Shown piece after piece: positions 1 to 64,000 of a stretch of DNA of 64,000 nt. A program made the translations under genes and the position numbers. Source of the stretch: Cupriavidus basilensis. GTDB lineage: Bacteria; Pseudomonadota; Gammaproteobacteria; Burkholderiales; Burkholderiaceae. Position 1 is the first letter of the stretch. Every line of letters begins with the position of its first letter. The DNA lies in the NCBI RefSeq assembly GCF_000832305.1, contig NZ_CP010536.1, positions 1,860,001 through 1,924,000 of the forward strand, given 5' to 3'. The notes below the pieces were generated by a model. That model worked only from the letters and a program-made list of their open reading frames with translations, was not told where the DNA came from and ran no database searches.

Positions 1-2
1 AG

Positions 3-941
3 ATGACGGCCAGGTACGGGCTGCCGTACTTCCAGAATTTCATCAACTCGGAGCTGGAGCCAAATATGGTGCGCTCCATGTGCTGCCGGCTCCAGCTCGA
101 CCTGCGCGAGCTGCTCAAGCGCGGCAACGGCCTGTTCGGCAGTGCCGAGCAGACCGGCAGCGTGGGCGTGGTCACGATCAATTGCGCGCGCCTGGGCTAC
201 CTGCATGCCGGCGATGAAGCGGCGCTGCTGCGTGCGCTCGACCGCCTGCTGGATCTGGGCAAGCAGAGCCTGGAGAACAAGCGCACGCTGATCCAGCACC
301 TGATGGACCAGGGCCTGTTCCCCTACACGAAGCGCTACCTGGGCACCTTGCGCAATCATTTCTCGACGCTGGGCGTGAACGGCATCAACGAGATGATCCG
401 CAACTTCACCGCTGACCGGCACGACATCACGTCGGAGTGGGGCCATGCCTTCGCGCTGCGCTTGCTGGAACATGTGCGCGAGCGCATTGTGGCCTTCCAG
501 CAGGAAACCGGCCATCTTTACAACCTCGAAGCGACCCCCGCCGAAGGGGCAACGTACCGCTTCGCACGGGAAGACCGCAAGCGCTGGCCGGAGATCCGCC
601 AGGCCGGCACGGCCGCACAGCCCTACTACACAAATTCCTCGCAGTTGCCGGTCGGCTGGACCGACGACCCCTTCGAGGCGCTGGCGCGGCAGCAGGCCTT
701 GCAGTCCAGGTACACCGGCGGCACGGTGCTGCATCTGTACATGGGCGAGCGCCTGTCCAGCGGCGAGGCCTGCCGCGAACTGGTGCGGCGCGCGCTGACG
801 CGCTTTCGCCTGCCGTACATCACGGTGACGCCGACGTTCTCGATCTGCCCCACGCACGGCTACCTCGCCGGCGAGCATCCGTTCTGCCCGCGGTGCGACG
901 AAGAGATCCTCGCGCGCAAGCGGGACCCGATCGCCGCCTGA
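3..941 (+). CDS. nrdD: Anaerobic ribonucleoside-triphosphate reductase, large chain (3' part; 5' end outside window)
   Basis: Class III (oxygen-sensitive) ribonucleotide reductase, which makes dNTPs during anaerobic growth. The frame is open at the window edge; about 312 C-terminal residues are visible, so roughly the first half is missing. Family-typical stretches are YGLPYFQNFINSELEPNM near the start, a TGGTVLHLY block near residue 240, and TPTFSICPTHGYLAGEH followed by CPRC, which matches the zinc site just before the C-terminus. The chain stops 12 residues after CPRC, before the glycyl-radical motif that normally ends NrdD. That motif is in a separate ORF 65 bp downstream (1007-1207). Family assignment is firm; whether the split is natural is treated as a finding. 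Confidence 0.93.
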   Translation: MTARYGLPYFQNFINSELEPNMVRSMCCRLQLDLRELLKRGNGLFGSAEQTGSVGVVTINCARLGYLHAGDEAALLRALDRLLDLGKQSLENKRTLIQHLMDQGLFPYTKRYLGTLRNHFSTLGVNGINEMIRNFTADRHDITSEWGHAFALRLLEHVRERIVAFQQETGHLYNLEATPAEGATYRFAREDRKRWPEIRQAGTAAQPYYTNSSQLPVGWTDDPFEALARQQALQSRYTGGTVLHLYMGERLSSGEACRELVRRALTRFRLPYITVTPTFSICPTHGYLAGEHPFCPRCDEEILARKRDPIAA

Positions 942-1006
942 CCAGGATCCGCTGTTCTTTTCATGCCCCGGTTTTTTCAACCCACTCTCAAGACGGAGTA
1001 AATCTG

Positions 1007-1207
1007 ATGACTCACCAAGCTCAATCCTCGCCATCCACGCAATTCCAACCTTGCAGCGCCGCGCTGCGCGACGAGGAGCGCCAACCCTGCGAGGTCTGGA
1101 CCCGCGTGATGGGCTATCACCGCCCGGTCTCCAGCTTCAACACCGGCAAGCAGGGCGAGCACCGCGAGCGGCGCTTCTTCACGCAACCCCATGCCATCGA
1201 CGCCTGA
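1007..1207 (+). CDS. Detached glycyl-radical domain of anaerobic ribonucleotide reductase (66 aa)
   Basis: This small protein carries CEVWTRVMGYHRPVSSFN followed by TGKQGEH...RRFF, the motif that in ordinary NrdD proteins forms the extreme C-terminus; the Gly of RVMGY is the expected radical site. It has its own GGAG ribosome-binding site at 995-998, 8 nt before the ATG, and is in a different reading frame from the upstream nrdD piece, which ends in TGA at 939-941. The open frame continues upstream without a stop, so a frameshift fusion cannot be excluded, but the local start signals favour independent translation. It overlaps the start of nrdG by 17 bp, suggesting translational coupling. NrdD function would then need two polypeptides to assemble. 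Confidence 0.85.
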   Translation: MTHQAQSSPSTQFQPCSAALRDEERQPCEVWTRVMGYHRPVSSFNTGKQGEHRERRFFTQPHAIDA

Positions 1208-1910
1208 CGTATGCGCGGCGGCGGCCCGGCGCCGGCGCGACGCGGCCACGTTGCGTATCGGCGGCATGACAGCGCTGACCACGATCGACTTCCCCGGCCG
1301 CCTGGCCGCCGTCCTGTTCTGCCAGGGTTGTCCGTGGCGGTGCGGCTATTGCCACAACCAGGACTTGCTGGATGCTGGCGTGCCGCCCGCCATTGCCTGG
1401 GCGGATGTGCAGGCCTTCTTGCAGGCGCGGCGGGGCCTGCTCGACGGCGTGGTGTTTTCCGGGGGCGAGCCAACCCTGCAGGCGGGACTGCCCGGTGCCA
1501 TCGAGGCCGTGCGGGCCGAGGGGTTCGAGGTTGCGCTGCATACCGCCGGCATGTACCCCGATCGCCTGGCCGCCATCCTGCCCCGGCTGGACTGGATCGG
1601 CCTCGATCTCAAGGCACCCCTGCATCGGTATGAGGCCATTACACGGGTGCCGGGCAGCGGGGAGAGGGCTTGGGAATCGCTGCGCCGGTGGCTTGCCAGC
1701 GGCGTGGCGGGCGAATGCCGCACCACCTGGCACGCCGGCCTGTTCGATATCGCCGAGCTGCATGCGCTGGCGCAACGGATCGCCGCGCTTGGCGTGACGC
1801 ACTGGGCGTTGCAGGCGTGCCGCGGCGGCGGCGCGAGCGCCTCGCTTGGCCGCTACGATATCGCCAGGCTGGCATCGCACTTCAGCAGTTTCACGCTGCG
1901 CACGGCGTGA
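1191..1910 (+). CDS. nrdG: Anaerobic ribonucleotide reductase activating enzyme (radical SAM)
   Basis: Generates the glycyl radical on NrdD using S-adenosylmethionine and a [4Fe-4S] cluster. The radical-SAM motif is seen as CPWRCGYC (C-x3-C-x2-C) near residue 47, preceded by TTIDFPGRLAAVLFCQG, a stretch typical of NrdG, and followed by the GGEPTLQ loop near residue 90. Length 239 aa. The ATG at 1191 lies inside the end of the glycyl-radical ORF; a shorter start around 1251-1266 would also keep all conserved sequence, so the N-terminus is uncertain. Order nrdD, glycyl-radical ORF, nrdG indicates one operon. Confidence 0.93.
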   Translation: MPSTPDVCAAAARRRRDAATLRIGGMTALTTIDFPGRLAAVLFCQGCPWRCGYCHNQDLLDAGVPPAIAWADVQAFLQARRGLLDGVVFSGGEPTLQAGLPGAIEAVRAEGFEVALHTAGMYPDRLAAILPRLDWIGLDLKAPLHRYEAITRVPGSGERAWESLRRWLASGVAGECRTTWHAGLFDIAELHALAQRIAALGVTHWALQACRGGGASASLGRYDIARLASHFSSFTLRTA

Positions 1911-1924
1911 CGGACGCGTCGGCA

Positions 1925-1938
1925 TTGCGCTATGTCAA
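1925..1938. promoter_or_regulatory. Candidate Fnr/Dnr-type site upstream of the DUF59 gene
   Basis: TTGCG-CTAT-GTCAA, a 14-bp site of the TTGxx-N4-xxCAA class, centred about 103 bp before the start at 2035. The asymmetric left half TTGCG recurs at 8459-8472 and, on the other strand, at 6763-6776, which supports one regulator recognising all three. Confidence 0.45.
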
Positions 1939-2034
1939 TCGATTGGCGGGTAGGGGCCACGCAGCCAGCGTGGTCCGTACTACGATGGGATGACGCGTGA
2001 CAGGAAACCAACAGTAATGCGCAAGGAGGCAAGC

Positions 2035-2388
2035 ATGCTCACCAGACAAACTTCGAACGGGACGGGCAGGTTCGACTACCAGGGGCCGGAGGAGTGGCGC
2101 ATACCGATCAGGGATGCCCTGCGCCGCGTGGTGGATCCGGAACTGGCGCTAAGCATCCTTGACGTTGGCCTGATCTACGCCATCACCGTATCGGACGGAT
2201 CCGTGCATGTCTCGATGACCATGACTTCCGCCGCATGTCCGGTGGCCGACATGATCCTGGACGACGTGCAGCTCGAACTGGAAGGCGTGATGCCCCTGGG
2301 GTACCTGATCGATGTGGAATTAGGCTGGGAGCCCGCATGGACGCCGGAGCGCATGAGCGCCAGCGCGAAGCACGCCATGGGATGGTGA
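2035..2388 (+). CDS. DUF59/MIP18-type metal-sulfur cluster assembly protein
   Basis: 117 aa. The body RDALRRVVDPELALSILDVG followed by LIYAI and MTMTSAACPVADMI matches the DUF59 (PaaD/SufT/MIP18) fold, small proteins that help mature Fe-S enzymes; the Cys in the AACP motif is the family's conserved residue. Start chosen at 2035 because AAGGAGG at 2023-2029 sits 5 nt upstream; an earlier in-frame ATG at 1990 has no such site. It overlaps the next ORF by 7 bp, indicating translational coupling. Neighbouring Fe-S enzymes (NrdG, NarGH) make a role in anaerobic Fe-S assembly reasonable, but the client is inferred only from context. Confidence 0.85.
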   Translation: MLTRQTSNGTGRFDYQGPEEWRIPIRDALRRVVDPELALSILDVGLIYAITVSDGSVHVSMTMTSAACPVADMILDDVQLELEGVMPLGYLIDVELGWEPAWTPERMSASAKHAMGW

Positions 2389-3524
2389 GCGTGGCCGCGC
2401 GCCGCGCGCAAGGACGCCAGCGCAAGACCTGGCCCCGGCTGGCCGTGCTGCTGCTGGCCGTATGCGCATTGCTCGCGGGCATGCTCGGTGGATGGATGCG
2501 CGCGGGCGTGATGCTGCCATGGGCCGGCGATTACCACGTGGCGTGGCGCGCGCTGCAATTCCACGGTGCCTTGATGACCGGCGGCTTCTTCGGCACGGTC
2601 ATCGGCATCGAGCGTGCGGTGGCGCTCGGCCGTCCCGTGGCCTTTGCGGCGCCAGTCGCATCGGGGCTGGGCGCTTTGCTGATGGTGGCGGGATTGCCTG
2701 CCGCCGGCGCTTGGGCCATGGCGGCCGGCGCGCTGGTGTTCGTGGGCGTCAGCGTGGAAGTCCTGCGGCGCCAGCCGGCCGCCCATACCGCCTTGCTGCT
2801 GGTCGCCGCGGTGGCCTGGCTGGCGGGCAACGTGGGGGTGGCGTCAGGCCGCTGGCTGGCCTCGGTCAACGCCTGGTACTTCATTTTCCTGGTTGTCACG
2901 GTCGCTGCCGAGCGGCTTGAAATGACGCGCCTGATGCGCCGCCGGCCCGGCGCGCAAGCGGCTTTGCTTGCCATCCTGGCGGTGCTGGTGCTGGGTGCCG
3001 CCGGCTCGGCGCTGGAAGGCGGCGCGGGCAGGATCGGCGGCGTCATCTATGGCGCAGCGCTGGCGTTGCTTGCCGCCTGGCTGGCACTGTTCGACATTGC
3101 GCGCCGCACGGTGCGCAGCCACGGACTGAGCCGCTACATGGCGGTCTGCCTGCTTCTGGGCTACGGCTGGCTGTTGGTGGCGGGCGTGGCGTGGGCGGCA
3201 ACCGCGGCAGGGCTGCCATGGCGCGACGCCGCGCTGCATGCGCTGGGACTGGGCTTTATCGTCAGCATGGTGATGGCGCATGCGCCTGTCATCCTGCCGG
3301 CGATCACGCGTATCAAGCTGCAGTTCGGCAATGGCTTCTATGTGCCGCTTGCCTTGCTGCACTTGTCCCTGGCCGCGCGACTGAGCTTCGGCCACGCGCT
3401 GCCTGCAATCAGGGCGGCGGCGGCGGCGGGCAACGTTGTCGCCATCCTGCTCTTCATCGCTGTCGCCGCCGCCGCGGCGCAGGCATGGCGATCCCGCGAG
3501 GCGCCACGGCCCCGGCAGTCCTGA
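2382..3524 (+). CDS. NnrS-like polytopic membrane protein
   Basis: About 380 aa and almost wholly hydrophobic, with roughly 11-12 predicted membrane helices. Motifs FHGALMTGGFFGTVIGIERA near residue 60 and LHALGLGFIVSMVMAHAPVI near 285 place histidines inside or beside helices, as in the NnrS/heme-copper-related membrane proteins linked to nitrosative stress. Start chosen at 2382, which overlaps the preceding stop codon (ATG 2382-2384, TGA 2386-2388). The frame is open further upstream, but that stretch is shadow of the DUF59 gene. Context between anaerobic RNR and an NsrR-like regulator supports a NO-related role; biochemical function is not established from sequence. Confidence 0.7.
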   Translation: MVSVAARRAQGRQRKTWPRLAVLLLAVCALLAGMLGGWMRAGVMLPWAGDYHVAWRALQFHGALMTGGFFGTVIGIERAVALGRPVAFAAPVASGLGALLMVAGLPAAGAWAMAAGALVFVGVSVEVLRRQPAAHTALLLVAAVAWLAGNVGVASGRWLASVNAWYFIFLVVTVAAERLEMTRLMRRRPGAQAALLAILAVLVLGAAGSALEGGAGRIGGVIYGAALALLAAWLALFDIARRTVRSHGLSRYMAVCLLLGYGWLLVAGVAWAATAAGLPWRDAALHALGLGFIVSMVMAHAPVILPAITRIKLQFGNGFYVPLALLHLSLAARLSFGHALPAIRAAAAAGNVVAILLFIAVAAAAAQAWRSREAPRPRQS

Positions 3525-3561
3525 ATCTTCCACCGGAGAACGAGGGCCGCTGCGGCTGGCC

Positions 3562-4011
3562 TCAGTTTCTGACCGGATCCACGGCTACGCCGGCATGCGG
3601 CGCAGCCGGGAATGCCCGCGCCAGCAGGTCGGCGAGCGTATAGCCTTCAAGATGTTGCAGGAAACGCCGGCGAGCGCCATCCATGACGCAGCACAGATGC
3701 TCGTCGCTCGCGAACTTGCGGGCGCTGCCGTCGGCGAGGCCGGCAACCAGATCGAAATCGGGCTCCACGCTGCGAACCACGTCGCCGAGATTGATGCTTC
3801 CCGGCCCGGACGACAACTGCATGCCGCCGCCTCTGCCGCGCATGGTTGCGATCCATCCCTGGCGGCTGAGCTTGTGCGTCACTTTGACGATGTGTGCTCT
3901 GGAGATACCGTAGGCCTGCGCGATCTCGCTATTGGTGCACATCCGTTCAGGATGCCGCGCCACGTAGATCAGCAGCCGTAGCGCGTAGTCGGTCATGGTG
4001 GTAAGGCGCAT
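3562..4011 (-). CDS. Rrf2-family regulator, NsrR-like, with degenerate cluster ligands
   Basis: 149 aa winged-helix Rrf2 protein: MRLTTMTDYALRLLIYVARH starts it, the recognition region NSEIAQAYGISRAHIVKV spans about residues 27-44, and a Gly-rich wing RGRGGGMQL is at 58-66. NsrR proteins bind a NO-sensitive [4Fe-4S] cluster through three cysteines near residues 91-105 and, in some members, Asp8. Asp8 is present here, but the only cysteines are C25, C107 and C108, so the usual triad is absent. A GAGAGGT ribosome site precedes the ATG. An NsrR-like palindrome at 4159-4181 lies about 150 bp upstream. It could be a cluster-free repressor or use other ligands. Confidence 0.82.
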   Translation of the reverse strand: MRLTTMTDYALRLLIYVARHPERMCTNSEIAQAYGISRAHIVKVTHKLSRQGWIATMRGRGGGMQLSSGPGSINLGDVVRSVEPDFDLVAGLADGSARKFASDEHLCCVMDGARRRFLQHLEGYTLADLLARAFPAAPHAGVAVDPVRN

Positions 4012-4037
4012 CGTATCGACCTCTCAGCCTGTCGGGC

Positions 4038-4085
4038 TGTTGGTTCCTGGCTCTTGGTTCTTGCCTGTTGGTTCGTGGCTCTTGG
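4038..4085. repeat. 20-bp imperfect direct repeat, 28-bp period
   Basis: TGTTGGTTCCTGGCTCTTGG at 4038-4057 recurs at 4066-4085 with one change (C to G at position 10), in the leader of the Rrf2 gene. No function is evident. Confidence 0.6.
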
Positions 4086-4158
4086 CCCCGGTCAGAACGG
4101 CAGGCAGGAAGCTCGGGGCATCAAGCCTCCGCTTGCGGCGGGAGACATCACGAAATTT

Positions 4159-4181
4159 AAGATTCATGGTGAATGTATCTT
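4159..4181. promoter_or_regulatory. NsrR-like palindromic operator
   Basis: Half-sites AAGATTCAT (4159-4167) and ATGTATCTT (4173-4181) form an inverted repeat with one mismatch per arm. The AAGATnCAT/ATGnATCTT layout resembles the published NsrR box. It lies upstream of the minus-strand Rrf2 gene, so autoregulation is the simplest reading; no plus-strand gene follows closely. Confidence 0.55.
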
Positions 4182-4263
4182 ATGAGGCGCGACGCCGCCG
4201 TGCTTTGTCGCAATGCATTGACCAAAGACAAGCCGAGTCGAGCGCAGGCGATGCCGAACGGGG

Positions 4264-4302
4264 AAAAAAGAAGCCTGCCCATAGTTCGTACGGACAGGCT
4301 TC
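4264..4302 (-). terminator. Rho-independent terminator (minus strand)
   Basis: Arms GAAGCCTG (4270-4277) and CAGGCTTC (4295-4302) pair exactly, with two further G-C pairs inside. Read on the minus strand the hairpin is followed by six T (A4264-4269). It lies 175 bp beyond the end of the DUF2249 gene and could end that transcript. Confidence 0.65.
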
Positions 4303-4476
4303 AGGCCAGCAACATCAAGGCCACCGGGCGCGCCCCCGCAACTCAGTGGCCTCATTGGCATCTTGCCTCAGGACTGCCTGGGCCGGCTTGTCCGCGGGCA
4401 AGCCAATTGCGGAAAAAGCGAATCGGGAGAGCGAAGACGGCCTGAATGCGGCGCAGGACGGCGTGGTTAGGCGTGG

Positions 4477-4863
4477 TTAGCCGCCGCTGCAGCCGCAGCC
4501 CGTGCCGTTTGCGCCGCCGCATCCCTGTGTGGCGGCCGCGGGATGCACGGTGAAGTCGATCACCACGGCATCGCCCGCGCGCTCAACGTAGGCAATCTGG
4601 CGTTGGTCTTGATAGCGCCGGCGCAGTTGCTCGATCAGGGGAAGGGGGTCGCGATCGTTGACGAATCGCATCGACTCGCCTTCGCCCAGCGCTTCCAGCG
4701 CGCCAAAAATCGCGGCATGGCGAAAGCGCCTGGCGATGCCGCGCGCGTTGAATAGAAAGGCAGGGTTGGTTTGGATGGTAGCGTAAGTGGGCGAGGTTTT
4801 AGCGCTTCTAGCTGCTGTCGCGGCTGTACGGTGTTGGCCGTTTTGGAACGTGTGAGATGTCAC
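4477..4863 (-). pseudogene. DUF2249-domain gene with damaged or unclear 5' end
   Basis: The domain begins at ARGIARRFRHAAIFGALEAL (about residue 41) and includes FVNDRDPLPLIEQL, typical of DUF2249 proteins, small cytoplasmic proteins often found in nitrate/NO gene clusters. The C-terminus is Cys-rich (GCGGANGTGCGCSGG) and might bind metal. The only in-frame start before the domain is a GTG at 4863-4861, at the edge of the 26-bp palindrome at 4862-4887, with no ribosome site. The first 40 residues are low-complexity and not part of the family. The original start was probably lost when the repeat entered; expression from the GTG is possible but doubtful. An Fnr-like site stands about 370 bp upstream. 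Confidence 0.6.
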
Positions 4864-4887
4864 TTTTCTTTACTCGTAAAGAAAAGT
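4862..4887. repeat. Perfect 26-bp palindrome (REP-like)
   Basis: ACTTTTCTTTAC, a 2-nt loop TC, then GTAAAGAAAAGT, followed by AACCAAAAGAAAG. Sequences of this kind are common dispersed repeats in Ralstonia/Cupriavidus-type genomes (recollection, not searched). It abuts the doubtful start of the DUF2249 gene. Confidence 0.75.
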
Positions 4888-5282
4888 AACCAAAAGAAAG
4901 CGATCCTTGCAGGAGGCTGGCGTGTCGGGGTTGCGTAGCCCGGTGGTTTCGTCGTCAGGCCCCGGGTTTTAAAGGACTCGTGCCGTTACCGGTTTGAATG
5001 GCCACGATCCTGTGAATGACGCTGGTTTCGTGGTGGGGCTGCTCGGTAGCGGCATCCCTGCTCATTCACACATCTGCCGGTACCGGTCCGAATCGCCACG
5101 ATATATCGCGCCATGATGGTTTCGTGGTGGGGTGGGCGCGGTGGTGAATCCCTCAGAACTGTTCCGGCGGTGCCACCGCGCCCACGACGAAAATGGAACG
5201 CCGCGCTAGCGAGGGATCGGCCCGCCGCGATTGACGCCGGTCAAGCCATTTCTGGTTGGGGTTGCATGCCGCGAGGGCGCGC
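4888..5282. repeat. Non-coding tract with a 58-bp imperfect direct repeat
   Basis: Copies at 4981-5038 and 5075-5132 both begin TGCCGNTACCGGT, contain GAATNGCCACGAT and end GGTTTCGTGGTGGGG. A partial third copy of the GGTTTCG end is near 4945. No convincing ORF is present. An Fnr-like site lies at 5231-5244. The whole tract looks like inserted repeat material between the DUF2249 gene and the Crp/Fnr gene. Confidence 0.6.
5231..5244. promoter_or_regulatory. Candidate Fnr/Dnr-type site
   Basis: TTGAC-GCCG-GTCAA, with perfectly symmetrical half-sites. It lies beyond the 3' end of the Crp/Fnr gene and points, if anywhere, at the minus-strand DUF2249 gene about 370 bp away, from which it may have been separated by the repeat insertion. 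Confidence 0.45.
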
Positions 5283-5963
5283 TTACCGTCCGGCAAACCG
5301 GCGCTCAAGCGCCTGGATATCGTGAATCACGACTTCAGGGCCGGCCACGGTGATCAAGGCGGCTTCGCTGAGCCGCTGCAGGGTGCGAGACAGCGTTGCC
5401 GGCGACAACCCCAGCTTGGAGGCAATCAGGTTCTTGTTGACGGTAAAGCGCGTGAGGTTGCCCTCGCGAGGCCCGTTCAGCAGGTAGCCGATCACTCGCT
5501 GTTGCGAGTTGTGCAGGTTCACTGTCTCGATATCCTGCACCAGGGTATGCAGACGCATCGACAGGCCCGCAAGCATGCGGCGCGCAAACGACGGATCGCG
5601 ATCGATGGCGGCGAATATCTCCTTTTTGTCGAGCAGGATCAGCAGCGTGTCATCGAGCGCCTGGGCGTCTACCAGGTAGGGGCGGTCAAGGAACATGACG
5701 GCCTCCCCAAATGCCTCGCCGGGGCCGAAGAACTCGACGATTTTCTCGGGATTGCCGTGCACCGAGGGCAGCGCCAGCTTGATCTGGCCAACGGCAACAA
5801 CGTACAAGCCCGCAGCCGCGTCGCCGCGCCGGAAGAGACGGCTGTGCTTGCATACCCTGACCTCATGGCAGGAGCCCGCCAGTTCGGCCAGTTGTTCTGC
5901 GTCGAGGTTCCTGAAGAGCGGCAGGCTTCCCAGTAGTCCCTCCAGGTTTAGTTTGTGGCGCAT
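5283..5963 (-). CDS. Crp/Fnr-family regulator, Dnr-like (no N-terminal cysteine cluster)
   Basis: 226 aa from the chosen start. An N-terminal cyclic-nucleotide-binding-type beta-roll (about residues 10-125) leads through a long dimer helix to a C-terminal winged helix with recognition segment NKNLIASKLGLSPATLSRTL. The four N-terminal cysteines of oxygen-sensing Fnr are absent, which places it with Dnr/NnrR-type regulators that sense NO, probably through heme. The start at 5963 is preferred to 5990 because GAGG stands 7 nt before it. Its position among hemerythrin, NnrS-like and nar genes, and the Fnr-like sites around it, make it the likely local regulator of nitrate/NO genes. Effector is inferred. 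Confidence 0.85.
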   Translation of the reverse strand: MRHKLNLEGLLGSLPLFRNLDAEQLAELAGSCHEVRVCKHSRLFRRGDAAAGLYVVAVGQIKLALPSVHGNPEKIVEFFGPGEAFGEAVMFLDRPYLVDAQALDDTLLILLDKKEIFAAIDRDPSFARRMLAGLSMRLHTLVQDIETVNLHNSQQRVIGYLLNGPREGNLTRFTVNKNLIASKLGLSPATLSRTLQRLSEAALITVAGPEVVIHDIQALERRFAGR

Positions 5964-6159
5964 GGATTGCCTCAGTGGCGGTGGTTGCATCGGTCAGGCT
6001 GTCGCAGCCTGCCTCCAGGGCACGCCGGCCTTGCGGACCGGCCGATGGTGGCGTATCCGGAGCGCGGCGACAGCCACGTAGCGCATAGGATTCCACGCCC
6101 GGGGCAACCGGGCCTTGTGGCAGATCAAGTCTGCCGTCCTGGCTGGCGAGCTTTGACGG

Positions 6160-6681
6160 TCAGGGCCCCTGGCGTGCGCCTCTGCGTTGCGCCATGCGCT
6201 GGCCAATCCCGGCGAGGCGATCGTGCGGCAGGCGGACGGCCGCGGGATAGACCTCGCGCTCCTCCCGTAATGCGTGTTCGGGATAGAGGGTGGAGAACGC
6301 CTCGAGCTCAGGCGGAGCAGGGTCACTTGTCCCCGACGACATCGCCTCCAGCCAGGGGTGCACGCAACACCACAACTCGCCCAGGTATTCATGCTCGGCA
6401 TCCAGTTCGTCAATACTTGCGCTCAGGCCAGCGTCATCCAGCTCGCGCAGTGCCGGGAACAGGTCTTCCTCCTCGTCCGCATGGTGCAGCGGCGCGGCGA
6501 GCTGGAAGTATCTCAACACACTGGCGGCCGCGGCGCGTGCCTCTTCATCTGCGCCGTGCCGCGCCGCATGCTGCTCAAGTCTGGAACACAAGCCGGCGAA
6601 ATGCCGCACTTTGTCGTGGCATGCCAGCAGCAATTCAATCGGTGAATCGAAGCCAGGAAGACTGGCCGCGGTAGAGAACAT
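6160..6681 (-). CDS. Hemerythrin-like (HHE) domain protein
   Basis: 173 aa starting MFSTAASLPGFDSPIELLLACHD. Candidate di-iron ligands are the His residues of CHDKVRHF, LHHADEEEDLFPAL and DAEHEYLGELW, and the C-terminal PEHALREEREVYP. Such proteins bind O2 or NO or protect iron centres. The frame extends upstream to 7107, but that stretch has no family resemblance and crosses the divergent promoter region, so the start is set at 6681. An Fnr/Dnr-like site at 6763-6776 is about 88 bp upstream, a usual distance for activation. Divergent from the NnrS-like gene at 7020. Confidence 0.85.
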   Translation of the reverse strand: MFSTAASLPGFDSPIELLLACHDKVRHFAGLCSRLEQHAARHGADEEARAAAASVLRYFQLAAPLHHADEEEDLFPALRELDDAGLSASIDELDAEHEYLGELWCCVHPWLEAMSSGTSDPAPPELEAFSTLYPEHALREEREVYPAAVRLPHDRLAGIGQRMAQRRGARQGP

Positions 6682-7019
6682 TGTCGCGCTCCGGTTGGGC
6701 CAGGCAATCTTCAATCGCCTGCTGCCGACTTTCAAGTATCGCCTGACGCAGAGCACGCACTGTTGAGATAGCGCAAAAACGTGCGCCGCCGGTTCATGGG
6801 TGGCTTCTCCAGTTGTACAACCCTTTGCCGCGATCAATGACGACGCGCGCATTTGGCGTCTAGTGTGTCTGCGCCAGGACGAACGTGAGTTCGAGATGAA
6901 TGCTGCAACCCTGCTGCCCTGCATGCGGAGATTGACAAGATGCCGACCCGACTTTCCCCTTCCGAAATCCACAAGGACGCCGGTGCGCCACCTCGCCTGC
7001 GCCGGCAGCGCCTTGTCGC
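6682..7019. other. 338-bp divergent promoter region
   Basis: Separates the hemerythrin gene (minus) from the NnrS-like membrane gene (plus). It contains the Fnr/Dnr-like site at 6763-6776 and no believable ORF. Confidence 0.6.
6763..6776. promoter_or_regulatory. Candidate Fnr/Dnr-type site upstream of the hemerythrin gene
   Basis: TTGAG-ATAG-CGCAA; on the minus strand TTGCG-CTAT-CTCAA, sharing nine bases TTGCGCTAT with the site at 1925-1938. It stands 82-95 bp upstream of the hemerythrin start. Confidence 0.5.
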
Positions 7020-8381
7020 ATGGCAGCCAGCATGAGGGCTGCGCACCTGACATACGAGAACGCACCCCGGCCATCCGTAGTCCTTGGCTGCCTGCTGCCG
7101 GCGCCATGGCTTGGCGCTACCGCGGGATTGCTGCTGGCGTTCGGTCCCTCCGACGGCCTGCCGTTGCGCTTCTCCCCGACGGTGCTGGCGGTAGTCCATC
7201 TCCTTGCGCTGGGGATGCTGGTTCCCGTCATGGTGGGGGCACTGTTCCAGATGATGCCGGTGGTCGCCGGGGTGCGCGTACGCGGGTCCGATGCATTGGC
7301 TCGCTTGGTCGCGTTGCTCGGCGGGGCCACGGCGCTTGGGCTGGCCGGAGGCTTCCTTGCCGGCCGGCCACTCGGTTTTCGCGTGGCAATGGTCCTTGGG
7401 GCGCCTTTCCTGGGACTGGTCGGCCTGGCATTGCTGCGGGCGGGCGCACGCGTAGTTGCCGTGGATGCAACCACGCGGACGCTGGCAGGCATAGGCGCCG
7501 CGCTGATCGCAACGGCTGCGACCGGCGCGGCGCTAGCCGGCGTACTGGGCGGGCAGTGGCAACTGGCGCCGGGCCCATTGCTGCGACTGCATGTCGCCTG
7601 GGGGCTGGTGGGCTGGATTGCCACGCTCGTTACCGGCGTCGCGACCACGGTGGTGCCCATGTTCTGGCAGACCGGGCGCCTGCCTGCCGCGCTGGAGCGC
7701 TTCCTGCCTTGGGGAATCTGGTTGTTGCTGCTGGCCTATAGCGGCGCCGTGATCGACGCGCCGCAATTTTCCGGTGCTGGCGCAGCGCCGCTTCTATTGT
7801 TGTTGGGGGCCCTCGCGGCGTATGGACTGGGTGGCGTACTGCGTGCGCGACGCCGCCATGATCCGTGCTGGCGGCTGTGGGCCGCCGCCTGCGTGAGCGC
7901 CATCGGCGCGGTGGCATTGTCGCTCGCGGCCATCGCCCTGCCTGTGTCCATCGCGATACCCTGGTGGATCGGCATCGCCGTGCTGGTCGGATGCGGGGTA
8001 TTGCCGGTAACCGCGATGATCGGCAAGATCGTGCCTTTCCTGATCTGGATGCATTTGCGCCGCCGGTTGCCATTGCCAGCCCGGATTCCTGCCATGCAGG
8101 CGATGATTTCGCCAGGCCAGCAGCGCTGGCAAGCCAACTTGCTGTTGCTGGCCTATGTCCTGCTGCTGGCGCTGCCGCTGGCGCCGCGATGGTTGGCTTT
8201 GCCTGGTGGCGTGCTGTTTGCGGCGGCCAACGTCTGGCTCGGCCTGCAACTGTTGCGCGCCGTTCGCTGCCTGCACCGCACCATGGCCCGCGGCGGGCTG
8301 CCGCCTCGGCATGCCGGTCGAAGGGAAACCGGACATTCCGATCCTGGCAGGGAAAAGCGTAGCCGGAAGGCATTTCCATGA
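7020..8381 (+). CDS. Heme-copper-oxidase-like / NnrS-like polytopic membrane protein
   Basis: 453 aa with about 12 predicted membrane helices. Histidines sit in VVHLLALGMLVPVMVGALFQ (near residue 60) and LRLHVAWGLVGWIATLVTGV (near 190), followed by VVPMFW and GKIVPFLIWMHLRRR, a layout like heme-copper oxidase subunit I relatives and NnrS. The C-terminal tail of about 30 residues is hydrophilic and basic. The start at 7020 is not strongly supported; M5 at 7032 is an alternative. It is the second such protein in this block (compare 2382-3524), and its place between hemerythrin and narX suggests a role in NO tolerance or nitrate respiration. The exact family is less sure. Confidence 0.68.
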   Translation: MAASMRAAHLTYENAPRPSVVLGCLLPAPWLGATAGLLLAFGPSDGLPLRFSPTVLAVVHLLALGMLVPVMVGALFQMMPVVAGVRVRGSDALARLVALLGGATALGLAGGFLAGRPLGFRVAMVLGAPFLGLVGLALLRAGARVVAVDATTRTLAGIGAALIATAATGAALAGVLGGQWQLAPGPLLRLHVAWGLVGWIATLVTGVATTVVPMFWQTGRLPAALERFLPWGIWLLLLAYSGAVIDAPQFSGAGAAPLLLLLGALAAYGLGGVLRARRRHDPCWRLWAAACVSAIGAVALSLAAIALPVSIAIPWWIGIAVLVGCGVLPVTAMIGKIVPFLIWMHLRRRLPLPARIPAMQAMISPGQQRWQANLLLLAYVLLLALPLAPRWLALPGGVLFAAANVWLGLQLLRAVRCLHRTMARGGLPPRHAGRRETGHSDPGREKRSRKAFP

Positions 8382-8721
8382 ACGCTCGCCAGGATCGAAA
8401 AAAATCGGGAAAAATACGCCTCTTTATTGCAGATCTTCGGAATTGGCAAGCACCAGGTTTGCGATGAATCAAACATCGCTACGCGGTCTTGGATATATTC
8501 AGTTGCATTGGGGGGACGCATATCCGTTGGCGGCGCTCACGTAGATCCGAGTGAAACACCGGCGCGATCAAGTGCCTCTTTGTGCGCACGGATACTGCGT
8601 TGCCGACCGATCGCCGGCAGAGACGGTCAATGCCGGTGGCGGCAGGAATCGTGCAACGCAGCATGCAGTGATCGGGTTCCGGCAATAGCGGCATGCGGAA
8701 CGCGCAACCTGGAGTCACGCG
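8382..8721. other. 340-bp region upstream of narX
   Basis: Contains the Fnr/Dnr-like site 8459-8472. I find no ORF with support and no clear hairpin. Confidence 0.55.
8459..8472. promoter_or_regulatory. Candidate Fnr/Dnr-type site upstream of narXL
   Basis: TTGCG-ATGA-ATCAA, with a perfect right Fnr half-site ATCAA and the recurrent left half TTGCG. Centred about 257 bp before the narX start, so a long leader or a more distal promoter would be needed. Confidence 0.45.
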
Positions 8722-10641
8722 ATGCACCGTCCGGGCTGGAGTCTGTTGACCAAACTGCTGGCGATCGGTGCCGCGGTACTGTGCCTTGCCCTGACTTCGA
8801 TCGGCCTCACGCTCTGGGTCACCTGGCAGATCGAAGGCGGAGCGGCAGCCGTCAACGAAGCTGGCCGCATGCGCATGCAGGGCTATCGGCTCGCGCTGGC
8901 CATGGAGCGGGGCGCAACCATGGATACGGTGACATCCCAGTTGCACGAGTCTGACCAGGGTCTGGCGCTATTGGCGAGCGGCGATCCTTCGCGCCCACTC
9001 TTTGTTCCCTGGAACGCCGAGACCCGTGCGCAGTTCGCCACGGTGCAACAAGGCTGGGCCTCGCTTCGCGCGCACTGGCTATCGGGTGCGCCTGCCCCGG
9101 CGGGCGAGCTGGACCGTTTCGCGGCAGCCGTCGACGCGCTGGTCTCCGGCATCGAGCTGCAGCTCTCCCGGTGGACGGCACGGTTGCATATGTTCCAGCT
9201 CGCCATGGTGGCCCTTGTCATTGCCAGCGCAGTGACGCTCCTCTATGCCGGCTATCTGATCGTCTTTGAGCCCTTGACGCGCCTGCGGCGCGGTTTGCAG
9301 CGCATCGAGACCGCGGACCTCGGCGCGCGCGTGGCCGTGACCTCCCAGGACGAGTTTGGCGAACTGGCTGAGGGCTTCAATCACATGGCCGCAAAACTGG
9401 AAGCGTTGTATGGCGACCTCGAGCAACGCGTCAATGAAAAGACCGCACGGCTGGAACGCGAGCGCATGCGCCTTGCCGCCTTGTATGAGATGAGCGGGCA
9501 AATCGCGCAGGCGGCTACGCTCGACGAGCTTGCAAAAGGATTTGCGCGCAAGGTTCGCGCGATTGCCCATGCCGATGCCGTTGCGATCCGCTGGTCCGAT
9601 GCCGCCAACCAGCGCTATCTTTTGCTGGCGGGCGACTGCCTGCCGCAGGTGATGTTTGAGCAGGAGCGCTGCCTGCACCCGGGGGCTTGCCATTGCGCTC
9701 AGGCCGGCGCCACCGCGCAACTGCGGGTTATCCCCATCCGGGGGATAACAGACGATCCATCGATCCGATGCGCGCGGGCCGGTTACCGGACACTGGTTTG
9801 CCTGCCGGTAAAACTTCAGCAGCGGGTGCTTGGCGAAATCGATCTGTTCTTTCTCGAGGAAACCTCGCTGACGGCTGAGGACCGCTCCCTGCTCGAAGCC
9901 CTTGCAGCTCACCTTGCCAGCGCGATGGAGGGGCTGCGCGCGGGAGCACTGGAGAAAGAAGCCACGGTGGCTCAGGAGAGGGGCTTGCTGGCACAGGAAC
10001 TCCACGACTCGATCGCCCAGTCGCTGGCTTTTCTGCGGATCCAGGTGGAGTTGATGAGGACCGCGCTTGGCCGCCGTGACGCGCCGGCGCTTGACAAGGT
10101 GCTCGCAGAGATCGAGACCGGCGTGCACGAGACCTATAACGACGTGCGCGAACTGCTGGTGCATTTCCGCACGCGCACCAACCACGAAGACATCGAGCCC
10201 GCGCTGCGTACCACGCTGCAGAAATTCGAGCACCAGACTGGCTTGCGCACGCATCTGCGCATGGAAGGACATGATGTGCCCCTGATGCCCGACGTGCAGG
10301 TTCAGGTACTGCACGTCATTCAGGAGGCGCTGTCCAACATACGCAAGCATGCGCATGCGACACAGGTCTGGATCGACGTGCGCCAGGCCGAGGTGTGGCG
10401 TTTCGAGGTGCGCGACGATGGCCTTGGCTTCAACGTTGCGCAACCGCCGGCGTCCGCCCAGTTGCACGTGGGCTTGCGCATCATGCACGAGCGCGCGCAG
10501 CGCATCGGCGCCACGGTAACGCTGACCTCGGGCAACGGCCACGGCACGCGGGTGACGCTGACGTTGCCGCCGCGCCGGCCCGCGCTGCGCGAAGCGTCGT
10601 CCCGGCCCGCCCGGATGGCCAGCACCTTGCAGAGCCACTGA
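8722..10641 (+). CDS. narX: Nitrate/nitrite sensor histidine kinase NarX
   Basis: 639 aa inner-membrane kinase. Helix 1 is about residues 8-32 and helix 2 about 158-182, with a periplasmic sensor domain between them. The P-box-like NEAGRMRMQGYRLA near residue 44 is the NarX-type nitrate-binding segment. A HAMP domain (180-235) leads to a GAF-like central module with a cysteine group CLHPGACHCAQAG near 317, as in NarX, then a HisKA_3 dimer domain with QELHDSIAQSLAFLR (phospho-His near 429) and a C-terminal ATPase domain with RDDGLGFN. narL follows 17 bp later with its own Shine-Dalgarno. It should phosphorylate NarL in response to nitrate. Confidence 0.94.
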   Translation: MHRPGWSLLTKLLAIGAAVLCLALTSIGLTLWVTWQIEGGAAAVNEAGRMRMQGYRLALAMERGATMDTVTSQLHESDQGLALLASGDPSRPLFVPWNAETRAQFATVQQGWASLRAHWLSGAPAPAGELDRFAAAVDALVSGIELQLSRWTARLHMFQLAMVALVIASAVTLLYAGYLIVFEPLTRLRRGLQRIETADLGARVAVTSQDEFGELAEGFNHMAAKLEALYGDLEQRVNEKTARLERERMRLAALYEMSGQIAQAATLDELAKGFARKVRAIAHADAVAIRWSDAANQRYLLLAGDCLPQVMFEQERCLHPGACHCAQAGATAQLRVIPIRGITDDPSIRCARAGYRTLVCLPVKLQQRVLGEIDLFFLEETSLTAEDRSLLEALAAHLASAMEGLRAGALEKEATVAQERGLLAQELHDSIAQSLAFLRIQVELMRTALGRRDAPALDKVLAEIETGVHETYNDVRELLVHFRTRTNHEDIEPALRTTLQKFEHQTGLRTHLRMEGHDVPLMPDVQVQVLHVIQEALSNIRKHAHATQVWIDVRQAEVWRFEVRDDGLGFNVAQPPASAQLHVGLRIMHERAQRIGATVTLTSGNGHGTRVTLTLPPRRPALREASSRPARMASTLQSH

Positions 10642-10658
10642 CGAGAGAGGAGAAACCG

Positions 10659-11336
10659 ATGCCCGCCGCTGATCCGGTCCGCCTCCTGGTCGTGGACGAC
10701 CATACCTTGTTCCGCCGCGGGCTGATCGCCTTGCTGGCGCAGGAACCGGCGCTGCAGGTGGTTGGCGAGGCCGGCGACGCAGGCGAGGCCCAGCATCGCG
10801 CCCAGGCCTTGCAGCCGGATGTCATCCTGCTCGACAACCATCTGCCCGGTGTGACGGGGATCGATGCGCTGCCCGGGCTAAGGGAGGCCGCGCCGCGCGC
10901 GCGCGTGCTGATGCTGACGGTCAGCGAGGACGAGCACGACCTGAGCGCGGCACTCAAGGCGGGTGCCGCCGGCTATGTGCTCAAGAACATCGAGGGTGCT
11001 GCCCTGGTCGCGGCCATCCACCAGATCCGCAAAGGGCAGTCTGCCATCAGTCCCGAGATGACCGGCAAGCTGGTCGCCGCGTTCCATGCCGCGCATGGCA
11101 GTCGGGAAGGTGCCTGCGCGCCGCCCGCACCCGCCGATCCGCTTGCCGTGCTGTCGCCGCGCGAACAGGAGATCCTGCACGGCATCGCCAGCGGCTTGAG
11201 CAACAAGGCCATCGCGCGCCAGCTGGGCATCGCCGAGACGACGGTGAAAGTCCACGTCCAGCATATCCTGCGCAAGCTCAACCTCAGTTCACGGGTCCAG
11301 GCGGCCGTCTTCCTCGCCGGGCGCGGCAGCGCCTGA
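10659..11336 (+). CDS. narL: Nitrate/nitrite response regulator NarL
   Basis: 225 aa. The receiver domain has acidic pair D13/D14, phospho-acceptor D59 in ILLDNHLPG and conserved Lys in YVLKN near 112. The C-terminal LuxR-type HTH has LSPREQEILHGIASGLSNKA and ETTVKVHVQHILRKL. The ATG at 10659 is preceded by GAGAGGAGA; the frame is open upstream only as shadow of narX. It is the cognate regulator of NarX and probably activates narK-narGHJI. I did not find an unambiguous NarL heptamer pair upstream of narK by eye. Confidence 0.94.
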   Translation: MPAADPVRLLVVDDHTLFRRGLIALLAQEPALQVVGEAGDAGEAQHRAQALQPDVILLDNHLPGVTGIDALPGLREAAPRARVLMLTVSEDEHDLSAALKAGAAGYVLKNIEGAALVAAIHQIRKGQSAISPEMTGKLVAAFHAAHGSREGACAPPAPADPLAVLSPREQEILHGIASGLSNKAIARQLGIAETTVKVHVQHILRKLNLSSRVQAAVFLAGRGSA

Positions 11337-11673
11337 ACCGGATCCGGCATCGTTCTTTCGAACTATGCCCGGGCGTCTGGTTGCTCGAAACCATCCTCCT
11401 TCCGGACATGCCGGCCTGCCCGGTCGAGGGATGTTGCGCCTTGCACAGGGCGCCTAGATTGGAACTCAGCAAGAGACCGGGGGAGCGATCGGCACGGCGT
11501 TATCGCAGGAGAGGGCGCTGGGACTCAACGCCCCGGCGTTCGGCCTGCCGGCAGCCATGCTCGTGCTGACCGGCTCGCTGTATTTCACCGAGGTGCGCCG
11601 CACCGAGATGATGGGCCCGCACGGGGTGCGTGCCGGCAACGCGGCGCAGTCCTGAGCGCGCCTGGAGACTGAA
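11337..11673. other. Region upstream of narK with a possible gene remnant
   Basis: 337 bp. From 11459 (after a TAG) to 11655 a frame of about 65 codons stays open on the plus strand and reads, near its end, FGLPAAMLVLTGSLYFTEVR then RTEMMGPHGVRA. It has no start codon until a Met 33 codons before the stop, and is not something I recognise. It could be the 3' remnant of a lost membrane-protein gene or chance in GC-rich DNA. I see no Fnr-type site here. Confidence 0.35.
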
Positions 11674-13125
11674 ATGAGCCGAACCGTAGCAGACACACCG
11701 AAGCCGTCCGGCGGTGGCCGGGTGCTGACCATCTGGACCCCCGAAGACCGCGCATTCTGGGAGCGCGAGGGCGAGGCGATCGCCAAGCTGAATCTGTGGA
11801 TATCGGTGCCCGCGCTGTTCCTGGCATTTGCGATCTGGCAATTGTGGAGCGTGGTGGCCGTCAACCTGCCGCAGCTCGGCTTCAGGTACTCGACCAACCA
11901 GCTCTTCTGGCTGGCGGCCGCGCCAGCGTTATCGGGCGCGACGCTGCGCATCTTCTATTCCTTCATGGTGCCCCTGTTCGGCGGGCGCCGCTGGACTGCG
12001 ATCTCCACGGCGTCTTTGTTGATTCCCGCCATCGGGATCGGCATTGCGGTGCAGGATCCGACCACCAGCTATCCCACCATGTTGCTGCTGGCGTTGCTGT
12101 GCGGCCTGGGCGGCGGCAACTTCAGCTCCAGCATGGCCAATATCAGCTTCTTCTTTCCCAAGGAGCACAAGGGCTCGGCGCTGGGCGTGAATGCGGGGCT
12201 GGGCAATCTTGGCGTCTCGGTGGTGCAGTTCCTTAGCCCGCTGATCGTCACTGTGGGCATCCTCGGCATCTTTGGCGGCGATCCGCAGACGATCGTCGGC
12301 AAGACCGGCCAGGTGAGCCAGGTGTGGGCGCAGAACGCCGCCTATATCTGGATTCCCTGGATCGCGCTGGCGTCGGTAGCGGCCTGGTTCTTCATGAACG
12401 ACATTGCCGACGCGCGGGCCTCGTTCGCCGCGCAGGCGGCCATCTTCAAGCGCAAGCACAACTGGCTGATGTGCTTGCTCTACCTTGGCACCTTCGGCTC
12501 GTTCATCGGCTTTGCCGCGGGGTTCCCGCTGCTGATCAAGAGCCAGTTTCCCGACGTCAACCCGCTGGCGTATGCCTGGCTGGGGCCGCTGCTCGGCGCG
12601 CTGATCCGGCCCGTCGGCGGCTGGCTGGCCGACCGGCTCGGCGGCGCGTCCGTCACGCTGTGGAATTTCGTGGTGATGGCGCTGGCCGTGGTCGGGGTGT
12701 TGTATTTCCTGCCCAAGGGCGCGGGCGGCTATGCACTCTCCGCGGGTCCGGCGCAAGGCAGCTTTACCGGCTTCTTCCTGATGTTCCTGGTGCTGTTCCT
12801 GACCACGGGCATCGGCAATGGCTCGACCTTCCGCATGATCCCGGTGATCTTCCTCAATCAGAAGCTGCGCGAGGTGGAGGGCGCCGGCGACGAGGCGCAG
12901 GCCCGGGCGATCAAGGACGGCAATACCGAAGGGGCAGCCGCGCTGGGCTTCGCCGGGGCGCTGGGTGCCTACGGCGGCTTTTTCATCCCCAAGAGCTATG
13001 GCACCGCCATCGCCGCGACCGGCGGCCCGGAGGCCGCGCTATGGATCTTCATCGTCTTCTATCTGCTTTGCGTGGTGGTCACCTGGTGGTATTACGGGCG
13101 CCGCGGCGCCGAGATGCCGTGCTGA
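11674..13125 (+). CDS. narK: Nitrate/nitrite transporter (MFS, NarK type)
   Basis: 483 aa with about 12 membrane helices. NarK-like features are the N-terminal WTPEDRAFWEREGE, the GLGGGNFSSSMANISFFFPK signature around residues 145-164, the matching second-half signature TGIGNGSTFRMIPVIF near 380, and a long loop between them. It imports nitrate and/or exchanges nitrate for nitrite across the inner membrane for the reductase encoded next. A GGAG precedes the ATG. Only one narK is seen; relatives often carry two. narG follows after 40 bp, so narK is probably the first gene of the nar operon. Confidence 0.92.
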   Translation: MSRTVADTPKPSGGGRVLTIWTPEDRAFWEREGEAIAKLNLWISVPALFLAFAIWQLWSVVAVNLPQLGFRYSTNQLFWLAAAPALSGATLRIFYSFMVPLFGGRRWTAISTASLLIPAIGIGIAVQDPTTSYPTMLLLALLCGLGGGNFSSSMANISFFFPKEHKGSALGVNAGLGNLGVSVVQFLSPLIVTVGILGIFGGDPQTIVGKTGQVSQVWAQNAAYIWIPWIALASVAAWFFMNDIADARASFAAQAAIFKRKHNWLMCLLYLGTFGSFIGFAAGFPLLIKSQFPDVNPLAYAWLGPLLGALIRPVGGWLADRLGGASVTLWNFVVMALAVVGVLYFLPKGAGGYALSAGPAQGSFTGFFLMFLVLFLTTGIGNGSTFRMIPVIFLNQKLREVEGAGDEAQARAIKDGNTEGAAALGFAGALGAYGGFFIPKSYGTAIAATGGPEAALWIFIVFYLLCVVVTWWYYGRRGAEMPC

Positions 13126-13165
13126 GCACGAGCGCGATGCGCACAAACGATACCGGAGCCCCGCA

Positions 13166-16100
13166 ATGAGCCATTTTCTCGATCGCCTCACTTACTTCAG
13201 CCAGCCGCGCGAGAGTTTCTCCGACGGCCACGGCCAGACCACGGGTGAGGACCGCACCTGGGAAGACGCCTACCGCAACCGCTGGCAGCACGACAAGATC
13301 GTGCGCTCCACCCATGGCACCAACTGCACCGGCTCGTGCTCGTGGAAGATCTACGTGAAAGGCGGCATCGTGACCTGGGAAACCCAGCAGACCGATTACC
13401 CCCGCACGCGCGCCGACCTGCCGAACCACGAGCCGCGCGGCTGCGCGCGCGGCGCGAGCTACTCCTGGTACCTTTACAGCGCCAACCGGGTCAAGTACCC
13501 GATGGTGCGGGGGCGCTTGCTCAAGCACTGGCGCTCGGCGCGGGCCGTGGCCAAGAGTCCGGTGGATGCCTGGGCGGCCGTGGTCGAAGACGACGCCGCG
13601 CGCCGCGAGTATCAGCAGCAGCGCGGGCTGGGCGGCTTCGTGCGCAGCAGCTGGGACGAGGTCAACGAGCTGATCGCCGCGGCCAACGTGTACACCATCA
13701 AGAAGCACGGCCCGGACCGCGTGATCGGCTTCTCGCCCATCCCGGCCATGAGCATGGTGAGCTACGCCGCGGGCAGCCGCTATCTCAGCCTGATCGGCGG
13801 GGTCTGCATGAGTTTCTACGACTGGTACTGTGACCTGCCGCCCGCCAGCCCGCAGACCTGGGGCGAACAGACCGATGTGCCGGAAAGCGCGGACTGGTAC
13901 AACTCCACCTTCCTGATCGCGTGGGGCTCCAACGTGCCGCAGACACGTACGCCGGACGCCCATTTCTTTACCGAGGTGCGCTACAAAGGCGCCAAGGTGG
14001 TAGCCGTGACCCCGGACTACGCGGAGGTTTCCAAGCTGGCCGACCTGTGGCTGCACCCGAAGCAGGGCACCGATGCGGCGCTGGCGATGGCGATGGGCCA
14101 CGTCATCCTCAAGGAGTTCTACTTCGAGCGGCGCAGCGCCTATTTCGACGACTATGCGCGCCGGTATACGGACCTGCCGTTGCTGGTCGCGCTCAAGGAA
14201 CACACGCTGCCCGACGGCAGCAAGACCCTGGTGCCCGATCGCTATGTGCGCGCCAGCGATTTCCCCGATGCACTGGGGCAGGCGAACCATCCCGAATGGA
14301 AAACGGTCGGATTCGACGAGCAGGGCAAGGTCGCCTTGCCGCACGGCTCGATCGGTTTTCGCTGGGGGCCGGACGGCAGGCCCGACGCCGGCAAATGGAA
14401 CCTGGAGAGCAAGGAGGCAAGGCAGGGCGAAGCCGTGAAGCTCAAGCTGTCGGTGGTGGAGGATGGCGCCCAGCCGCATGACATCGTCGATGTCGGCTTC
14501 CCGTACTTCGGCGGCATCGACACGCCGCACTTCACGTCGAGCAAGACCGCCGGCGACGTGATCGTGCGGCGCGTGCCAGCGGCGCGCCTGGCGTTGCAGG
14601 AAGCAGGCGGGCAGCGCGAGACACTGGTGGCCACGGTGTTCGACCTGCTGGCGGCCAACTACGGCGTGGCGCGCGGGCTGCCGGGCGAACAGCAGGGCGG
14701 TGCCGCCACCGGAGGCTACGACGACGAGGTCCCCTACACACCTGCCTGGCAGGAGCGCATCACCGGCGTGGCGCGCCAGCAGGTCATCGCGGTGGCGCGG
14801 CAGTTCGCCGACAACGCCGACAAGACCCGGGGCAAGTCCATGGTGATCATCGGCGCGGCGATGAACCACTGGTACCACTGCGACATGAACTACCGCGGCA
14901 TCATCAATATGCTGATGCTGTGCGGCTGCATCGGCCAGAGCGGCGGCGGCTGGGCGCACTATGTGGGCCAGGAGAAACTGCGGCCGCAGACCGGCTGGAC
15001 CGCGCTGGCCTTCGCGCTGGACTGGATCCGCCCGCCGCGCCAGATGAACTCGACCAGTTTCTTCTATGCCCATACCGACCAGTGGCGCTACGAGAAACTC
15101 GGTGTGGACGAGATCCTCTCGCCGCTGGCCGATCCGGCGCGCTACAGCGGCTCGATGATCGACTATAACGTGCGCGCGGAGCGCATGGGCTGGCTGCCAT
15201 CGGCGCCGCAACTGCAGACCAATCCGCTGCAGGTGCAGCGCGACGCGCAGGCGCGCGGGATGGACACGCGGGACTATGTGGCCCAGTCCCTCAAGGACGG
15301 CTCGCTGAAGCTGAGCTGCGAGGATCCCGACCACCCGGCCAACTGGCCGCGCAATATGTTCGTGTGGCGCTCCAACCTGCTCGGCTCCTCGGGCAAGGGG
15401 CACGAATATTTCCTCAAGCACCTGCTGGGTACCAGCCACGGCGTGCAGGGCAAGGACCTCGGTCCCGACCATGCCAAGCCCGAGGAAGTCCGCTGGCATG
15501 AGCAGGCGCCCGAGGGCAAGCTGGACCTGCTGGTCACGCTCGACTTCCGCATGAGCACCACCTGCATGTACTCCGACATCGTGCTGCCCACGGCGACCTG
15601 GTACGAGAAGAACGATCTCAACACCAGCGACATGCATCCGTTTATCCATCCGCTCTCCACCGCCGTTGATCCGGCCTGGCAGGCGCGCAGCGACTGGGAG
15701 ATCTACAAGGGCTTCGCCAAGACCTTCAGCAAGGTCTGCGCGGGCCATCTCGGGGTGGAGAAGGAAGTGGTGCTCACCCCGCTGATGCACGACACCCCCG
15801 CCGAACTGGCGCAGCCCTTTGGCGTGCGGGACTGGAAGAAGGGCGAGTGCGACCTGGTGCCCGGCCAGACCGCGCCGCAGATCAACGTGGTGGAGCGCGA
15901 TTATCCCAACACCTATCAGCGCTTCACCGCGCTCGGGCCCCTGATGACGCGCATCGGCAATGGCGGCAAGGGGATCGGCTGGGACACGCAAAGCGAGGTG
16001 CACGCACTCGGGGAACTCAATGGCACGGTCAGCGAGGCGGGCGTCAGCCAGGGCTTGCCGCGCATCGACACGGATATCGACGCGGCCGAAGTGGTGATGA

Positions 16101-16969
16101 TGCTGGCGCCTGAAACCAACGGCCACGTGGCGGTCAAGGCATGGCAGGCGCTCAGCCGCATCACCGGGCGCGAGCATGCCCACCTGGCGCTGCACCGCGA
16201 GGACGAGAAGATCCGCTTTCGCGATATCCAGGCGCAGCCGCGCAAGATCATCTCCTCGCCGACCTGGAGCGGGCTGGAGAGCGAAAAGGTGAGCTACAAC
16301 GCCGGCTATACCAATGTGCACGAACTGATCCCGTGGCGCACGCTGAGCGGGCGGCAGCAGTTCTACCAGGACCATCCGTGGATGCGCGATTTCGGCGAAG
16401 GCTTCGTCAGCTACCGCCCGCCGATCAACCTGAAGAACGTCGACGAGATGCTGGGCAAGAAGCCCAACGGCCACCCGGAGATTGCGCTGAACTTCATCAC
16501 GCCGCACCAGAAATGGGGCATTCATTCAACCTACACCGACAACCTGATCATGCTCACGCTCAATCGCGGCGGGCCGGTGATCTGGCTGTCGGAAGACGAT
16601 GCGGGGCGGGCCGGCATCGTCGATAACGACTGGGTCGAGCTCTTCAACGCCAACGGCGCCATCGCCGCGCGCGCCGTGGTGAGCCAGCGGATCAAGCCGG
16701 GCATGGTGATGATGTACCACGCGCAGGAAAAGATCATCAACACGCCCGGTTCGGAGATCACCGGCCTGCGCGGCGGCATCCATAACTCGGTCACGCGCGT
16801 GGTGCTCAAGCCCACCCATATGATCGGCGGCTACGCGCAATACAGCTACGGCTTCAATTACTACGGGACCATCGGCACCAATCGCGACGAGTTCGTGGTG
16901 GTGCGCAAGATGAACCGGGTCGACTGGCTCGACGAGCCAGCCAACGCCGACGCCCCCGGCGCCGCCTGA
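13166..16969 (+). CDS. narG: Respiratory nitrate reductase alpha subunit
   Basis: 1267 aa catalytic subunit of the membrane-bound quinol:nitrate reductase, facing the cytoplasm. It carries Mo-bisMGD and the FS0 [4Fe-4S] cluster. The N-terminal SHFLDRLTYF and HGTNCTGSCSWKIYVKGGIV (about residues 50-70, His and Cys ligands of FS0) are typical; NarG-like segments continue to the C-terminal TNRDEFVVVRKMNRVDWLD. Start set at 13166, with GGAG at 13155-13158; the open frame begins at 12965 inside narK but is shadow there. Length is normal for NarG. It is followed by narH after 17 bp. Confidence 0.97.
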   Translation: MSHFLDRLTYFSQPRESFSDGHGQTTGEDRTWEDAYRNRWQHDKIVRSTHGTNCTGSCSWKIYVKGGIVTWETQQTDYPRTRADLPNHEPRGCARGASYSWYLYSANRVKYPMVRGRLLKHWRSARAVAKSPVDAWAAVVEDDAARREYQQQRGLGGFVRSSWDEVNELIAAANVYTIKKHGPDRVIGFSPIPAMSMVSYAAGSRYLSLIGGVCMSFYDWYCDLPPASPQTWGEQTDVPESADWYNSTFLIAWGSNVPQTRTPDAHFFTEVRYKGAKVVAVTPDYAEVSKLADLWLHPKQGTDAALAMAMGHVILKEFYFERRSAYFDDYARRYTDLPLLVALKEHTLPDGSKTLVPDRYVRASDFPDALGQANHPEWKTVGFDEQGKVALPHGSIGFRWGPDGRPDAGKWNLESKEARQGEAVKLKLSVVEDGAQPHDIVDVGFPYFGGIDTPHFTSSKTAGDVIVRRVPAARLALQEAGGQRETLVATVFDLLAANYGVARGLPGEQQGGAATGGYDDEVPYTPAWQERITGVARQQVIAVARQFADNADKTRGKSMVIIGAAMNHWYHCDMNYRGIINMLMLCGCIGQSGGGWAHYVGQEKLRPQTGWTALAFALDWIRPPRQMNSTSFFYAHTDQWRYEKLGVDEILSPLADPARYSGSMIDYNVRAERMGWLPSAPQLQTNPLQVQRDAQARGMDTRDYVAQSLKDGSLKLSCEDPDHPANWPRNMFVWRSNLLGSSGKGHEYFLKHLLGTSHGVQGKDLGPDHAKPEEVRWHEQAPEGKLDLLVTLDFRMSTTCMYSDIVLPTATWYEKNDLNTSDMHPFIHPLSTAVDPAWQARSDWEIYKGFAKTFSKVCAGHLGVEKEVVLTPLMHDTPAELAQPFGVRDWKKGECDLVPGQTAPQINVVERDYPNTYQRFTALGPLMTRIGNGGKGIGWDTQSEVHALGELNGTVSEAGVSQGLPRIDTDIDAAEVVMMLAPETNGHVAVKAWQALSRITGREHAHLALHREDEKIRFRDIQAQPRKIISSPTWSGLESEKVSYNAGYTNVHELIPWRTLSGRQQFYQDHPWMRDFGEGFVSYRPPINLKNVDEMLGKKPNGHPEIALNFITPHQKWGIHSTYTDNLIMLTLNRGGPVIWLSEDDAGRAGIVDNDWVELFNANGAIAARAVVSQRIKPGMVMMYHAQEKIINTPGSEITGLRGGIHNSVTRVVLKPTHMIGGYAQYSYGFNYYGTIGTNRDEFVVVRKMNRVDWLDEPANADAPGAA

Positions 16970-16986
16970 CAAGAAGGAGACCGACG

Positions 16987-18510
16987 ATGAAAGTCCGCGC
17001 ACAGATCGGCATGGTTCTCAACCTGGACAAGTGCATCGGTTGCCATACCTGCTCGGTGACCTGCAAGAACGTCTGGACCAACCGCCCCGGCATGGAGTAC
17101 GCCTGGTTCAACAACGTGGAGACCAAGCCCGGCATTGGCTACCCCAAGGAATGGGAAAACCAGGAGCGCTGGAACGGTGGCTGGGTGCGCAAGGCCGACG
17201 GCCGCATCGAGCCCCGCCAGGGCGGCAAGTGGAAGCTGCTGATGCGCATCTTCTCCAATCCCAACCTGCCGCAGATCGACGATTACTACGAGCCGTTTAC
17301 GTTCGACTACGACCACCTGCAGTCCGCGCCCGAGTCCCGTACGGCCCCCACCGCGCGCCCGCGCAGCCTGATCACCGGCAAGCGCATGGAAAAGATCGAA
17401 TGGGGGCCGAACTGGGAAGAGATCCTGGGCGGCGAGTTTGCCAAGCGCTCCAGGGACCGCAACTTCGACGACATCCAGAAGGAGATCTACGGGCAGTTCG
17501 AGAACACCTTCATGATGTACCTGCCGCGCCTGTGCGAGCACTGCCTGAACCCCACCTGCGTGGCCAGTTGCCCGTCCGGTTCGATCTACAAGCGGGAAGA
17601 GGACGGCATCGTGCTGATCGACCAGGACAAGTGCCGCGGCTGGCGCATGTGCGTGTCCGGCTGCCCCTACAAGAAGATCTACTACAACTGGCAGAGCGGC
17701 AAGGCGGAGAAGTGCATCTTCTGCTACCCGCGCATCGAAGCCGGCCAGCCGACCGTCTGCTCGGAAACCTGCGTAGGCCGCATCCGCTACCTCGGCGTGC
17801 TGCTCTACGATGCGGACCGCATCCAGGAGGCGGCCAGCGTGGAGCATGACCGCGATCTCTACCAGGCGCAGCTCGACATCTTCCTCGACCCCAATGACCC
17901 CAAAGTCATTGACCAGGCCCGGGCGGACGGCGTGCCCGAGTCATGGCTGGAGGGGGCGCGCCGCAGCCCGGTCTACCAGATGGCGGTGGACTGGAAGGTG
18001 GCGCTGCCGCTGCACCCGGAGTACCGCACCTTGCCGATGGTCTGGTACGTGCCGCCGCTCTCGCCCATCACGGCCGCGGCCAACGCCGGCGAAGTCGGCA
18101 TCAATGGCGAGATTCCCGACGTGAAGCAGTTGCGCATCCCGGTCAAGTACCTCGCTAACCTGCTCACCGCCGGCGACACCACACCCGTGGTGCGTGCGCT
18201 GGAGCGGATGCTGGCCATGCGCGCGTATCAACGCGACAAGCATGTGGAAGGGCGCCAGAACCTGGCTGCGCTGCAGCAGGCCGGGCTGAGCGTGGCGCAG
18301 GTCGAGCAGATGTACCAGGTGATGGCGATCGCCAACTACGAGGATCGCTTCGTCATCCCCACGGCGCACCGGGAGTATGCGGAGGACGCCTTCGACCTGC
18401 GCGGCGGCTGTGGCTTCTCGTTCGGCAACGGTTGCTCGGACGGCACCAGCGAGACCAGCCTGTTCGGCGGCAAGAAGCGGCGGACCATTCCGATCAAGGC
18501 GACACTGTAA
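16987..18510 (+). CDS. narH: Respiratory nitrate reductase beta subunit
   Basis: 507 aa electron-transfer subunit. Four cysteine groups are visible: CIGCHTCSVTC near residue 16, CEHCLNPTCVASCPSG near 183, CRGWRMCVSGCPYK near 218 (Trp replaces one Cys, marking the [3Fe-4S] cluster) and CIFCYPR...CSETCVGR near 245-265. This gives three [4Fe-4S] and one [3Fe-4S], as in NarH. It passes electrons from NarI heme to NarG. AAGGAG stands before the ATG. The gene is complete and ordinary for its family. Confidence 0.97.
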   Translation: MKVRAQIGMVLNLDKCIGCHTCSVTCKNVWTNRPGMEYAWFNNVETKPGIGYPKEWENQERWNGGWVRKADGRIEPRQGGKWKLLMRIFSNPNLPQIDDYYEPFTFDYDHLQSAPESRTAPTARPRSLITGKRMEKIEWGPNWEEILGGEFAKRSRDRNFDDIQKEIYGQFENTFMMYLPRLCEHCLNPTCVASCPSGSIYKREEDGIVLIDQDKCRGWRMCVSGCPYKKIYYNWQSGKAEKCIFCYPRIEAGQPTVCSETCVGRIRYLGVLLYDADRIQEAASVEHDRDLYQAQLDIFLDPNDPKVIDQARADGVPESWLEGARRSPVYQMAVDWKVALPLHPEYRTLPMVWYVPPLSPITAAANAGEVGINGEIPDVKQLRIPVKYLANLLTAGDTTPVVRALERMLAMRAYQRDKHVEGRQNLAALQQAGLSVAQVEQMYQVMAIANYEDRFVIPTAHREYAEDAFDLRGGCGFSFGNGCSDGTSETSLFGGKKRRTIPIKATL

Positions 18511-18521
18511 AGGACGCTGCC

Positions 18522-19202
18522 ATGAAACCATTCGATGCGCGAATTTGCCTGGTGCTGGCCCGGCTGCTGGCCTATCCCGGGGAGGAGCTGCGTGCTTGCC
18601 TGGCGCCGATGCGGGATCTGGTGGCGGCGAGCCGCACGCTCAGCGATGCCGGGCGGGACAGCCTGCTGGCGCTGGTTGACGGCATGCAGCGGCGCGACCC
18701 CTATGAACTCGAGGCGCGCTATGTCGACACCTTCGACCGCGGTCGCGCCACCGCGCTGCACCTGTTCGAGCATGTGCATGGCGACTCGCGCGAGCGCGGC
18801 CAGGCGCTGGTGGATTTGCTGCAGACCTATGAGGCCGCCGGCCTGTTCCTGGGGCCGGGCGAACTGCCCGACTATCTGCCGGTAGTGCTGGAGTTCGCCG
18901 CCACGCAGCCCGCACAGACCGCGCGCGAGTTCCTGGCCGAGATGGCGCACATCCTCAATGCCGTGCATACCGCGCTGGCCGAGCGCCACAGCCCGTATCA
19001 CGCGGCAATCGCGGCCGTGCTGGAACTGGCGGGCGAGCGCGTCGAGCCGGTACGGCTGCCGCCCGAGGAATCGCTCGACGAGGCCTGGGCCGAGCCGCCT
19101 GCCTTCGATGGCTGTGCCACGCGTGGCCAGAGCAAGCCCGGCGAGCCCCAGCCTATCCATTTCGTCCGCCGCGACGGACCCGTCACCGGAGCGCGATCAT
19201 GA
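18522..19202 (+). CDS. narJ: Nitrate reductase assembly chaperone
   Basis: 226 aa cytoplasmic chaperone of the TorD/NarJ family that holds NarGH while the molybdenum cofactor and FS0 are inserted. Typical sequence is RLLAYPGEELRACLAPMRDL near the start and YVDTFDRGRATALHLFEHVHGDSRERGQAL near residue 65-95 (family signature DRxRxxSLHLFEHVHGDSR). Start at 18522 fits the family; the upstream open frame overlaps narH. It ends overlapping narI by 4 bp (ATGA). Confidence 0.95.
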   Translation: MKPFDARICLVLARLLAYPGEELRACLAPMRDLVAASRTLSDAGRDSLLALVDGMQRRDPYELEARYVDTFDRGRATALHLFEHVHGDSRERGQALVDLLQTYEAAGLFLGPGELPDYLPVVLEFAATQPAQTAREFLAEMAHILNAVHTALAERHSPYHAAIAAVLELAGERVEPVRLPPEESLDEAWAEPPAFDGCATRGQSKPGEPQPIHFVRRDGPVTGARS

Positions 19203-19942
19203 CTGCCGCCCTCGACACCTTCTTCTTCGGCCTCTATCCGTACATCTGCCTGGTCGTATTCCTGGTCGGGAGCCTGATCCGCTTCGACCGGGACCAGTAC
19301 ACCTGGAAGAGCGATTCCTCGCAGATGCTGCGCTCCGGGCAGTTACGCTGGGCCAGCAACCTGTTCCACGTCGGCGTGCTGTTCCTGTTCTTCGGGCACC
19401 TGTTCGGCATGCTCACGCCCCATGCGGTCTACGGCCATTTCATCAGCGCCGGCGCCAAGCAGCTCCTGGCAATGATCTCGGGCGGCATGGCCGGCGTGCT
19501 TGGCTTCATCGGGGTGAGCCTGTTGCTGCATCGCCGCCTGGGTGACCCGCGTATTCGCGCCACCTCGCGGCCCGGAGATATCGCCATCCTCTGGCTGCTG
19601 TGGGTGCAACTGGCGCTGGGGCTGGGCACCATACCGCTGTCCGGGCAACACCTGGACGGCAGCATGATGCTGGTGCTGGCCGAATGGGCGCAGCGCATCG
19701 TGACGCTGCGAGGCGGCGCGCCGGCGTTGATGCAGGGGGTGGGCTGGGTGTTCAAGCTGCACATGGTGCTGGGTATGACAGTGTTCCTCGTGTTTCCCTT
19801 CACCCGCCTGGTCCATGTCTGGAGCGGCTTTGCCTCGGTGACCTACCTGTTCCGTCCTTACCAGGTGGTGCGCAGCCGCCGCCTGAACCTGCCGGCGGGG
19901 CACGATCGCGCCAAGCGTGCGCAGCCCGAACAATCGCACTGA
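19199..19942 (+). CDS. narI: Respiratory nitrate reductase gamma subunit (b-type cytochrome)
   Basis: 247 aa membrane subunit with five helices that oxidises quinol and carries two b hemes. Heme-ligand histidines lie in NLFHVGVLFLFFGHLFGM near residue 60 and in KLHMVLGMTVFLVFPFTRLVHVW near 190-205. Its start overlaps the narJ stop (ATGA), so the two are translationally coupled. Length and layout are normal. Confidence 0.96.
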   Translation: MTAALDTFFFGLYPYICLVVFLVGSLIRFDRDQYTWKSDSSQMLRSGQLRWASNLFHVGVLFLFFGHLFGMLTPHAVYGHFISAGAKQLLAMISGGMAGVLGFIGVSLLLHRRLGDPRIRATSRPGDIAILWLLWVQLALGLGTIPLSGQHLDGSMMLVLAEWAQRIVTLRGGAPALMQGVGWVFKLHMVLGMTVFLVFPFTRLVHVWSGFASVTYLFRPYQVVRSRRLNLPAGHDRAKRAQPEQSH

Positions 19943-19952
19943 GGAGCGTGCC

Positions 19953-20741
19953 ATGCGTCATTCCGTATCTACCCGCGCCGCGTCCGTCAACGGCCAGGCC
20001 CTGCACGCCGACGATGAAACGCTGGCGCTGGAAGCCCTGCGCCAGCGCGCTTGCACCGAGCTGCTGCGCCAGGCCGCCCAGCGTGCCGGGCTGCTCGATC
20101 CAGCCGATGCCGGCGCAACCGACGGTGTGATCAGCGAGGCCGCCAGCACGGCAATCGAGACCTTGCTGGAAAACGAGCTGCGGATACCCGAGCCGGGCGA
20201 AGAGGCATGCCGGCGCCATCACGCGGCCAATCTCGCCCGCTATAGCCGCGGCGAGCGCGTGCAGGCCCGTCACATCCTGTTTGCCGTGACGCCCGGCCTG
20301 GATGTCAATGCACTGCGCCAGCGCGCCGAACGCATGCTGGTGGCAGTGCGCTGCCACGACGACCCGGCATCCGCGAGCGAACACTTTGCGCGCGCGGCCG
20401 GGGAGTTTTCAAACTGCCCCAGCGGCGCCCAGGGCGGCGAACTGGGCTGGCTGGAGGCGAGCGATTGCGCGCCGGAGTTCGCCCGCGAGCTGTTCGGCCA
20501 TCAGGAAGTCGGGGTGCTGCCGCGGCTGGTGCACAGCCGCTTTGGCCTGCACGTGGTGGAGGTGTGCGCGCGTGAGAGTGGCGAAGTACAACCGTTCGAG
20601 ACAGTGCGCCCGGCCGTGGCGCTGCAACTGCGCCAGCAAGCCTATGTCACCGCGCTGCGGCAATACCTGTGCCTGCTGGCAGGGCAGGCGGTGATCGAGG
20701 GCGTGGATCTCGACGGTTCGGACACACCGTTGGTACAGTAG
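19953..20741 (+). CDS. PpiC-type (parvulin) peptidyl-prolyl isomerase of the nar operon
   Basis: 262 aa. The parvulin domain spans roughly residues 105-225: ARHILFAVTPGLD, then FARAAGEFSNCPSGAQGG, ELGWLE and VHSRFGLHVVEV. No signal peptide or membrane helix is seen, so it is likely cytoplasmic, unlike SurA or PpiD. GAGGAG at 19940-19945 precedes the ATG and the gene starts 10 bp after narI, so it belongs to the nar transcript. A folding helper for the nitrate reductase is a reasonable inference. Start at 19953 preferred over 19917 because of the ribosome site. Confidence 0.88.
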   Translation: MRHSVSTRAASVNGQALHADDETLALEALRQRACTELLRQAAQRAGLLDPADAGATDGVISEAASTAIETLLENELRIPEPGEEACRRHHAANLARYSRGERVQARHILFAVTPGLDVNALRQRAERMLVAVRCHDDPASASEHFARAAGEFSNCPSGAQGGELGWLEASDCAPEFARELFGHQEVGVLPRLVHSRFGLHVVEVCARESGEVQPFETVRPAVALQLRQQAYVTALRQYLCLLAGQAVIEGVDLDGSDTPLVQ

Positions 20742-20832
20742 CGCGCGCATGGCGCGCCCCGGCCTGGTCTTCAGCCTGCGCTCGGCGCAGACCCAGTCGT
20801 GTATCGCGCCATGGTCAAGTCCGGTTTCTTCG

Positions 20833-21243
20833 TCATGGAGAGCCCGGCAAGGGCGTGAGCGGCAGCACCCGCCGCGCCTTGTCCGAGACGCGCCGGTGTT
20901 TGTCCTGCGCATCTTGCCACGTTGGCGAGGTGAAAATCTTGTCGACGCCGGGCGCGCTCAGGTGGGTCAGGAAGACCGGCGGATCCATCATTTCCGACCA
21001 TGGGCAAAAGCAGGTCCAGACGCGGGCGCTCTGCTCGATCAGGTCGGTGCGCAGGACGAACCGCTTGAACCTGCCCGTCAGGAATTCCTGGTGCGTCTGC
21101 ATGCGCGACTCCTTCACCGGCTCGCCGTTGGGGCCGAGCAGGTAGAACTGCATGCGATAGATCTCGCCGTAGTGATCCGGCATGCCGCCGCGAACGGCGT
21201 GGCGTAGCGCCCGGGCCCATGTCTCTGGTGTGTCGGGTGGCAT
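20833..21243 (-). CDS. Unknown protein, second gene of a LexA-controlled pair
   Basis: 136 aa, MPPDTPETWARALRHAV at the start and a mixed alpha/beta composition with several aromatic residues (VWTCFCPWSEMMDPP near 78). I do not recognise a family. It starts 22 bp after the stop of the next gene upstream (21266-21628) on the same strand and so should share its SOS promoter. The frame is open further upstream to 21366, but that would overlap the preceding gene. It is convergent with the nar operon. Function unknown; damage-inducible expression is inferred from the LexA boxes only. Confidence 0.65.
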   Translation of the reverse strand: MPPDTPETWARALRHAVRGGMPDHYGEIYRMQFYLLGPNGEPVKESRMQTHQEFLTGRFKRFVLRTDLIEQSARVWTCFCPWSEMMDPPVFLTHLSAPGVDKIFTSPTWQDAQDKHRRVSDKARRVLPLTPLPGSP

Positions 21244-21265
21244 GGCGGCGCACGGTATGGCTACT

Positions 21266-21628
21266 TTACAGGGAGCATGCCGTTTCCTGGCGGGTGGCGT
21301 AGTGGCGCTCGCCGCGGGTGCGCAGGCAAATCGAGCGAGGACCTGTGAACTGGATGCTGCAGGCAAGCTGGAAGCTCAGCCAGGCGCCTTGGTAATGGAA
21401 TGCCAGGCGGTCGATTGTCCATGGCAGTGCCATGATTGCTGCCGTATCGATGCCGTTCAGGGTAAGCGTGGCGCTGCTGGCCTGCGCTGCCGCTTCTGCC
21501 TCAGGATTCCACGTGTCGGCAATCAGCAGCGGATCGTCCACCGTGATGCGCGCGCAAGGAAAGGGCACGGCGACCGCATCGGCTGCGCGGCGGTACAGGA
21601 AGACGGTTTCCAGATCGCAGGCGAACAT
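21266..21628 (-). CDS. Unknown protein, first gene of a LexA-controlled pair
   Basis: 120 aa beginning MFACDLETVFLYRRAADAVA. No membrane segment and no motif I can name. Start chosen at 21628 because a longer frame from 21682 would swallow the LexA box at 21643-21662, which is ideally placed 14 nt upstream of this ATG; GAGAAAG serves as a weak ribosome site. A second box is at 21700-21719. The gene downstream follows after 22 bp. An SOS-induced two-gene operon is the inference; the activity is unknown. Confidence 0.65.
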   Translation of the reverse strand: MFACDLETVFLYRRAADAVAVPFPCARITVDDPLLIADTWNPEAEAAAQASSATLTLNGIDTAAIMALPWTIDRLAFHYQGAWLSFQLACSIQFTGPRSICLRTRGERHYATRQETACSL

Positions 21629-21642
21629 GTCTTTCTCGTTTG

Positions 21643-21662
21643 TACTGTATGGATATCCAGTA
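21643..21662 (-). promoter_or_regulatory. LexA (SOS) box, proximal
   Basis: TACTGTATGGATATCCAGTA matches the LexA pattern CTGT-N8-CAG with near-symmetrical arms. It overlaps the expected promoter or start of the minus-strand gene at 21628. Confidence 0.75.
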
Positions 21663-21699
21663 TAAGAGTCATCGTAGGCCAAGCGTGGATAGTTGAGTT

Positions 21700-21719
21700 A
21701 ACTGTATGGATATACAGTG
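21700..21719 (-). promoter_or_regulatory. LexA (SOS) box, distal
   Basis: AACTGTATGGATATACAGTG, a close match to CTGTAT-N4-ATACAG. It is 57 bp from the proximal box and shares its core TGTATGGATAT. Two boxes on one promoter imply tight repression. Confidence 0.78.
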
Positions 21720-21725
21720 CTCTTC

Positions 21726-22478
21726 TCAGGCGAGGAATTCGACAGCCCCACCGTTCAAGTGGTACATCGCGCCAACGATTTTCAATTTTCCATCTTTCTC
21801 CATCGAGGCCAGCACGCTACTCCCATTTCGTATTGCGTCGATCGTGCGTTGAACATTGGTTTTTGCCACCGCATCGACAAATTCATCATTCTTGCTGCTT
21901 CTGTCGCCGGCGTACTGCGTTTCGTCCACTGCCGGTCTGATCCTGGCCAGGAGACCGGTCAGGCTTCCCAGTTCAACGTGATCGATCGCGCCCTTGATGG
22001 CGCCGCATCCTGTGTGCCCCATCACCAATATGACTTTAGCGCCAGCCGCCGCGCAGGCGAACTCCAGGCTTCCAATGAGATCCTCGTTGGCGATATTGCC
22101 CGCAATACGCGCGTTGAACGTGTCTCCAATTCCCGTGTCAAGGATGATCTCGGCCGGGGCCCGGGAGTCAATGCAACTCAAGATCACCGCCGCTGGATAC
22201 TGCCCGCCGGCAGTCACTCTTTTTTGTGCCAGATAATCGTGGGACCGCATCTTCCCCAAGCGGAAACGTCTATTGCCTTGCTTGAAGCTCTCGATGATCT
22301 GGTCCGGGGTCAGTTTGTCTCGCTCGGGCTTCGATAGCGCCGCCGCATAGGCGGATTCGGCGTCCCCCATGCTTGCCGCCAGCCCAACGGCTGCCACGCC
22401 AAGCGCAGTCTTCAGCACGGTACGTCTTCCAACGCTGTTGGAGGGCGCCGCTGCACAACAGACAGTTTTCTTGTGCAT
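21726..22478 (-). CDS. Beta-class carbonic anhydrase with Tat signal peptide
   Basis: 250 aa. Residues 1-46 form a twin-arginine signal (VGRRTVLKTALGVAAVGLAA, then AESAYAA), so the enzyme is predicted to be exported. The catalytic domain has SCIDSRAPAEI (Zn ligand Cys, with the Asp-Arg dyad) and GHTGCGAIKG (Zn ligands His and Cys), complete for a beta-carbonic anhydrase converting CO2 and bicarbonate. Start at 22478 is preceded by GGAG at 7 nt; the longer open frame upstream is not family-like. Two palindromes at 22660-22689 may be operator sequences for it. Confidence 0.92.
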   Translation of the reverse strand: MHKKTVCCAAAPSNSVGRRTVLKTALGVAAVGLAASMGDAESAYAAALSKPERDKLTPDQIIESFKQGNRRFRLGKMRSHDYLAQKRVTAGGQYPAAVILSCIDSRAPAEIILDTGIGDTFNARIAGNIANEDLIGSLEFACAAAGAKVILVMGHTGCGAIKGAIDHVELGSLTGLLARIRPAVDETQYAGDRSSKNDEFVDAVAKTNVQRTIDAIRNGSSVLASMEKDGKLKIVGAMYHLNGGAVEFLA

Positions 22479-22918
22479 TTTGATTCTCCGCAAACAACCG
22501 CAAGGCGGTCGTTGTTGCTGGCATCGCGGCGCTGTCGTGCATGGGCGATTCACTGCGCGCCGGCTCCCTGGCAGACGGCAGCAGATCGCCAAGCCACCGG
22601 CTTCGCCGCTTGTGGAATGGCCCTGAACCCATGGTACTTGCAGTGAGGTTCCCGGGCTATTGGACTTTGGTCCAACGGGGAATCCCCGTATCGTCAGCGT
22701 GGACGTTAACGCTTTGTTTGTGCCCAAGCGCAAGCCGGACTCGCGCGGAAAGTCCTGGGATGAGACGGCACTCAGGTCCTGTGCCTGAGAACCGGGCGGA
22801 CATGCCGCTTGAGCTTGCCGCAGCCGTTTGCCGTAGCCGTTTGCCGCAGCCGTGTATCGTTTTGGGTACTCAGGAAAATGGGACGCTCATGGTCTCAGCA
22901 CGGTGGCGTCGCGCTCGT
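22479..22918. other. 440-bp intergenic region with paired palindromes
   Basis: Lies between the carbonic anhydrase start and the 3' end of the Gly-rich gene. Apart from the palindromes at 22660-22689 I see no gene. Confidence 0.5.
22660..22689. promoter_or_regulatory. Two abutting palindromes upstream of carbonic anhydrase
   Basis: TTGGAC-tttg-GTCCAA (22660-22675) runs directly into ACGGGGA-a-TCCCCGT (22675-22689). They sit about 190 bp upstream of the carbonic anhydrase start. Operator or hairpin cannot be told apart; there is no T-run. Confidence 0.4.
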
Positions 22919-23263
22919 TCATTTGCCCGGCTGAGCGCGGGCTGTCGACGGATTCAACGAGGTTTTGCTTGCGCCGCCGCCGTAGTCTCGCGAGGCTCCC
23001 GCAGTCTGCGCAGCGGTCAACTCGTCCCGCTGATGCCCTGAAGTGGCATTGCTATAGCGCTGCGTAATGGCGCCGTTGACGCCAGAGAGCGAATTGCCCT
23101 GGCCTTGTGCTGAGCCGTAGGCCGTGCCGCCGTGCTGCTGCGAGGCGGCGGCATAGCCACCGTAGCCACCGTAGCCAGCAGATCCGGAAGCTTTGTATGC
23201 CGTGAGTTGGGCATGAACCGCGCCCGGCACCAACATCAGAGCAAGAATCGGAGTCATTCTCAT
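22919..23263 (-). CDS. Small secreted Gly/Ala/Ser-rich protein
   Basis: 114 aa. A short Sec signal peptide (MRMTPILALMLVPGAVHAQ, cleavage expected after AHA-like VHA) precedes a low-complexity chain with SAGYGGYGGYAAAS and later QGQGNSLSGVNGAI. The mature protein lacks cysteines and is probably disordered in the periplasm or outside the cell. I recognise no family. Start at 23263 selected because it gives a clean signal peptide; the open frame begins at 23500. Monocistronic by spacing. Confidence 0.6.
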   Translation of the reverse strand: MRMTPILALMLVPGAVHAQLTAYKASGSAGYGGYGGYAAASQQHGGTAYGSAQGQGNSLSGVNGAITQRYSNATSGHQRDELTAAQTAGASRDYGGGASKTSLNPSTARAQPGK

Positions 23264-23511
23264 GCTGCATCCCGGTTGGGTGAAAAAAGGGGGGGACGGC
23301 AAGGTGGTTGCCTGCACCCTCGGGAGAAGGCAAAGGGGCAATCTGTCGCCGCTATTGATTGTGGTGCGTCGCACCAGTTTCAGTACCCCGCCGTAGAGGG
23401 GGTGCGCCAAGGCTTTGCGTGACAGCGGGTGACTTCGCCGTGCAAGTTGGATGCCGGCTGCTAACGCCTGTGCCAGAATCGCGATTTCGGCAATGCGCAA
23501 GGAACGAAACG

Positions 23512-23943
23512 ATGACTGAAAATCACAGCGCCAGCCTGGATGTCCGAAGGCTTTCCCCAGCGCAATGGGAGCAAGCTTTCCCCATCATCATGCAATTGCG
23601 CTCGCTGGATGAAGCCGAGTTCCTGCGCCGGGTGCGCCGGCAATCGCATTCTGGCTACGAGCTTGTTGGCGCCTTTCAAGGCGGCAAGCTTGTCGGCGTG
23701 ATGGGGATGCGGCCCGTCCATACGTTGGCGCGCGGAGCACACCTGCACGTCGATGACCTCGTGGTCGATGCGCAAGCGCGCGGAACTGGCGCCGGTCACG
23801 CCCTGATGGCATATGCGGAAGCCGACGCGCGTGCGCGCGACATGACTGCGGTGTTTCTCGACGCCCGCCCGGAGGCCATTCCGTTCTATGAGCGCGAGAG
23901 CTATGTCCTCCATCCGGCTCCCTCGATGAAGAAGGTGCTCTGA
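23512..23943 (+). CDS. GNAT-family N-acetyltransferase
   Basis: 143 aa. The GNAT core is seen as HLHVDDLVVDAQARGTGAGH (motif A with the acetyl-CoA loop ARGTGAGH near residues 90-100), followed by LMAYAEADARARDMTAVFLD and PFYERESYVLHP. The substrate cannot be predicted. AAGGA at 23499-23503 precedes the ATG by a normal distance; the longer frame from 23359 has no support. It is a single gene with no operon partner. Confidence 0.85.
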   Translation: MTENHSASLDVRRLSPAQWEQAFPIIMQLRSLDEAEFLRRVRRQSHSGYELVGAFQGGKLVGVMGMRPVHTLARGAHLHVDDLVVDAQARGTGAGHALMAYAEADARARDMTAVFLDARPEAIPFYERESYVLHPAPSMKKVL

Positions 23944-24013
23944 TTCCGCTGGCGGCGATTCCATGGGGCAGGCTGGCGCGCCGGGTCCCGGCACGCCAGC
24001 CGCCTGAGCATGA

Positions 24014-24247
24014 TCAGCCCCTTATGCTCCTGGGGTCTCGCCCGTAGCTGGCGCGCGTACGGATCTGGCCATCCTGGCCGTGCACCAGGAGTTCCACCTT
24101 CTCGCGCTGTGCAATCACCGTCGCGGCTTGCACCGCTTCCTCCTGAGTGAGGAAGTGTGCTCTTTCCCCCTTTGCCCCCTCGTGGATGATGTCCCAACCG
24201 TCGCCATGAGGCACGACGTGTACGTTGCGTTGCGGTATCGAATCCAT
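24014..24247 (-). CDS. DUF2188-domain small protein
   Basis: 77 aa: NVHVVPHGDGWDIIHEGAKG then THE-type segment AHFLTQEEAVQAATVIAQRE and VELLVHGQDGQIRTRASYGRDP, the usual DUF2188 pattern. These small proteins are often found in mobile or phage-derived regions and are without known function. It lies downstream of the HTH gene on the same strand (118 bp gap), at one edge of a phage-like patch. Confidence 0.82.
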   Translation of the reverse strand: MDSIPQRNVHVVPHGDGWDIIHEGAKGERAHFLTQEEAVQAATVIAQREKVELLVHGQDGQIRTRASYGRDPRSIRG

Positions 24248-24364
24248 GGTTGTCTCTCTGAGCAGTGCGCTACTGCTGTTTTAGGGGGTGTTCTGTCCGC
24301 GGCATGGCGGGATGGCGGCATGGCGGGCGGTGTCCGGTACTCCGCCTGGACATCGGATGTCGCG

Positions 24365-24745
24365 CTATTTTTCCGGCCGTCCCACCAATACGTCGAGCGG
24401 GACGCGCAGCGCCGCCGCCAGGCTCTGGAAAACCTCGGGGCTGCCATCGCGTTTGCGGTTCTCTATCTGGCTGAGGTAGGGCTTGCTAAGGCCTGCCGCT
24501 GCCGCCAGCGCATCCTGGGTCATGCGGCGATATTCCCGCCAGGCCTTGACCGGGTTGTCCCCGGCGAGTTCGGCGTCCAGGATGGCGGCAGGGATCCGAA
24601 AGCTGTTGTCCTGGCCCTTCGCCTGGCCTGGCAGTGCATCAAGCATCGGGTCCTCGACCCGATGCTTGATGCGCTCCCACAATTCAATGGGCACTACCGC
24701 AAACTCGGGGCGGCCGTCGCGTTCGATGAACTGAATTTGGATCAT
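24365..24745 (-). CDS. XRE-family antitoxin-like HTH protein without a toxin partner
   Basis: 126 aa. N-terminal segment IQFIERDGRPEFAVVPIELW resembles antitoxins of RelE-linked modules, and residues about 68-122 form an XRE helix-turn-helix (RRMTQDALAAAAGLSKPYLS then QIENRKRDGSPEVFQSLAAA). AGGAGG stands about 10 nt before the ATG. In related modules a RelE/HigB-type toxin gene is adjacent; here the 194 bp upstream and the 117 bp downstream hold no toxin frame. An inverted repeat at 24841-24866 is a plausible operator. Confidence 0.82.
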   Translation of the reverse strand: MIQIQFIERDGRPEFAVVPIELWERIKHRVEDPMLDALPGQAKGQDNSFRIPAAILDAELAGDNPVKAWREYRRMTQDALAAAAGLSKPYLSQIENRKRDGSPEVFQSLAAALRVPLDVLVGRPEK

Positions 24746-24840
24746 GGCAAGGCACCTCCTCGATGGGCATTCCCGGACATTCCCCGGTATGGCTTGGGCG
24801 GCCGGGCCGAATGCCTGGTGAACGCGATCGTGTGCATCTT

Positions 24841-24866
24841 CATGTTAGCCATTGCAGCTAACCATG
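24841..24866. promoter_or_regulatory. Inverted repeat, possible operator of the HTH antitoxin-like gene
   Basis: CATGTTAGC and GCTAACCATG flank a 7-nt centre; arms pair except for one bulged base. It lies about 96 bp upstream of the start at 24745. Confidence 0.45.
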
Positions 24867-24939
24867 ATGCAAATATTGTTTGCTGGTTGCCATCGCGCAC
24901 GATGTGCCGAACCTTGAGCACTGGCCGGCGCGCAACCCG

Positions 24940-25461
24940 TCAACCCACCGGAACGTCCTCGCCCACGATCGCATCAATTTGCGCATACAGCCGATCCGAC
25001 CCTTCGTCCGCCTGCAGTTCCAGATCAATCCATGCAGGCTTGATCAACGGGTCAGCCCCCGGCCCGCGTCGCGAAACGACCCGGATCAACCGTCCACCGC
25101 GCGCCTGTATGAACTCAGCCTCTGCTTGCGTGGACACATCGGGAACCACAACATCGTGGCCGTCGTGCCGGGCCAGCGTTTGCGAGAAGTACCCGACCAG
25201 CACATCCGGATCCATCGGCGAACGGATCCAGGATTCCCGAAGCGTGTACAGCAACTGGGCCGGTGACTTGCCGAGCGCCGGGATGACGTCGTGGAATCTT
25301 GCCGCGCTGAAGTACGTCTCACGGATGCCCGCACAGGCCTGGATCATGTGGCGCAGCGGGGCGTCGAAGGTGATGACGTGGAAGGCGCGGCTCCCGCAGG
25401 CCAGGTAGTTCGTGATGCGGTCCTGGCCGGAGCCCGGGCGGCCGCAGAGTCCTATGAGCAT
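24940..25461 (-). CDS. Phage-type deoxynucleoside monophosphate kinase-like protein with degenerate P-loop
   Basis: 173 aa. Overall pattern fits phage dNMP kinases: MLIGLCGRPGSGQDRITNYL at the start, FDAPLRHMIQACAG near 33, LGKSPAQLLYTLRESWIR near 65 and DVVVPDVSTQAEAEFIQARG near 100. The Walker A of that family is GxxGSGKDT; here it reads GRPGSGQDR, so the invariant Lys is Gln and the Thr is Arg. Phosphoryl transfer is therefore doubtful. Start at 25461 follows AAGGAAAC; the frame opens at 25503. A perfect palindrome at 25507-25520 stands just upstream, so the neighbouring XRE protein may control it. Confidence 0.75.
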   Translation of the reverse strand: MLIGLCGRPGSGQDRITNYLACGSRAFHVITFDAPLRHMIQACAGIRETYFSAARFHDVIPALGKSPAQLLYTLRESWIRSPMDPDVLVGYFSQTLARHDGHDVVVPDVSTQAEAEFIQARGGRLIRVVSRRGPGADPLIKPAWIDLELQADEGSDRLYAQIDAIVGEDVPVG

Positions 25462-25506
25462 GAAGTTTCCTTGGTCGTGCAGCGTCAGGGAAGTCGATGT
25501 CATAGA

Positions 25507-25520
25507 TTACCCATGGGTAA
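25507..25520. promoter_or_regulatory. Perfect 14-bp palindrome, operator of the kinase-like gene
   Basis: TTACCCATGGGTAA, 46 bp upstream of the minus-strand start at 25461. A further half-site GGGTAA is at 25540-25545. The same TTACC/GGTAA arms occur at 26164-26177 and in the iterons at 26212-26283. Confidence 0.62.
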
Positions 25521-25622
25521 CTAAAAATGCAAGATCATTGGGTAATTTTGATACCCCGCCAGGATCTTGCGGAGCGCGCAGGGCGGGGTGAGTCATCCGG
25601 CAAGCCGGTAGTCGCGCTTATC

Positions 25623-26144
25623 TCAGCTTGTGGACGTTTTCTTGCGTGGCTTGGCGGGTGCCTGCGTGCCGCTTTCGTGAACGGCGTTGCTGGCTAGCTT
25701 GAATGCCGTGCTTCTCCCGCCGGTCTTCAGGACGCGGGCAGTTCTGGTGTTTTTCTTGTATTTACGCACCGATTGCACGGTTTCGACCTGGGTGATCAAT
25801 TCGATGGCCGCGAGCAGCCTGTCGATGTCTTCGTTGCGCAAGCCATTGATCAGGCGGGCGAATCGGGCGGCTATCTCGGGCGGCAGGGTTTCTTCTTTCG
25901 GGGGTGCGGCGGCGTCTTGTGCCTCGCCGTCCAGCCACAGGCGCGGCAGGCCGAGCTTGGCTTCGATGTCGCGAGCGAGATGTTCGCCGATGCGCTTTTT
26001 TCCGGCTTTACCTGTGTTCGAGAATATGCGGGAGAAGTATGAGGGGTCGCGGTCCAGCCGGTCTGATAGGCGCGCTATAGAGCCGCCGAACTGTTCGGCC
26101 ATGATCTGGGCTAGGCGCTGTTCACGCGTGTCTTGAATATCCAT
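25623..26144 (-). CDS. XRE-like phage-type transcriptional regulator
   Basis: 173 aa. HTH region about residues 20-60 (FGGSIARLSDRLDRDPSYFS then RIFSNTGKAGKKRIGEHLAR), a helical middle section RLINGLRNEDIDRLLAAIEL, and a basic Ser/Lys-rich tail ending PAKPRKKTSTS. It resembles phage repressor-type HTH proteins. A TTACC-N4-GGTAA palindrome lies 20 bp upstream of its start and six 12-bp GGGTAA-bearing iterons lie beyond that; the same arms stand before the kinase-like gene. Autoregulation and control of that gene are inferred. Ribosome site is weak. Confidence 0.75.
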   Translation of the reverse strand: MDIQDTREQRLAQIMAEQFGGSIARLSDRLDRDPSYFSRIFSNTGKAGKKRIGEHLARDIEAKLGLPRLWLDGEAQDAAAPPKEETLPPEIAARFARLINGLRNEDIDRLLAAIELITQVETVQSVRKYKKNTRTARVLKTGGRSTAFKLASNAVHESGTQAPAKPRKKTSTS

Positions 26145-26163
26145 GGCCCATTAAACCTGTGCA

Positions 26164-26177
26164 TTACCTGAAGGTAA
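26164..26177. promoter_or_regulatory. Palindromic operator upstream of the XRE regulator
   Basis: TTACC-TGAA-GGTAA, 20 bp before the minus-strand start at 26144. Arms match those at 25507-25520. Confidence 0.6.
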
Positions 26178-26211
26178 ATTTTCTGTTGGTACTGCTAATT
26201 CAATGACTAAT

Positions 26212-26283
26212 GGGTAACTTAGTGGATAATTTAGCGGGTAATTCGGTGGGTAATTCGGTGGGTAATTTACTGGGTAACTTAAT
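26212..26283. repeat. Six tandem 12-bp iterons (GGGTAATTnnGT)
   Basis: Units start at 26212, 26224, 26236, 26248, 26260 and 26272: GGGTAACTTAGT, GGATAATTTAGC, GGGTAATTCGGT twice, GGGTAATTTACT, GGGTAACTTAAT. Five of six begin GGGTAA, the half-site of the nearby palindromes. They lie 68 bp upstream of the XRE regulator. An incidental plus-strand frame through them gives a tetrapeptide repeat and is not taken as a gene. Confidence 0.8.
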
Positions 26284-26416
26284 GCGTGGCTTATGCATCA
26301 GGAGGCGTTTTCCAGCCATTGATGAATGGCGTGAGAGGCTGGCCGGGGTGCCGGGGATTCTGCTGGTGTGTCATCGTCGTGCGGTATCGCTTCGCCAGTC
26401 ACCGGCCTGGCGTGGA

Positions 26417-28126
26417 TCAGTCACACTCGATACGGTTGCGGCCGCGTTCCTTGGCGCGGTAGAGCGCCCCGTCGCTGCGCAACAGGGATAGGTCCGCGCT
26501 GAGATCGGTGGCATGCATGAGGGCAATGCCGACGCTGACGGTCAGCGTGACGATCTGGCTGCCGTCAAGCAGTGCGGTTTCCGCGATCTGATGCTGTACG
26601 CGCCTGGCAAATCGTGTCGCCGTCTCAAGGCTCGCATCGGGGAGCACCACGGCAAATTCCTCGCCGCCGATGCGGCCGGCGAAATCGTGTTTTTGCAATG
26701 CATCGCGCAGCAGCGCCGCGAAACACCGCAGGGCGTGGTCGCCCATGGCGTGGCCCCAGGTGTCGTTGATGGCTTTGAAGTGGTCGAGGTCAAACGTCAG
26801 GACGGCGGCAGGGCGGCCGTCCGTGCGCTGGATCCGGGCAAGCTCCTGTTCGATCCGCACGACGAAGTGACGGCGATTGGGTAGTTGCGTCAGGAAATCG
26901 ATGGTTGCAAATTCCTGCAGTTCTCCCTCGATGCGCTTGCGTTCGGTCGCGTCCGTGATAAATCCATGCCATAGCGTGCTGCCGTCGTCGAGCCGCCGGG
27001 GACGCGCGTCGCCTTGCCGCCAGCGCAGTCCTTGCCTGGGCAGTTCGACGCGATACTCGAGGTGCCAGGGCGTCAGGCTGGCGGCGGACGCGTGAAGCGA
27101 GGCGCGGTAAGCCTCCAGGTCGTCGGGGTGGATGACGGCATGGATGGGGCCTGTGCTGGCGGCTACCTGTTGCGGCGTGAGCTCGTAGATATCGGCGATG
27201 CCGGCGCTGGCGTAGGACAGGAAGGATTCCCCCGTTGGCAGCAGGCGATGCTGGAATACCAGGCCGGGGACTTCGTTGGTCAGGCTGGTGACCAGGTCGA
27301 CGGTTTGCTGCAGTTCTTCGGCCAGTGCCTGGATGGCCGTGATATCGGTGGTGGTGCCGATCATGCGCAGCGGCTCGCCGTTGCCGCCGCGGCTGACCAC
27401 CTTGCCGCGGCTGGATATCCATTTATAGCTGCCATCCTTGCAGCGGATCCGGTGGTCCACCGCGTAGCTTTCCGTTTCCTGGTTGAAGTGGGCTTGTATG
27501 GTGGCCTGGACGTAGGCGAGGTCGTCGGGATGGACGCGGGTATAGCTATCTTCGATCCGGTTGGTGATCTCGGATTCTTCATAACCGATGATGGCTTTCC
27601 AGCCGGCCGAGTAGTGGATGCAGCCCGACTGGATATCCCGGTCCCAGACGCCCGTGCCGCTTCCCGCGATGGCCAGCTCAAGCCGCTTTTCGTTTTCCTC
27701 GAGCCTGCTGGCGTCGTCGTTCAGTTTGCCCTGGGCCAGGTCGCGCTCGACGATAGCGACCGCCATGTCGGCAAAGTCCTGCAGCAGGCCGCGCTCCGCC
27801 TGGTCCAGTTCGCGTGACCCTGCATCGAGCAGCCAGAAGGCGCCGAGCCGGCTGCCGCTCGATGTGGTCAAGGGGCACGCCGCGTGAAAGCCCATGGGCA
27901 GGCCGTCGATGAGGATGGGAACGTCGCCGGGATGCGCATCATCAAGCACGTCATGCAACGTAACCAGGGCAACCGGGACCTTGAAGAGGTGCCGCGCGAG
28001 TCGTGTCAGCGCGTCAAACCGCGCTTGCTGTAAGGCGACTGTCAGGCTTAGCCACCTAGAGGTGTCGATGCGTTCATGTCTAGCTTGCGCTTCGGTAGAG
28101 GCCCGCATATCCAGGTCAAATGACAA
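26417..28126 (-). CDS. Diguanylate cyclase with GAF and two PAS domains
   Basis: 569 aa cytoplasmic protein. A GAF-like domain (about residues 20-135), a PAS/PAC pair (145-270, with HYSAGWKAIIGY and HRIRCKDGSYKWISSRGK), a second PAS (285-400, with HPDDLEAYRASL) and a C-terminal GGDEF domain (405-565) with active-site loop GGEEF and FDLDHFKAINDTWGH are seen. It should make cyclic di-GMP in response to a ligand or redox state sensed by GAF/PAS. The position of the inhibitory I-site reads QKHD rather than RxxD, so product inhibition may be lost. No EAL domain. Stands alone between the iteron patch and dinB. Confidence 0.92.
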   Translation of the reverse strand: MSFDLDMRASTEAQARHERIDTSRWLSLTVALQQARFDALTRLARHLFKVPVALVTLHDVLDDAHPGDVPILIDGLPMGFHAACPLTTSSGSRLGAFWLLDAGSRELDQAERGLLQDFADMAVAIVERDLAQGKLNDDASRLEENEKRLELAIAGSGTGVWDRDIQSGCIHYSAGWKAIIGYEESEITNRIEDSYTRVHPDDLAYVQATIQAHFNQETESYAVDHRIRCKDGSYKWISSRGKVVSRGGNGEPLRMIGTTTDITAIQALAEELQQTVDLVTSLTNEVPGLVFQHRLLPTGESFLSYASAGIADIYELTPQQVAASTGPIHAVIHPDDLEAYRASLHASAASLTPWHLEYRVELPRQGLRWRQGDARPRRLDDGSTLWHGFITDATERKRIEGELQEFATIDFLTQLPNRRHFVVRIEQELARIQRTDGRPAAVLTFDLDHFKAINDTWGHAMGDHALRCFAALLRDALQKHDFAGRIGGEEFAVVLPDASLETATRFARRVQHQIAETALLDGSQIVTLTVSVGIALMHATDLSADLSLLRSDGALYRAKERGRNRIECD

Positions 28127-28233
28127 TTGACGTTAGCCCGAGGGTGTTGATTGTGCGGATTGTGCGCAGGTGCTGCAACGTTATGCACGGCTGTGCCAAT
28201 ACTATCAGACGGATCGGCTCAAAGCGGGGCCGG

Positions 28234-29397
28234 CTAAGCGTTGTCGGCGAAAGGCAACTCTGCCTGTACCGGCAGCGCAGCCGGCGCCACTTCTCCCGCA
28301 GGCGTCAGCGCGCTGACCCTCACGCCCAGCAAGCGGATCTTCCGGTCCAGCGCAACGCGTTTGACGCATTCGGTCGCGGCGCGCCGCAGCTGTGCGGCGT
28401 CCGCCGTCGGGGCCGGCATGCTGAGGTCGCGGGTGACGGTGTGAAAGTCGTCGTAGCGCAGCTTGACGCCGATGGTGCGGCCCACGTAGCCCTTGCGGCG
28501 AAGGTCTTCCGCCAGGCGCTGGCACAGGCCGGTAAAGACTTCGGAGAGCGTCTGGCGGTCCTGCTTGGGGTGCAGGTCACGCTCGAAGGTGGTTTCCCGG
28601 CTCATGGACTTGGGCTCGGAGCTGGTGACCACCGGGCGTTCGTCATGGCCTTGCGCGATCTCGGCCAGCCAGGCGGCGTAGCTGCGGCCGAAATGGGTCT
28701 GCAGCATGCCCAGGTCCGCGCTGGCGAGGTCGCCGACCGTGGCGATGCCCAGCGCCGCGAGCTTCTCGGTGGCCTTCGGGCCGATCCCGTTGACCTTACG
28801 CACGGGCAGTGGCCAGATGCGCAGTGGCACGTCGCTGGCTGCCAGCAGGGTGAGCCCGTCGGGTTTGTCGAGTTCCGAGCCGATCTTGGCGAGGAGCTTG
28901 TTGGGGGCGATGCAGATCGAACAGCTCAGTCCGGTGGCTTCGCGCACCGCTTGCTTGATGCGGGTACCGATATCGGCGGGCTCGCCCGGCACGTCGCTCA
29001 GGTCGATGTAGATCTCGTCGATACCGCGGTCTTCGATGTCGCTGGTGAAGGTGGCGACGGCAGCCTTGAACAGGCGGGAGTAGTGCCGGTACGAGTCGAA
29101 ATCCGTGGGCAGCAGGATGGCGTCGGGGGCGAGTTGCGCGGCCTTCATCATGCCCATGGCGGAGAACACGCCCAGCGCGCGGGCTTCGTAGGTGGACGTG
29201 GTGACCACGCCGCGCCCGGCGTAGTCGCGCAGGCGGGCAAAGCGCCGGCTGCCGTCGGGAAGTATCTCGGGTACCGCATTGCGTCCACCACCGATCACCA
29301 CGGGCTTGCCGCGCAACTCCGGGTATCGCAACAGCTCGACGGACGCGTAGAACGCGTCCATATCCAGGTGGGCGATGCGGTGAGGTGCAGATGACAT
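28234..29397 (-). CDS. dinB: DNA polymerase IV (Y-family)
   Basis: 387 aa translesion polymerase. Typical motifs are RIAHLDMDAFYASVELLRYP at the N-terminus, SIDEIYIDLSD-like DRGIDEIYIDLSDVPG near 110, and CSICIAPNKLLAKIGSELDK near 150, followed by helix-hairpin-helix NGIGPKATEKLAALGI and the little-finger domain. Start at 29397 chosen because the LexA box 29413-29432 lies immediately upstream; the longer frame from 29451 would include the box. SOS-inducible mutagenic bypass is its known role. Confidence 0.95.
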   Translation of the reverse strand: MSSAPHRIAHLDMDAFYASVELLRYPELRGKPVVIGGGRNAVPEILPDGSRRFARLRDYAGRGVVTTSTYEARALGVFSAMGMMKAAQLAPDAILLPTDFDSYRHYSRLFKAAVATFTSDIEDRGIDEIYIDLSDVPGEPADIGTRIKQAVREATGLSCSICIAPNKLLAKIGSELDKPDGLTLLAASDVPLRIWPLPVRKVNGIGPKATEKLAALGIATVGDLASADLGMLQTHFGRSYAAWLAEIAQGHDERPVVTSSEPKSMSRETTFERDLHPKQDRQTLSEVFTGLCQRLAEDLRRKGYVGRTIGVKLRYDDFHTVTRDLSMPAPTADAAQLRRAATECVKRVALDRKIRLLGVRVSALTPAGEVAPAALPVQAELPFADNA

Positions 29398-29412
29398 GGG
29401 GCGTCGGCGGGT

Positions 29413-29432
29413 GACTGTATGCATATACAGTA
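29413..29432 (-). promoter_or_regulatory. LexA (SOS) box of dinB
   Basis: GACTGTATGCATATACAGTA, with CTGTAT and ATACAG arms, 16 bp before the dinB start. It agrees with the boxes at 21643 and 21700. Confidence 0.82.
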
Positions 29433-29521
29433 TATCGAATTCTGCCGACAATACCGCTGCGTCCCGGTCGCGCTACCAGCGATGCACGTAGGTGGCCGTC
29501 ATGACGATGCCCGCCGGCGCG

Positions 29522-29548
29522 AAAAAAAAGCCCGCGAACTGCGCGGGC
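29522..29548 (-). terminator. Rho-independent terminator (minus strand)
   Basis: GCCCGCG (29530-29536) pairs with CGCGGGC (29542-29548); on the minus strand it runs into eight T. It ends the gene at 29638-30129 before dinB. Confidence 0.82.
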
Positions 29549-29637
29549 CTTTGAAAGCGCAGCCGGTGTAAGCGGATCCGGCTGGCCCGCGATTGTCGCA
29601 ATGGACGCCGGAATCTCTTTCCCCTCTGGCGATGGGA

Positions 29638-30129
29638 TCAGCGCAGCAGGAAGGCGATATCGTCGACGCTGATCTGCGCCGGCGCGACGCCGCGGCGCTG
29701 CTGGAACAGGATGTGCTGGAGGACCTGGCGGCGCTGCCTGGCGAAGACGGCCAGGTCGATGGGAATGCCCGCCCGGGCGTAATGCTCGACCAGCAGCTTG
29801 TAGGCACGGTGGCGCATCTGCAGGGCTTCGCCTTCGGCGCGCAGCCGGCCGGTATCTTCCGGCGGTGTCACTTCAATCTGGCGTAACGCCTCCATGGCGG
29901 CGGCGTGCATGTCGCGATAGCGGTCCAGTTCGGTCTGGGTGGCGTGCAAACGCTCGCGCAGCGCGCGGATCTTGCGCTGCAGCTTCAATGTCATGCCGAC
30001 GCCGTGCTCGATGAGGGCGACGGTTTCCAGCGCGTGGCTGGCTGCGGCGATCGTGTTTTTCCAGATGCCCCTGTCCGTCACCTCGACGTCCGGCGCCCAA
30101 CCGTTGCTGGCTCCGCGCAAGCTTTTCAT
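29638..30129 (-). CDS. Unknown coiled-coil protein
   Basis: 163 aa, rich in Arg, Glu, Ala and Leu. A helical coiled-coil-like stretch covers about residues 45-90 (LKLQRKIRALRERLHATQTE then LDRYRDMHAAAMEAL). The C-terminus AQISVDDIAFLLR is helical. No family recognised and no membrane segment. It has its own terminator (29522-29548) and a 333-bp upstream gap, so it is probably monocistronic. The tidy terminator and normal codon use argue that it is real. Confidence 0.62.
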   Translation of the reverse strand: MKSLRGASNGWAPDVEVTDRGIWKNTIAAASHALETVALIEHGVGMTLKLQRKIRALRERLHATQTELDRYRDMHAAAMEALRQIEVTPPEDTGRLRAEGEALQMRHRAYKLLVEHYARAGIPIDLAVFARQRRQVLQHILFQQRRGVAPAQISVDDIAFLLR

Positions 30130-30462
30130 AAGACCCCTTGACCCTTGTGTTGATGTCCGGCGGACAGCTTTATGGTTGCCGTCCTGTCCCGGACCGCGGC
30201 GATCGTGCCACCGCGGTTGTGATGGGAATCGTACGGTCTGGCCGCGCGCGGGCGAAGTAGAAGATGCTTAGATCTGGTTTTCCCGACACCTATGTCGCGT
30301 CATGTCTGTGCGGCTCGACACCAGGTTACCGGTAAGCGAAATGGCGATGAGAAGCGGTCTTCTCCAGACTTGCTGGCGGGATGGTTGCCCAATTCGGCGC
30401 AAATCCGGCAGTCCCGCCTTCTATGCCGTACAGAGGGGGCCGAATCGGACTAGGATACAGAA
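30130..30462. other. 333-bp intergenic region, nothing recognised
   Basis: Divergent gap between the coiled-coil gene and the DUF1488 gene. It must hold both promoters, but I see no operator, RNA or convincing small ORF. Confidence 0.5.
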
Positions 30463-30714
30463 ATGGCACTTAATTTTCCCAATCCCAGCCGGAGTTACGA
30501 CCCATCCAGGCATTGCGTATGCTTTTGGGGCTACGACAGTTCGCGTGAGATCTCCTTCGAGGTCGACCGAGCGGTACTCTCCAACCTCAGCCCCGAACTG
30601 CGCCCGGACGAGCCTGCCGTGCTGGAGGCATTCGACCGCCACCGCGACCACATCCTGGAACTCGCCCGCGGGCTCTATTCCCGCAGCCGGCAGAACAGGT
30701 ACACCATCTCCTGA
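30463..30714 (+). CDS. DUF1488-family protein
   Basis: 83 aa. Pattern FPNPSRSYDPSRHCVCFWGY then SREISFEVDRAVLSNLSPEL and a helical end LEAFDRHRDHILELARGLYS fits DUF1488, small cytoplasmic proteins without known function. AGGA stands before the ATG. Single gene, convergent with rlmJ. Confidence 0.8.
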   Translation: MALNFPNPSRSYDPSRHCVCFWGYDSSREISFEVDRAVLSNLSPELRPDEPAVLEAFDRHRDHILELARGLYSRSRQNRYTIS

Positions 30715-30825
30715 CAGCGGCGCTAAAAGCGGCCAGCACTGCCGCGACACCAGCGGCATGCTGGAGGATGGCCGGCGCATGGCCAAATAGCTTCTTTCTC
30801 GCCAGCGGCCCGGCCGGCGCGAGGA

Positions 30826-31683
30826 TCAGCTTTCCTGCGCTTCCAGCGTGAAGCCGGCGCCGTCGTCCTGGCGCAGCATCGTCACCAGGGCGGGCATGGC
30901 TGCCTCCAGGGTTTCCTTCAGGCGCCACGGCGGGTTGACGATGAACATGCCGCTGCCGTGCAGGCCCAGCCCGCCGGCGACGGGGTGCTTGACGCGCAGG
31001 GTGACGTGCAGCCAGCTCTTGAGCGGCAGTTTTTTCAGCTGCACCGGCAACTGCACGGATTCGCGGCGCTGCACTTCGGGATACCAGATCGCGTACATGC
31101 CGGTGGCAAAGCGCTGCAGGCAATCCTGCAGGCTGCGCACTACGCGGCCGTAGTCCTGCTTGTCCTCGTATGAAGGGTCGATCAGCACCAGTGCGCGGCG
31201 CGGCGGCGGGGGCAGGATGGCGTTGATGCCGGTAAAGCCGTCGCCGTCGTACAGCATGACGCGGCGGCCGGCGCCACGGAAGTTGTCGCGCAGCACCTGG
31301 ATTTCGGTGCTGTGCATCTCGAACAGGCGCAGGCGGTCCGCGTCGCGCAGCATCTGCCAGGCGAGCCACGGCGAGCCGGGGTAGTGCTTCAGGTTGCCGT
31401 CCGGGTTCAGCGTGCGAACCTGCTCCAGGTAATCCTCGACCAGCGTCGGCATGGGCCGCTTGGCGGCGGCGGCCTGCCACAGCCGGGCAATGCCGGTCTC
31501 GAACTCGCCTTTTTTCTGCGCGTAGGCGTGATCGAGCGCGTACAGCCCGGCGCCAGCGTGCGTGTCGATGTACCAGAAGGGCTTGTCTTTCTGGCTCAAC
31601 TGCTCCAGCAACTGGACCACGATGGCGTGTTTGAGAACATCGGCGTGGTTGCCGGCGTGGAAGGCGTGACGGTAGCTGAGCAT
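30826..31683 (-). CDS. rlmJ: 23S rRNA (adenine-2030-N6)-methyltransferase
   Basis: 285 aa. Starts [20 protein letters not shown], the signature of RlmJ, followed by [12 protein letters not shown] (SAM-binding loop), and the catalytic [14 protein letters not shown] near residue 165 (D/N-PP-Y-type motif reading DPSY). It methylates A2030 of 23S rRNA. Divergent from mnmC, 245 bp apart. Complete and normal in length. Confidence 0.94.
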
Positions 31684-31928
31684 GGCGAGGCGGGAAAAGG
31701 TCGTGCGGGGCGTGCGGGTGCCGGCCTGGAGGGGCCGGCGGCACAGGGCGCTATGCTACCATCGCCGGGCTTTGGGGCGGCCCTGCGGCATGCCGCAGGG
31801 CGCGCCTGGCGGGCGATTGCCGGCTTCTTCGCCAGTCTCCGCTTCCGATGCACTTCCAATGCGCTTCGCGTCTGACGCTCCTGCGCATTTCCCATTCTCC
31901 CGGCCTCAGCCGCCTTGTTGCCTTGTCC

Positions 31929-33953
31929 ATGTCCCGCAGCCTAGATCTCGCCGAGCCCGCGTTTTCCGCTTCAGGCTTGCCCTACTCGCCGCGCTACGAC
32001 GAGGCCTATCACGGCAACGAAGATAGCCTGGAGCGGGCCCGTCATATCTTCCTTGCCGGCAACGGCTTGCCGCAGGCCTGGGGCGGGCGCGACCAGTTCG
32101 TGATTGTGGAGGCCGGCTTCGGGTTGGGGCTGAACTTCCTGGCAACCTGGCAGGCATGGCGAGACGATCCCAAGCGTTGCCGGCGGCTCCACTTTGTGTC
32201 GATCGAGAAGCATCCGTTGACGAGCGAGGGGCTTGCCGCGATGCATGCCTGCATTGGCGCGCCGGCGGCGCTGGCGCCGCTGGCCGCCGAGCTGAGGGCC
32301 GCATGGCCGCTGGCGCTGCCTGGCCTGCACCGGCTGGAATTCGAGGGCGGGGCGGTCGTGCTGACGCTGGCATTTGGCGATATCGACGCCGTGCTGCCGC
32401 GGCTGGTGCTGGGCGCGGATGCGTTTTACCTGGACGGTTTTTCGCCCGCGCGCAACCCCGATATGTGGCAGCCGCCATTGATGAAGCGGCTGGCCCGGCT
32501 GGCCCGCCCGGAGGCCACGCTAGCCACGCACGTGGCGGACATCGCCTTCCAGCGGGGTTTGCAAGCCGCCGGCTTCGCGCTCAGCTCCGCACCGGGATAT
32601 GGCTCAGAGCCACCGATGACCGTGGCGCGCTTTCCTGCCATGCGCGGCACGCGGCGCCAGCCGCCGCCATCCGCGGCCGCGTGGCCCGAGCGGCACGCGA
32701 TCGTTATCGGCGCGGGCCTGGCCGGCTGCGCGGTCACGGAGCGGCTGGCCGCGCGTGGCTGGCGCGTGACCTTGTTCGATGCCCATGACGGCCCGGCGCA
32801 ACTGACCTCGGCCCACCGTGCCGCCGCCATGCATCCGCACTTGTCCTCGGATGACAGCATCCTGTCGCGCCTGTCGCGCGCCGGCAACCTGCAGGCCCTG
32901 CGGACTTGGGCGGGGCTGGCGGCGGCGGGACATGCGCCCGGCTGGCAGGGCTGCGGCGTGCTGCAGACCGGTGCGGGCGTGGAGGACGCGGATATCCAGC
33001 AGGCGGCGCTTGCCGCCCTGGGTTTTCCGCAGGCGTTCGCGCGGTGGATGAGCGCCGAGGAGGCGGCCAGCCGGCATGGCGCGCCGGTGCCCCATGGCGG
33101 GCTGTGGTTCGGGCAGGGCGGCTGGGCGCCGCCGCCCGAGATCTGCCGCGCGCAGCTGGCGCGGGCCGGGGCGGCGGTAACGGCGCGCTATGGCAGCCGC
33201 GTTGCGCGGCTGGCGCGCGTGGCGGATGGCTGGCAGGCGCTGGATGAGGTGGGCATGGTCATGGCCGCGGCGCCGGTGGTGGTCGTGGCCAACGCGTACG
33301 AGGCGCTGCGCTTGCTCGCGCTGCGCCATATGACGATCGACCGGGTGCGCGGCCAGCTCACCACGCTGGCGCCGGCAGAGCTGGCGCGCCTTGGCGAATG
33401 GCCCGATTGCGTGGTCACCGGCACCGGCTACCTGCTGCCGCGCGCGGCGGACGGCACCGCGCGCATCGGTTCCAGCTACGAGCCGGATGCACAGGAATCC
33501 GGCGCGCTGGATGCGCGCCCCGCGGTGCACGCCGAGAACCTCGCCCGGCTCGCCGCGTTGCTGCCGGCGCTTGCCGGCACGGCCGCCAGCCTGGACCCGG
33601 CAATGCTCAGCGGGTATGTGGGCGTGCGCAGCGTCTCGCACAACCGCCTGCCGCTGATCGGCCGCGTGGCCGACGAGGCCCGGGCGGCGCGGGACGCCGC
33701 GGCGCTCAGCGGGGCGCGCCTAAGGGATATCCCTCGGCTGCCGGGGCTTTACGCGGCACTTGCATATGGCTCGCGCGGCCTCACATGGGCCGCATTGGGG
33801 GCGGAATTGCTGGCCAGCCAGATCGAAGGGGAGCCATTGCCGCTCGAGCTCGAACTGGCCGAGGCCATCGATCCGGCGCGCCTGCTGGTGCGCGCCTTGC
33901 GCCAGGGGACCGTGGCAGGCGGCGATGTGCCCGCCGAGCCGGTTCCCGGGTAA
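31929..33953 (+). CDS. mnmC: Bifunctional tRNA 5-methylaminomethyl-2-thiouridine enzyme MnmC
   Basis: 674 aa. The N-terminal methyltransferase (MnmD) domain has [17 protein letters not shown] near residue 60 and [17 protein letters not shown] near 165. The C-terminal FAD oxidoreductase begins near residue 258 with [20 protein letters not shown] (Rossmann fold) and ends in [20 protein letters not shown]. Both activities finish the mnm5s2U34 wobble base. Start at 31929 ([10 protein letters not shown]) fits the family better than the longer frame at 31848. Confidence 0.93.
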
Positions 33954-34179
33954 AAACTGCCGGAACCGAATGAAAACCGTGCGATAATGCCCGTTTTCCG
34001 TTTGCGTGGGCCTGCGCCCGGATGCTCTGGAAACGCCGATTTTTGCGCGTGTCCTGCATGCCGGGTACGGGTTTGCGTGCCGGGTATCGGCATTTGCCGT
34101 CGCTTTGCCTGTGTCTTCTCGGGCACGCGAGCGGGGTGCGCTTACGAACACAACAACACTCTGGATTGGATCAACGACC

Positions 34180-35541
34180 ATGTCGAATGTCATTGAAAAC
34201 CTTGGCAAACTGGACCGCAAGGTGACCCTGGCCATTCCCAAGGCCGAAGTCGAAAAGGAAAAGCTGGAACGTCTGGTTCGCCTGTCGAAGACGGTGAAGA
34301 TGTCCGGTTTCCGTCCCGGCAAGGTACCGATGAAGATGGTCGAGAAGCAATACGGCCAGCAAGTCGAGTTCGAAGTGCGCTTCGACAAGGCTGCCCGCAA
34401 GTTCTTCGACATCACCAAAGAACAAGACGTCAAGGTTGCCGGCCAGCCGAAGTTCGAAGTCAAGACCGACGGCGTGGGCGAAGACGAAGTGGCCTTCGAC
34501 GCGACCTTCGAGGTCTATCCGGAAGTCAAGCTGGGTGACCTGGCTGGCGCCGAAGTGACCCGCACCAAGACCGAAATTACCGATGCCGAAGTCGACAAGA
34601 CCATCGACATCCTGCGCAAGCAGCGCGTGCACTACCACACCCGTGGCGAAGCCGGCGAGCACGGCGACGGCGGTGCGGAAGTGGCCGCCCAGAACGGCGA
34701 CCGCGTGACCCTGGACTTCGTGGGCAAGATCGACGGCGTGGAATTCCCCGGTGGCAAGGCTGACGACTTCGCCTTCGTGCTGGGCGAAGGCCGCATGCTG
34801 CCCGAGTTCGAGCAAGCTGCGCTGGGCCTGAAGGTTGGCGAAAGCAAGACCTTCCCGCTGGCGTTCCCCGAGGACTATCACGGCAAGGACGTGGCCGGCA
34901 AGACTGCCGAGTTCACCGTCACGCTCAAGAAGATCGAGTGGGCGCACCTGCCGGAAGTGAGCGACGAGTTCGCCAAGTCGCTGGGCATCGCCGACGGCAG
35001 CGTCGAGAAGATGCGCGCCGACATCCGCGAAAACCTGGAGCGCGAAGTCAAGCGCCGCACGCACGCCATGCTGAAGGACCAGGTCATGGACGCGCTGTTG
35101 AAGGCGAGCGAGCTGGAAGTGCCGAAGGCCCTGATCGAGCAAGACCAGGAGCGCCTGGTGGAAATGGCGCGTCGCGACCTGGAGCAACGCGGCATGCCGA
35201 ACGCCAAGGACATGCCCATCCCGGCCGAAATGTTCACGCAGCAAGCTGAGCGCCGCGTCAAGCTGGGCCTGATCCTGGCCGAGATCGTCAAGGCGCACGG
35301 CCTGGACGCCAAGGCAGACCAGATCAAGGCCGAGATCGAAGACTTCGCCAAGAGCTACGAAGACCCGAAGGAAGTCATGCGCTGGTACTACGGTGACCAA
35401 CAGCGCCTGGCCGAGATGGAGGCCTACGTGCTCGAAAACAACGTGGTAAATTTCGTGTGCGACAAGGCCAAGGTCACCGACAAGACGGTGTCCTTCGAGG
35501 AACTGACTGCCGAAGGCAACAACCAGCCTCAGCAGGCCTGA
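34180..35541 (+). CDS. tig: Trigger factor, ribosome-associated chaperone
   Basis: 453 aa. The N-terminal ribosome-binding domain contains the GFRPGKVP motif (near residue 45) that docks on L23; the FKBP-type prolyl isomerase domain is at about 170-250 ([20 protein letters not shown]), and a long helical C-terminal chaperone domain follows. Start set at 34180 ([11 protein letters not shown]); the open frame upstream is not family-like. First gene of the tig-clpP-clpX-lon run, the usual order in proteobacteria. Confidence 0.97.
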
Positions 35542-35614
35542 GCCTGGTCCGTGGCCGGCGCGCGTGGCGCGTTGGCCGCAGCCTTGCCTCTTACCGAACT
35601 CCAGGAGAACTTGC

Positions 35615-36265
35615 ATGACCCGCAATGATTTGCTTGACCGTCTGGCCACCACGCAGGCCTCCGCCCTGGAAACGCAGGGACTGGGGCTGGTGCCGATGGT
35701 GGTTGAGCAGTCCGGTCGGGGCGAGCGCGCCTATGACATCTATTCGCGCCTGTTGAAGGAGCGTCTGATTTTCATGGTCGGCGAAGTCAACGACCAGACC
35801 GCCAACCTGGTGGTCGCCCAGTTGCTGTTCCTGGAAAGCGAGAATCCCGACAAGGATATTTCGCTCTACATCAACTCGCCGGGTGGCTCGGTGTCGGCTG
35901 GCCTCGCCATCTACGACACCATGCAGTTCGTCAAGCCGGACGTGGCCACGCTGTGCATGGGCATGGCAGCCAGCATGGGTGCCTTCCTGCTGTCGGCTGG
36001 CGCCAAGGGCAAGCGTTCGGCGCTGCCCAACTCGCGCATCATGATCCACCAGCCGCTGGGCGGCGCGCGCGGCCAGGCCTCGGACATCGAGATCCAGGCC
36101 CGCGAGATCCTGTACCTGCGCGAGCGGCTCAACACGATCCTGTCGGAAGTCACCGGCCAGCCGGTCGACAAGATTGCCCGCGACACCGATCGCGACAATT
36201 TCATGAGCGGCGAGCAGGCAGTGGACTACGGCCTGATCGACAAGGTGCTCGCCCGCCGTGCCTGA
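35615..36265 (+). CDS. clpP: ATP-dependent Clp protease proteolytic subunit
   Basis: 216 aa serine protease. The nucleophile Ser is in [16 protein letters not shown] and the catalytic His in [22 protein letters not shown]; the Asp lies in [11 protein letters not shown]. It starts [14 protein letters not shown] after AGGAG at 35603-35607. It forms the double-ring chamber that works with ClpX encoded next. A terminator follows at 36362-36386, so clpX likely also has its own promoter. Confidence 0.97.
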
Positions 36266-36361
36266 CAGACCGGCCCGGCTGCCGCAAGGCGGCCCGGGCA
36301 GGGGCCGGGCAGTGATCCTTCGGGAATCGCCGCCCGGCCGCAACGAAGAAGGCTATAGAGA

Positions 36362-36386
36362 AACGAGGCCTTGTGCCTCGTTTTTT
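36362..36386 (+). terminator. Rho-independent terminator after clpP
   Basis: AACGAGGC (36362-36369) pairs with GCCTCGTT (36375-36382), then T-run. It divides tig-clpP from clpX. Confidence 0.8.
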
Positions 36387-36511
36387 GCTTTTGCCCCACA
36401 GCGTGGGGGTCTACCCGCCGCGCCATTTTTTTTGGCGTATGATGCGTTTGAAGCGTATCCCCGCAGCGCTCCGGTACTGCGGCACGCACACTGCTAATGT
36501 GACTGATTCCT

Positions 36512-37786
36512 ATGGCGGATAAAAAAGGTTCATCCAGCGAGAAGCTCCTTTACTGCTCGTTCTGCGGCAAGAGCCAGCACGAGGTAAAGAAGCTCATCGC
36601 GGGCCCGTCGGTGTTCATTTGCGACGAATGCATCGACCTGTGCAACGAGATCATCCGCGACGAGGCTGCTGCATCCGACAAGGACGCGGGGGCCACGGCC
36701 AAGTCCGATCTCCCCACCCCGCACGAGATCCGCGAAAGCCTGGATCAATACGTGATCGGGCAGGAGCAGGCCAAGAAGATCCTGGCCGTAGCGGTGTACA
36801 ACCACTACAAGCGCCTGAAGCACCTTGGCAAGAAGGACGACGTCGAGTTGTCCAAGAGCAACATCCTGCTGATCGGTCCCACCGGTTCGGGCAAGACGCT
36901 GCTGGCGCAAACGCTGGCGCGCCTGCTCAATGTGCCGTTCGTGATCGCCGATGCCACCACGTTGACCGAAGCCGGCTATGTCGGCGAGGACGTGGAAAAC
37001 ATCATCCAGAAGTTGCTGCAGAACTGCAACTACGAGGTGGAAAAGGCACAGCGCGGCATTGTCTACATTGATGAGATCGACAAGATCTCGCGCAAATCCG
37101 ACAACCCGTCCATCACCCGGGATGTCTCCGGTGAAGGCGTGCAGCAGGCCCTGCTGAAGCTGGTCGAAGGCACCATGGCTTCGGTGCCTCCGCAAGGTGG
37201 CCGCAAGCACCCGAACCAGGACTTCCTGCAGGTGGATACCACCAACATCCTGTTTATCTGCGGCGGTGCGTTCGACGGCCTCGAGAAGGTCATCATGCAG
37301 CGTTCGGACAAGACCGGTATCGGTTTTGCCGCGCAGGTGCAGAGCAAGGAAGAGCGCGAGGCCAGCGAAGTGCTGCCGCAGGTCGAGCCGGAAGACCTGA
37401 TCAAGTTCGGGTTGATCCCGGAACTGATCGGCCGCCTCCCGGTAGTGGCTACGCTGGCCAAGCTGGACGAAGCCGCGCTGATGCAGATCCTGGTCGAGCC
37501 GAAGAACGCGCTGATCAAGCAGTACCAGAAGCTGCTGGCGATGGAAGGCGTTGAGCTGGAAATCCGCCCGGCCGCGCTCTCCGCGATTGCCCGCAAGGCA
37601 ATCCGCCGCAAGACCGGTGCACGTGGCCTGCGTTCGATCCTTGAGCAATCGCTGATGGATGTGATGTACGACCTGCCTAACTACAAGGGCGTGCAAAAGG
37701 TGGTGATCGACGAGAACACCATCACCGGGGACGCGCCGCCGCTGCTGATGTACGAGGAACAGCCGAAGGTGGCTGGTTCGAACTGA
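36512..37786 (+). CDS. clpX: ClpX unfoldase, ATP-binding subunit of ClpXP
   Basis: 424 aa AAA+ protein. N-terminal zinc finger [11 protein letters not shown]...CDECIDLC (four Cys), Walker [13 protein letters not shown] near 126, Walker [11 protein letters not shown] near 185, the ClpP-binding IGF loop (TGIGFAA), and sensor 2 GARGLRSI. It recognises and threads substrates into ClpP. Complete. A strong terminator follows at 37838-37867. Confidence 0.97.
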
Positions 37787-37837
37787 CGCGAACGCCGGCG
37801 CTTATGACGATGCCAGGCCGGCAGCGAGTCCTGAGAG

Positions 37838-37867
37838 GCCGTTCGCGAAAAGCGAGCGGCTTTTTTT
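37838..37867 (+). terminator. Rho-independent terminator after clpX
   Basis: GCCGTTCGC and GCGAGCGGC form a stem with one mismatch around GAAAA, followed by seven T. Confidence 0.85.
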
Positions 37868-38032
37868 CTTCATTTTCGTAAAACGAAGGGGAGGAAACGG
37901 GGGTATGCTGTCTGGACGGGTCTTGCAAGTGCGGGGAGCAGCATTTTGCAACTAGCATCGAATCGCGCGCAAAGGATGTCTTGCAATCGATTCATGAGAC
38001 CCAATTTACGCCTAAATGACTGACTGGGGAAA

Positions 38033-40447
<2,415 letters not shown>

Positions 40448-40488
40448 TGATGTCTCGCTGATGCTGCCGTAGCTTGCTGGCAGCGCAT

Positions 40489-40522
40489 GAAAAACGCCGC
40501 GGGTGTCCCCCGCGGCGTTTTT
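40489..40522 (+). terminator. Rho-independent terminator after lon
   Basis: AAAACGCCGCGGG and CCCGCGGCGTTTTT form a long GC stem with a short loop, ending in T-run. Confidence 0.88.
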
Positions 40523-40743
40523 CCATTCTGGCCCCTGTGTTCCGTCTCCTGTTTCATGCCACGTCGCACAGCCTTTGCACAACGTGCAGGCGCATTTTCC
40601 GGCCTGTAAAAATGCCTGCGAAGAATACTTGGCAAAACGCCAAAGGCTGTATTACACTTGCGCCCTCGCAACGCAAACAGCAGTAATTACTCTGATATGT
40701 GCGCGGCGATGCTTGCAGCATGCAGTGCGGCTGCGGTACGAGC

Positions 40744-40819
40744 GGGTGCTTAGCTCAGTTGGTAGAGCGGCGCCCTTACAAGGCGTAGGTCGGGGGTTCG
40801 AGCCCCTCAGCACCCACCA
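40744..40819 (+). tRNA. tRNA-Val (anticodon TAC)
   Basis: Acceptor arms GGGTGCT and AGCACCC pair fully; D-loop TTAGCTCAGTTGGTAGAGC, anticodon loop CTTACAA, T-loop GGTTCGAGCCCC and encoded CCA are all present. It reads GUA and, by wobble, other Val codons. Confidence 0.97.
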
Positions 40820-40874
40820 CGCTCCTGCCGCAAGACAAGCCAGACACACGGATGCATCCTGCAACACCAATTCA

Positions 40875-40951
40875 GGAGTGGTAGTTCAGTTGGTTAGAAT
40901 ACCGGCCTGTCACGCCGGGGGTCGCGGGTTCGAGTCCCGTCCACTCCGCCA
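40875..40951 (+). tRNA. tRNA-Asp (anticodon GTC)
   Basis: Acceptor arms GGAGTGG and CCACTCC, D-loop AGTTCAGTTGGTTAGAAT, anticodon loop CTGTCAC, T-loop GGTTCGAGTCCC, discriminator G and encoded CCA. It lies 55 bp after tRNA-Val and probably shares its transcript. Confidence 0.97.
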
Positions 40952-40965
40952 AACAAGCAGTCAGC

Positions 40966-40997
40966 AAAACGGGCCCTTAGTGGCCCGTTTTGCTTTT
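40966..40997 (+). terminator. Rho-independent terminator after the tRNA pair
   Basis: AAAACGGGCC and GGCCCGTTTT form a perfect 10-bp stem with loop CTTAGT, followed by GCTTTTT. Confidence 0.88.
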
Positions 40998-41199
40998 TGC
41001 GCATCACTTCGCTTTACGCATTCGGCGCGCCGTTCCTGATCAAGCCGGCTCCGGCTTGCGGTGTCCCGGAGCACCCGCCCGGCAAGGGCAGATATGGCTC
41101 GCCAATTGCAGCCGCGGGGCTGCGAATCGCGTGAAGCCTGCCGCTCCTGATAGAATCCCGAGGTTTGCCGTTCGGTACCAACCCTTTTTCTGAGTCAGC

Positions 41200-43149
41200 A
41201 TGCTTGATTTCGTACGCAACAACCGGCGCTTGATGCTTTTGCTGCTGCTGGTGCTTGTCTTCCCGTCGTTTGTGTTCTTCGGCGTGGAGAGCTACTCGCG
41301 TTTCATGGACAGCTCGCACGACCTTGCCAAGGTCGACGGCCGCGCTATCACGGCGCAAGAAGTGGATAACGTGGTGCATGACCAGAGCGAGCGCATGCGC
41401 CAGATGCTTGGCACGAACTACGATCCGCGCCAGTTCGAGGGCGCGCAGGCACGCCAGCAGGTGCTCGACCAGCTGATCCTGCAGCGCGTGGTGGCGGATG
41501 AGGTGGCCAAGAAGCACCTGACTGTTTCCAACGAACGCCTGCTCGAGACGATCAGCAGCATTCCCGCCATCGCGCAGTTGCCGAAAAAGAAAGACGGCAC
41601 GATCGACGACAAGGCCTACGTTGGCCTGCTGGCCCAGCAAGGCATGACGCCCGAGCAGTTCGACGCCCGCATGCGTTTCGACCTGGCCACCCAGCAGCTC
41701 AGCAGCTCGGTTGGCGCGACCGCCTTCGTGCCGAAGTCCTTGCTTGACCGCCTGATCGCCATTCGCGACCAGCAGCGCGACGTGCAGGCGCTGCAAATCA
41801 AGGCGGCCGATTTCACCGCCAAGGTCAATCCGGATGACGCCGCGCTCAAGGCTTACTACGAAAGCCACAAGGCGGCGTTCTCGGTGCCCGAGCAAGCCAA
41901 GGTCGATTACCTGGTGCTGTCGGCCGACGCGCTGGCCGCATCGACGCCGGTCACGCCCGAAGAGCTCAAGTCCTACTACGACAGCAACATCGCGCGCTTT
42001 CGCACCGACGAGCAGCGCCGCGCCAGCCACATCCTGATCGGCTCGCCCAAGGAAGCCCCGGCCGCGGAGCGCCAGGCCGCCAAGGAAAAAGCCACCAAGC
42101 TGCTCGAGGACCTGCGCAAGCATCCCGAGACGTTTGCCGACGTGGCCCGCAAGCAGTCGCAGGACCCGGGCTCGGCGCAGAAGGGCGGCGACCTCGGCTT
42201 CATGGGCCGTGGCGCGCTGGTCAAGCCGTTCGAAGACGCGATGTACGCGCTCAAGGATGGCCAGATCAGCGACGTGGTCGAGACCGACTACGGCTATCAC
42301 ATCATCAAGCTCACCGGCATCAAGCCGGCCGAGACCAAGCCGCTTGACCAGGTCCGTACCGAACTGGAAGCGGAGTTGCGCAAGCAACTCGCCGCCAAGA
42401 AGTACACCGAACTGGCCGACACGTTTGGCAATACGGTCTATGAGCAGTCCGACAGCCTCAAGCCGGCCGCCGACAAGTTCAAGCTGACGATCCAGAGCGC
42501 CGACAACGTGACCCGCCAGCCGAACCCGGCCCTGGGCGCGCAGAACCCGCTCAACAACGAGAAGCTGCTCAAGGCGCTGTTCAGCGATGATTCCGTCAAG
42601 AACAAGCGCAACACCGAGGCCGTGCAGGTTGGCCCCACCACGCTGGTGGCGGCGCGCATCGTCGACTACCGCCCGGCCACGGTGCGCAAGTTCGAAGACG
42701 TGCAGGCCAAGGTGCGCGAAGGCTATATCGCGCAGCAGGCAGCCGAGCTTGCCGCCAAGGCGGGCGCGGAACGTCTCGAAGCGCTGAAGAAGAGCGGCGG
42801 CGCCGACGGCTTCGGCGCGCCGGTAACGGTCTCGCGCGCCAAGGCCGACGGCCTGGCACCGAAGGCTGTGGAAGCCGTGATGCGTGCCGATACCGCCAAG
42901 CTGCCCGCGTATGTCGGCGTGGACCTGGGTGCCGACGGCTACGCGATCTATCGCATCGGCAAGGTCAGCCAGCCTGCGCAGGCGGATGCCGCGCAGCGCC
43001 AGGGCGAGGCGCAGCAACTGGGCCAGATGCTCGGCCAGAGCCAGCTGGAAGCCTTCTACGAAGGTCTGAAGGACCGGGCCAAGGTGAAGCTGCTCAAGCC
43101 CGCCACCACGACGCAAGCCGGTCCGGCCAGCGACGCTGGCGCGCAGTAA
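41200..43149 (+). CDS. ppiD: Periplasmic folding chaperone PpiD (SurA_N-like, parvulin)
   Basis: 649 aa. An N-terminal membrane anchor (residues about 10-28, [20 protein letters not shown]) is followed by a SurA-like chaperone region, the parvulin domain at about 265-360 ([14 protein letters not shown], then [20 protein letters not shown] and [12 protein letters not shown]) and a C-terminal chaperone domain. It helps outer-membrane and secreted proteins fold at the Sec exit. Complete; ends at a bidirectional terminator. Confidence 0.93.
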
Positions 43150-43165
43150 ACCTGCTGCTCGCAGC

Positions 43166-43205
43166 CATAACGAGAAAGGCGCCTTCGGGCGCCTTTCTCG
43201 TTATG
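43166..43205. terminator. Bidirectional terminator between ppiD and tesA
   Basis: A perfect 18-bp stem with TTCG loop: arms start CATAACGAGAAAGGCGCC and mirror it. It has T-rich sequence on one strand and A-rich on the other, serving both convergent genes. Confidence 0.85.
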
Positions 43206-43221
43206 GCAAAGCCGCGGACAA

Positions 43222-43905
43222 CTAGCGGGTAGCGGTCTCGGCCGCTGGCGTCTTCAGCAAGGGCTTGAGCTGCGGCCAGACGGTATCGAGCAGCGCGCCC
43301 TGCGCCTGCGCCGTGGGATGGAGGCGGTCCGCCTGGAACCACTCTGGCCTGGCGATGACTTGCTCCAGCAGGAAGGGCACCAGCCGGACCTTGTACTCGC
43401 CGGCCAGCTTGGGGTAGAGCGAGAAGAAGCGCTCGGTGTAGTCCGGCCCGTAGTTGGGCGGGATGCGCATGCCCACCAGCAGCACGCTGGCCTTGGCTTG
43501 CTGCGCGCCGGTGACGATGCTGCGCAGGTTGGCCTCGGTGGTCTGCAGCGGCAGGCCGCGCAAGGCATCGTTGGCGCCCAGCTCCACGATGACCACGGCC
43601 GGATGGTGCCTTGCCAGCAGGTCGGGCAAGCGCGTCTTGCCGCCCACCGTGGTCTCGCCGCTGACGCTGGCATTCACGACGTTATAATCGAAACGTTCCG
43701 CCCGCAGACGCGCCTCCATCAGCTTGACCCAGCCTGCATCGCGGGCCAGGCCATACTCAGCGGACAGGCTGTCGCCCAGCACCAGGATGGCGGGCGTTGC
43801 CGCACGCGCCATCGACGCCGTGGCCGGCACCATCGCGGGCACCAGCGTGGCCACGCTCACCGCCAGCGCCAGCTTTCGCCAACCGCACCAGAACTTCTTG
43901 CTCAT
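43222..43905 (-). CDS. tesA: TesA-like GDSL arylesterase/lysophospholipase, exported
   Basis: 227 aa. A signal peptide (about residues 1-35, LALAVSVATLVPAMVPATAS then MARAA) leads to a GDSL hydrolase: Ser in VLGDSLSAEYGL, Gly in SVSGETTVGG, Asn in GANDALRG and the Asp-His pair in DRLHP. It should hydrolyse acyl esters in the periplasm. The ATG overlaps that of the divergent ATPase gene (both within CATG 43903-43906); an in-frame ATG four codons upstream is also possible. Confidence 0.9.
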   Translation of the reverse strand: MSKKFWCGWRKLALAVSVATLVPAMVPATASMARAATPAILVLGDSLSAEYGLARDAGWVKLMEARLRAERFDYNVVNASVSGETTVGGKTRLPDLLARHHPAVVIVELGANDALRGLPLQTTEANLRSIVTGAQQAKASVLLVGMRIPPNYGPDYTERFFSLYPKLAGEYKVRLVPFLLEQVIARPEWFQADRLHPTAQAQGALLDTVWPQLKPLLKTPAAETATR

Positions 43906-44602
43906 GTCTTCATCCATTCTTGCAGTCGAGTCATTAGGAAAGACCGTAGCCGACACGACAGGTTCGCTGACGATTTTGCACGACGTGTCGTTTTCCGTCA
44001 CGTCCGGCGAAACGCTGGCCATTGTGGGCGCATCCGGCTCGGGCAAATCCACCCTGCTGGGCTTGCTGGCGGGCCTGGACCTGCCCACCACGGGCACCGT
44101 CAAGCTCAACGGGCAGGACCTGTTCCAGCTCGACGAAGACCAGCGGGCAGCGCAGCGTGGGCGCCATGTGGGTTTTGTGTTCCAGTCGTTCCAGCTGGTC
44201 GGGCACCTGAGCGCCCTGGAAAACGTCATGCTGCCGCTGGAGTTGCGCGGGGAGACCGCGGGCGTGCGCGAGCGCGCCGCCGACATGCTGGCCCGCGTGG
44301 GGCTGAGCGGGCGCCTTTCCCACTATCCGCGCACGCTCTCCGGCGGCGAGCAGCAGCGCGTGGCGCTGGCGCGGGCGTTTGTGGCCCGTCCCGACATTCT
44401 CTTTGCCGACGAACCGACCGGGAGCCTGGATACGGCAACTGGCGAGGCCGTGATTGCGCTGATGTTCGAGCTGAACCGCGATGCCGGTTCCACCCTGGTG
44501 CTGGTCACGCACGATCGCTCGGTGGCGGCTCGCTGCGGGCGCATCCTGACCATCGAAGCCGGCCGGGTTGCCAGCGACGAATGGATGACCGCGCCGGTTT
44601 GA
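43904..44602 (+). CDS. ABC transporter ATP-binding protein, YbbA/LolD-like
   Basis: 232 aa. Walker [17 protein letters not shown] near 45, Q-loop [16 protein letters not shown], signature [15 protein letters not shown], Walker [13 protein letters not shown] and H-loop LVTHDRS are all present. It matches ATPases of the MacB/LolD type. The usual permease partner (YbbP) is not next to it; downstream is the convergent pgi gene. Start chosen at [13 protein letters not shown]; the open frame upstream is shadow of tesA. The tesA-ybbA pairing is conserved in proteobacteria. Confidence 0.9.
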
Positions 44603-44614
44603 TAAACCGCGGTG

Positions 44615-46249
<1,635 letters not shown>

Positions 46250-46487
46250 GCGTGCGGAATTCTTTGAAGGACTGCGCGGAAGTACCGTTTCAAGCTTGGT
46301 TTTTCGGCTAGGTAGCATTGCTCCCCGGCAGCCAGCCAGGCTGGCCTTGCGCAACGGTCAGAAGCCTCTCAAGTATAACGCGCCCATCTGGCACGACTCG
46401 GCGTTTTGGCGGCAAAAGACGGCATTAGTGCTTCCGAGGGGATCGGTCGCCGGGCGCATGCCTGCGCGCGCTGGCGCTGTTCTCCCG

Positions 46488-47450
46488 TCAGCCGGGCCGG
46501 CCGAGCCGGCGCGCGACGGCCCGCAGCGCTGGCTCACCGCCCGCCACGCATGCCCCGCCCACGCAGATCACCGCCACGCCGAGCGCAGTGATCCAGTCCG
46601 GCAACTGGCCGAACGCCAGGTAGCCGATGGTCGTCGCCGACAGGATCTGCAGGTAGAGGAAGGGGCTGAGGAATGAGGCGTCGGCGTACTGGAAAGCGCG
46701 AATCACAAAATAGTGGCCAATCGAGCCGGTGACGCCGGTGCTCAGCAGGAGCACGGCTTGCAGCGGCGTGGGTACCGCCTCGAACCAGAAGAAGGGCACC
46801 AGCAGGGTGGTCAGGGCGGCGCCGGTCACGCCGCTCTGGATCAAGGTGGTCATGGGCGCGTCATGCGCTGCAATGCGCCGCGTCAGCATCTGCATCAGCG
46901 CGAACACCAGTGCCGACAACAAGCCCAGCGCAATGCCGGGCCCGCTCAACTCGCCGCCGGGGCGCACCACGATCAGCATGCCGATGAAGCCGATCGCTAC
47001 GCCGCTCCAGCGGCTGACACGCGCATGCGCGCTTGGGCGCTCGCCCAGCAGCCAGGGCGACAACGCCACCACGAACAACGGCGCGCAGAAATTCAGCGCC
47101 GTGGCCTCGGCCAGCGGCATCAGCTTGAGCACGCTGAAGAACACCAGTGTGGAGACCAGCATCATTCCCCCGCGCAGCCACTGCAGGCCCGGTTTCACGG
47201 GGCGCCATTGCTGGCGCACGCGCGCCGGCCCGAGCAGCAGGAAGATGGCGGCCACATGGCCCACGTAGCGTACCCACGCCACGCCCACCACCGGCAGGCC
47301 CTGCTGGGTCAGCGTCTTGCTGCTGGCATCCAGCAGGCTGAGTATCCATTGGCCGAGCACCAGCAGGGCCACGCCGGTAAGCAACTGGCGCCGGGCCGGC
47401 GAGGTGCCGGCAGCCTGCGCGCGGGCGCCGCCATCCGTCGCCTTGCTCAT
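46488..47450 (-). CDS. EamA-family (DMT) transporter
   Basis: 320 aa with about ten membrane helices in two EamA halves: GVALLVLGQWILSLLDASSK starts the first, and GLLSALVFALMQMLTRRIAA begins the second. Family members export or import small metabolites such as amino acids; substrate unknown. Its ATG overlaps the stop of the upstream nnr gene by 4 bp, so it is translated from the dadA-nnr-eamA transcript. The frame stays open upstream through nnr as shadow. Confidence 0.88.
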   Translation of the reverse strand: MSKATDGGARAQAAGTSPARRQLLTGVALLVLGQWILSLLDASSKTLTQQGLPVVGVAWVRYVGHVAAIFLLLGPARVRQQWRPVKPGLQWLRGGMMLVSTLVFFSVLKLMPLAEATALNFCAPLFVVALSPWLLGERPSAHARVSRWSGVAIGFIGMLIVVRPGGELSGPGIALGLLSALVFALMQMLTRRIAAHDAPMTTLIQSGVTGAALTTLLVPFFWFEAVPTPLQAVLLLSTGVTGSIGHYFVIRAFQYADASFLSPFLYLQILSATTIGYLAFGQLPDWITALGVAVICVGGACVAGGEPALRAVARRLGRPG

Positions 47451-49072
47451 GCCTGCCGCGCCCGCAGCAGAGCATTGAACAGGTCGCGCACCGGCAGGTA
47501 GAGCTCGCTCGCGGTCAGGCCGGCGGGGCCGGTGCCCTGCGCCACCAGGTGGTCGGCGGCGCGCCCGTGCAGCCAGACCGCGGCCTGTGCGGCCTGCAGC
47601 GCCGGCATCCCCTGGGCCAGCAGGGCGCCGATCATGCCGGCCAGCACGTCGCCGGTGCCGGCGGTGGCCAGGCCGGCATTGCCGGTCGGGTTGATCGATA
47701 GCGACACGCTGCCAAGCGCATCGGGCGGCGACGCGATCACCGTGCCCGAGCCCTTGAGCACGACTACGGCCTGCCACTGGGCCGCCAGCGAGCGCGCCGC
47801 CGCCAGGCGGTCGCGCTGGATCTCGGCCACACTGATGCCGGACAGGCGCGCGGCTTCGAGCGGGTGTGGCGTCATCACGCGCACCGGCGGGCCGCCGCCA
47901 AGCATGGCGGCAAGCGCGGGGTCCGCGGCCAGCAGGTTCAGCGCATCGGCATCCAGCACCAGCGCGGGCGGCTCGGTGGCGGCCACGCTGGCTTGCAGCA
48001 ACTGCGCCAGCTGCTTGCGCGCCGCCGTGCCCGTGCCCATGCCCGGGCCGATCACCAGCGCGGACATATTGGTCAGCTCGATCTCCGCGATCGGGTGCAG
48101 CATCAGCTCCGGGTGAACAGGGTCGATCAGCGGCGCGGGCTGCGCCAGGAAAGCGATGTGCACGCGCCCGGCGCCGAGGTGCTGCGCGGCACGCGCGCCA
48201 AGCAGCGGTGCGCCGGTCATGCCGATGCCGCCGCCGATCACGGCGAGCGAGCCGAACGTGCCCTTGTTGGTCGCATGGCGCCGCGCGGGCAGCGCCGATG
48301 CAAACGACGCCGGCACGCTGACCGTGGCGCAGGCGGACTGGGCCGGCGGATAGAGCAGGCCGAGCGGGGCGATATCGACCTCGCCCGCGCAATCGCGCCC
48401 GTCGAGCGTGAGCAGGCCCGGCTTGGCGCCGATGAAGGTGAGGGTGCGCAAAGCGCGTACCGCCGGCGCGCCGGCGCCGGTATCGGCGAACAGCCCGCTC
48501 GGGATGTCGAGCGAGAACACGGGCAGCCGGGACTCGGCAAGGTGCGCGATCCACTGCGCCGTGAAGCCATCGGCGGCGCGGTTCAGGCCAATGCCGAACA
48601 AGCCGTCGACCAGCGCGCAGGTGTCCGGGGGAAACGGCGGCAGGGTGCCATGGCAGGCGGATTCCGGCATGGCGTGCAGTATCACGCCGGCCGCGCGCGC
48701 CTCCAGCCAGGCACGCGCGGCGTCGGCGGGCAGGCGATCGGGCTCGGCCGTCAGCCACACCTGCACCTGGCGCCCGGCCTGGTGCAGGCGGGTGGCGGCC
48801 ACCAGCGCGTCGCCGCCGTTGTTGCCCGGGCCGGCCAGCAGCAGCAGCGGGCCCGCGGGCGCGTGGTGCGCCAGCCAGGCCGCCGCGGCGGCGCCGGCTC
48901 GGGACATCAGCGCGAAGGCGGGCAGGCTGGCCAGGGCGGCCGCTTCGATGTGGCGCACGGACGCCACGTCGTACAACGGGATCGCGCTGGCGCTTGCCGC
49001 GTCCAGGGGCAGCCAGGCATCGTCGGGCAGCGCAGCGGCCAGCGTGGGAGAAGTCGGGGCAGAGCTTTGCAT
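47447..49072 (-). CDS. nnr: Bifunctional NAD(P)H-hydrate repair enzyme (epimerase/dehydratase)
   Basis: 541 aa. The N-terminal YjeF epimerase half has LLLLAGPGNNGGDALVAATR near residue 80 and VDGLFGIGLNR near 155; the C-terminal ADP/ATP-dependent dehydratase half has VIGPGMGTGTAAR near 345, VLDADALNLLA and TAGTGDVLAGMIGALLAQG near 485. It repairs hydrated NADH/NADPH. It begins 2 bp after dadA ends and overlaps the EamA gene, so all three are one operon. Start at 49072 is the first Met in frame with the family. Confidence 0.93.
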   Translation of the reverse strand: MQSSAPTSPTLAAALPDDAWLPLDAASASAIPLYDVASVRHIEAAALASLPAFALMSRAGAAAAAWLAHHAPAGPLLLLAGPGNNGGDALVAATRLHQAGRQVQVWLTAEPDRLPADAARAWLEARAAGVILHAMPESACHGTLPPFPPDTCALVDGLFGIGLNRAADGFTAQWIAHLAESRLPVFSLDIPSGLFADTGAGAPAVRALRTLTFIGAKPGLLTLDGRDCAGEVDIAPLGLLYPPAQSACATVSVPASFASALPARRHATNKGTFGSLAVIGGGIGMTGAPLLGARAAQHLGAGRVHIAFLAQPAPLIDPVHPELMLHPIAEIELTNMSALVIGPGMGTGTAARKQLAQLLQASVAATEPPALVLDADALNLLAADPALAAMLGGGPPVRVMTPHPLEAARLSGISVAEIQRDRLAAARSLAAQWQAVVVLKGSGTVIASPPDALGSVSLSINPTGNAGLATAGTGDVLAGMIGALLAQGMPALQAAQAAVWLHGRAADHLVAQGTGPAGLTASELYLPVRDLFNALLRARQA

Positions 49073-49074
49073 GG

Positions 49075-50373
49075 TCAGCGTGGGCCTAAGCCGTAGCGGT
49101 CGGGGGTCAGGCCATCCAGGTCGATGCCGGGGCGATTGCCTGCGATCAGGTCGGCGGCAATGCGCCCGGAGCCGCATGCCATCGCCCAGCCGGTGGAGCC
49201 GTGGCCCAGGTTGAGGTACAGCCCGGGCACGGCCGTGGCGCCGATCAGCGGCGGGCCATCGGGCAGCATCGGGCGGGCGCCGGCCCACAGCGTGGCCGTG
49301 CCATAGTGGCCTGCAACCGGGAACCAGTCGCGCGCCACCTTGAGCAAGGTGTTGATGGCCGCGGGGCGCAGGTCGAGCTTGCGCGAGCCGAGCTCGGCGG
49401 TGCCGGCAATGCGCAGGCGGTTGCCCATGCGGGTGATGGCGACCTTGTAGGACTCGTCCATCAGCGCGCCCAGCGGCGCCTGCAGCTCGTCGCTGACGTG
49501 CACGGTGGCGCTATAGCCTTTGACGGGGTAGAGGGGGATGCGCAGGCCCAGCGGGCGCAACAGCGCGGCGCTGGCGATGCCTGCGCTGACCAGCACGCGA
49601 TCGGCGGTGAGCGTTTCGCGCACGCCGCGCGCGCTGCGGGCATCGCCGGCAGCGGTGCTGCGCAGGTCGAGCGAGAGCTTGCCGCCCGGCAACGGCCGCA
49701 GCGCGCTGGCGTCGCTGTCCATGACAAAGCGCACGCCCGCGGCCTCGGCCAGCACGCGCAGCCGGCGCACGAACATCGGGCAATTGCCGGATTCGTCCTC
49801 GGGGAGATGCAGCCCGCCGGCCAGCGGCGTATCGGTGGTCAGGCCAGGCTCGATGCGCCGGCAGCCGTCGGCATCGACCAGCCGGTGCGCAACCTTGTGC
49901 TCGCGCAGCAGGGCCAGCGCCGGCTCGGCGAGATCCCGGTCGCGCTGGGTACGGAACAGCTGCAGGTAGCCTTGAGACTGCTCGTAGTCGATCTGGAGCT
50001 GGCCGCGCAGCGCATGCAGGCATTGCCGGCTGTAGAAGGCCAGGCGCTGCATGCGCAGCTTGTTGAGGCGGTAGCGCTCCAGCGTGCATTCGCCCAGCCA
50101 GCGCGCGATCCAGCGCCACATGGCCGGATCGGCGCTGGGCCGGAACAGCACGGGCGAGGTGCTGGCGAAGAGGTTGCGCAGCACCTTGCCCGGCATGCCC
50201 GGCGCCGCCCAGGGTGTGACATAGCCCGGCGCGATCACGCCAGCGTTGCCGAAGCTCGACTCCTGCGCCGGCGCCGCGCGCCGCTCGACCACGGTTACGT
50301 CGAAGCCAGCCTCGCGCAGGTACCACGCGGAGCACACGCCGATGACACCGGCGCCGATGACGATCACATGCAT
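49075..50373 (-). CDS. dadA: D-amino-acid dehydrogenase (FAD)
   Basis: 432 aa. FAD-binding VIGAGVIGVCSAWYLREAGF at the N-terminus, then ESSFGNAGVIAPGYVTPWAAPG (typical of DadA) near residue 38, and the C-terminal NLGHGSTGWAMACGSGR. It oxidises D-amino acids to 2-oxo acids and passes electrons to the respiratory chain. It starts 49 bp after dctM; a 9-bp tandem repeat lies in that gap. The context (amidase, TRAP uptake, hydantoinase-like gene) suggests D-amino acid release from an imported compound. Confidence 0.92.
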   Translation of the reverse strand: MHVIVIGAGVIGVCSAWYLREAGFDVTVVERRAAPAQESSFGNAGVIAPGYVTPWAAPGMPGKVLRNLFASTSPVLFRPSADPAMWRWIARWLGECTLERYRLNKLRMQRLAFYSRQCLHALRGQLQIDYEQSQGYLQLFRTQRDRDLAEPALALLREHKVAHRLVDADGCRRIEPGLTTDTPLAGGLHLPEDESGNCPMFVRRLRVLAEAAGVRFVMDSDASALRPLPGGKLSLDLRSTAAGDARSARGVRETLTADRVLVSAGIASAALLRPLGLRIPLYPVKGYSATVHVSDELQAPLGALMDESYKVAITRMGNRLRIAGTAELGSRKLDLRPAAINTLLKVARDWFPVAGHYGTATLWAGARPMLPDGPPLIGATAVPGLYLNLGHGSTGWAMACGSGRIAADLIAGNRPGIDLDGLTPDRYGLGPR

Positions 50374-50391
50374 GGCGCTCCGTAGGTTACT

Positions 50392-50430
50392 TCAGTCACA
50401 TCAGTCACATCAGTCACTTCAGTTACTTCA
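50392..50430. repeat. 9-bp tandem repeat at the end of dctM
   Basis: TCAGTCACA twice, then TCAGTCACT, TCAGTTACT and a partial TCAG. On the coding (minus) strand it gives serial TGACTGATG units that contain stop codons and the start-stop sequence ATGTGA twice, between the dctM stop and the dadA start. Confidence 0.75.
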
Positions 50431-51733
50431 GCTCTTTTTGCATCACCACATCGGGCAGCCAGGTGACGATCTGCGGCCACACGGTGACGATGCCGATGGC
50501 CACCACCATCATCATGAAGAACGGCAGCGAGACCCGCGCTATGTAGTTACTGTCCTTGCCTGTCATGCTCTGCAGCACGAACAGGTTGAACCCCACGGGC
50601 GGCGTCACCTCGGCGATCTCCACCAGCAGCACGATGAATATCCCGAACCATACCAGATCGAAGCCCGCGGCCTGCACCATCGGCAGCACCGTGGCGGTGG
50701 TCAGCGCGATCATGGAGATGCCATCGAGCGCGGTGCCCAGCAGGATGTAGATCACGGTCAGCACGGCGATCAGCGCCCAGGGCGACAGGTGCATCGAGGC
50801 CACCCATTCCGCCAGCGCGCGCGGGATGCCCGTAAAGCTCATGGTCACCGACAGGAACGAGGTGGCACCCAGCACGAACATGATCATGGCGGTCAGCCGG
50901 GTGGCCGACATCAGGCTTTCCCAGAACGCCTTGCGGGTGAGCGAGCCGCCCACCCACGCCAGCGCCAGCGACGCCACCACGCCGTAGGCGGCCGCTTCCG
51001 TGGCGGTGGAGTAGCCGGTGATCATGATCCAGGTGATAAAGGCGATCAGCACGATGCACGGCATCAGCTGGCGGATCGAGGCGAGCCGCGAGCGCCAGTT
51101 GAAGGCTTCCGCCTTCGGCGTCTTGTCCGGGTTCGACAGCGCCCACACCACGATGTAGCCGGAGAACAGCAGCATCAGCAGCAGGCCGGGCAGGAAGCCG
51201 GCCAGGAACACGCGGATGATCGACACATCGGCCGATACCGCGTAGACCACCATGGTGATCGATGGCGGGATCAGGATGCCGAGCGTGCCGGCGCACGACA
51301 GCGAGCCCAGCGTCACGCGCTCATCGTAGCCGCGCCGGGTCAGCTCGGGCAGCGCCGACTTGGCGATGGTGGCGCAGGTGGCGGCAGACGAGCCCGACAC
51401 CGAGCCGAAGATGCCGCAGCCCAGGATGTTGACGTGCATCAGGCGCCCGGGGAGCCAGTTCAACCACGGCGAGAGCCCGTTGAACATCTGCTCGGACAGC
51501 TTGGTGCGAAACAGTATCTCGCCCATCCACACGAAGAGCGGCAGCGAGGCCAGCGTATACGACGCGCTGGACGACCACCACGCATTGGCCAGGTTGACCA
51601 GCGCATCGCGATCGGCAAACACCACCAGCCCCACCCAGGAGGTGACGGCAATGGCCACGGGAATCCACGCGCCGATGACCAGGAAGCCGATCATCACCAC
51701 CAGCAGGATCAGGGAAACCAGGACGGTGCTCAT
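50423..51733 (-). CDS. dctM: TRAP transporter large permease (DctM type)
   Basis: 436 aa with about 11-12 helices. DctM signatures: GEILFRTKLSEQMFNGLSPW near residue 70, GCGIFGSVSGSSAATCATIA near 104, GTLGILIPPSITMVVYAVSA near 148 and EIAEVTPPVGFNLFVLQSMT near 385. It forms the Na+-driven channel of the uptake system with DctQ and DctP. Start at 51733 overlaps the dctQ stop by 1 bp (TGATG). Confidence 0.93.
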   Translation of the reverse strand: MSTVLVSLILLVVMIGFLVIGAWIPVAIAVTSWVGLVVFADRDALVNLANAWWSSSASYTLASLPLFVWMGEILFRTKLSEQMFNGLSPWLNWLPGRLMHVNILGCGIFGSVSGSSAATCATIAKSALPELTRRGYDERVTLGSLSCAGTLGILIPPSITMVVYAVSADVSIIRVFLAGFLPGLLLMLLFSGYIVVWALSNPDKTPKAEAFNWRSRLASIRQLMPCIVLIAFITWIMITGYSTATEAAAYGVVASLALAWVGGSLTRKAFWESLMSATRLTAMIMFVLGATSFLSVTMSFTGIPRALAEWVASMHLSPWALIAVLTVIYILLGTALDGISMIALTTATVLPMVQAAGFDLVWFGIFIVLLVEIAEVTPPVGFNLFVLQSMTGKDSNYIARVSLPFFMMMVVAIGIVTVWPQIVTWLPDVVMQKELK

Positions 51734-52284
51734 CAGACGGTCTCCCCGAAGTCGCCGGCGGCCAGCTTGGCTTCCTGCGCCAGCTGGTAGCGCGGCTTTT
51801 GCTTGCGCGCCACGCGCAACAGTTCGTCCAGCACCGCCAGCATGAAGCCGGCACAGCCCAGCACCGCAAAGCTCTGCGGAATCCACAGCGGCACCACGAT
51901 CTGGCCCTGCGACACATCGCCGATCTCCCAGCTCGCCCAGGCGAAACTGAACAAGGCCCAGGTCGCGTAGGCGGCGAACACCGCGCAGATGGTCAGCGAG
52001 ATCAGCTCCAGCCACCAGCGCACGCGCGGGCTGACGGCCTCCAGCAGCATTTCCACGCGCACGATGCCGCCGTGCTGGAAGGTCTGGCCAAGTACGAGGA
52101 AGGCGGAGGCGGCGCACAGCCACGCAACGATGTCGTCGCCGCCCTTGAAGATAAACGTGGTCTCGCGCGAGAACGACATCAGGATCATGATCAGGCAGAC
52201 CCCGAGGATGCACAGCGCGCCGAGCACGGCGAACAGGTCAAGCAGCCGGTCCAGCCAGCGCTTGTTGACGGAAGTGGCTTGCAT
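51733..52284 (-). CDS. dctQ: TRAP transporter small permease (DctQ type)
   Basis: 183 aa with four helices (around 15-37, 52-70, 95-118, 140-160). FKGGDDIVAWLCAASAFLVL, GQTFQHGGIVRVEMLLE and PLWIPQSFAVLG are typical of DctQ. It forms the membrane complex with DctM. It is separated from dctP by 223 bp containing a 12-bp tandem repeat, so its expression may be set apart from dctP. Confidence 0.91.
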   Translation of the reverse strand: MQATSVNKRWLDRLLDLFAVLGALCILGVCLIMILMSFSRETTFIFKGGDDIVAWLCAASAFLVLGQTFQHGGIVRVEMLLEAVSPRVRWWLELISLTICAVFAAYATWALFSFAWASWEIGDVSQGQIVVPLWIPQSFAVLGCAGFMLAVLDELLRVARKQKPRYQLAQEAKLAAGDFGETV

Positions 52285-52427
52285 GGCGATTGGGGAGGGT
52301 GGATGCGGTGAAAAAGAGGCAGTGAAAAAGGAGGGCGCGGGAGGCTTGCGGCAGCAGGGCCACGGCGGCGGGCAATGCCGCCATGGCAGGATACGGACCG
52401 CTGGTTTCCCGCTACGGCGCTGACTAG

Positions 52428-52499
52428 GGCGCCAATGACGGCACCAATTACGGCACCAATTACGGCACCAATTACGGCACCAATTACGGCACCAATGAC
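52428..52499. repeat. Six tandem 12-bp repeats between dctP and dctQ
   Basis: GGCGCCAATGAC, then four exact GGCACCAATTAC and GGCACCAATGAC. No gene is coded; a plus-strand frame would read a T-A-P-I tetrapeptide repeat. It sits 8 bp after the end of dctP, in the dctP-dctQ gap. Confidence 0.85.
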
Positions 52500-52507
52500 G
52501 GCGACGC

Positions 52508-53497
52508 CTACTTCTTGTAGGCGTCCAGGATGGCCTTGCCGTCGTCGCCGGCGCCCTTGGCCCAGTCTTCCACCATCACCTGGCCAAGCTTTTGCATGTC
52601 TTGCTTCAACTGGGGCGAGGGCGGCTGCACCGTCATGCCGTTCTTGCCGAGCACGGCCAGGTATTCACGTGTCTTTTGCTCCGAGATCTGCCAGCCGCGC
52701 TTCTCGGCTTCGGCCACCGTCTTGAGCAGGGCATCCTGGGTTGGCTTGTCCAGCGCGGCAAAGGACTTCTTGCTGACCACCAGCATGTTCTTCGGCAGCC
52801 AGGCATCGACGGTGTAGAAGTACTTCACGCTCTCCCAGACCTTGGTGTCCACGCCCGTGGCGCCCGAGGACATGAACGAATTGACGGTGCCGGTGGCGAG
52901 CGCCTGCGCCAGGTCGGCGGCCTGGATGGTCACCGGCTGCGCGCCCACCAGTTCGGCGATCTTGGAGGTGGCGGGGTTATACGCGCGCCATTTCAGGCCT
53001 TTCATGTCGGCCGCGGCGTTGATCGGCTTGTTGGCGTAGATGCCCTGCGGTGGCCAGGCCACCGCGTACAGCAGCTTCATGCCTTGCTTGTCCAGCACCT
53101 TGTCGGTGACCGCGCGCGAGGCCTGCCACAGCTTGTAGGAGTCCTGGTAGCTGGTCGCCAGGAAGGGCACCGCATCCACGCCGAATACCGGGTTCTCGTT
53201 GGCCAGCAGCGACATCAGGATCTCGCCCATCTGCACCTGGCCGGTCTGCACGCCGCGCTTGATCTCGTTGGCCTTGAGCAGTGAGCCGTTGGGATGGATC
53301 ACGATCTTGAGCTTGCCGCCCGTGGCCTTCTCCACGTCGGTGGCCATCTGCTGCAGGTTTTCGGTGTGCAGGTTGCTCACCGGGTAGCCGGTTGGCAGGT
53401 CCCATTTGGTATCCGCCCGCGCGGCCGACGTCATCACGGCAGCGGTGGCAAGCACCCCGCCCAGCAACATGCACTTCAGTGTGGCCTTCCCTTGCAT
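52508..53497 (-). CDS. dctP: TRAP transporter substrate-binding protein (DctP type)
   Basis: 329 aa. Signal peptide 1-28 (MLLGGVLATAAVMTSAARA), mature chain with DctP features VEKATGGKLKIVIHPNGSL, IKRGVQTGQVQMGEILMSLL and a conserved middle Arg in LKWRAYNPATSK. It captures a carboxylated solute in the periplasm and delivers it to DctQM. Substrate cannot be assigned by eye; the surrounding catabolic genes hint at a cyclic or N-acylated amino acid. Confidence 0.92.
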   Translation of the reverse strand: MQGKATLKCMLLGGVLATAAVMTSAARADTKWDLPTGYPVSNLHTENLQQMATDVEKATGGKLKIVIHPNGSLLKANEIKRGVQTGQVQMGEILMSLLANENPVFGVDAVPFLATSYQDSYKLWQASRAVTDKVLDKQGMKLLYAVAWPPQGIYANKPINAAADMKGLKWRAYNPATSKIAELVGAQPVTIQAADLAQALATGTVNSFMSSGATGVDTKVWESVKYFYTVDAWLPKNMLVVSKKSFAALDKPTQDALLKTVAEAEKRGWQISEQKTREYLAVLGKNGMTVQPPSPQLKQDMQKLGQVMVEDWAKGAGDDGKAILDAYKK

Positions 53498-53617
53498 CGA
53501 TCTCTCCTGGTTGGTCGTTGCGGCTACGTTTTGTCTTGGTTTTTGTTCTGAAGTCGTCTTGCCCGCGCCACCTGGCTCAGGGGTGGCGCGGGTTACCCCG
53601 GTTCTTGCCGCGGCGCC

Positions 53618-54961
53618 TCAGGCGGCCGGCTTGATGATGGATTCCAATGCAATTGCCGTGCCCAGCAGTTGCGCGTCGCGCAACGCACCGTGCGAGAGCA
53701 TCAGGCCCACGGGCAACTCGTCCGGCTGGTGGCAGGGCAGCGAGATGGAGCAGCCATCGAGGAAGTTGAACGCCGACGTATTGCGCAGCAGCAGGGCGTT
53801 GGTGCGGAAGAACAGCGCGTCGTCCGCCACTAGCGGGGCGATCGGCGGCGCCACCATCGGCACGGTGGGGCAGGTCACGGCGTCGAAGCCTTCGATGCGG
53901 GCCGCAACCCGCGCGATCCAGTCGAGGCGGGCGCGCATCAGGTCCACGTAGTCGGCCGCGCTCATGGCCGCGCCGCGGTCGATGCGCGAGGCGACGCGCG
54001 GATCGTATTGTTCGCGCCGCGTGGCCAGCACGTGGCGGTGGATGGCATGCGCCTCGGCGGCGGTGAAGCCGCCGCCGGCGTTGATGCTGGCCAGCTCGGC
54101 CAGCTCCGGCAGGTCGATGTGCTCGATCTGCACGCCGGCCGCGGACAGCCGGCCGAGGGCGCGGTCGAACGCGCGCGCCACCGTGTCATCGAGTCCGTCG
54201 AGCAGGACCTGGCGCGGAATGGCCAGGCGGATGCCCGCCGCGGCCTTGATGACGGGGAGCACCGCCTGGTCGGCGATCACGCTGTCCACCAGCACGCAAT
54301 CCTGCACCGTGCGCGCCATGGCGCAGGCGGTGTCCAGCGTATAGGAGAGCGGGAAGGCGCCATCCAGCGGCACGCGCCGGGCGGTCGGCTTGAAGCCGGT
54401 CAGCCCGCACAGGGCAGCCGGGATGCGGATGGAGCCGCCGGTGTCGCTGCCCAGCCCCGCCACGGCCAGGCCCAGCGCCACGGACACCGCGGCGCCCGAC
54501 GACGAGCCGCCGGGAATGCGCGCGACCTGCTTGTCCGCGGGGTTCACCGGCGTGCCGAAATGCGGGTTGATGCCCACGCCCGAGAAGGCGAACTCGGTCA
54601 TGTTGGTGCGCCCGACCAGCGCCGCGCCACTCTCGCGCAACCGGCGCACCACCGTGGCGTCGGCCGTGGCCGCCAGCGCGTCGCTGCGCACCGGCGAGCC
54701 GGCGCGCGAGGCTTCGCCGGCGATGTTGAACAGGTCCTTGACCGAGACCGGCAGGCCCGCCAGCGGATGCAGCGGCTTGCCCGCCCGGGTGGCCGCATCG
54801 GCGGCCTTGGCGACCTGCGCGGCGGTGTCGAAGGTGGTGTGCAGGAACACGGCGTGCGCGTCCGGCTGCTGCGCGTGCTGCGCAGCCTGGGCGATCACGT
54901 CGGCGCGGGAGATCGCGCCATCGCGAAGTCTTGTCTGTAATGTATGGATATCCGTGGGCAT
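53618..54961 (-). CDS. Amidase-signature family hydrolase
   Basis: 447 aa. Ser-cisSer-Lys triad seen as Lys75 in LPVSVKDLFN, the Ser loop GGSSSGAAVS at 151-160 and the nucleophile Ser177 in GSDTGGSIRIPAALCG. The family covers amides, including N-carbamoyl and Glu/Asp-tRNA amidases; no tRNA-specific C-domain is present, so a catabolic amidase is favoured. Heads the minus-strand run amidase-dctP-dctQ-dctM-dadA-nnr-eamA and is divergent from the winged-helix regulator. Confidence 0.9.
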   Translation of the reverse strand: MPTDIHTLQTRLRDGAISRADVIAQAAQHAQQPDAHAVFLHTTFDTAAQVAKAADAATRAGKPLHPLAGLPVSVKDLFNIAGEASRAGSPVRSDALAATADATVVRRLRESGAALVGRTNMTEFAFSGVGINPHFGTPVNPADKQVARIPGGSSSGAAVSVALGLAVAGLGSDTGGSIRIPAALCGLTGFKPTARRVPLDGAFPLSYTLDTACAMARTVQDCVLVDSVIADQAVLPVIKAAAGIRLAIPRQVLLDGLDDTVARAFDRALGRLSAAGVQIEHIDLPELAELASINAGGGFTAAEAHAIHRHVLATRREQYDPRVASRIDRGAAMSAADYVDLMRARLDWIARVAARIEGFDAVTCPTVPMVAPPIAPLVADDALFFRTNALLLRNTSAFNFLDGCSISLPCHQPDELPVGLMLSHGALRDAQLLGTAIALESIIKPAA

Positions 54962-55267
54962 GGGGCTCGCGATCAGTCGCGCTCAGGAGGGGTCGGATCG
55001 AGTCTATCCAGTGCGTCCGCGCTGCGCAACCAGCCCATGGCGGGGCACGCCTGCGTCCCCGCGATAGTGCGCAATCCGCGTTTCCCGCCCTTTTTTCGTG
55101 CAGAATCCACGGTGACATCCCCGATGTTTTGCTTGGATTTATTTTGTGTTTATCCTCATAATTTGTTAATAAACTGTCAAGCCAAATATGGTGGCCGGGA
55201 CCTCGGGGATACACCTAGTCATCCTTGTCGTTCCGTGCGTACACCAACCCCTGAAAGGAGTGAAGAC
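54962..55267. other. 306-bp divergent promoter region
   Basis: Lies between the amidase gene and the winged-helix regulator. An AT-rich stretch at about 55130-55190, rare in this window, is the likely shared promoter/operator zone. AAGGAG near 55256 serves the regulator start. No ORF is supported. Confidence 0.55.
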
Positions 55268-55888
55268 ATGGCGCGTAAGCCAGCAACCGAGCCAGCAACC
55301 GAGCCAGCAACTCAGCCAGCCGCCGATCAAGCCGAGGTTGGCCACGCTCACGCCAGATCCGCGGCCAGCGCGCTGGCGCGCCCGCCCGGCCCCAATATCG
55401 TTTCGTCCTCGCACCTGGTGTCGGAGCGCAGCCCGGAGCTGTCGGAGTTCGAGTTCGGCCTGAACACGGCCTACAACGCATACAGCCGCTGGGTGGTGCG
55501 CTGCATGGGCGCCTCCGGCGTGCGCGACCTGACCTTCCTGGACGTGCTGGTGCTGCATCACGTCAACCACCGGGCGCGTCCCAAGCGGCTCGCCGATATC
55601 TGCTTCGTGCTCAACGTCGAGGATACCCACCTGGTCACCTACGCGCTCAAGAAGCTGCAAGGCCTGGCGCTGGTGGAGGGCGAGCGCATCGGCAAGGAAG
55701 CCACCTACATCACCACCCCCGCCGGCACCGAGGCCTGCGCGCGCTACCGCGAGATCCGCGAGCAATGCCTGACCAGCAATTTTTCCGCCGGCAGTGCCGA
55801 GAACGTCGAGATCGGCGAGCTGGCACGGCTGCTGCGTGTGCTGACCGGCCTGTACGAGCAGGCCGCACGCTCGGCGACGTCCCTGTAG
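55268..55888 (+). CDS. Winged-helix (MarR-like) transcriptional regulator
   Basis: 206 aa. The first 25 residues are a repeat-coded, probably disordered tail (KPAT, EPAT, EPAT, QPAA). The winged helix spans about residues 70-155: FLDVLVLHHVNHRARPKRLA, DICFVLNVEDTHLVTYALKK (recognition) and wing LVEGERIGKEATYITTPAG. It resembles MarR-like regulators beside hydantoin-type genes. Start at 55268 after AAGGAG. It is divergent from the amidase operon and 105 bp upstream of the hydantoinase gene, so it likely controls both. Confidence 0.85.
   Translation: MARKPATEPATEPATQPAADQAEVGHAHARSAASALARPPGPNIVSSSHLVSERSPELSEFEFGLNTAYNAYSRWVVRCMGASGVRDLTFLDVLVLHHVNHRARPKRLADICFVLNVEDTHLVTYALKKLQGLALVEGERIGKEATYITTPAGTEACARYREIREQCLTSNFSAGSAENVEIGELARLLRVLTGLYEQAARSATSL
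55277..55324 (+). repeat. 12-bp coding tandem repeat in the regulator N-terminus
   Basis: Four units AAGCCAGCAACC, GAGCCAGCAACC, GAGCCAGCAACT and CAGCCAGCCGCC encode the KPAT/EPAT/EPAT/QPAA tail. The unit length keeps the frame. Confidence 0.8.
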
Positions 55889-55993
55889 CAGCAAGCACAC
55901 CGCGCGCGGCCGGCCTGTGCCCCGGCCGCGCTGCCGCATGATCGCCCGTTTTTTCCCCGACATCTCCATCACGCCCGAGAAGGAAGCCCCCGT

Positions 55994-58900
55994 ATGCCAC
56001 AGTCGCTGCCATCCTCCGCCGCCGTTGTTTCGGACCGTCGCCGCTGGCAATTCTGGATCGATCGCGGCGGCACCTTCACCGATGTGGTGGGGCTTCAGCC
56101 GGACGGCACGGTGGTCACGCACAAGCTGTTGTCCGAGAATCCGGAGCAGTACAGCGATGCCGCCGTGGCCGGCATCCGCCACCTGCTGGGGCTGGCGCCG
56201 GGCGAGCCGGTCACGCCGGCGCAGGTGGAAGTGGTGAAGATGGGCACCACCGTTGCGACCAATGCCTTGCTGGAGCGCAAGGGCGAGCCGGTGGCGCTGT
56301 TCATCACGCGCGGCTTTCGCGATGCGCTGCGCATCGCCTACCAGAACCGGCCGCGCCTGTTTGACCTGAGCATCGTGCTGCCGGAGTTGCTCTACCGCGA
56401 AGTGGTGGAGGTGGGCGAGCGCCTGGATGCGCAGGGCGAAACGGTGATGCCGCTCGACCAGGCCGCGCTGCGCGCTGACATGCAGCGCGTGTTCGACAGC
56501 GGCATCCGCGCCATTGCCATCGTGTTCCTGCACGGCTACCGCCAGGCGGCGCACGAGCAGGCCGCCGCGCGGATCGCGCGCGAGACCGGCTTTACGCAGA
56601 TTTCCGTCTCGCACCAGGTGTCGCCACTGATGAAGCTGGTCTCGCGTGGCGACACCACGGTGGTGGACGCCTACCTGTCGCCGATCCTGCGCCGCTATGT
56701 CGGGCAAGTGGAGCAGCAGATGCCGGGCGTGCGCCTGCAGTTCATGCAGAGCAGCGGCGGCCTGACCGATGCGCACCGCTTCCAGGGCAAGGACGCCATC
56801 CTGTCCGGCCCGGCCGGCGGCATCGTCGGCATGGTGCGCTCGTCGCACAGCGCGGGCTTCGGGCGCATCATCGGCTTCGACATGGGTGGCACGTCGACCG
56901 ATGTCTCGCACTTCAACGGCGATCATCCCAACGATTTCGAGCGCGTGTTCGAGACCAGCGTGGCGGGCGTGCGCATGCGCGCGCCCATGATGAGCATCCA
57001 CACGGTGGCCGCTGGCGGCGGCTCCATCCTGCATTTCGACGGCAGCCGTTTCCGTGTCGGCCCCGATTCGGCCGGCGCCAACCCGGGGCCGGCGAGCTAC
57101 CGGCGCGGCGGCCCGCTGGCGGTGACCGACTGCAATGTCATGCTCGGCAAGATCCAGCCGCGGCATTTCCCCGCGGTGTTCGGCCCACGCGCCGATGCCG
57201 CGCTGGACCGCGACACGGTGGTGGCCAGGTTCGCGGCGCTGGCGCAAGAGGTAACGCAGGCGACCGGCGATCAACGCAGCGCCGAGCAGGTGGCCGAAGG
57301 CTTCATCGAGATCGCGGTCGGCAACATGGCCAACGCCATCAAGCAGATCTCCGTGCAGCGCGGCCACGACGTGACCGGCTACACACTGACCACCTTCGGC
57401 GGCGCCGGCGGGCAGCATGCCTGCCTGGTGGCGGACGCCCTCGGCATGCAGACCGTGTTCGTGCATCCGCTGGCGGGCGTGTTGTCGGCTTACGGCATGG
57501 GCCTGGCAGACCGCACCGCCATGCGCGAGCGCGCCGTGGAGACGCGCCTGGACGACAGCGCATTGCCCGCGCTGCAAGCCACGCTCGATGCGCTGGCAAG
57601 CGAAGCGCGGCAGGAATTGCTGGAGCAGGAAGTCGCCGAGGCGCAGATCGATGTGGTGCGCCGCGCGCACCTGCGCTATGAGGGCACGGATTCGGCACTG
57701 GTGGTGCCGTTCGGCACCTTGCCTGCCATGCGGGCGGCGTTCGATGCCGCGTACCGCCAGCGCTACGCCTTCCTGATGCAGGGCAAGCCCCTGGTCGTGG
57801 AAGCACTGTCGGTGGAAGCCATCGGCAGCAGCGAGCCACCCGAGGAGAAGCTGCCCGACGCGCAGCCGCGCTGCGGCGGCCCCGTGCCGGCGGAACTGGT
57901 GCGCATGTTCAGCGGCGGCGCCTGGCATGACACTGGCCTGTTCCCGCGCGATACGCTGCGCCCCGGCGACGTGCTGCCGGGTCCGGCCATCATCGCCGAG
58001 CGCAACGCCACCACGGTGGTCGAGCCCGGCTGGCAGGCTGAGCTGACCGCGCGCGACCACCTGGTGCTGACCCGCGCGGTGCCGCGTCCCCAGCGGCGCG
58101 CCATGGGCACCGACGCCGATCCGGTCATGCTGGAAGTGTTCAACAACCTGTTCATGTCGATCGCCGAGCAGATGGGCCAGCGGCTGCAGAACACGGCGTA
58201 CTCGGTCAACATCAAGGAGCGGCTCGACTTCTCCTGCGCCATCTTCGATGCCGGCGGCAACCTGATCGCCAATGCCCCGCACATGCCGGTGCACCTGGGC
58301 TCGATGGGCGAGAGCATCAAGACGGTGATCGCGCGCAATGCCGGACACATGGCCGATGGCGATGTCTACGTGCTCAACGACCCGTACAACGGCGGCACGC
58401 ACCTGCCGGACGTGACGGTGATCACGCCGGTCTTCGACGAGGCTGGCGCGCAGATCCTCTTCTACGTCGGCTCGCGCGGCCACCACGCCGATATCGGCGG
58501 CATCACGCCGGGCTCGATGCCGCCGGACTCCACGGTGGTGGAGGAAGAGGGCGTGATGATCGACAACTTTGCGCTGGTGAAGGCCGGCGTGCTCGACGAT
58601 GCCGGCATGCGCGCACTGCTGGCGGGCGCGCGCTACCCGGCCCGCAATATCGACCAGAACATGGCTGACCTGCGCGCCCAGGTGGCAGCCAACGCCAAGG
58701 GCGTGGAGGAGCTGCGCAAGATGGTGGTGCAGTTCGGCCTGCCGGTGGTGCGCGCCTATATGGGCCATGTGCAGGACAACGCCGAAGAAGCCGTGCGCCG
58801 CGTCATCACCGCGCTGAAGGATGGCGCCTATCGCTACCCGCTCGACAATGGCGCGCAAATCCAGGTCCGCGTGAGCGTGGACCAGGCCAGGCGCGAAGCC

Positions 58901-59644
58901 GTGGTGGACTTCACCGGCACTTCGGCGCAACTGCCCAACAACTTCAATGCGCCGCGCGCGGTCTGCATGGCGGCCGTGCTCTACGTGTTCCGCACGCTGG
59001 TCAGCGAGGACATCCCGCTCAATGCCGGCTGCCTCAAGCCGATCAACGTGATCATCCCCGAAGGCTCCATGCTCAATCCACGCTATCCGGCCTCGGTGGT
59101 GTCTGGCAATGTGGAAACGTCCTCGTGCATCACCAACGCGCTGTATGGCGCGCTGGGCGTGGTGGCGGCCAGCCAGGGCACCATGAACAATTTCACGTTC
59201 GGCAACGCGCGCTACCAGTACTACGAGACCATCTCCGGCGGCAGCGGCGCGGGGCAGGGTTTCAACGGCTGCGACGTGGTGCAGACCAATATGACCAACT
59301 CGCGCCTGACCGATCCGGAGGTGCTGGAATGGCGCTTCCCGGTGCGTCTGGAGAGCTATGAGATCCGGCCTGGCTCGGGTGGCGCGGGGCAGTGGCATGG
59401 CGGCAACGGCGGCATCCGCAAGGTGCGCTTCCTGGAGCCGATGACGGCGTCGATCCTGTCCAACAACCGCTTGCATGCGCCGTTCGGCATGGCCGGCGGC
59501 GAGCCCGGCGCGATGGGCCGCAACTACGTGGTGCGGGGTGACGGGAGCGAGCAAGCGCTGGGCCATGTCGGGCGTTGCGAGATGAAAGCGGGCGATGTCT
59601 TCGTGGTGGAAACGCCGGGAGGCGGGGGCTACGGCAAGGTGTAA
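55994..59644 (+). CDS. Fused hydantoinase A/B, 5-oxoprolinase (ATP-hydrolysing) type
   Basis: 1216 aa. The HyuA half (residues 1 to about 690) has FWIDRGGTFTDVVGLQPDGT, SGPAGGIVGMVRSSH, GFDMGGTSTDVSHF and TTFGGAGGQHACLVADALGM; the HyuB half (about 700-1216) has VFNNLFMSIAEQMGQRLQNT, HVLNDPYNGGTHLPDVT-type NDPYNGGTHLPDVTVITPVF and GSGAGQGFNG. Bacterial relatives are usually two proteins; here they are one chain, as in eukaryotic 5-oxoprolinase. ATP-driven opening of 5-oxoproline or a hydantoin is the family reaction; which one cannot be told. It follows its likely regulator by 105 bp. Confidence 0.92.
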   Translation: MPQSLPSSAAVVSDRRRWQFWIDRGGTFTDVVGLQPDGTVVTHKLLSENPEQYSDAAVAGIRHLLGLAPGEPVTPAQVEVVKMGTTVATNALLERKGEPVALFITRGFRDALRIAYQNRPRLFDLSIVLPELLYREVVEVGERLDAQGETVMPLDQAALRADMQRVFDSGIRAIAIVFLHGYRQAAHEQAAARIARETGFTQISVSHQVSPLMKLVSRGDTTVVDAYLSPILRRYVGQVEQQMPGVRLQFMQSSGGLTDAHRFQGKDAILSGPAGGIVGMVRSSHSAGFGRIIGFDMGGTSTDVSHFNGDHPNDFERVFETSVAGVRMRAPMMSIHTVAAGGGSILHFDGSRFRVGPDSAGANPGPASYRRGGPLAVTDCNVMLGKIQPRHFPAVFGPRADAALDRDTVVARFAALAQEVTQATGDQRSAEQVAEGFIEIAVGNMANAIKQISVQRGHDVTGYTLTTFGGAGGQHACLVADALGMQTVFVHPLAGVLSAYGMGLADRTAMRERAVETRLDDSALPALQATLDALASEARQELLEQEVAEAQIDVVRRAHLRYEGTDSALVVPFGTLPAMRAAFDAAYRQRYAFLMQGKPLVVEALSVEAIGSSEPPEEKLPDAQPRCGGPVPAELVRMFSGGAWHDTGLFPRDTLRPGDVLPGPAIIAERNATTVVEPGWQAELTARDHLVLTRAVPRPQRRAMGTDADPVMLEVFNNLFMSIAEQMGQRLQNTAYSVNIKERLDFSCAIFDAGGNLIANAPHMPVHLGSMGESIKTVIARNAGHMADGDVYVLNDPYNGGTHLPDVTVITPVFDEAGAQILFYVGSRGHHADIGGITPGSMPPDSTVVEEEGVMIDNFALVKAGVLDDAGMRALLAGARYPARNIDQNMADLRAQVAANAKGVEELRKMVVQFGLPVVRAYMGHVQDNAEEAVRRVITALKDGAYRYPLDNGAQIQVRVSVDQARREAVVDFTGTSAQLPNNFNAPRAVCMAAVLYVFRTLVSEDIPLNAGCLKPINVIIPEGSMLNPRYPASVVSGNVETSSCITNALYGALGVVAASQGTMNNFTFGNARYQYYETISGGSGAGQGFNGCDVVQTNMTNSRLTDPEVLEWRFPVRLESYEIRPGSGGAGQWHGGNGGIRKVRFLEPMTASILSNNRLHAPFGMAGGEPGAMGRNYVVRGDGSEQALGHVGRCEMKAGDVFVVETPGGGGYGKV

Positions 59645-59956
59645 GCGCCCGGCGGGGCGAGCAGGGGTGCAATGCGCCGGCTCGCCGCGCGCGCTTCGCG
59701 GGTGCGGCGAATTTTCATTCCCGGTCATTTCCATTGATTTCCATTCATTTCCAACAGATCAGTCTTTCGTCACTTCCTGAGTTTTCGATCCAGTATTTTC
59801 GGCAGATTCGGCGCGCCGGGCGCCGCTGCCGGACACATCGCGTTGCAGCAAACTCCTTGACTTATCTTCAGGTGATTCCTAGGTTTATGAAGACCCTGGG
59901 GGGTGAGGCCATCGTGCAGCATGTGGCCATTCCCGGGGGGCAAGGGAGGGACCACA
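59645..59956. other. 312-bp intergenic region with short repeats
   Basis: Contains a 10-bp repeat ATTTCCATTS (59727-59755) in a locally AT-rich stretch and the AGGGAGG ribosome site of the next gene (59943-59949). No other feature seen. Confidence 0.5.
59727..59755. repeat. 10-bp tandem repeat ATTTCCATTS
   Basis: ATTTCCATTG, ATTTCCATTC, then ATTTCCAAC, upstream of the cytochrome gene. Confidence 0.6.
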
Positions 59957-62497
59957 GTGACGCCACGCAGCAGATCAATCGTTCTTGGTATCGCATTGAT
60001 TGGCGCATTGATTGGCGCGCTTGCCGCAGGCGGGTGCTCCAGGCCGGAGCCGGGCCGGGTCCTTGACGAGGCGAAGCAGGCCGGCCGGGGCCCGGAAACG
60101 TTCCGGCATGCATCGGAGGATTATTTCCACGACATGGATCGTGGCGTTGCGCTGACCCGGGAAGAAGTCGCCGGCCGCGATATGTGGCTGGTGTGGAGCG
60201 GCGGCAACGACCGGTTCTGGGACGACATGACGAACTTCACGTTCGGCGCGTTCGACCTGCTCAAGTCCATCAGCTCACATCCGAGCCAGGGCTATTCCCG
60301 CGACACCCGCTGGCGCTACCTGGGCCTGCTCAACGAGCCCTGCTTCGAAAAGCCCGCGGGGCCCGATCCGCAGCGTTTCGGGCTGTGGCTGGACCAGCGG
60401 GCCAAGGATTGCCCGGCCGATCCCTTCGAGAACGAGCAAGCCTATCCGGGCGTCAGGATTGGCGCGCGCGGCACCACGTTCGCCAATGGCGCGAAGCTGC
60501 CGGTGGGCTCTTACTACGGCTACCCCACGGGGATCATCGGCTTGCGGCTGTTTCCCAACCCGGCCTTTGACGAGAAAGCCGCGAAGGCATGGGATCCGCA
60601 GCGCTATTACACCGATCCCAAGTACTACAACCGCGCGGATCTCGTGCGGCCCTACCGCGTTGGCATGGCCTGCGGTTTTTGCCACGTGGGCCCGAGCCCG
60701 ATCCATCCCCCCCGGGATCCCGCGCACCCGCAATGGCCCGAGCTGAGCTCCACCGTGGGCGCGCAGTACATGTGGGTGGACCGGCTGTTCATCCATAACG
60801 CATCGACGCCCGAAGGCCGGCAGAACTTCATGTTCCAGCTCGTGCATACCTTCCGCCCGGGCACCATGGATACCTCGCTGGTGTCCACGGACAACATCAA
60901 CAACCCCCGCACCATGAACGCGCTCTACGACCTGACGTCGCGCATGGGCGTGGCCAGGCGCATCGGCGAGGAAAAACTGGCCGGGGGCGAGCTGAACAAC
61001 CGGCAGCTCAACGACTTCGTCAAGACCGGCGCGTTGACGCAGTTCTACACGCCGCCCGACACGGTATGGACGCCGCACGTCCTCAAGGACGGCGCCGATT
61101 CGGTCGGCGTGCTGGGCGCATTGAACCGGGTGTACCTGAATATCGGGCTGTTCAGCGAGGAATGGCTGCTGCACTTCAATCCAATCCTCGGCGGCAAGGC
61201 GATCTCGCCCATCGAGCTGGCGGTGGCGCAGAAGAATTCGAGCTACTGGGCGGCGACGGAAGCCGGCACGATCAACATGGCGCTGTTCCTGCTGAAGGCA
61301 ACCCCGCCGGACCACTTGAGCGATGCCCCGGGCGGCGCAGGCTTCCTGGCGGACGCTTCCACGCCGGCCGGCGCGCAGGTGCTCGACCGGGGCAAGGTCG
61401 TGTTCGCCGACACTTGCGCGCGTTGTCATTCCAGCAAGGCGCCGCCGCCGCCGGCCAGCCTGAACCTGCGGAACTGCGCGGGCCCGAACTATCTCGCCTG
61501 CTTCATGCGGTACTGGAAATGGACGCAGACGGACGAGTTCAAGACGCAGATGCGCGCGGTGGTCAAAGCGCCGGACTTCCTGGCGGGCAACTATCTGTCG
61601 TCCGATGCGCGCATTCCCGCTACGCTGCTGCGGACCAACGTGTGCAGCCCGCTCGCGACCAATGCGTTGCGCGGAAATATCTGGGACAACTTCTCGTCGG
61701 AGTCATACAAGACGCTGCCCTCGGTCGGGGCCGTCACCCTCAACGACCCCTTTACCGGCGAGCGCTGGCAATACCGGATGCCGGCCGGCGGCCGTGGCTA
61801 TACCCGCGTGCCCTCGCTGATCAGCGTCTGGTCGACGGCGCCGTTCCTGCTTAATAACGCGCTTGGACCCTTCAGCGAGGATCCGTCGGTTGCCAGCCGC
61901 ATCCAGGTCTTCGACGCGTCCATCGAGCAGCTGCTCTGGCCCGAGAAGCGCGTGCATGACGACATCCTGGGCGCCAAGGTGCCGGGCACCATCGATCGCA
62001 CCACCGAGCGCAGCCAGATTACCGTGCCGGAGGGCTTCGTGCCGGACGCGCTAAAGCCATTGCAGGGCTTCATGCACCGCTATGCGCCGTGGCTGGTGGG
62101 GGCGGGCGGCGATGTGACGATCGGGCCGGCGCCCAGGCGCATGCCGGTCAACCTGCTGGCCAATATCCAGCCGCTGTCGGAGACCAGCGATGTCGGGGCC
62201 AAGGCCGAGCATGCGGCCAGGTTGGTGGGCTTTGCGCTCAAGCTGAGATCGGACCTGGCCTCCGTGCCGGAAGGTGCGACCGACGCGGATCTGGGCAAGA
62301 CTTACGCCGACCTGGTCAAACCGATGCTGGCACTCAGCAAGTGCCCGGACTTTGTTGTGAACCGCGGCCACTACTTCGGCACGGCGGAGTTCAACAACCA
62401 GGCCGGCCTGAGCGCCGATGAGCAATCGTTCGGGCAGGAGCCGGTATTGAGCGATGACGACAAGCGGGCCTTGATTGCCTTTCTCAAGACGTTTTGA
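59957..62497 (+). CDS. Large di-heme c-type cytochrome (peroxidase/RoxA-like), exported
   Basis: 846 aa with GTG start at 59957, chosen because AGGGAGG (59943-59949) is 7 nt upstream; the ATG at 59903 lacks this. The N-terminus is a hydrophobic signal with a lipobox-like AAGGC (Cys27). Two heme c motifs are visible, CGFCH near residue 238 and CARCH near 487, in a chain containing YGYPTGIIGLRLFPNP and GRGYTRVPSLISVWSTAPFL, patterns like cytochrome c peroxidase/RoxA-type proteins. Role unknown: peroxidase, oxygenase or electron acceptor. It is 21 bp upstream of a GMC oxidoreductase, suggesting a shared transcript and electron transfer. Confidence 0.82.
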   Translation: MTPRSRSIVLGIALIGALIGALAAGGCSRPEPGRVLDEAKQAGRGPETFRHASEDYFHDMDRGVALTREEVAGRDMWLVWSGGNDRFWDDMTNFTFGAFDLLKSISSHPSQGYSRDTRWRYLGLLNEPCFEKPAGPDPQRFGLWLDQRAKDCPADPFENEQAYPGVRIGARGTTFANGAKLPVGSYYGYPTGIIGLRLFPNPAFDEKAAKAWDPQRYYTDPKYYNRADLVRPYRVGMACGFCHVGPSPIHPPRDPAHPQWPELSSTVGAQYMWVDRLFIHNASTPEGRQNFMFQLVHTFRPGTMDTSLVSTDNINNPRTMNALYDLTSRMGVARRIGEEKLAGGELNNRQLNDFVKTGALTQFYTPPDTVWTPHVLKDGADSVGVLGALNRVYLNIGLFSEEWLLHFNPILGGKAISPIELAVAQKNSSYWAATEAGTINMALFLLKATPPDHLSDAPGGAGFLADASTPAGAQVLDRGKVVFADTCARCHSSKAPPPPASLNLRNCAGPNYLACFMRYWKWTQTDEFKTQMRAVVKAPDFLAGNYLSSDARIPATLLRTNVCSPLATNALRGNIWDNFSSESYKTLPSVGAVTLNDPFTGERWQYRMPAGGRGYTRVPSLISVWSTAPFLLNNALGPFSEDPSVASRIQVFDASIEQLLWPEKRVHDDILGAKVPGTIDRTTERSQITVPEGFVPDALKPLQGFMHRYAPWLVGAGGDVTIGPAPRRMPVNLLANIQPLSETSDVGAKAEHAARLVGFALKLRSDLASVPEGATDADLGKTYADLVKPMLALSKCPDFVVNRGHYFGTAEFNNQAGLSADEQSFGQEPVLSDDDKRALIAFLKTF
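59993..60016 (+). repeat. 12-bp tandem duplication in the signal peptide
   Basis: GCATTGATTGGC twice, encoding ALIG ALIG in the hydrophobic core of the cytochrome signal sequence. Confidence 0.75.
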
Positions 62498-62518
62498 CGT
62501 AGGCGGCGCGGCGGGGAT

Positions 62519-64000
62519 ATGTCTGCTCCAGACGAACAAGCATGGGATTACGTGATCGTCGGTTCCGGCGCGGGTGGCGGCACGCTCGCCGCGCGGCTGG
62601 CGCAGGCCGGCATGCGCGTATTCCTGCTCGAGGCCGGCAACGATGCGGGCGAGCCCGGCACGGCTTGCATGCCGGAGGACTACGAGGTGCCGGCGTTTCA
62701 TGCCTGCGCCTCCGAGAACCCGGCCATGAGCTGGAATTTCTTTGTGCGCCACTACGCGGACGATGCGCAGCAGCGCAGGGACCCGAAGTACGGCGGCGAA
62801 GGCGTGCTCTATCCCCGGGCGGCGACGCTCGGCGGCTGTACCGCGCACAATGCGATGATCTTCCTCTACCCGCACGACTCCGACTGGGACGGCATTGCCG
62901 AGCTGACCGGCGACCACTCGTGGAAAGCCACCCGCATGCGCCGGTACGCCAAGACGCTGGAGCAATGCCGGCACCGTCCGCTGTGGGCGCTCGCGCGCCG
63001 CCTTGGCTTCGATCCCACGGCGCACGGCTGGGACGGATGGCTCAGCACCGAGCGCGCGTTCCCGCTGGAAGCGCTGACCGACGATGCGCTCACGCGCCTG
63101 ATCCTGGGCTCCATGGAAATGGCCGCGCGCAGCGTGCCGCGGCGCCTGCATGCGCTCCTGCGCTTCTTGCGCTGGCAGGGCGATCCGAACGCCAGGATCT
63201 GGGCAAGGCGATGTTTCGAAGGCGTTTGCTACACACCGCTTTCCACACGCGGGCATGCGCGCCACGGCGCGCGCGAACGGGTGCTGGAGGTGGCGACCCG
63301 CCTGCCGTCGTGCTTGCATGTCGAGATGGACGCGCTGGCCACGCGCGTGCTGCTGGACGCGCACGGCACGGCAACCGGTGTCGAATACCTGAAGGGCAAG
63401 CGCCTCTATCAGGCCCATGTCTCGCCAAGCACGGCGCCCGGCGTGCGCCATGAAGTGCACGCGCGCCGTGAGGTGATCCTGGCGGGCGGCGCGTTCAATA
63501 CGCCGCAACTGCTGATGCTGTCGGGCATTGGCCCTGCCGAGCACCTTCGGGCGCACGGCATTGCCGTGAAGGTGGATTTGCCGGGCGTCGGGCGCAATCT
63601 CCAGGATCGCTATGAGGTGGGCGTGGTAAGCCGGATGGCGCAGCCGTGGCGCATCCTTGATGGCGCCCGCTTCCAGAAGGACGATCCGGCCTATTGCAGC
63701 TGGCGCGACCGCCGGCAGGGGGTCTATACCTCCAACGGCGTGGCGATCGCGGTTGCACGTCGCTCACGCAAATCCGCGCCAGTGCCGGATGTGTTCTGCA
63801 TGGCGCTGGTTGCGCATTTCACCGGCTACTTCCCGGGTTACTCCAAGCTACTCGCCCAGAGCGACGATGCACTCACCTGGGCCATTCTCAAGGCACACAC
63901 GCGCAACCGCGCGGGCACGGTGCGGTTGTGCAGCGCGAATCCGCTGGAGCCGCCCTTGATCAATTTCCACTATTTCGAAGAAGGCGGGGCGGGGGCGGAC
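62519..64000 (+). CDS. GMC-family FAD oxidoreductase (3' end outside window)
   Basis: At least 494 residues, open at the window end. FAD-binding WDYVIVGSGAGGGTLAARLA then GMRVFLLEAGND at the N-terminus, GMC signature ATLGGCTAHNAMIFLYP near 100 and REVILAGGAFNTPQLLMLSG near 315-335, with GVGRNLQDRYEVGV after it. Such enzymes oxidise alcohols, sugars or sterols. The start ATG at 62519 follows the cytochrome stop by 21 bp. The catalytic His/Asn region lies beyond the window. The cytochrome upstream is a likely electron partner. Confidence 0.9.
   Translation, partial: MSAPDEQAWDYVIVGSGAGGGTLAARLAQAGMRVFLLEAGNDAGEPGTACMPEDYEVPAFHACASENPAMSWNFFVRHYADDAQQRRDPKYGGEGVLYPRAATLGGCTAHNAMIFLYPHDSDWDGIAELTGDHSWKATRMRRYAKTLEQCRHRPLWALARRLGFDPTAHGWDGWLSTERAFPLEALTDDALTRLILGSMEMAARSVPRRLHALLRFLRWQGDPNARIWARRCFEGVCYTPLSTRGHARHGARERVLEVATRLPSCLHVEMDALATRVLLDAHGTATGVEYLKGKRLYQAHVSPSTAPGVRHEVHARREVILAGGAFNTPQLLMLSGIGPAEHLRAHGIAVKVDLPGVGRNLQDRYEVGVVSRMAQPWRILDGARFQKDDPAYCSWRDRRQGVYTSNGVAIAVARRSRKSAPVPDVFCMALVAHFTGYFPGYSKLLAQSDDALTWAILKAHTRNRAGTVRLCSANPLEPPLINFHYFEEGGAGAD

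Follow-up and report, generated by a model that had tools for sequence, protein, structure and literature searches.

A class III ribonucleotide reductase encoded in two pieces in Cupriavidus basilensis, its glycyl radical loop probably supplied in trans by a 66-residue chain

To our knowledge, all known glycyl radical enzymes keep the radical and the active site on one chain. The one-piece NrdDs of Thermotoga maritima, T4 and Prevotella copri, with NrdG as partner, combine an NRDD domain, a zinc-site motif and a radical glycine motif, zinc site and radical loop standing on the same polypeptide; in P. copri, the GRD (residues 676-739) holds both the Zn site and Gly711 (PMC11226230). The Cupriavidus basilensis locus described here has all of these parts, but its chain is broken between zinc site and radical loop. 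Small radical proteins that act on a partner have been described for pyruvate formate-lyase (PFL): YfiD/GrcA and T4 Y06I are autonomous glycyl-radical proteins serving the barrel of another chain, an action in trans that gene layout suggests for C. basilensis too. GrcA supports formate production by PflB-G734A in vivo (PMC12338860), and YfiD and Y06I were the only such spare parts validated by 2021 according to a source that considers others possible for further glycyl radical enzymes (PMC8683613). GrcA, however, backs up an enzyme with a radical domain of its own, whereas the small protein of C. basilensis is the only radical module found and matches NrdD rather than PFL. NrdJa/NrdJb of Pseudomonas aeruginosa likewise distribute a reductase over two chains (PMC9669993; PMC4520616), but belong to the B12-dependent class II, without a glycyl radical. 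Phage nrdD is interrupted in six cases by introns, inteins or unexplained fragmentation, and here the likeness to our locus ends, for in its passages on these genes the source describes no stand-alone radical module (PMC3653736). Within the literature searched, which leaves out most subscription journals, we found neither a description of a two-gene NrdD nor an experiment on the small protein, which does not imply that the arrangement is unpublished.

The window, by which we mean the whole 64,000-nucleotide stretch of C. basilensis DNA analysed (G000:C1:1860001-1924000), opens inside nrdD (Table 1). The ATG at position 3 lies within the gene, whose true start is 835 bp before the window, and the open reading frame that begins there (L085:9166-10941) extends to 941, where the large chain ends in ...CPTHGYLAGEHPFCPRCDEEILARKRDPIAA and a stop codon 14 codons past the zinc-site CPRC. 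An earlier note on this DNA had described such an ending, followed 65 bp on by an RVMGY motif in another frame with its own GGAG and ATG, and a direct reading bears it out: the class III NrdD gene is broken between its zinc-site and radical motifs, and WTRVMGYHRP is coded in a small ORF of 66 codons, carrying CEVWTRVMGYHRPVSSFNTGKQGE, whose frame differs from that of the large chain. The start of nrdG, which the note also saw overlapping this ORF, does so by 17 bp. The note's main reading, a radical domain carried on a separate chain, holds, with the refinement that the break falls inside the C-terminal radical domain and leaves the zinc site to the large chain.

Table 1. Features of the two-piece nrdD locus and its activase gene, in positions of the window.
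Feature	Position	Strand	Basis or remark
nrdD large (catalytic) chain, 3' part	1..941	+	PF13597 positions 231-532; 591 aa in full
Zinc-site motif CPTHGYLAGEHPFCPRC	846..896	+	Near large-chain end; read from sequence
Spacer	942..1006	+	65 bp; downstream gene in different frame
GGAG, Shine-Dalgarno-like	995..998	+	8 nt before ATG of small ORF
Small glycyl-radical chain of 66 aa with its own ATG	1007..1207	+	PF13597 positions 532-562; separate gene in relatives
Gly36 codon in WTRVMGYHRP, predicted radical glycine	1112..1114	+	Motif conservation; T. maritima alignment
nrdG, radical SAM activase of NrdG2 type	1191..1910	+	TIGR02495, 182.3 bits (cut-off 131.15)

The full large chain matches PF13597 over positions 2-532 (573.8 bits), and the small chain over positions 532-562 (34.3 bits, cut-off 26.2). 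Since the match runs over 231-532 in the first ORF of the window and 532-562 in the second, the two share one NRDD domain, of which together they make up the C-terminal part, with the junction at position 532. Alignment of the large chain to T. maritima NrdD (4coi) covers residues 99-610, and its last stretch, to residue 610, is HGYLAGEHPFCPR of the zinc-site motif; the whole motif, CPTHGYLAGEHPFCPRC, would bind zinc by analogy with known NrdDs. In a search of solved structures the small-protein profile aligned with residues 617-645 of the same enzyme, a match weak on its own (E=0.06) but spanning the T. maritima radical residue, Gly621. Gly36 of the small chain stands in WTRVMGY, a radical loop of the R-V-x-G-Y type, and is invariant across the 18 rows of alignment A1. 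NRDD is the only Pfam family that the small chain matches at E up to 1, and no PFL-type glycyl radical domain was found in it. Reductase barrel, zinc-site motif, radical loop and NrdG-type activase are thus all at hand, but the loop is not on the barrel's own polypeptide: a stop codon, the spacer and a new start intervene. At the other end of the large chain, no ATP-cone was matched at E up to 0.01 in the corresponding region (L085:9166-9300), and the enzyme may have lost the dATP off-switch. The homologue in Cupriavidus necator H16, whose N-terminal residues resemble those of the window NrdD, matches the ATP-cone at 15-103, and in another genome (G013) the open frame is, as here, 591 aa long.

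The surroundings of nrdD are nitric-oxide and denitrification genes (window 1990-5990 and L085:6730-9015), with a NorB-type nitric oxide reductase upstream. Downstream of nrdDG are genes for an iron-sulfur assembly protein, a 429-aa product with no Pfam match, an Rrf2 regulator and a Crp-type regulator, in an order that is largely that of the C. necator H16 megaplasmid.

The split layout is a common and widespread variant of class III reductase and is not peculiar to the C. basilensis genome. Scanning genome_contigs with the small protein returned at least 585 stretches, 576 of them confirmed, and the best 80 of the 576 were kept and sorted by their matches to a large-chain and a small-chain model. 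The same split, which the earlier note had proposed to seek in other genomes, was found at 77 of these loci, one being fused (L048, Simkaniaceae) and two having a small ORF without a nearby large chain (L014, L070); this share, and the conservation of the motif in 80/80, are biased towards look-alikes, the loci being the best small-protein matches. The small ORF of C. basilensis is no chance frame: it is the sole match of its kind in its own genome and recurs as a separate ORF at those 77 cellular loci. Existing annotation gives each of the two ORFs its own gene in C. necator H16, where the small one is H16_RS32675, and in Bradyrhizobium ottawaense. The small-protein profile finds at least 8000 matches in the protein database, a figure that includes short metagenome contigs on which the ends of fused genes may mimic small proteins; among the 120 matches listed, 119 start with M and lengths run from 60 to 86 aa. 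Nearer home, NrdD occurs in 6 of 23 members of the genus (C. basilensis included) and in 5 of 14 genomes of the same order. All six of the former are split, as are four of the latter (the fifth, G039, is fused), a result opposed to the uniformly fused close relatives that the earlier note had named as the outcome telling against a two-piece enzyme.

In a sample of 299 genomes from the phylum, 47 matched PF13597, of which 13 read as split, 33 as fused and one as a weak fragment (G335). Eleven of the 13 split calls come from two separate PF13597 matches, while G238 and G296 were settled by reading the sequence. Every split genome has a separate radical ORF (13/13), and no fused one has an extra stand-alone copy (0/33). 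The split gene of G238 (L204, reverse strand) belongs to a 0.9-Mb genome and has the variant motif FSRSMGF instead of WTRVMGY. These counts bear on the alternative that survives best, in which the small protein merely mends a one-piece NrdD that oxygen has cleaved, a spare part in the manner of YfiD. Such a role has its precedents in YfiD and Y06I, and the suggestion of spare parts for other glycyl radical enzymes has been made (PMC8683613), but no one-piece NrdD to be repaired was found in the C. basilensis genome, its only PF13597 matches being the two described above, and a spare part might be looked for beside fused enzymes, where the phylum sample has none. We consider it unlikely.

Programmed frameshifting or stop read-through, by which the products of both ORFs would be fused during translation, finds some encouragement in three loci (L166, L170, L208) where the ORFs share a frame, separated by one or two stops. 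Elsewhere the layout is poorly suited to it. In 75 of the 80 cellular loci (L006, L014, L042, L048 and L070 were skipped), the relative frames of the two ORFs are distributed 25/24/26, and spacers range from -56 to 298 bp with a median of 33; since the frames are evenly spread, frameshifting and read-through are excluded as a general mechanism. A Shine-Dalgarno-like motif precedes the chosen start in 73 of the 75, a count biased by a script that preferred the last ATG with such a motif. Furthermore, the pieces need not be neighbours. In G043 about 9 kb of the same contig separates them, the small ORF being directly upstream of an nrdG (TIGR02495, 197.0 bits), and in L070 the small ORF is again followed by nrdG (197.7 bits), with no large chain seen in the 1.7 kb that the contig leaves upstream. 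Fusion in translation is accordingly very improbable for the pair as a whole. A frameshift introduced by sequencing or assembly, or the decay of a normal one-piece nrdD into a pseudogene, would account for two ORFs in different frames that code collinearly for parts of one domain. Yet the radical motif is intact, the spacer carries its own start signal, and the same break recurs with differing spacers in many separately sequenced genomes, among them H16, the 77 related cellular loci and every NrdD-bearing member of the genus; the earlier note had already disfavoured this reading, which we now find scarcely credible, and a real two-gene enzyme is strongly supported in its place. Post-translational joining into a single working chain, by split intein or ligation, has nothing found in its favour and can be set aside as extremely improbable, half an intein having little room in the 14 aa past CPRC on the large chain and the roughly 19 aa before the conserved block of the small one.

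The locus very probably encodes, then, a class III (anaerobic) ribonucleotide reductase whose two polypeptides are translated separately, with the loop likely supplied in trans. The large chain would provide the barrel, catalytic site included, together with the C-terminal zinc site; the 66-aa chain would contribute Gly36 in its radical loop and the C-terminal tail, and nothing else. NrdG would abstract a hydrogen from Gly36, leaving the radical on the small chain. The loop of that chain would then reach into the large-chain barrel, face the catalytic cysteine there and hand the radical to it. Assembly of the two chains in trans is likely from gene layout and conservation, and a possible advantage would be cheap replacement of the small chain once oxygen cleaves the radical site. 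An AlphaFold model of a relative aligns with the one-piece NrdD structures of T. maritima, T4 and P. copri, a result that could hardly have failed, the model being of one linked chain from another species and built with 54 rows of one-piece enzymes. Its segment 386-393, which includes the invariant cysteines 387 and 388, has pLDDT below 50 and gives no basis for a Gly-to-Cys geometry.

Fused relatives of the enzyme are abundant; among the 120 of them listed, 119 have the motif that was searched for and the other has WTRVVGY. In these 120 the distance from the last CxxC to the radical motif varies from 6 to 50 aa, and the break therefore falls in a segment of free length. Trees were built from the large chain alone, cut before the radical loop, the small protein being too short. 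On a FastTree phylogeny of 210 large chains (120 fused, 90 split), where split forms are interleaved with one-piece NrdDs, the fewest changes between the two states number 17. A quick IQ-TREE analysis of 44 rows gives nine changes, at least four of them forced by well-supported branches; with two long-branch rows dropped, the remaining 42 give eight and reject a single split clade (p-AU 9.0e-5). These trees show that there has been more than one split or fusion event. In G296, which belongs to another NrdD subfamily, a TAG stop is followed by AAAGGG and a new ATG before RRITGY (L197:3280-3600); this looks like a separate case of splitting, a weaker one with a single in-frame stop in one genome. 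One fused NrdD, from a Chlamydiae MAG (P0128, 736 aa), has a radical segment that looks tandemly duplicated, DRQECEGWTRVMGYL and then DRQECEVWTRVMGYF.

The small module is also found in viral sequence. An IMG/VR scan returned 149 stretches, 148 of them confirmed, and the records of the 80 kept (L086-L165) were searched whole. The radical module (roughly profile positions 530-562) is present in all 80, in 77 above the family cut-off, and MGY is kept in every copy (75 RVMGY, 5 RCMGY), although some of the copies are near-identical (61 distinct 37-aa cores in 80 records) and four lack the cysteine that precedes the motif. The large chain was matched in a single record (G354), with a further weak match over 486-538 below the cut-off in G404, and NrdG (TIGR02495, TIGR02491) in none above the cut-off, with weak matches in G354 and G418; any radical SAM domain exceeded its cut-off in just three (G354, G388, G418). 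The records show no completeness estimate and may be fragments, and such absences are not proof. Terminase matches in 21 of the 80 (19 to phrog_2, those in G366 and G401 weak, and two more to PF03237) and the neighbouring genes support the view that these records are phages, with the qualification that 11 of the 14 cell genomes used as controls match phrog_2 as well. The neighbours were surveyed as the five nearest ORFs at 28 of the 80 loci (140 ORFs), together with 20 single ORFs, four of them without a match, and include portal, terminase, tail, DNA polymerase and helicase genes. Near position 4000 of the locus, the radical ORF of L162 has a replication initiation gene on one side and a helicase on the other; that of L148, also at about 4000, comes after a replication initiation gene. 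In the annotated phage collection there were two weak matches only, both below 60% identity, and the phage claim therefore rests on the IMG/VR contigs. One possible role for the viral copies is that of spare parts for one-piece enzymes of their hosts. A wider proposal, that the radical module is an exchangeable, mobile subunit and the ribonucleotide reductase counterpart of YfiD/Y06I, we put forward tentatively and rate a little short of an even chance: in cells it would be an obligate subunit, encoded separately so that the piece open to oxygen cleavage can be cheaply renewed, and in phages a repair or takeover part, re-arming the host large chain with the help of host NrdG during anaerobic infection.

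In C. necator H16, nrdDG is reported to be essential for complete denitrification, and the genes of C. metallidurans are given in the same source as Rmet_5137 and Rmet_5139, with one number between (PMC2864759). The H16 nrdD has the same split as that of the window, and residue 650 of its 676-aa large chain is the glycine of CPTHGY, in the zinc-site motif and not the radical motif. Siedow and colleagues are said to have assigned the H16 radical in 1999 to Gly650 of the large chain, with loss of function in a G650A mutant. That assignment conflicts with a radical on the small chain, and one of the two must be wrong. If the assignment was indeed made to this residue, G650A may have broken the zinc domain, the radical glycine would be Gly36 of the small protein, and the assignment to Gly650 deserves re-examination. 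In the same organism, trans-assembly and spare-part use become testable. If the two-chain reading is true, a separate radical subunit would be the sole radical source for DNA precursor synthesis in many bacteria, and phages would carry that subunit alone.
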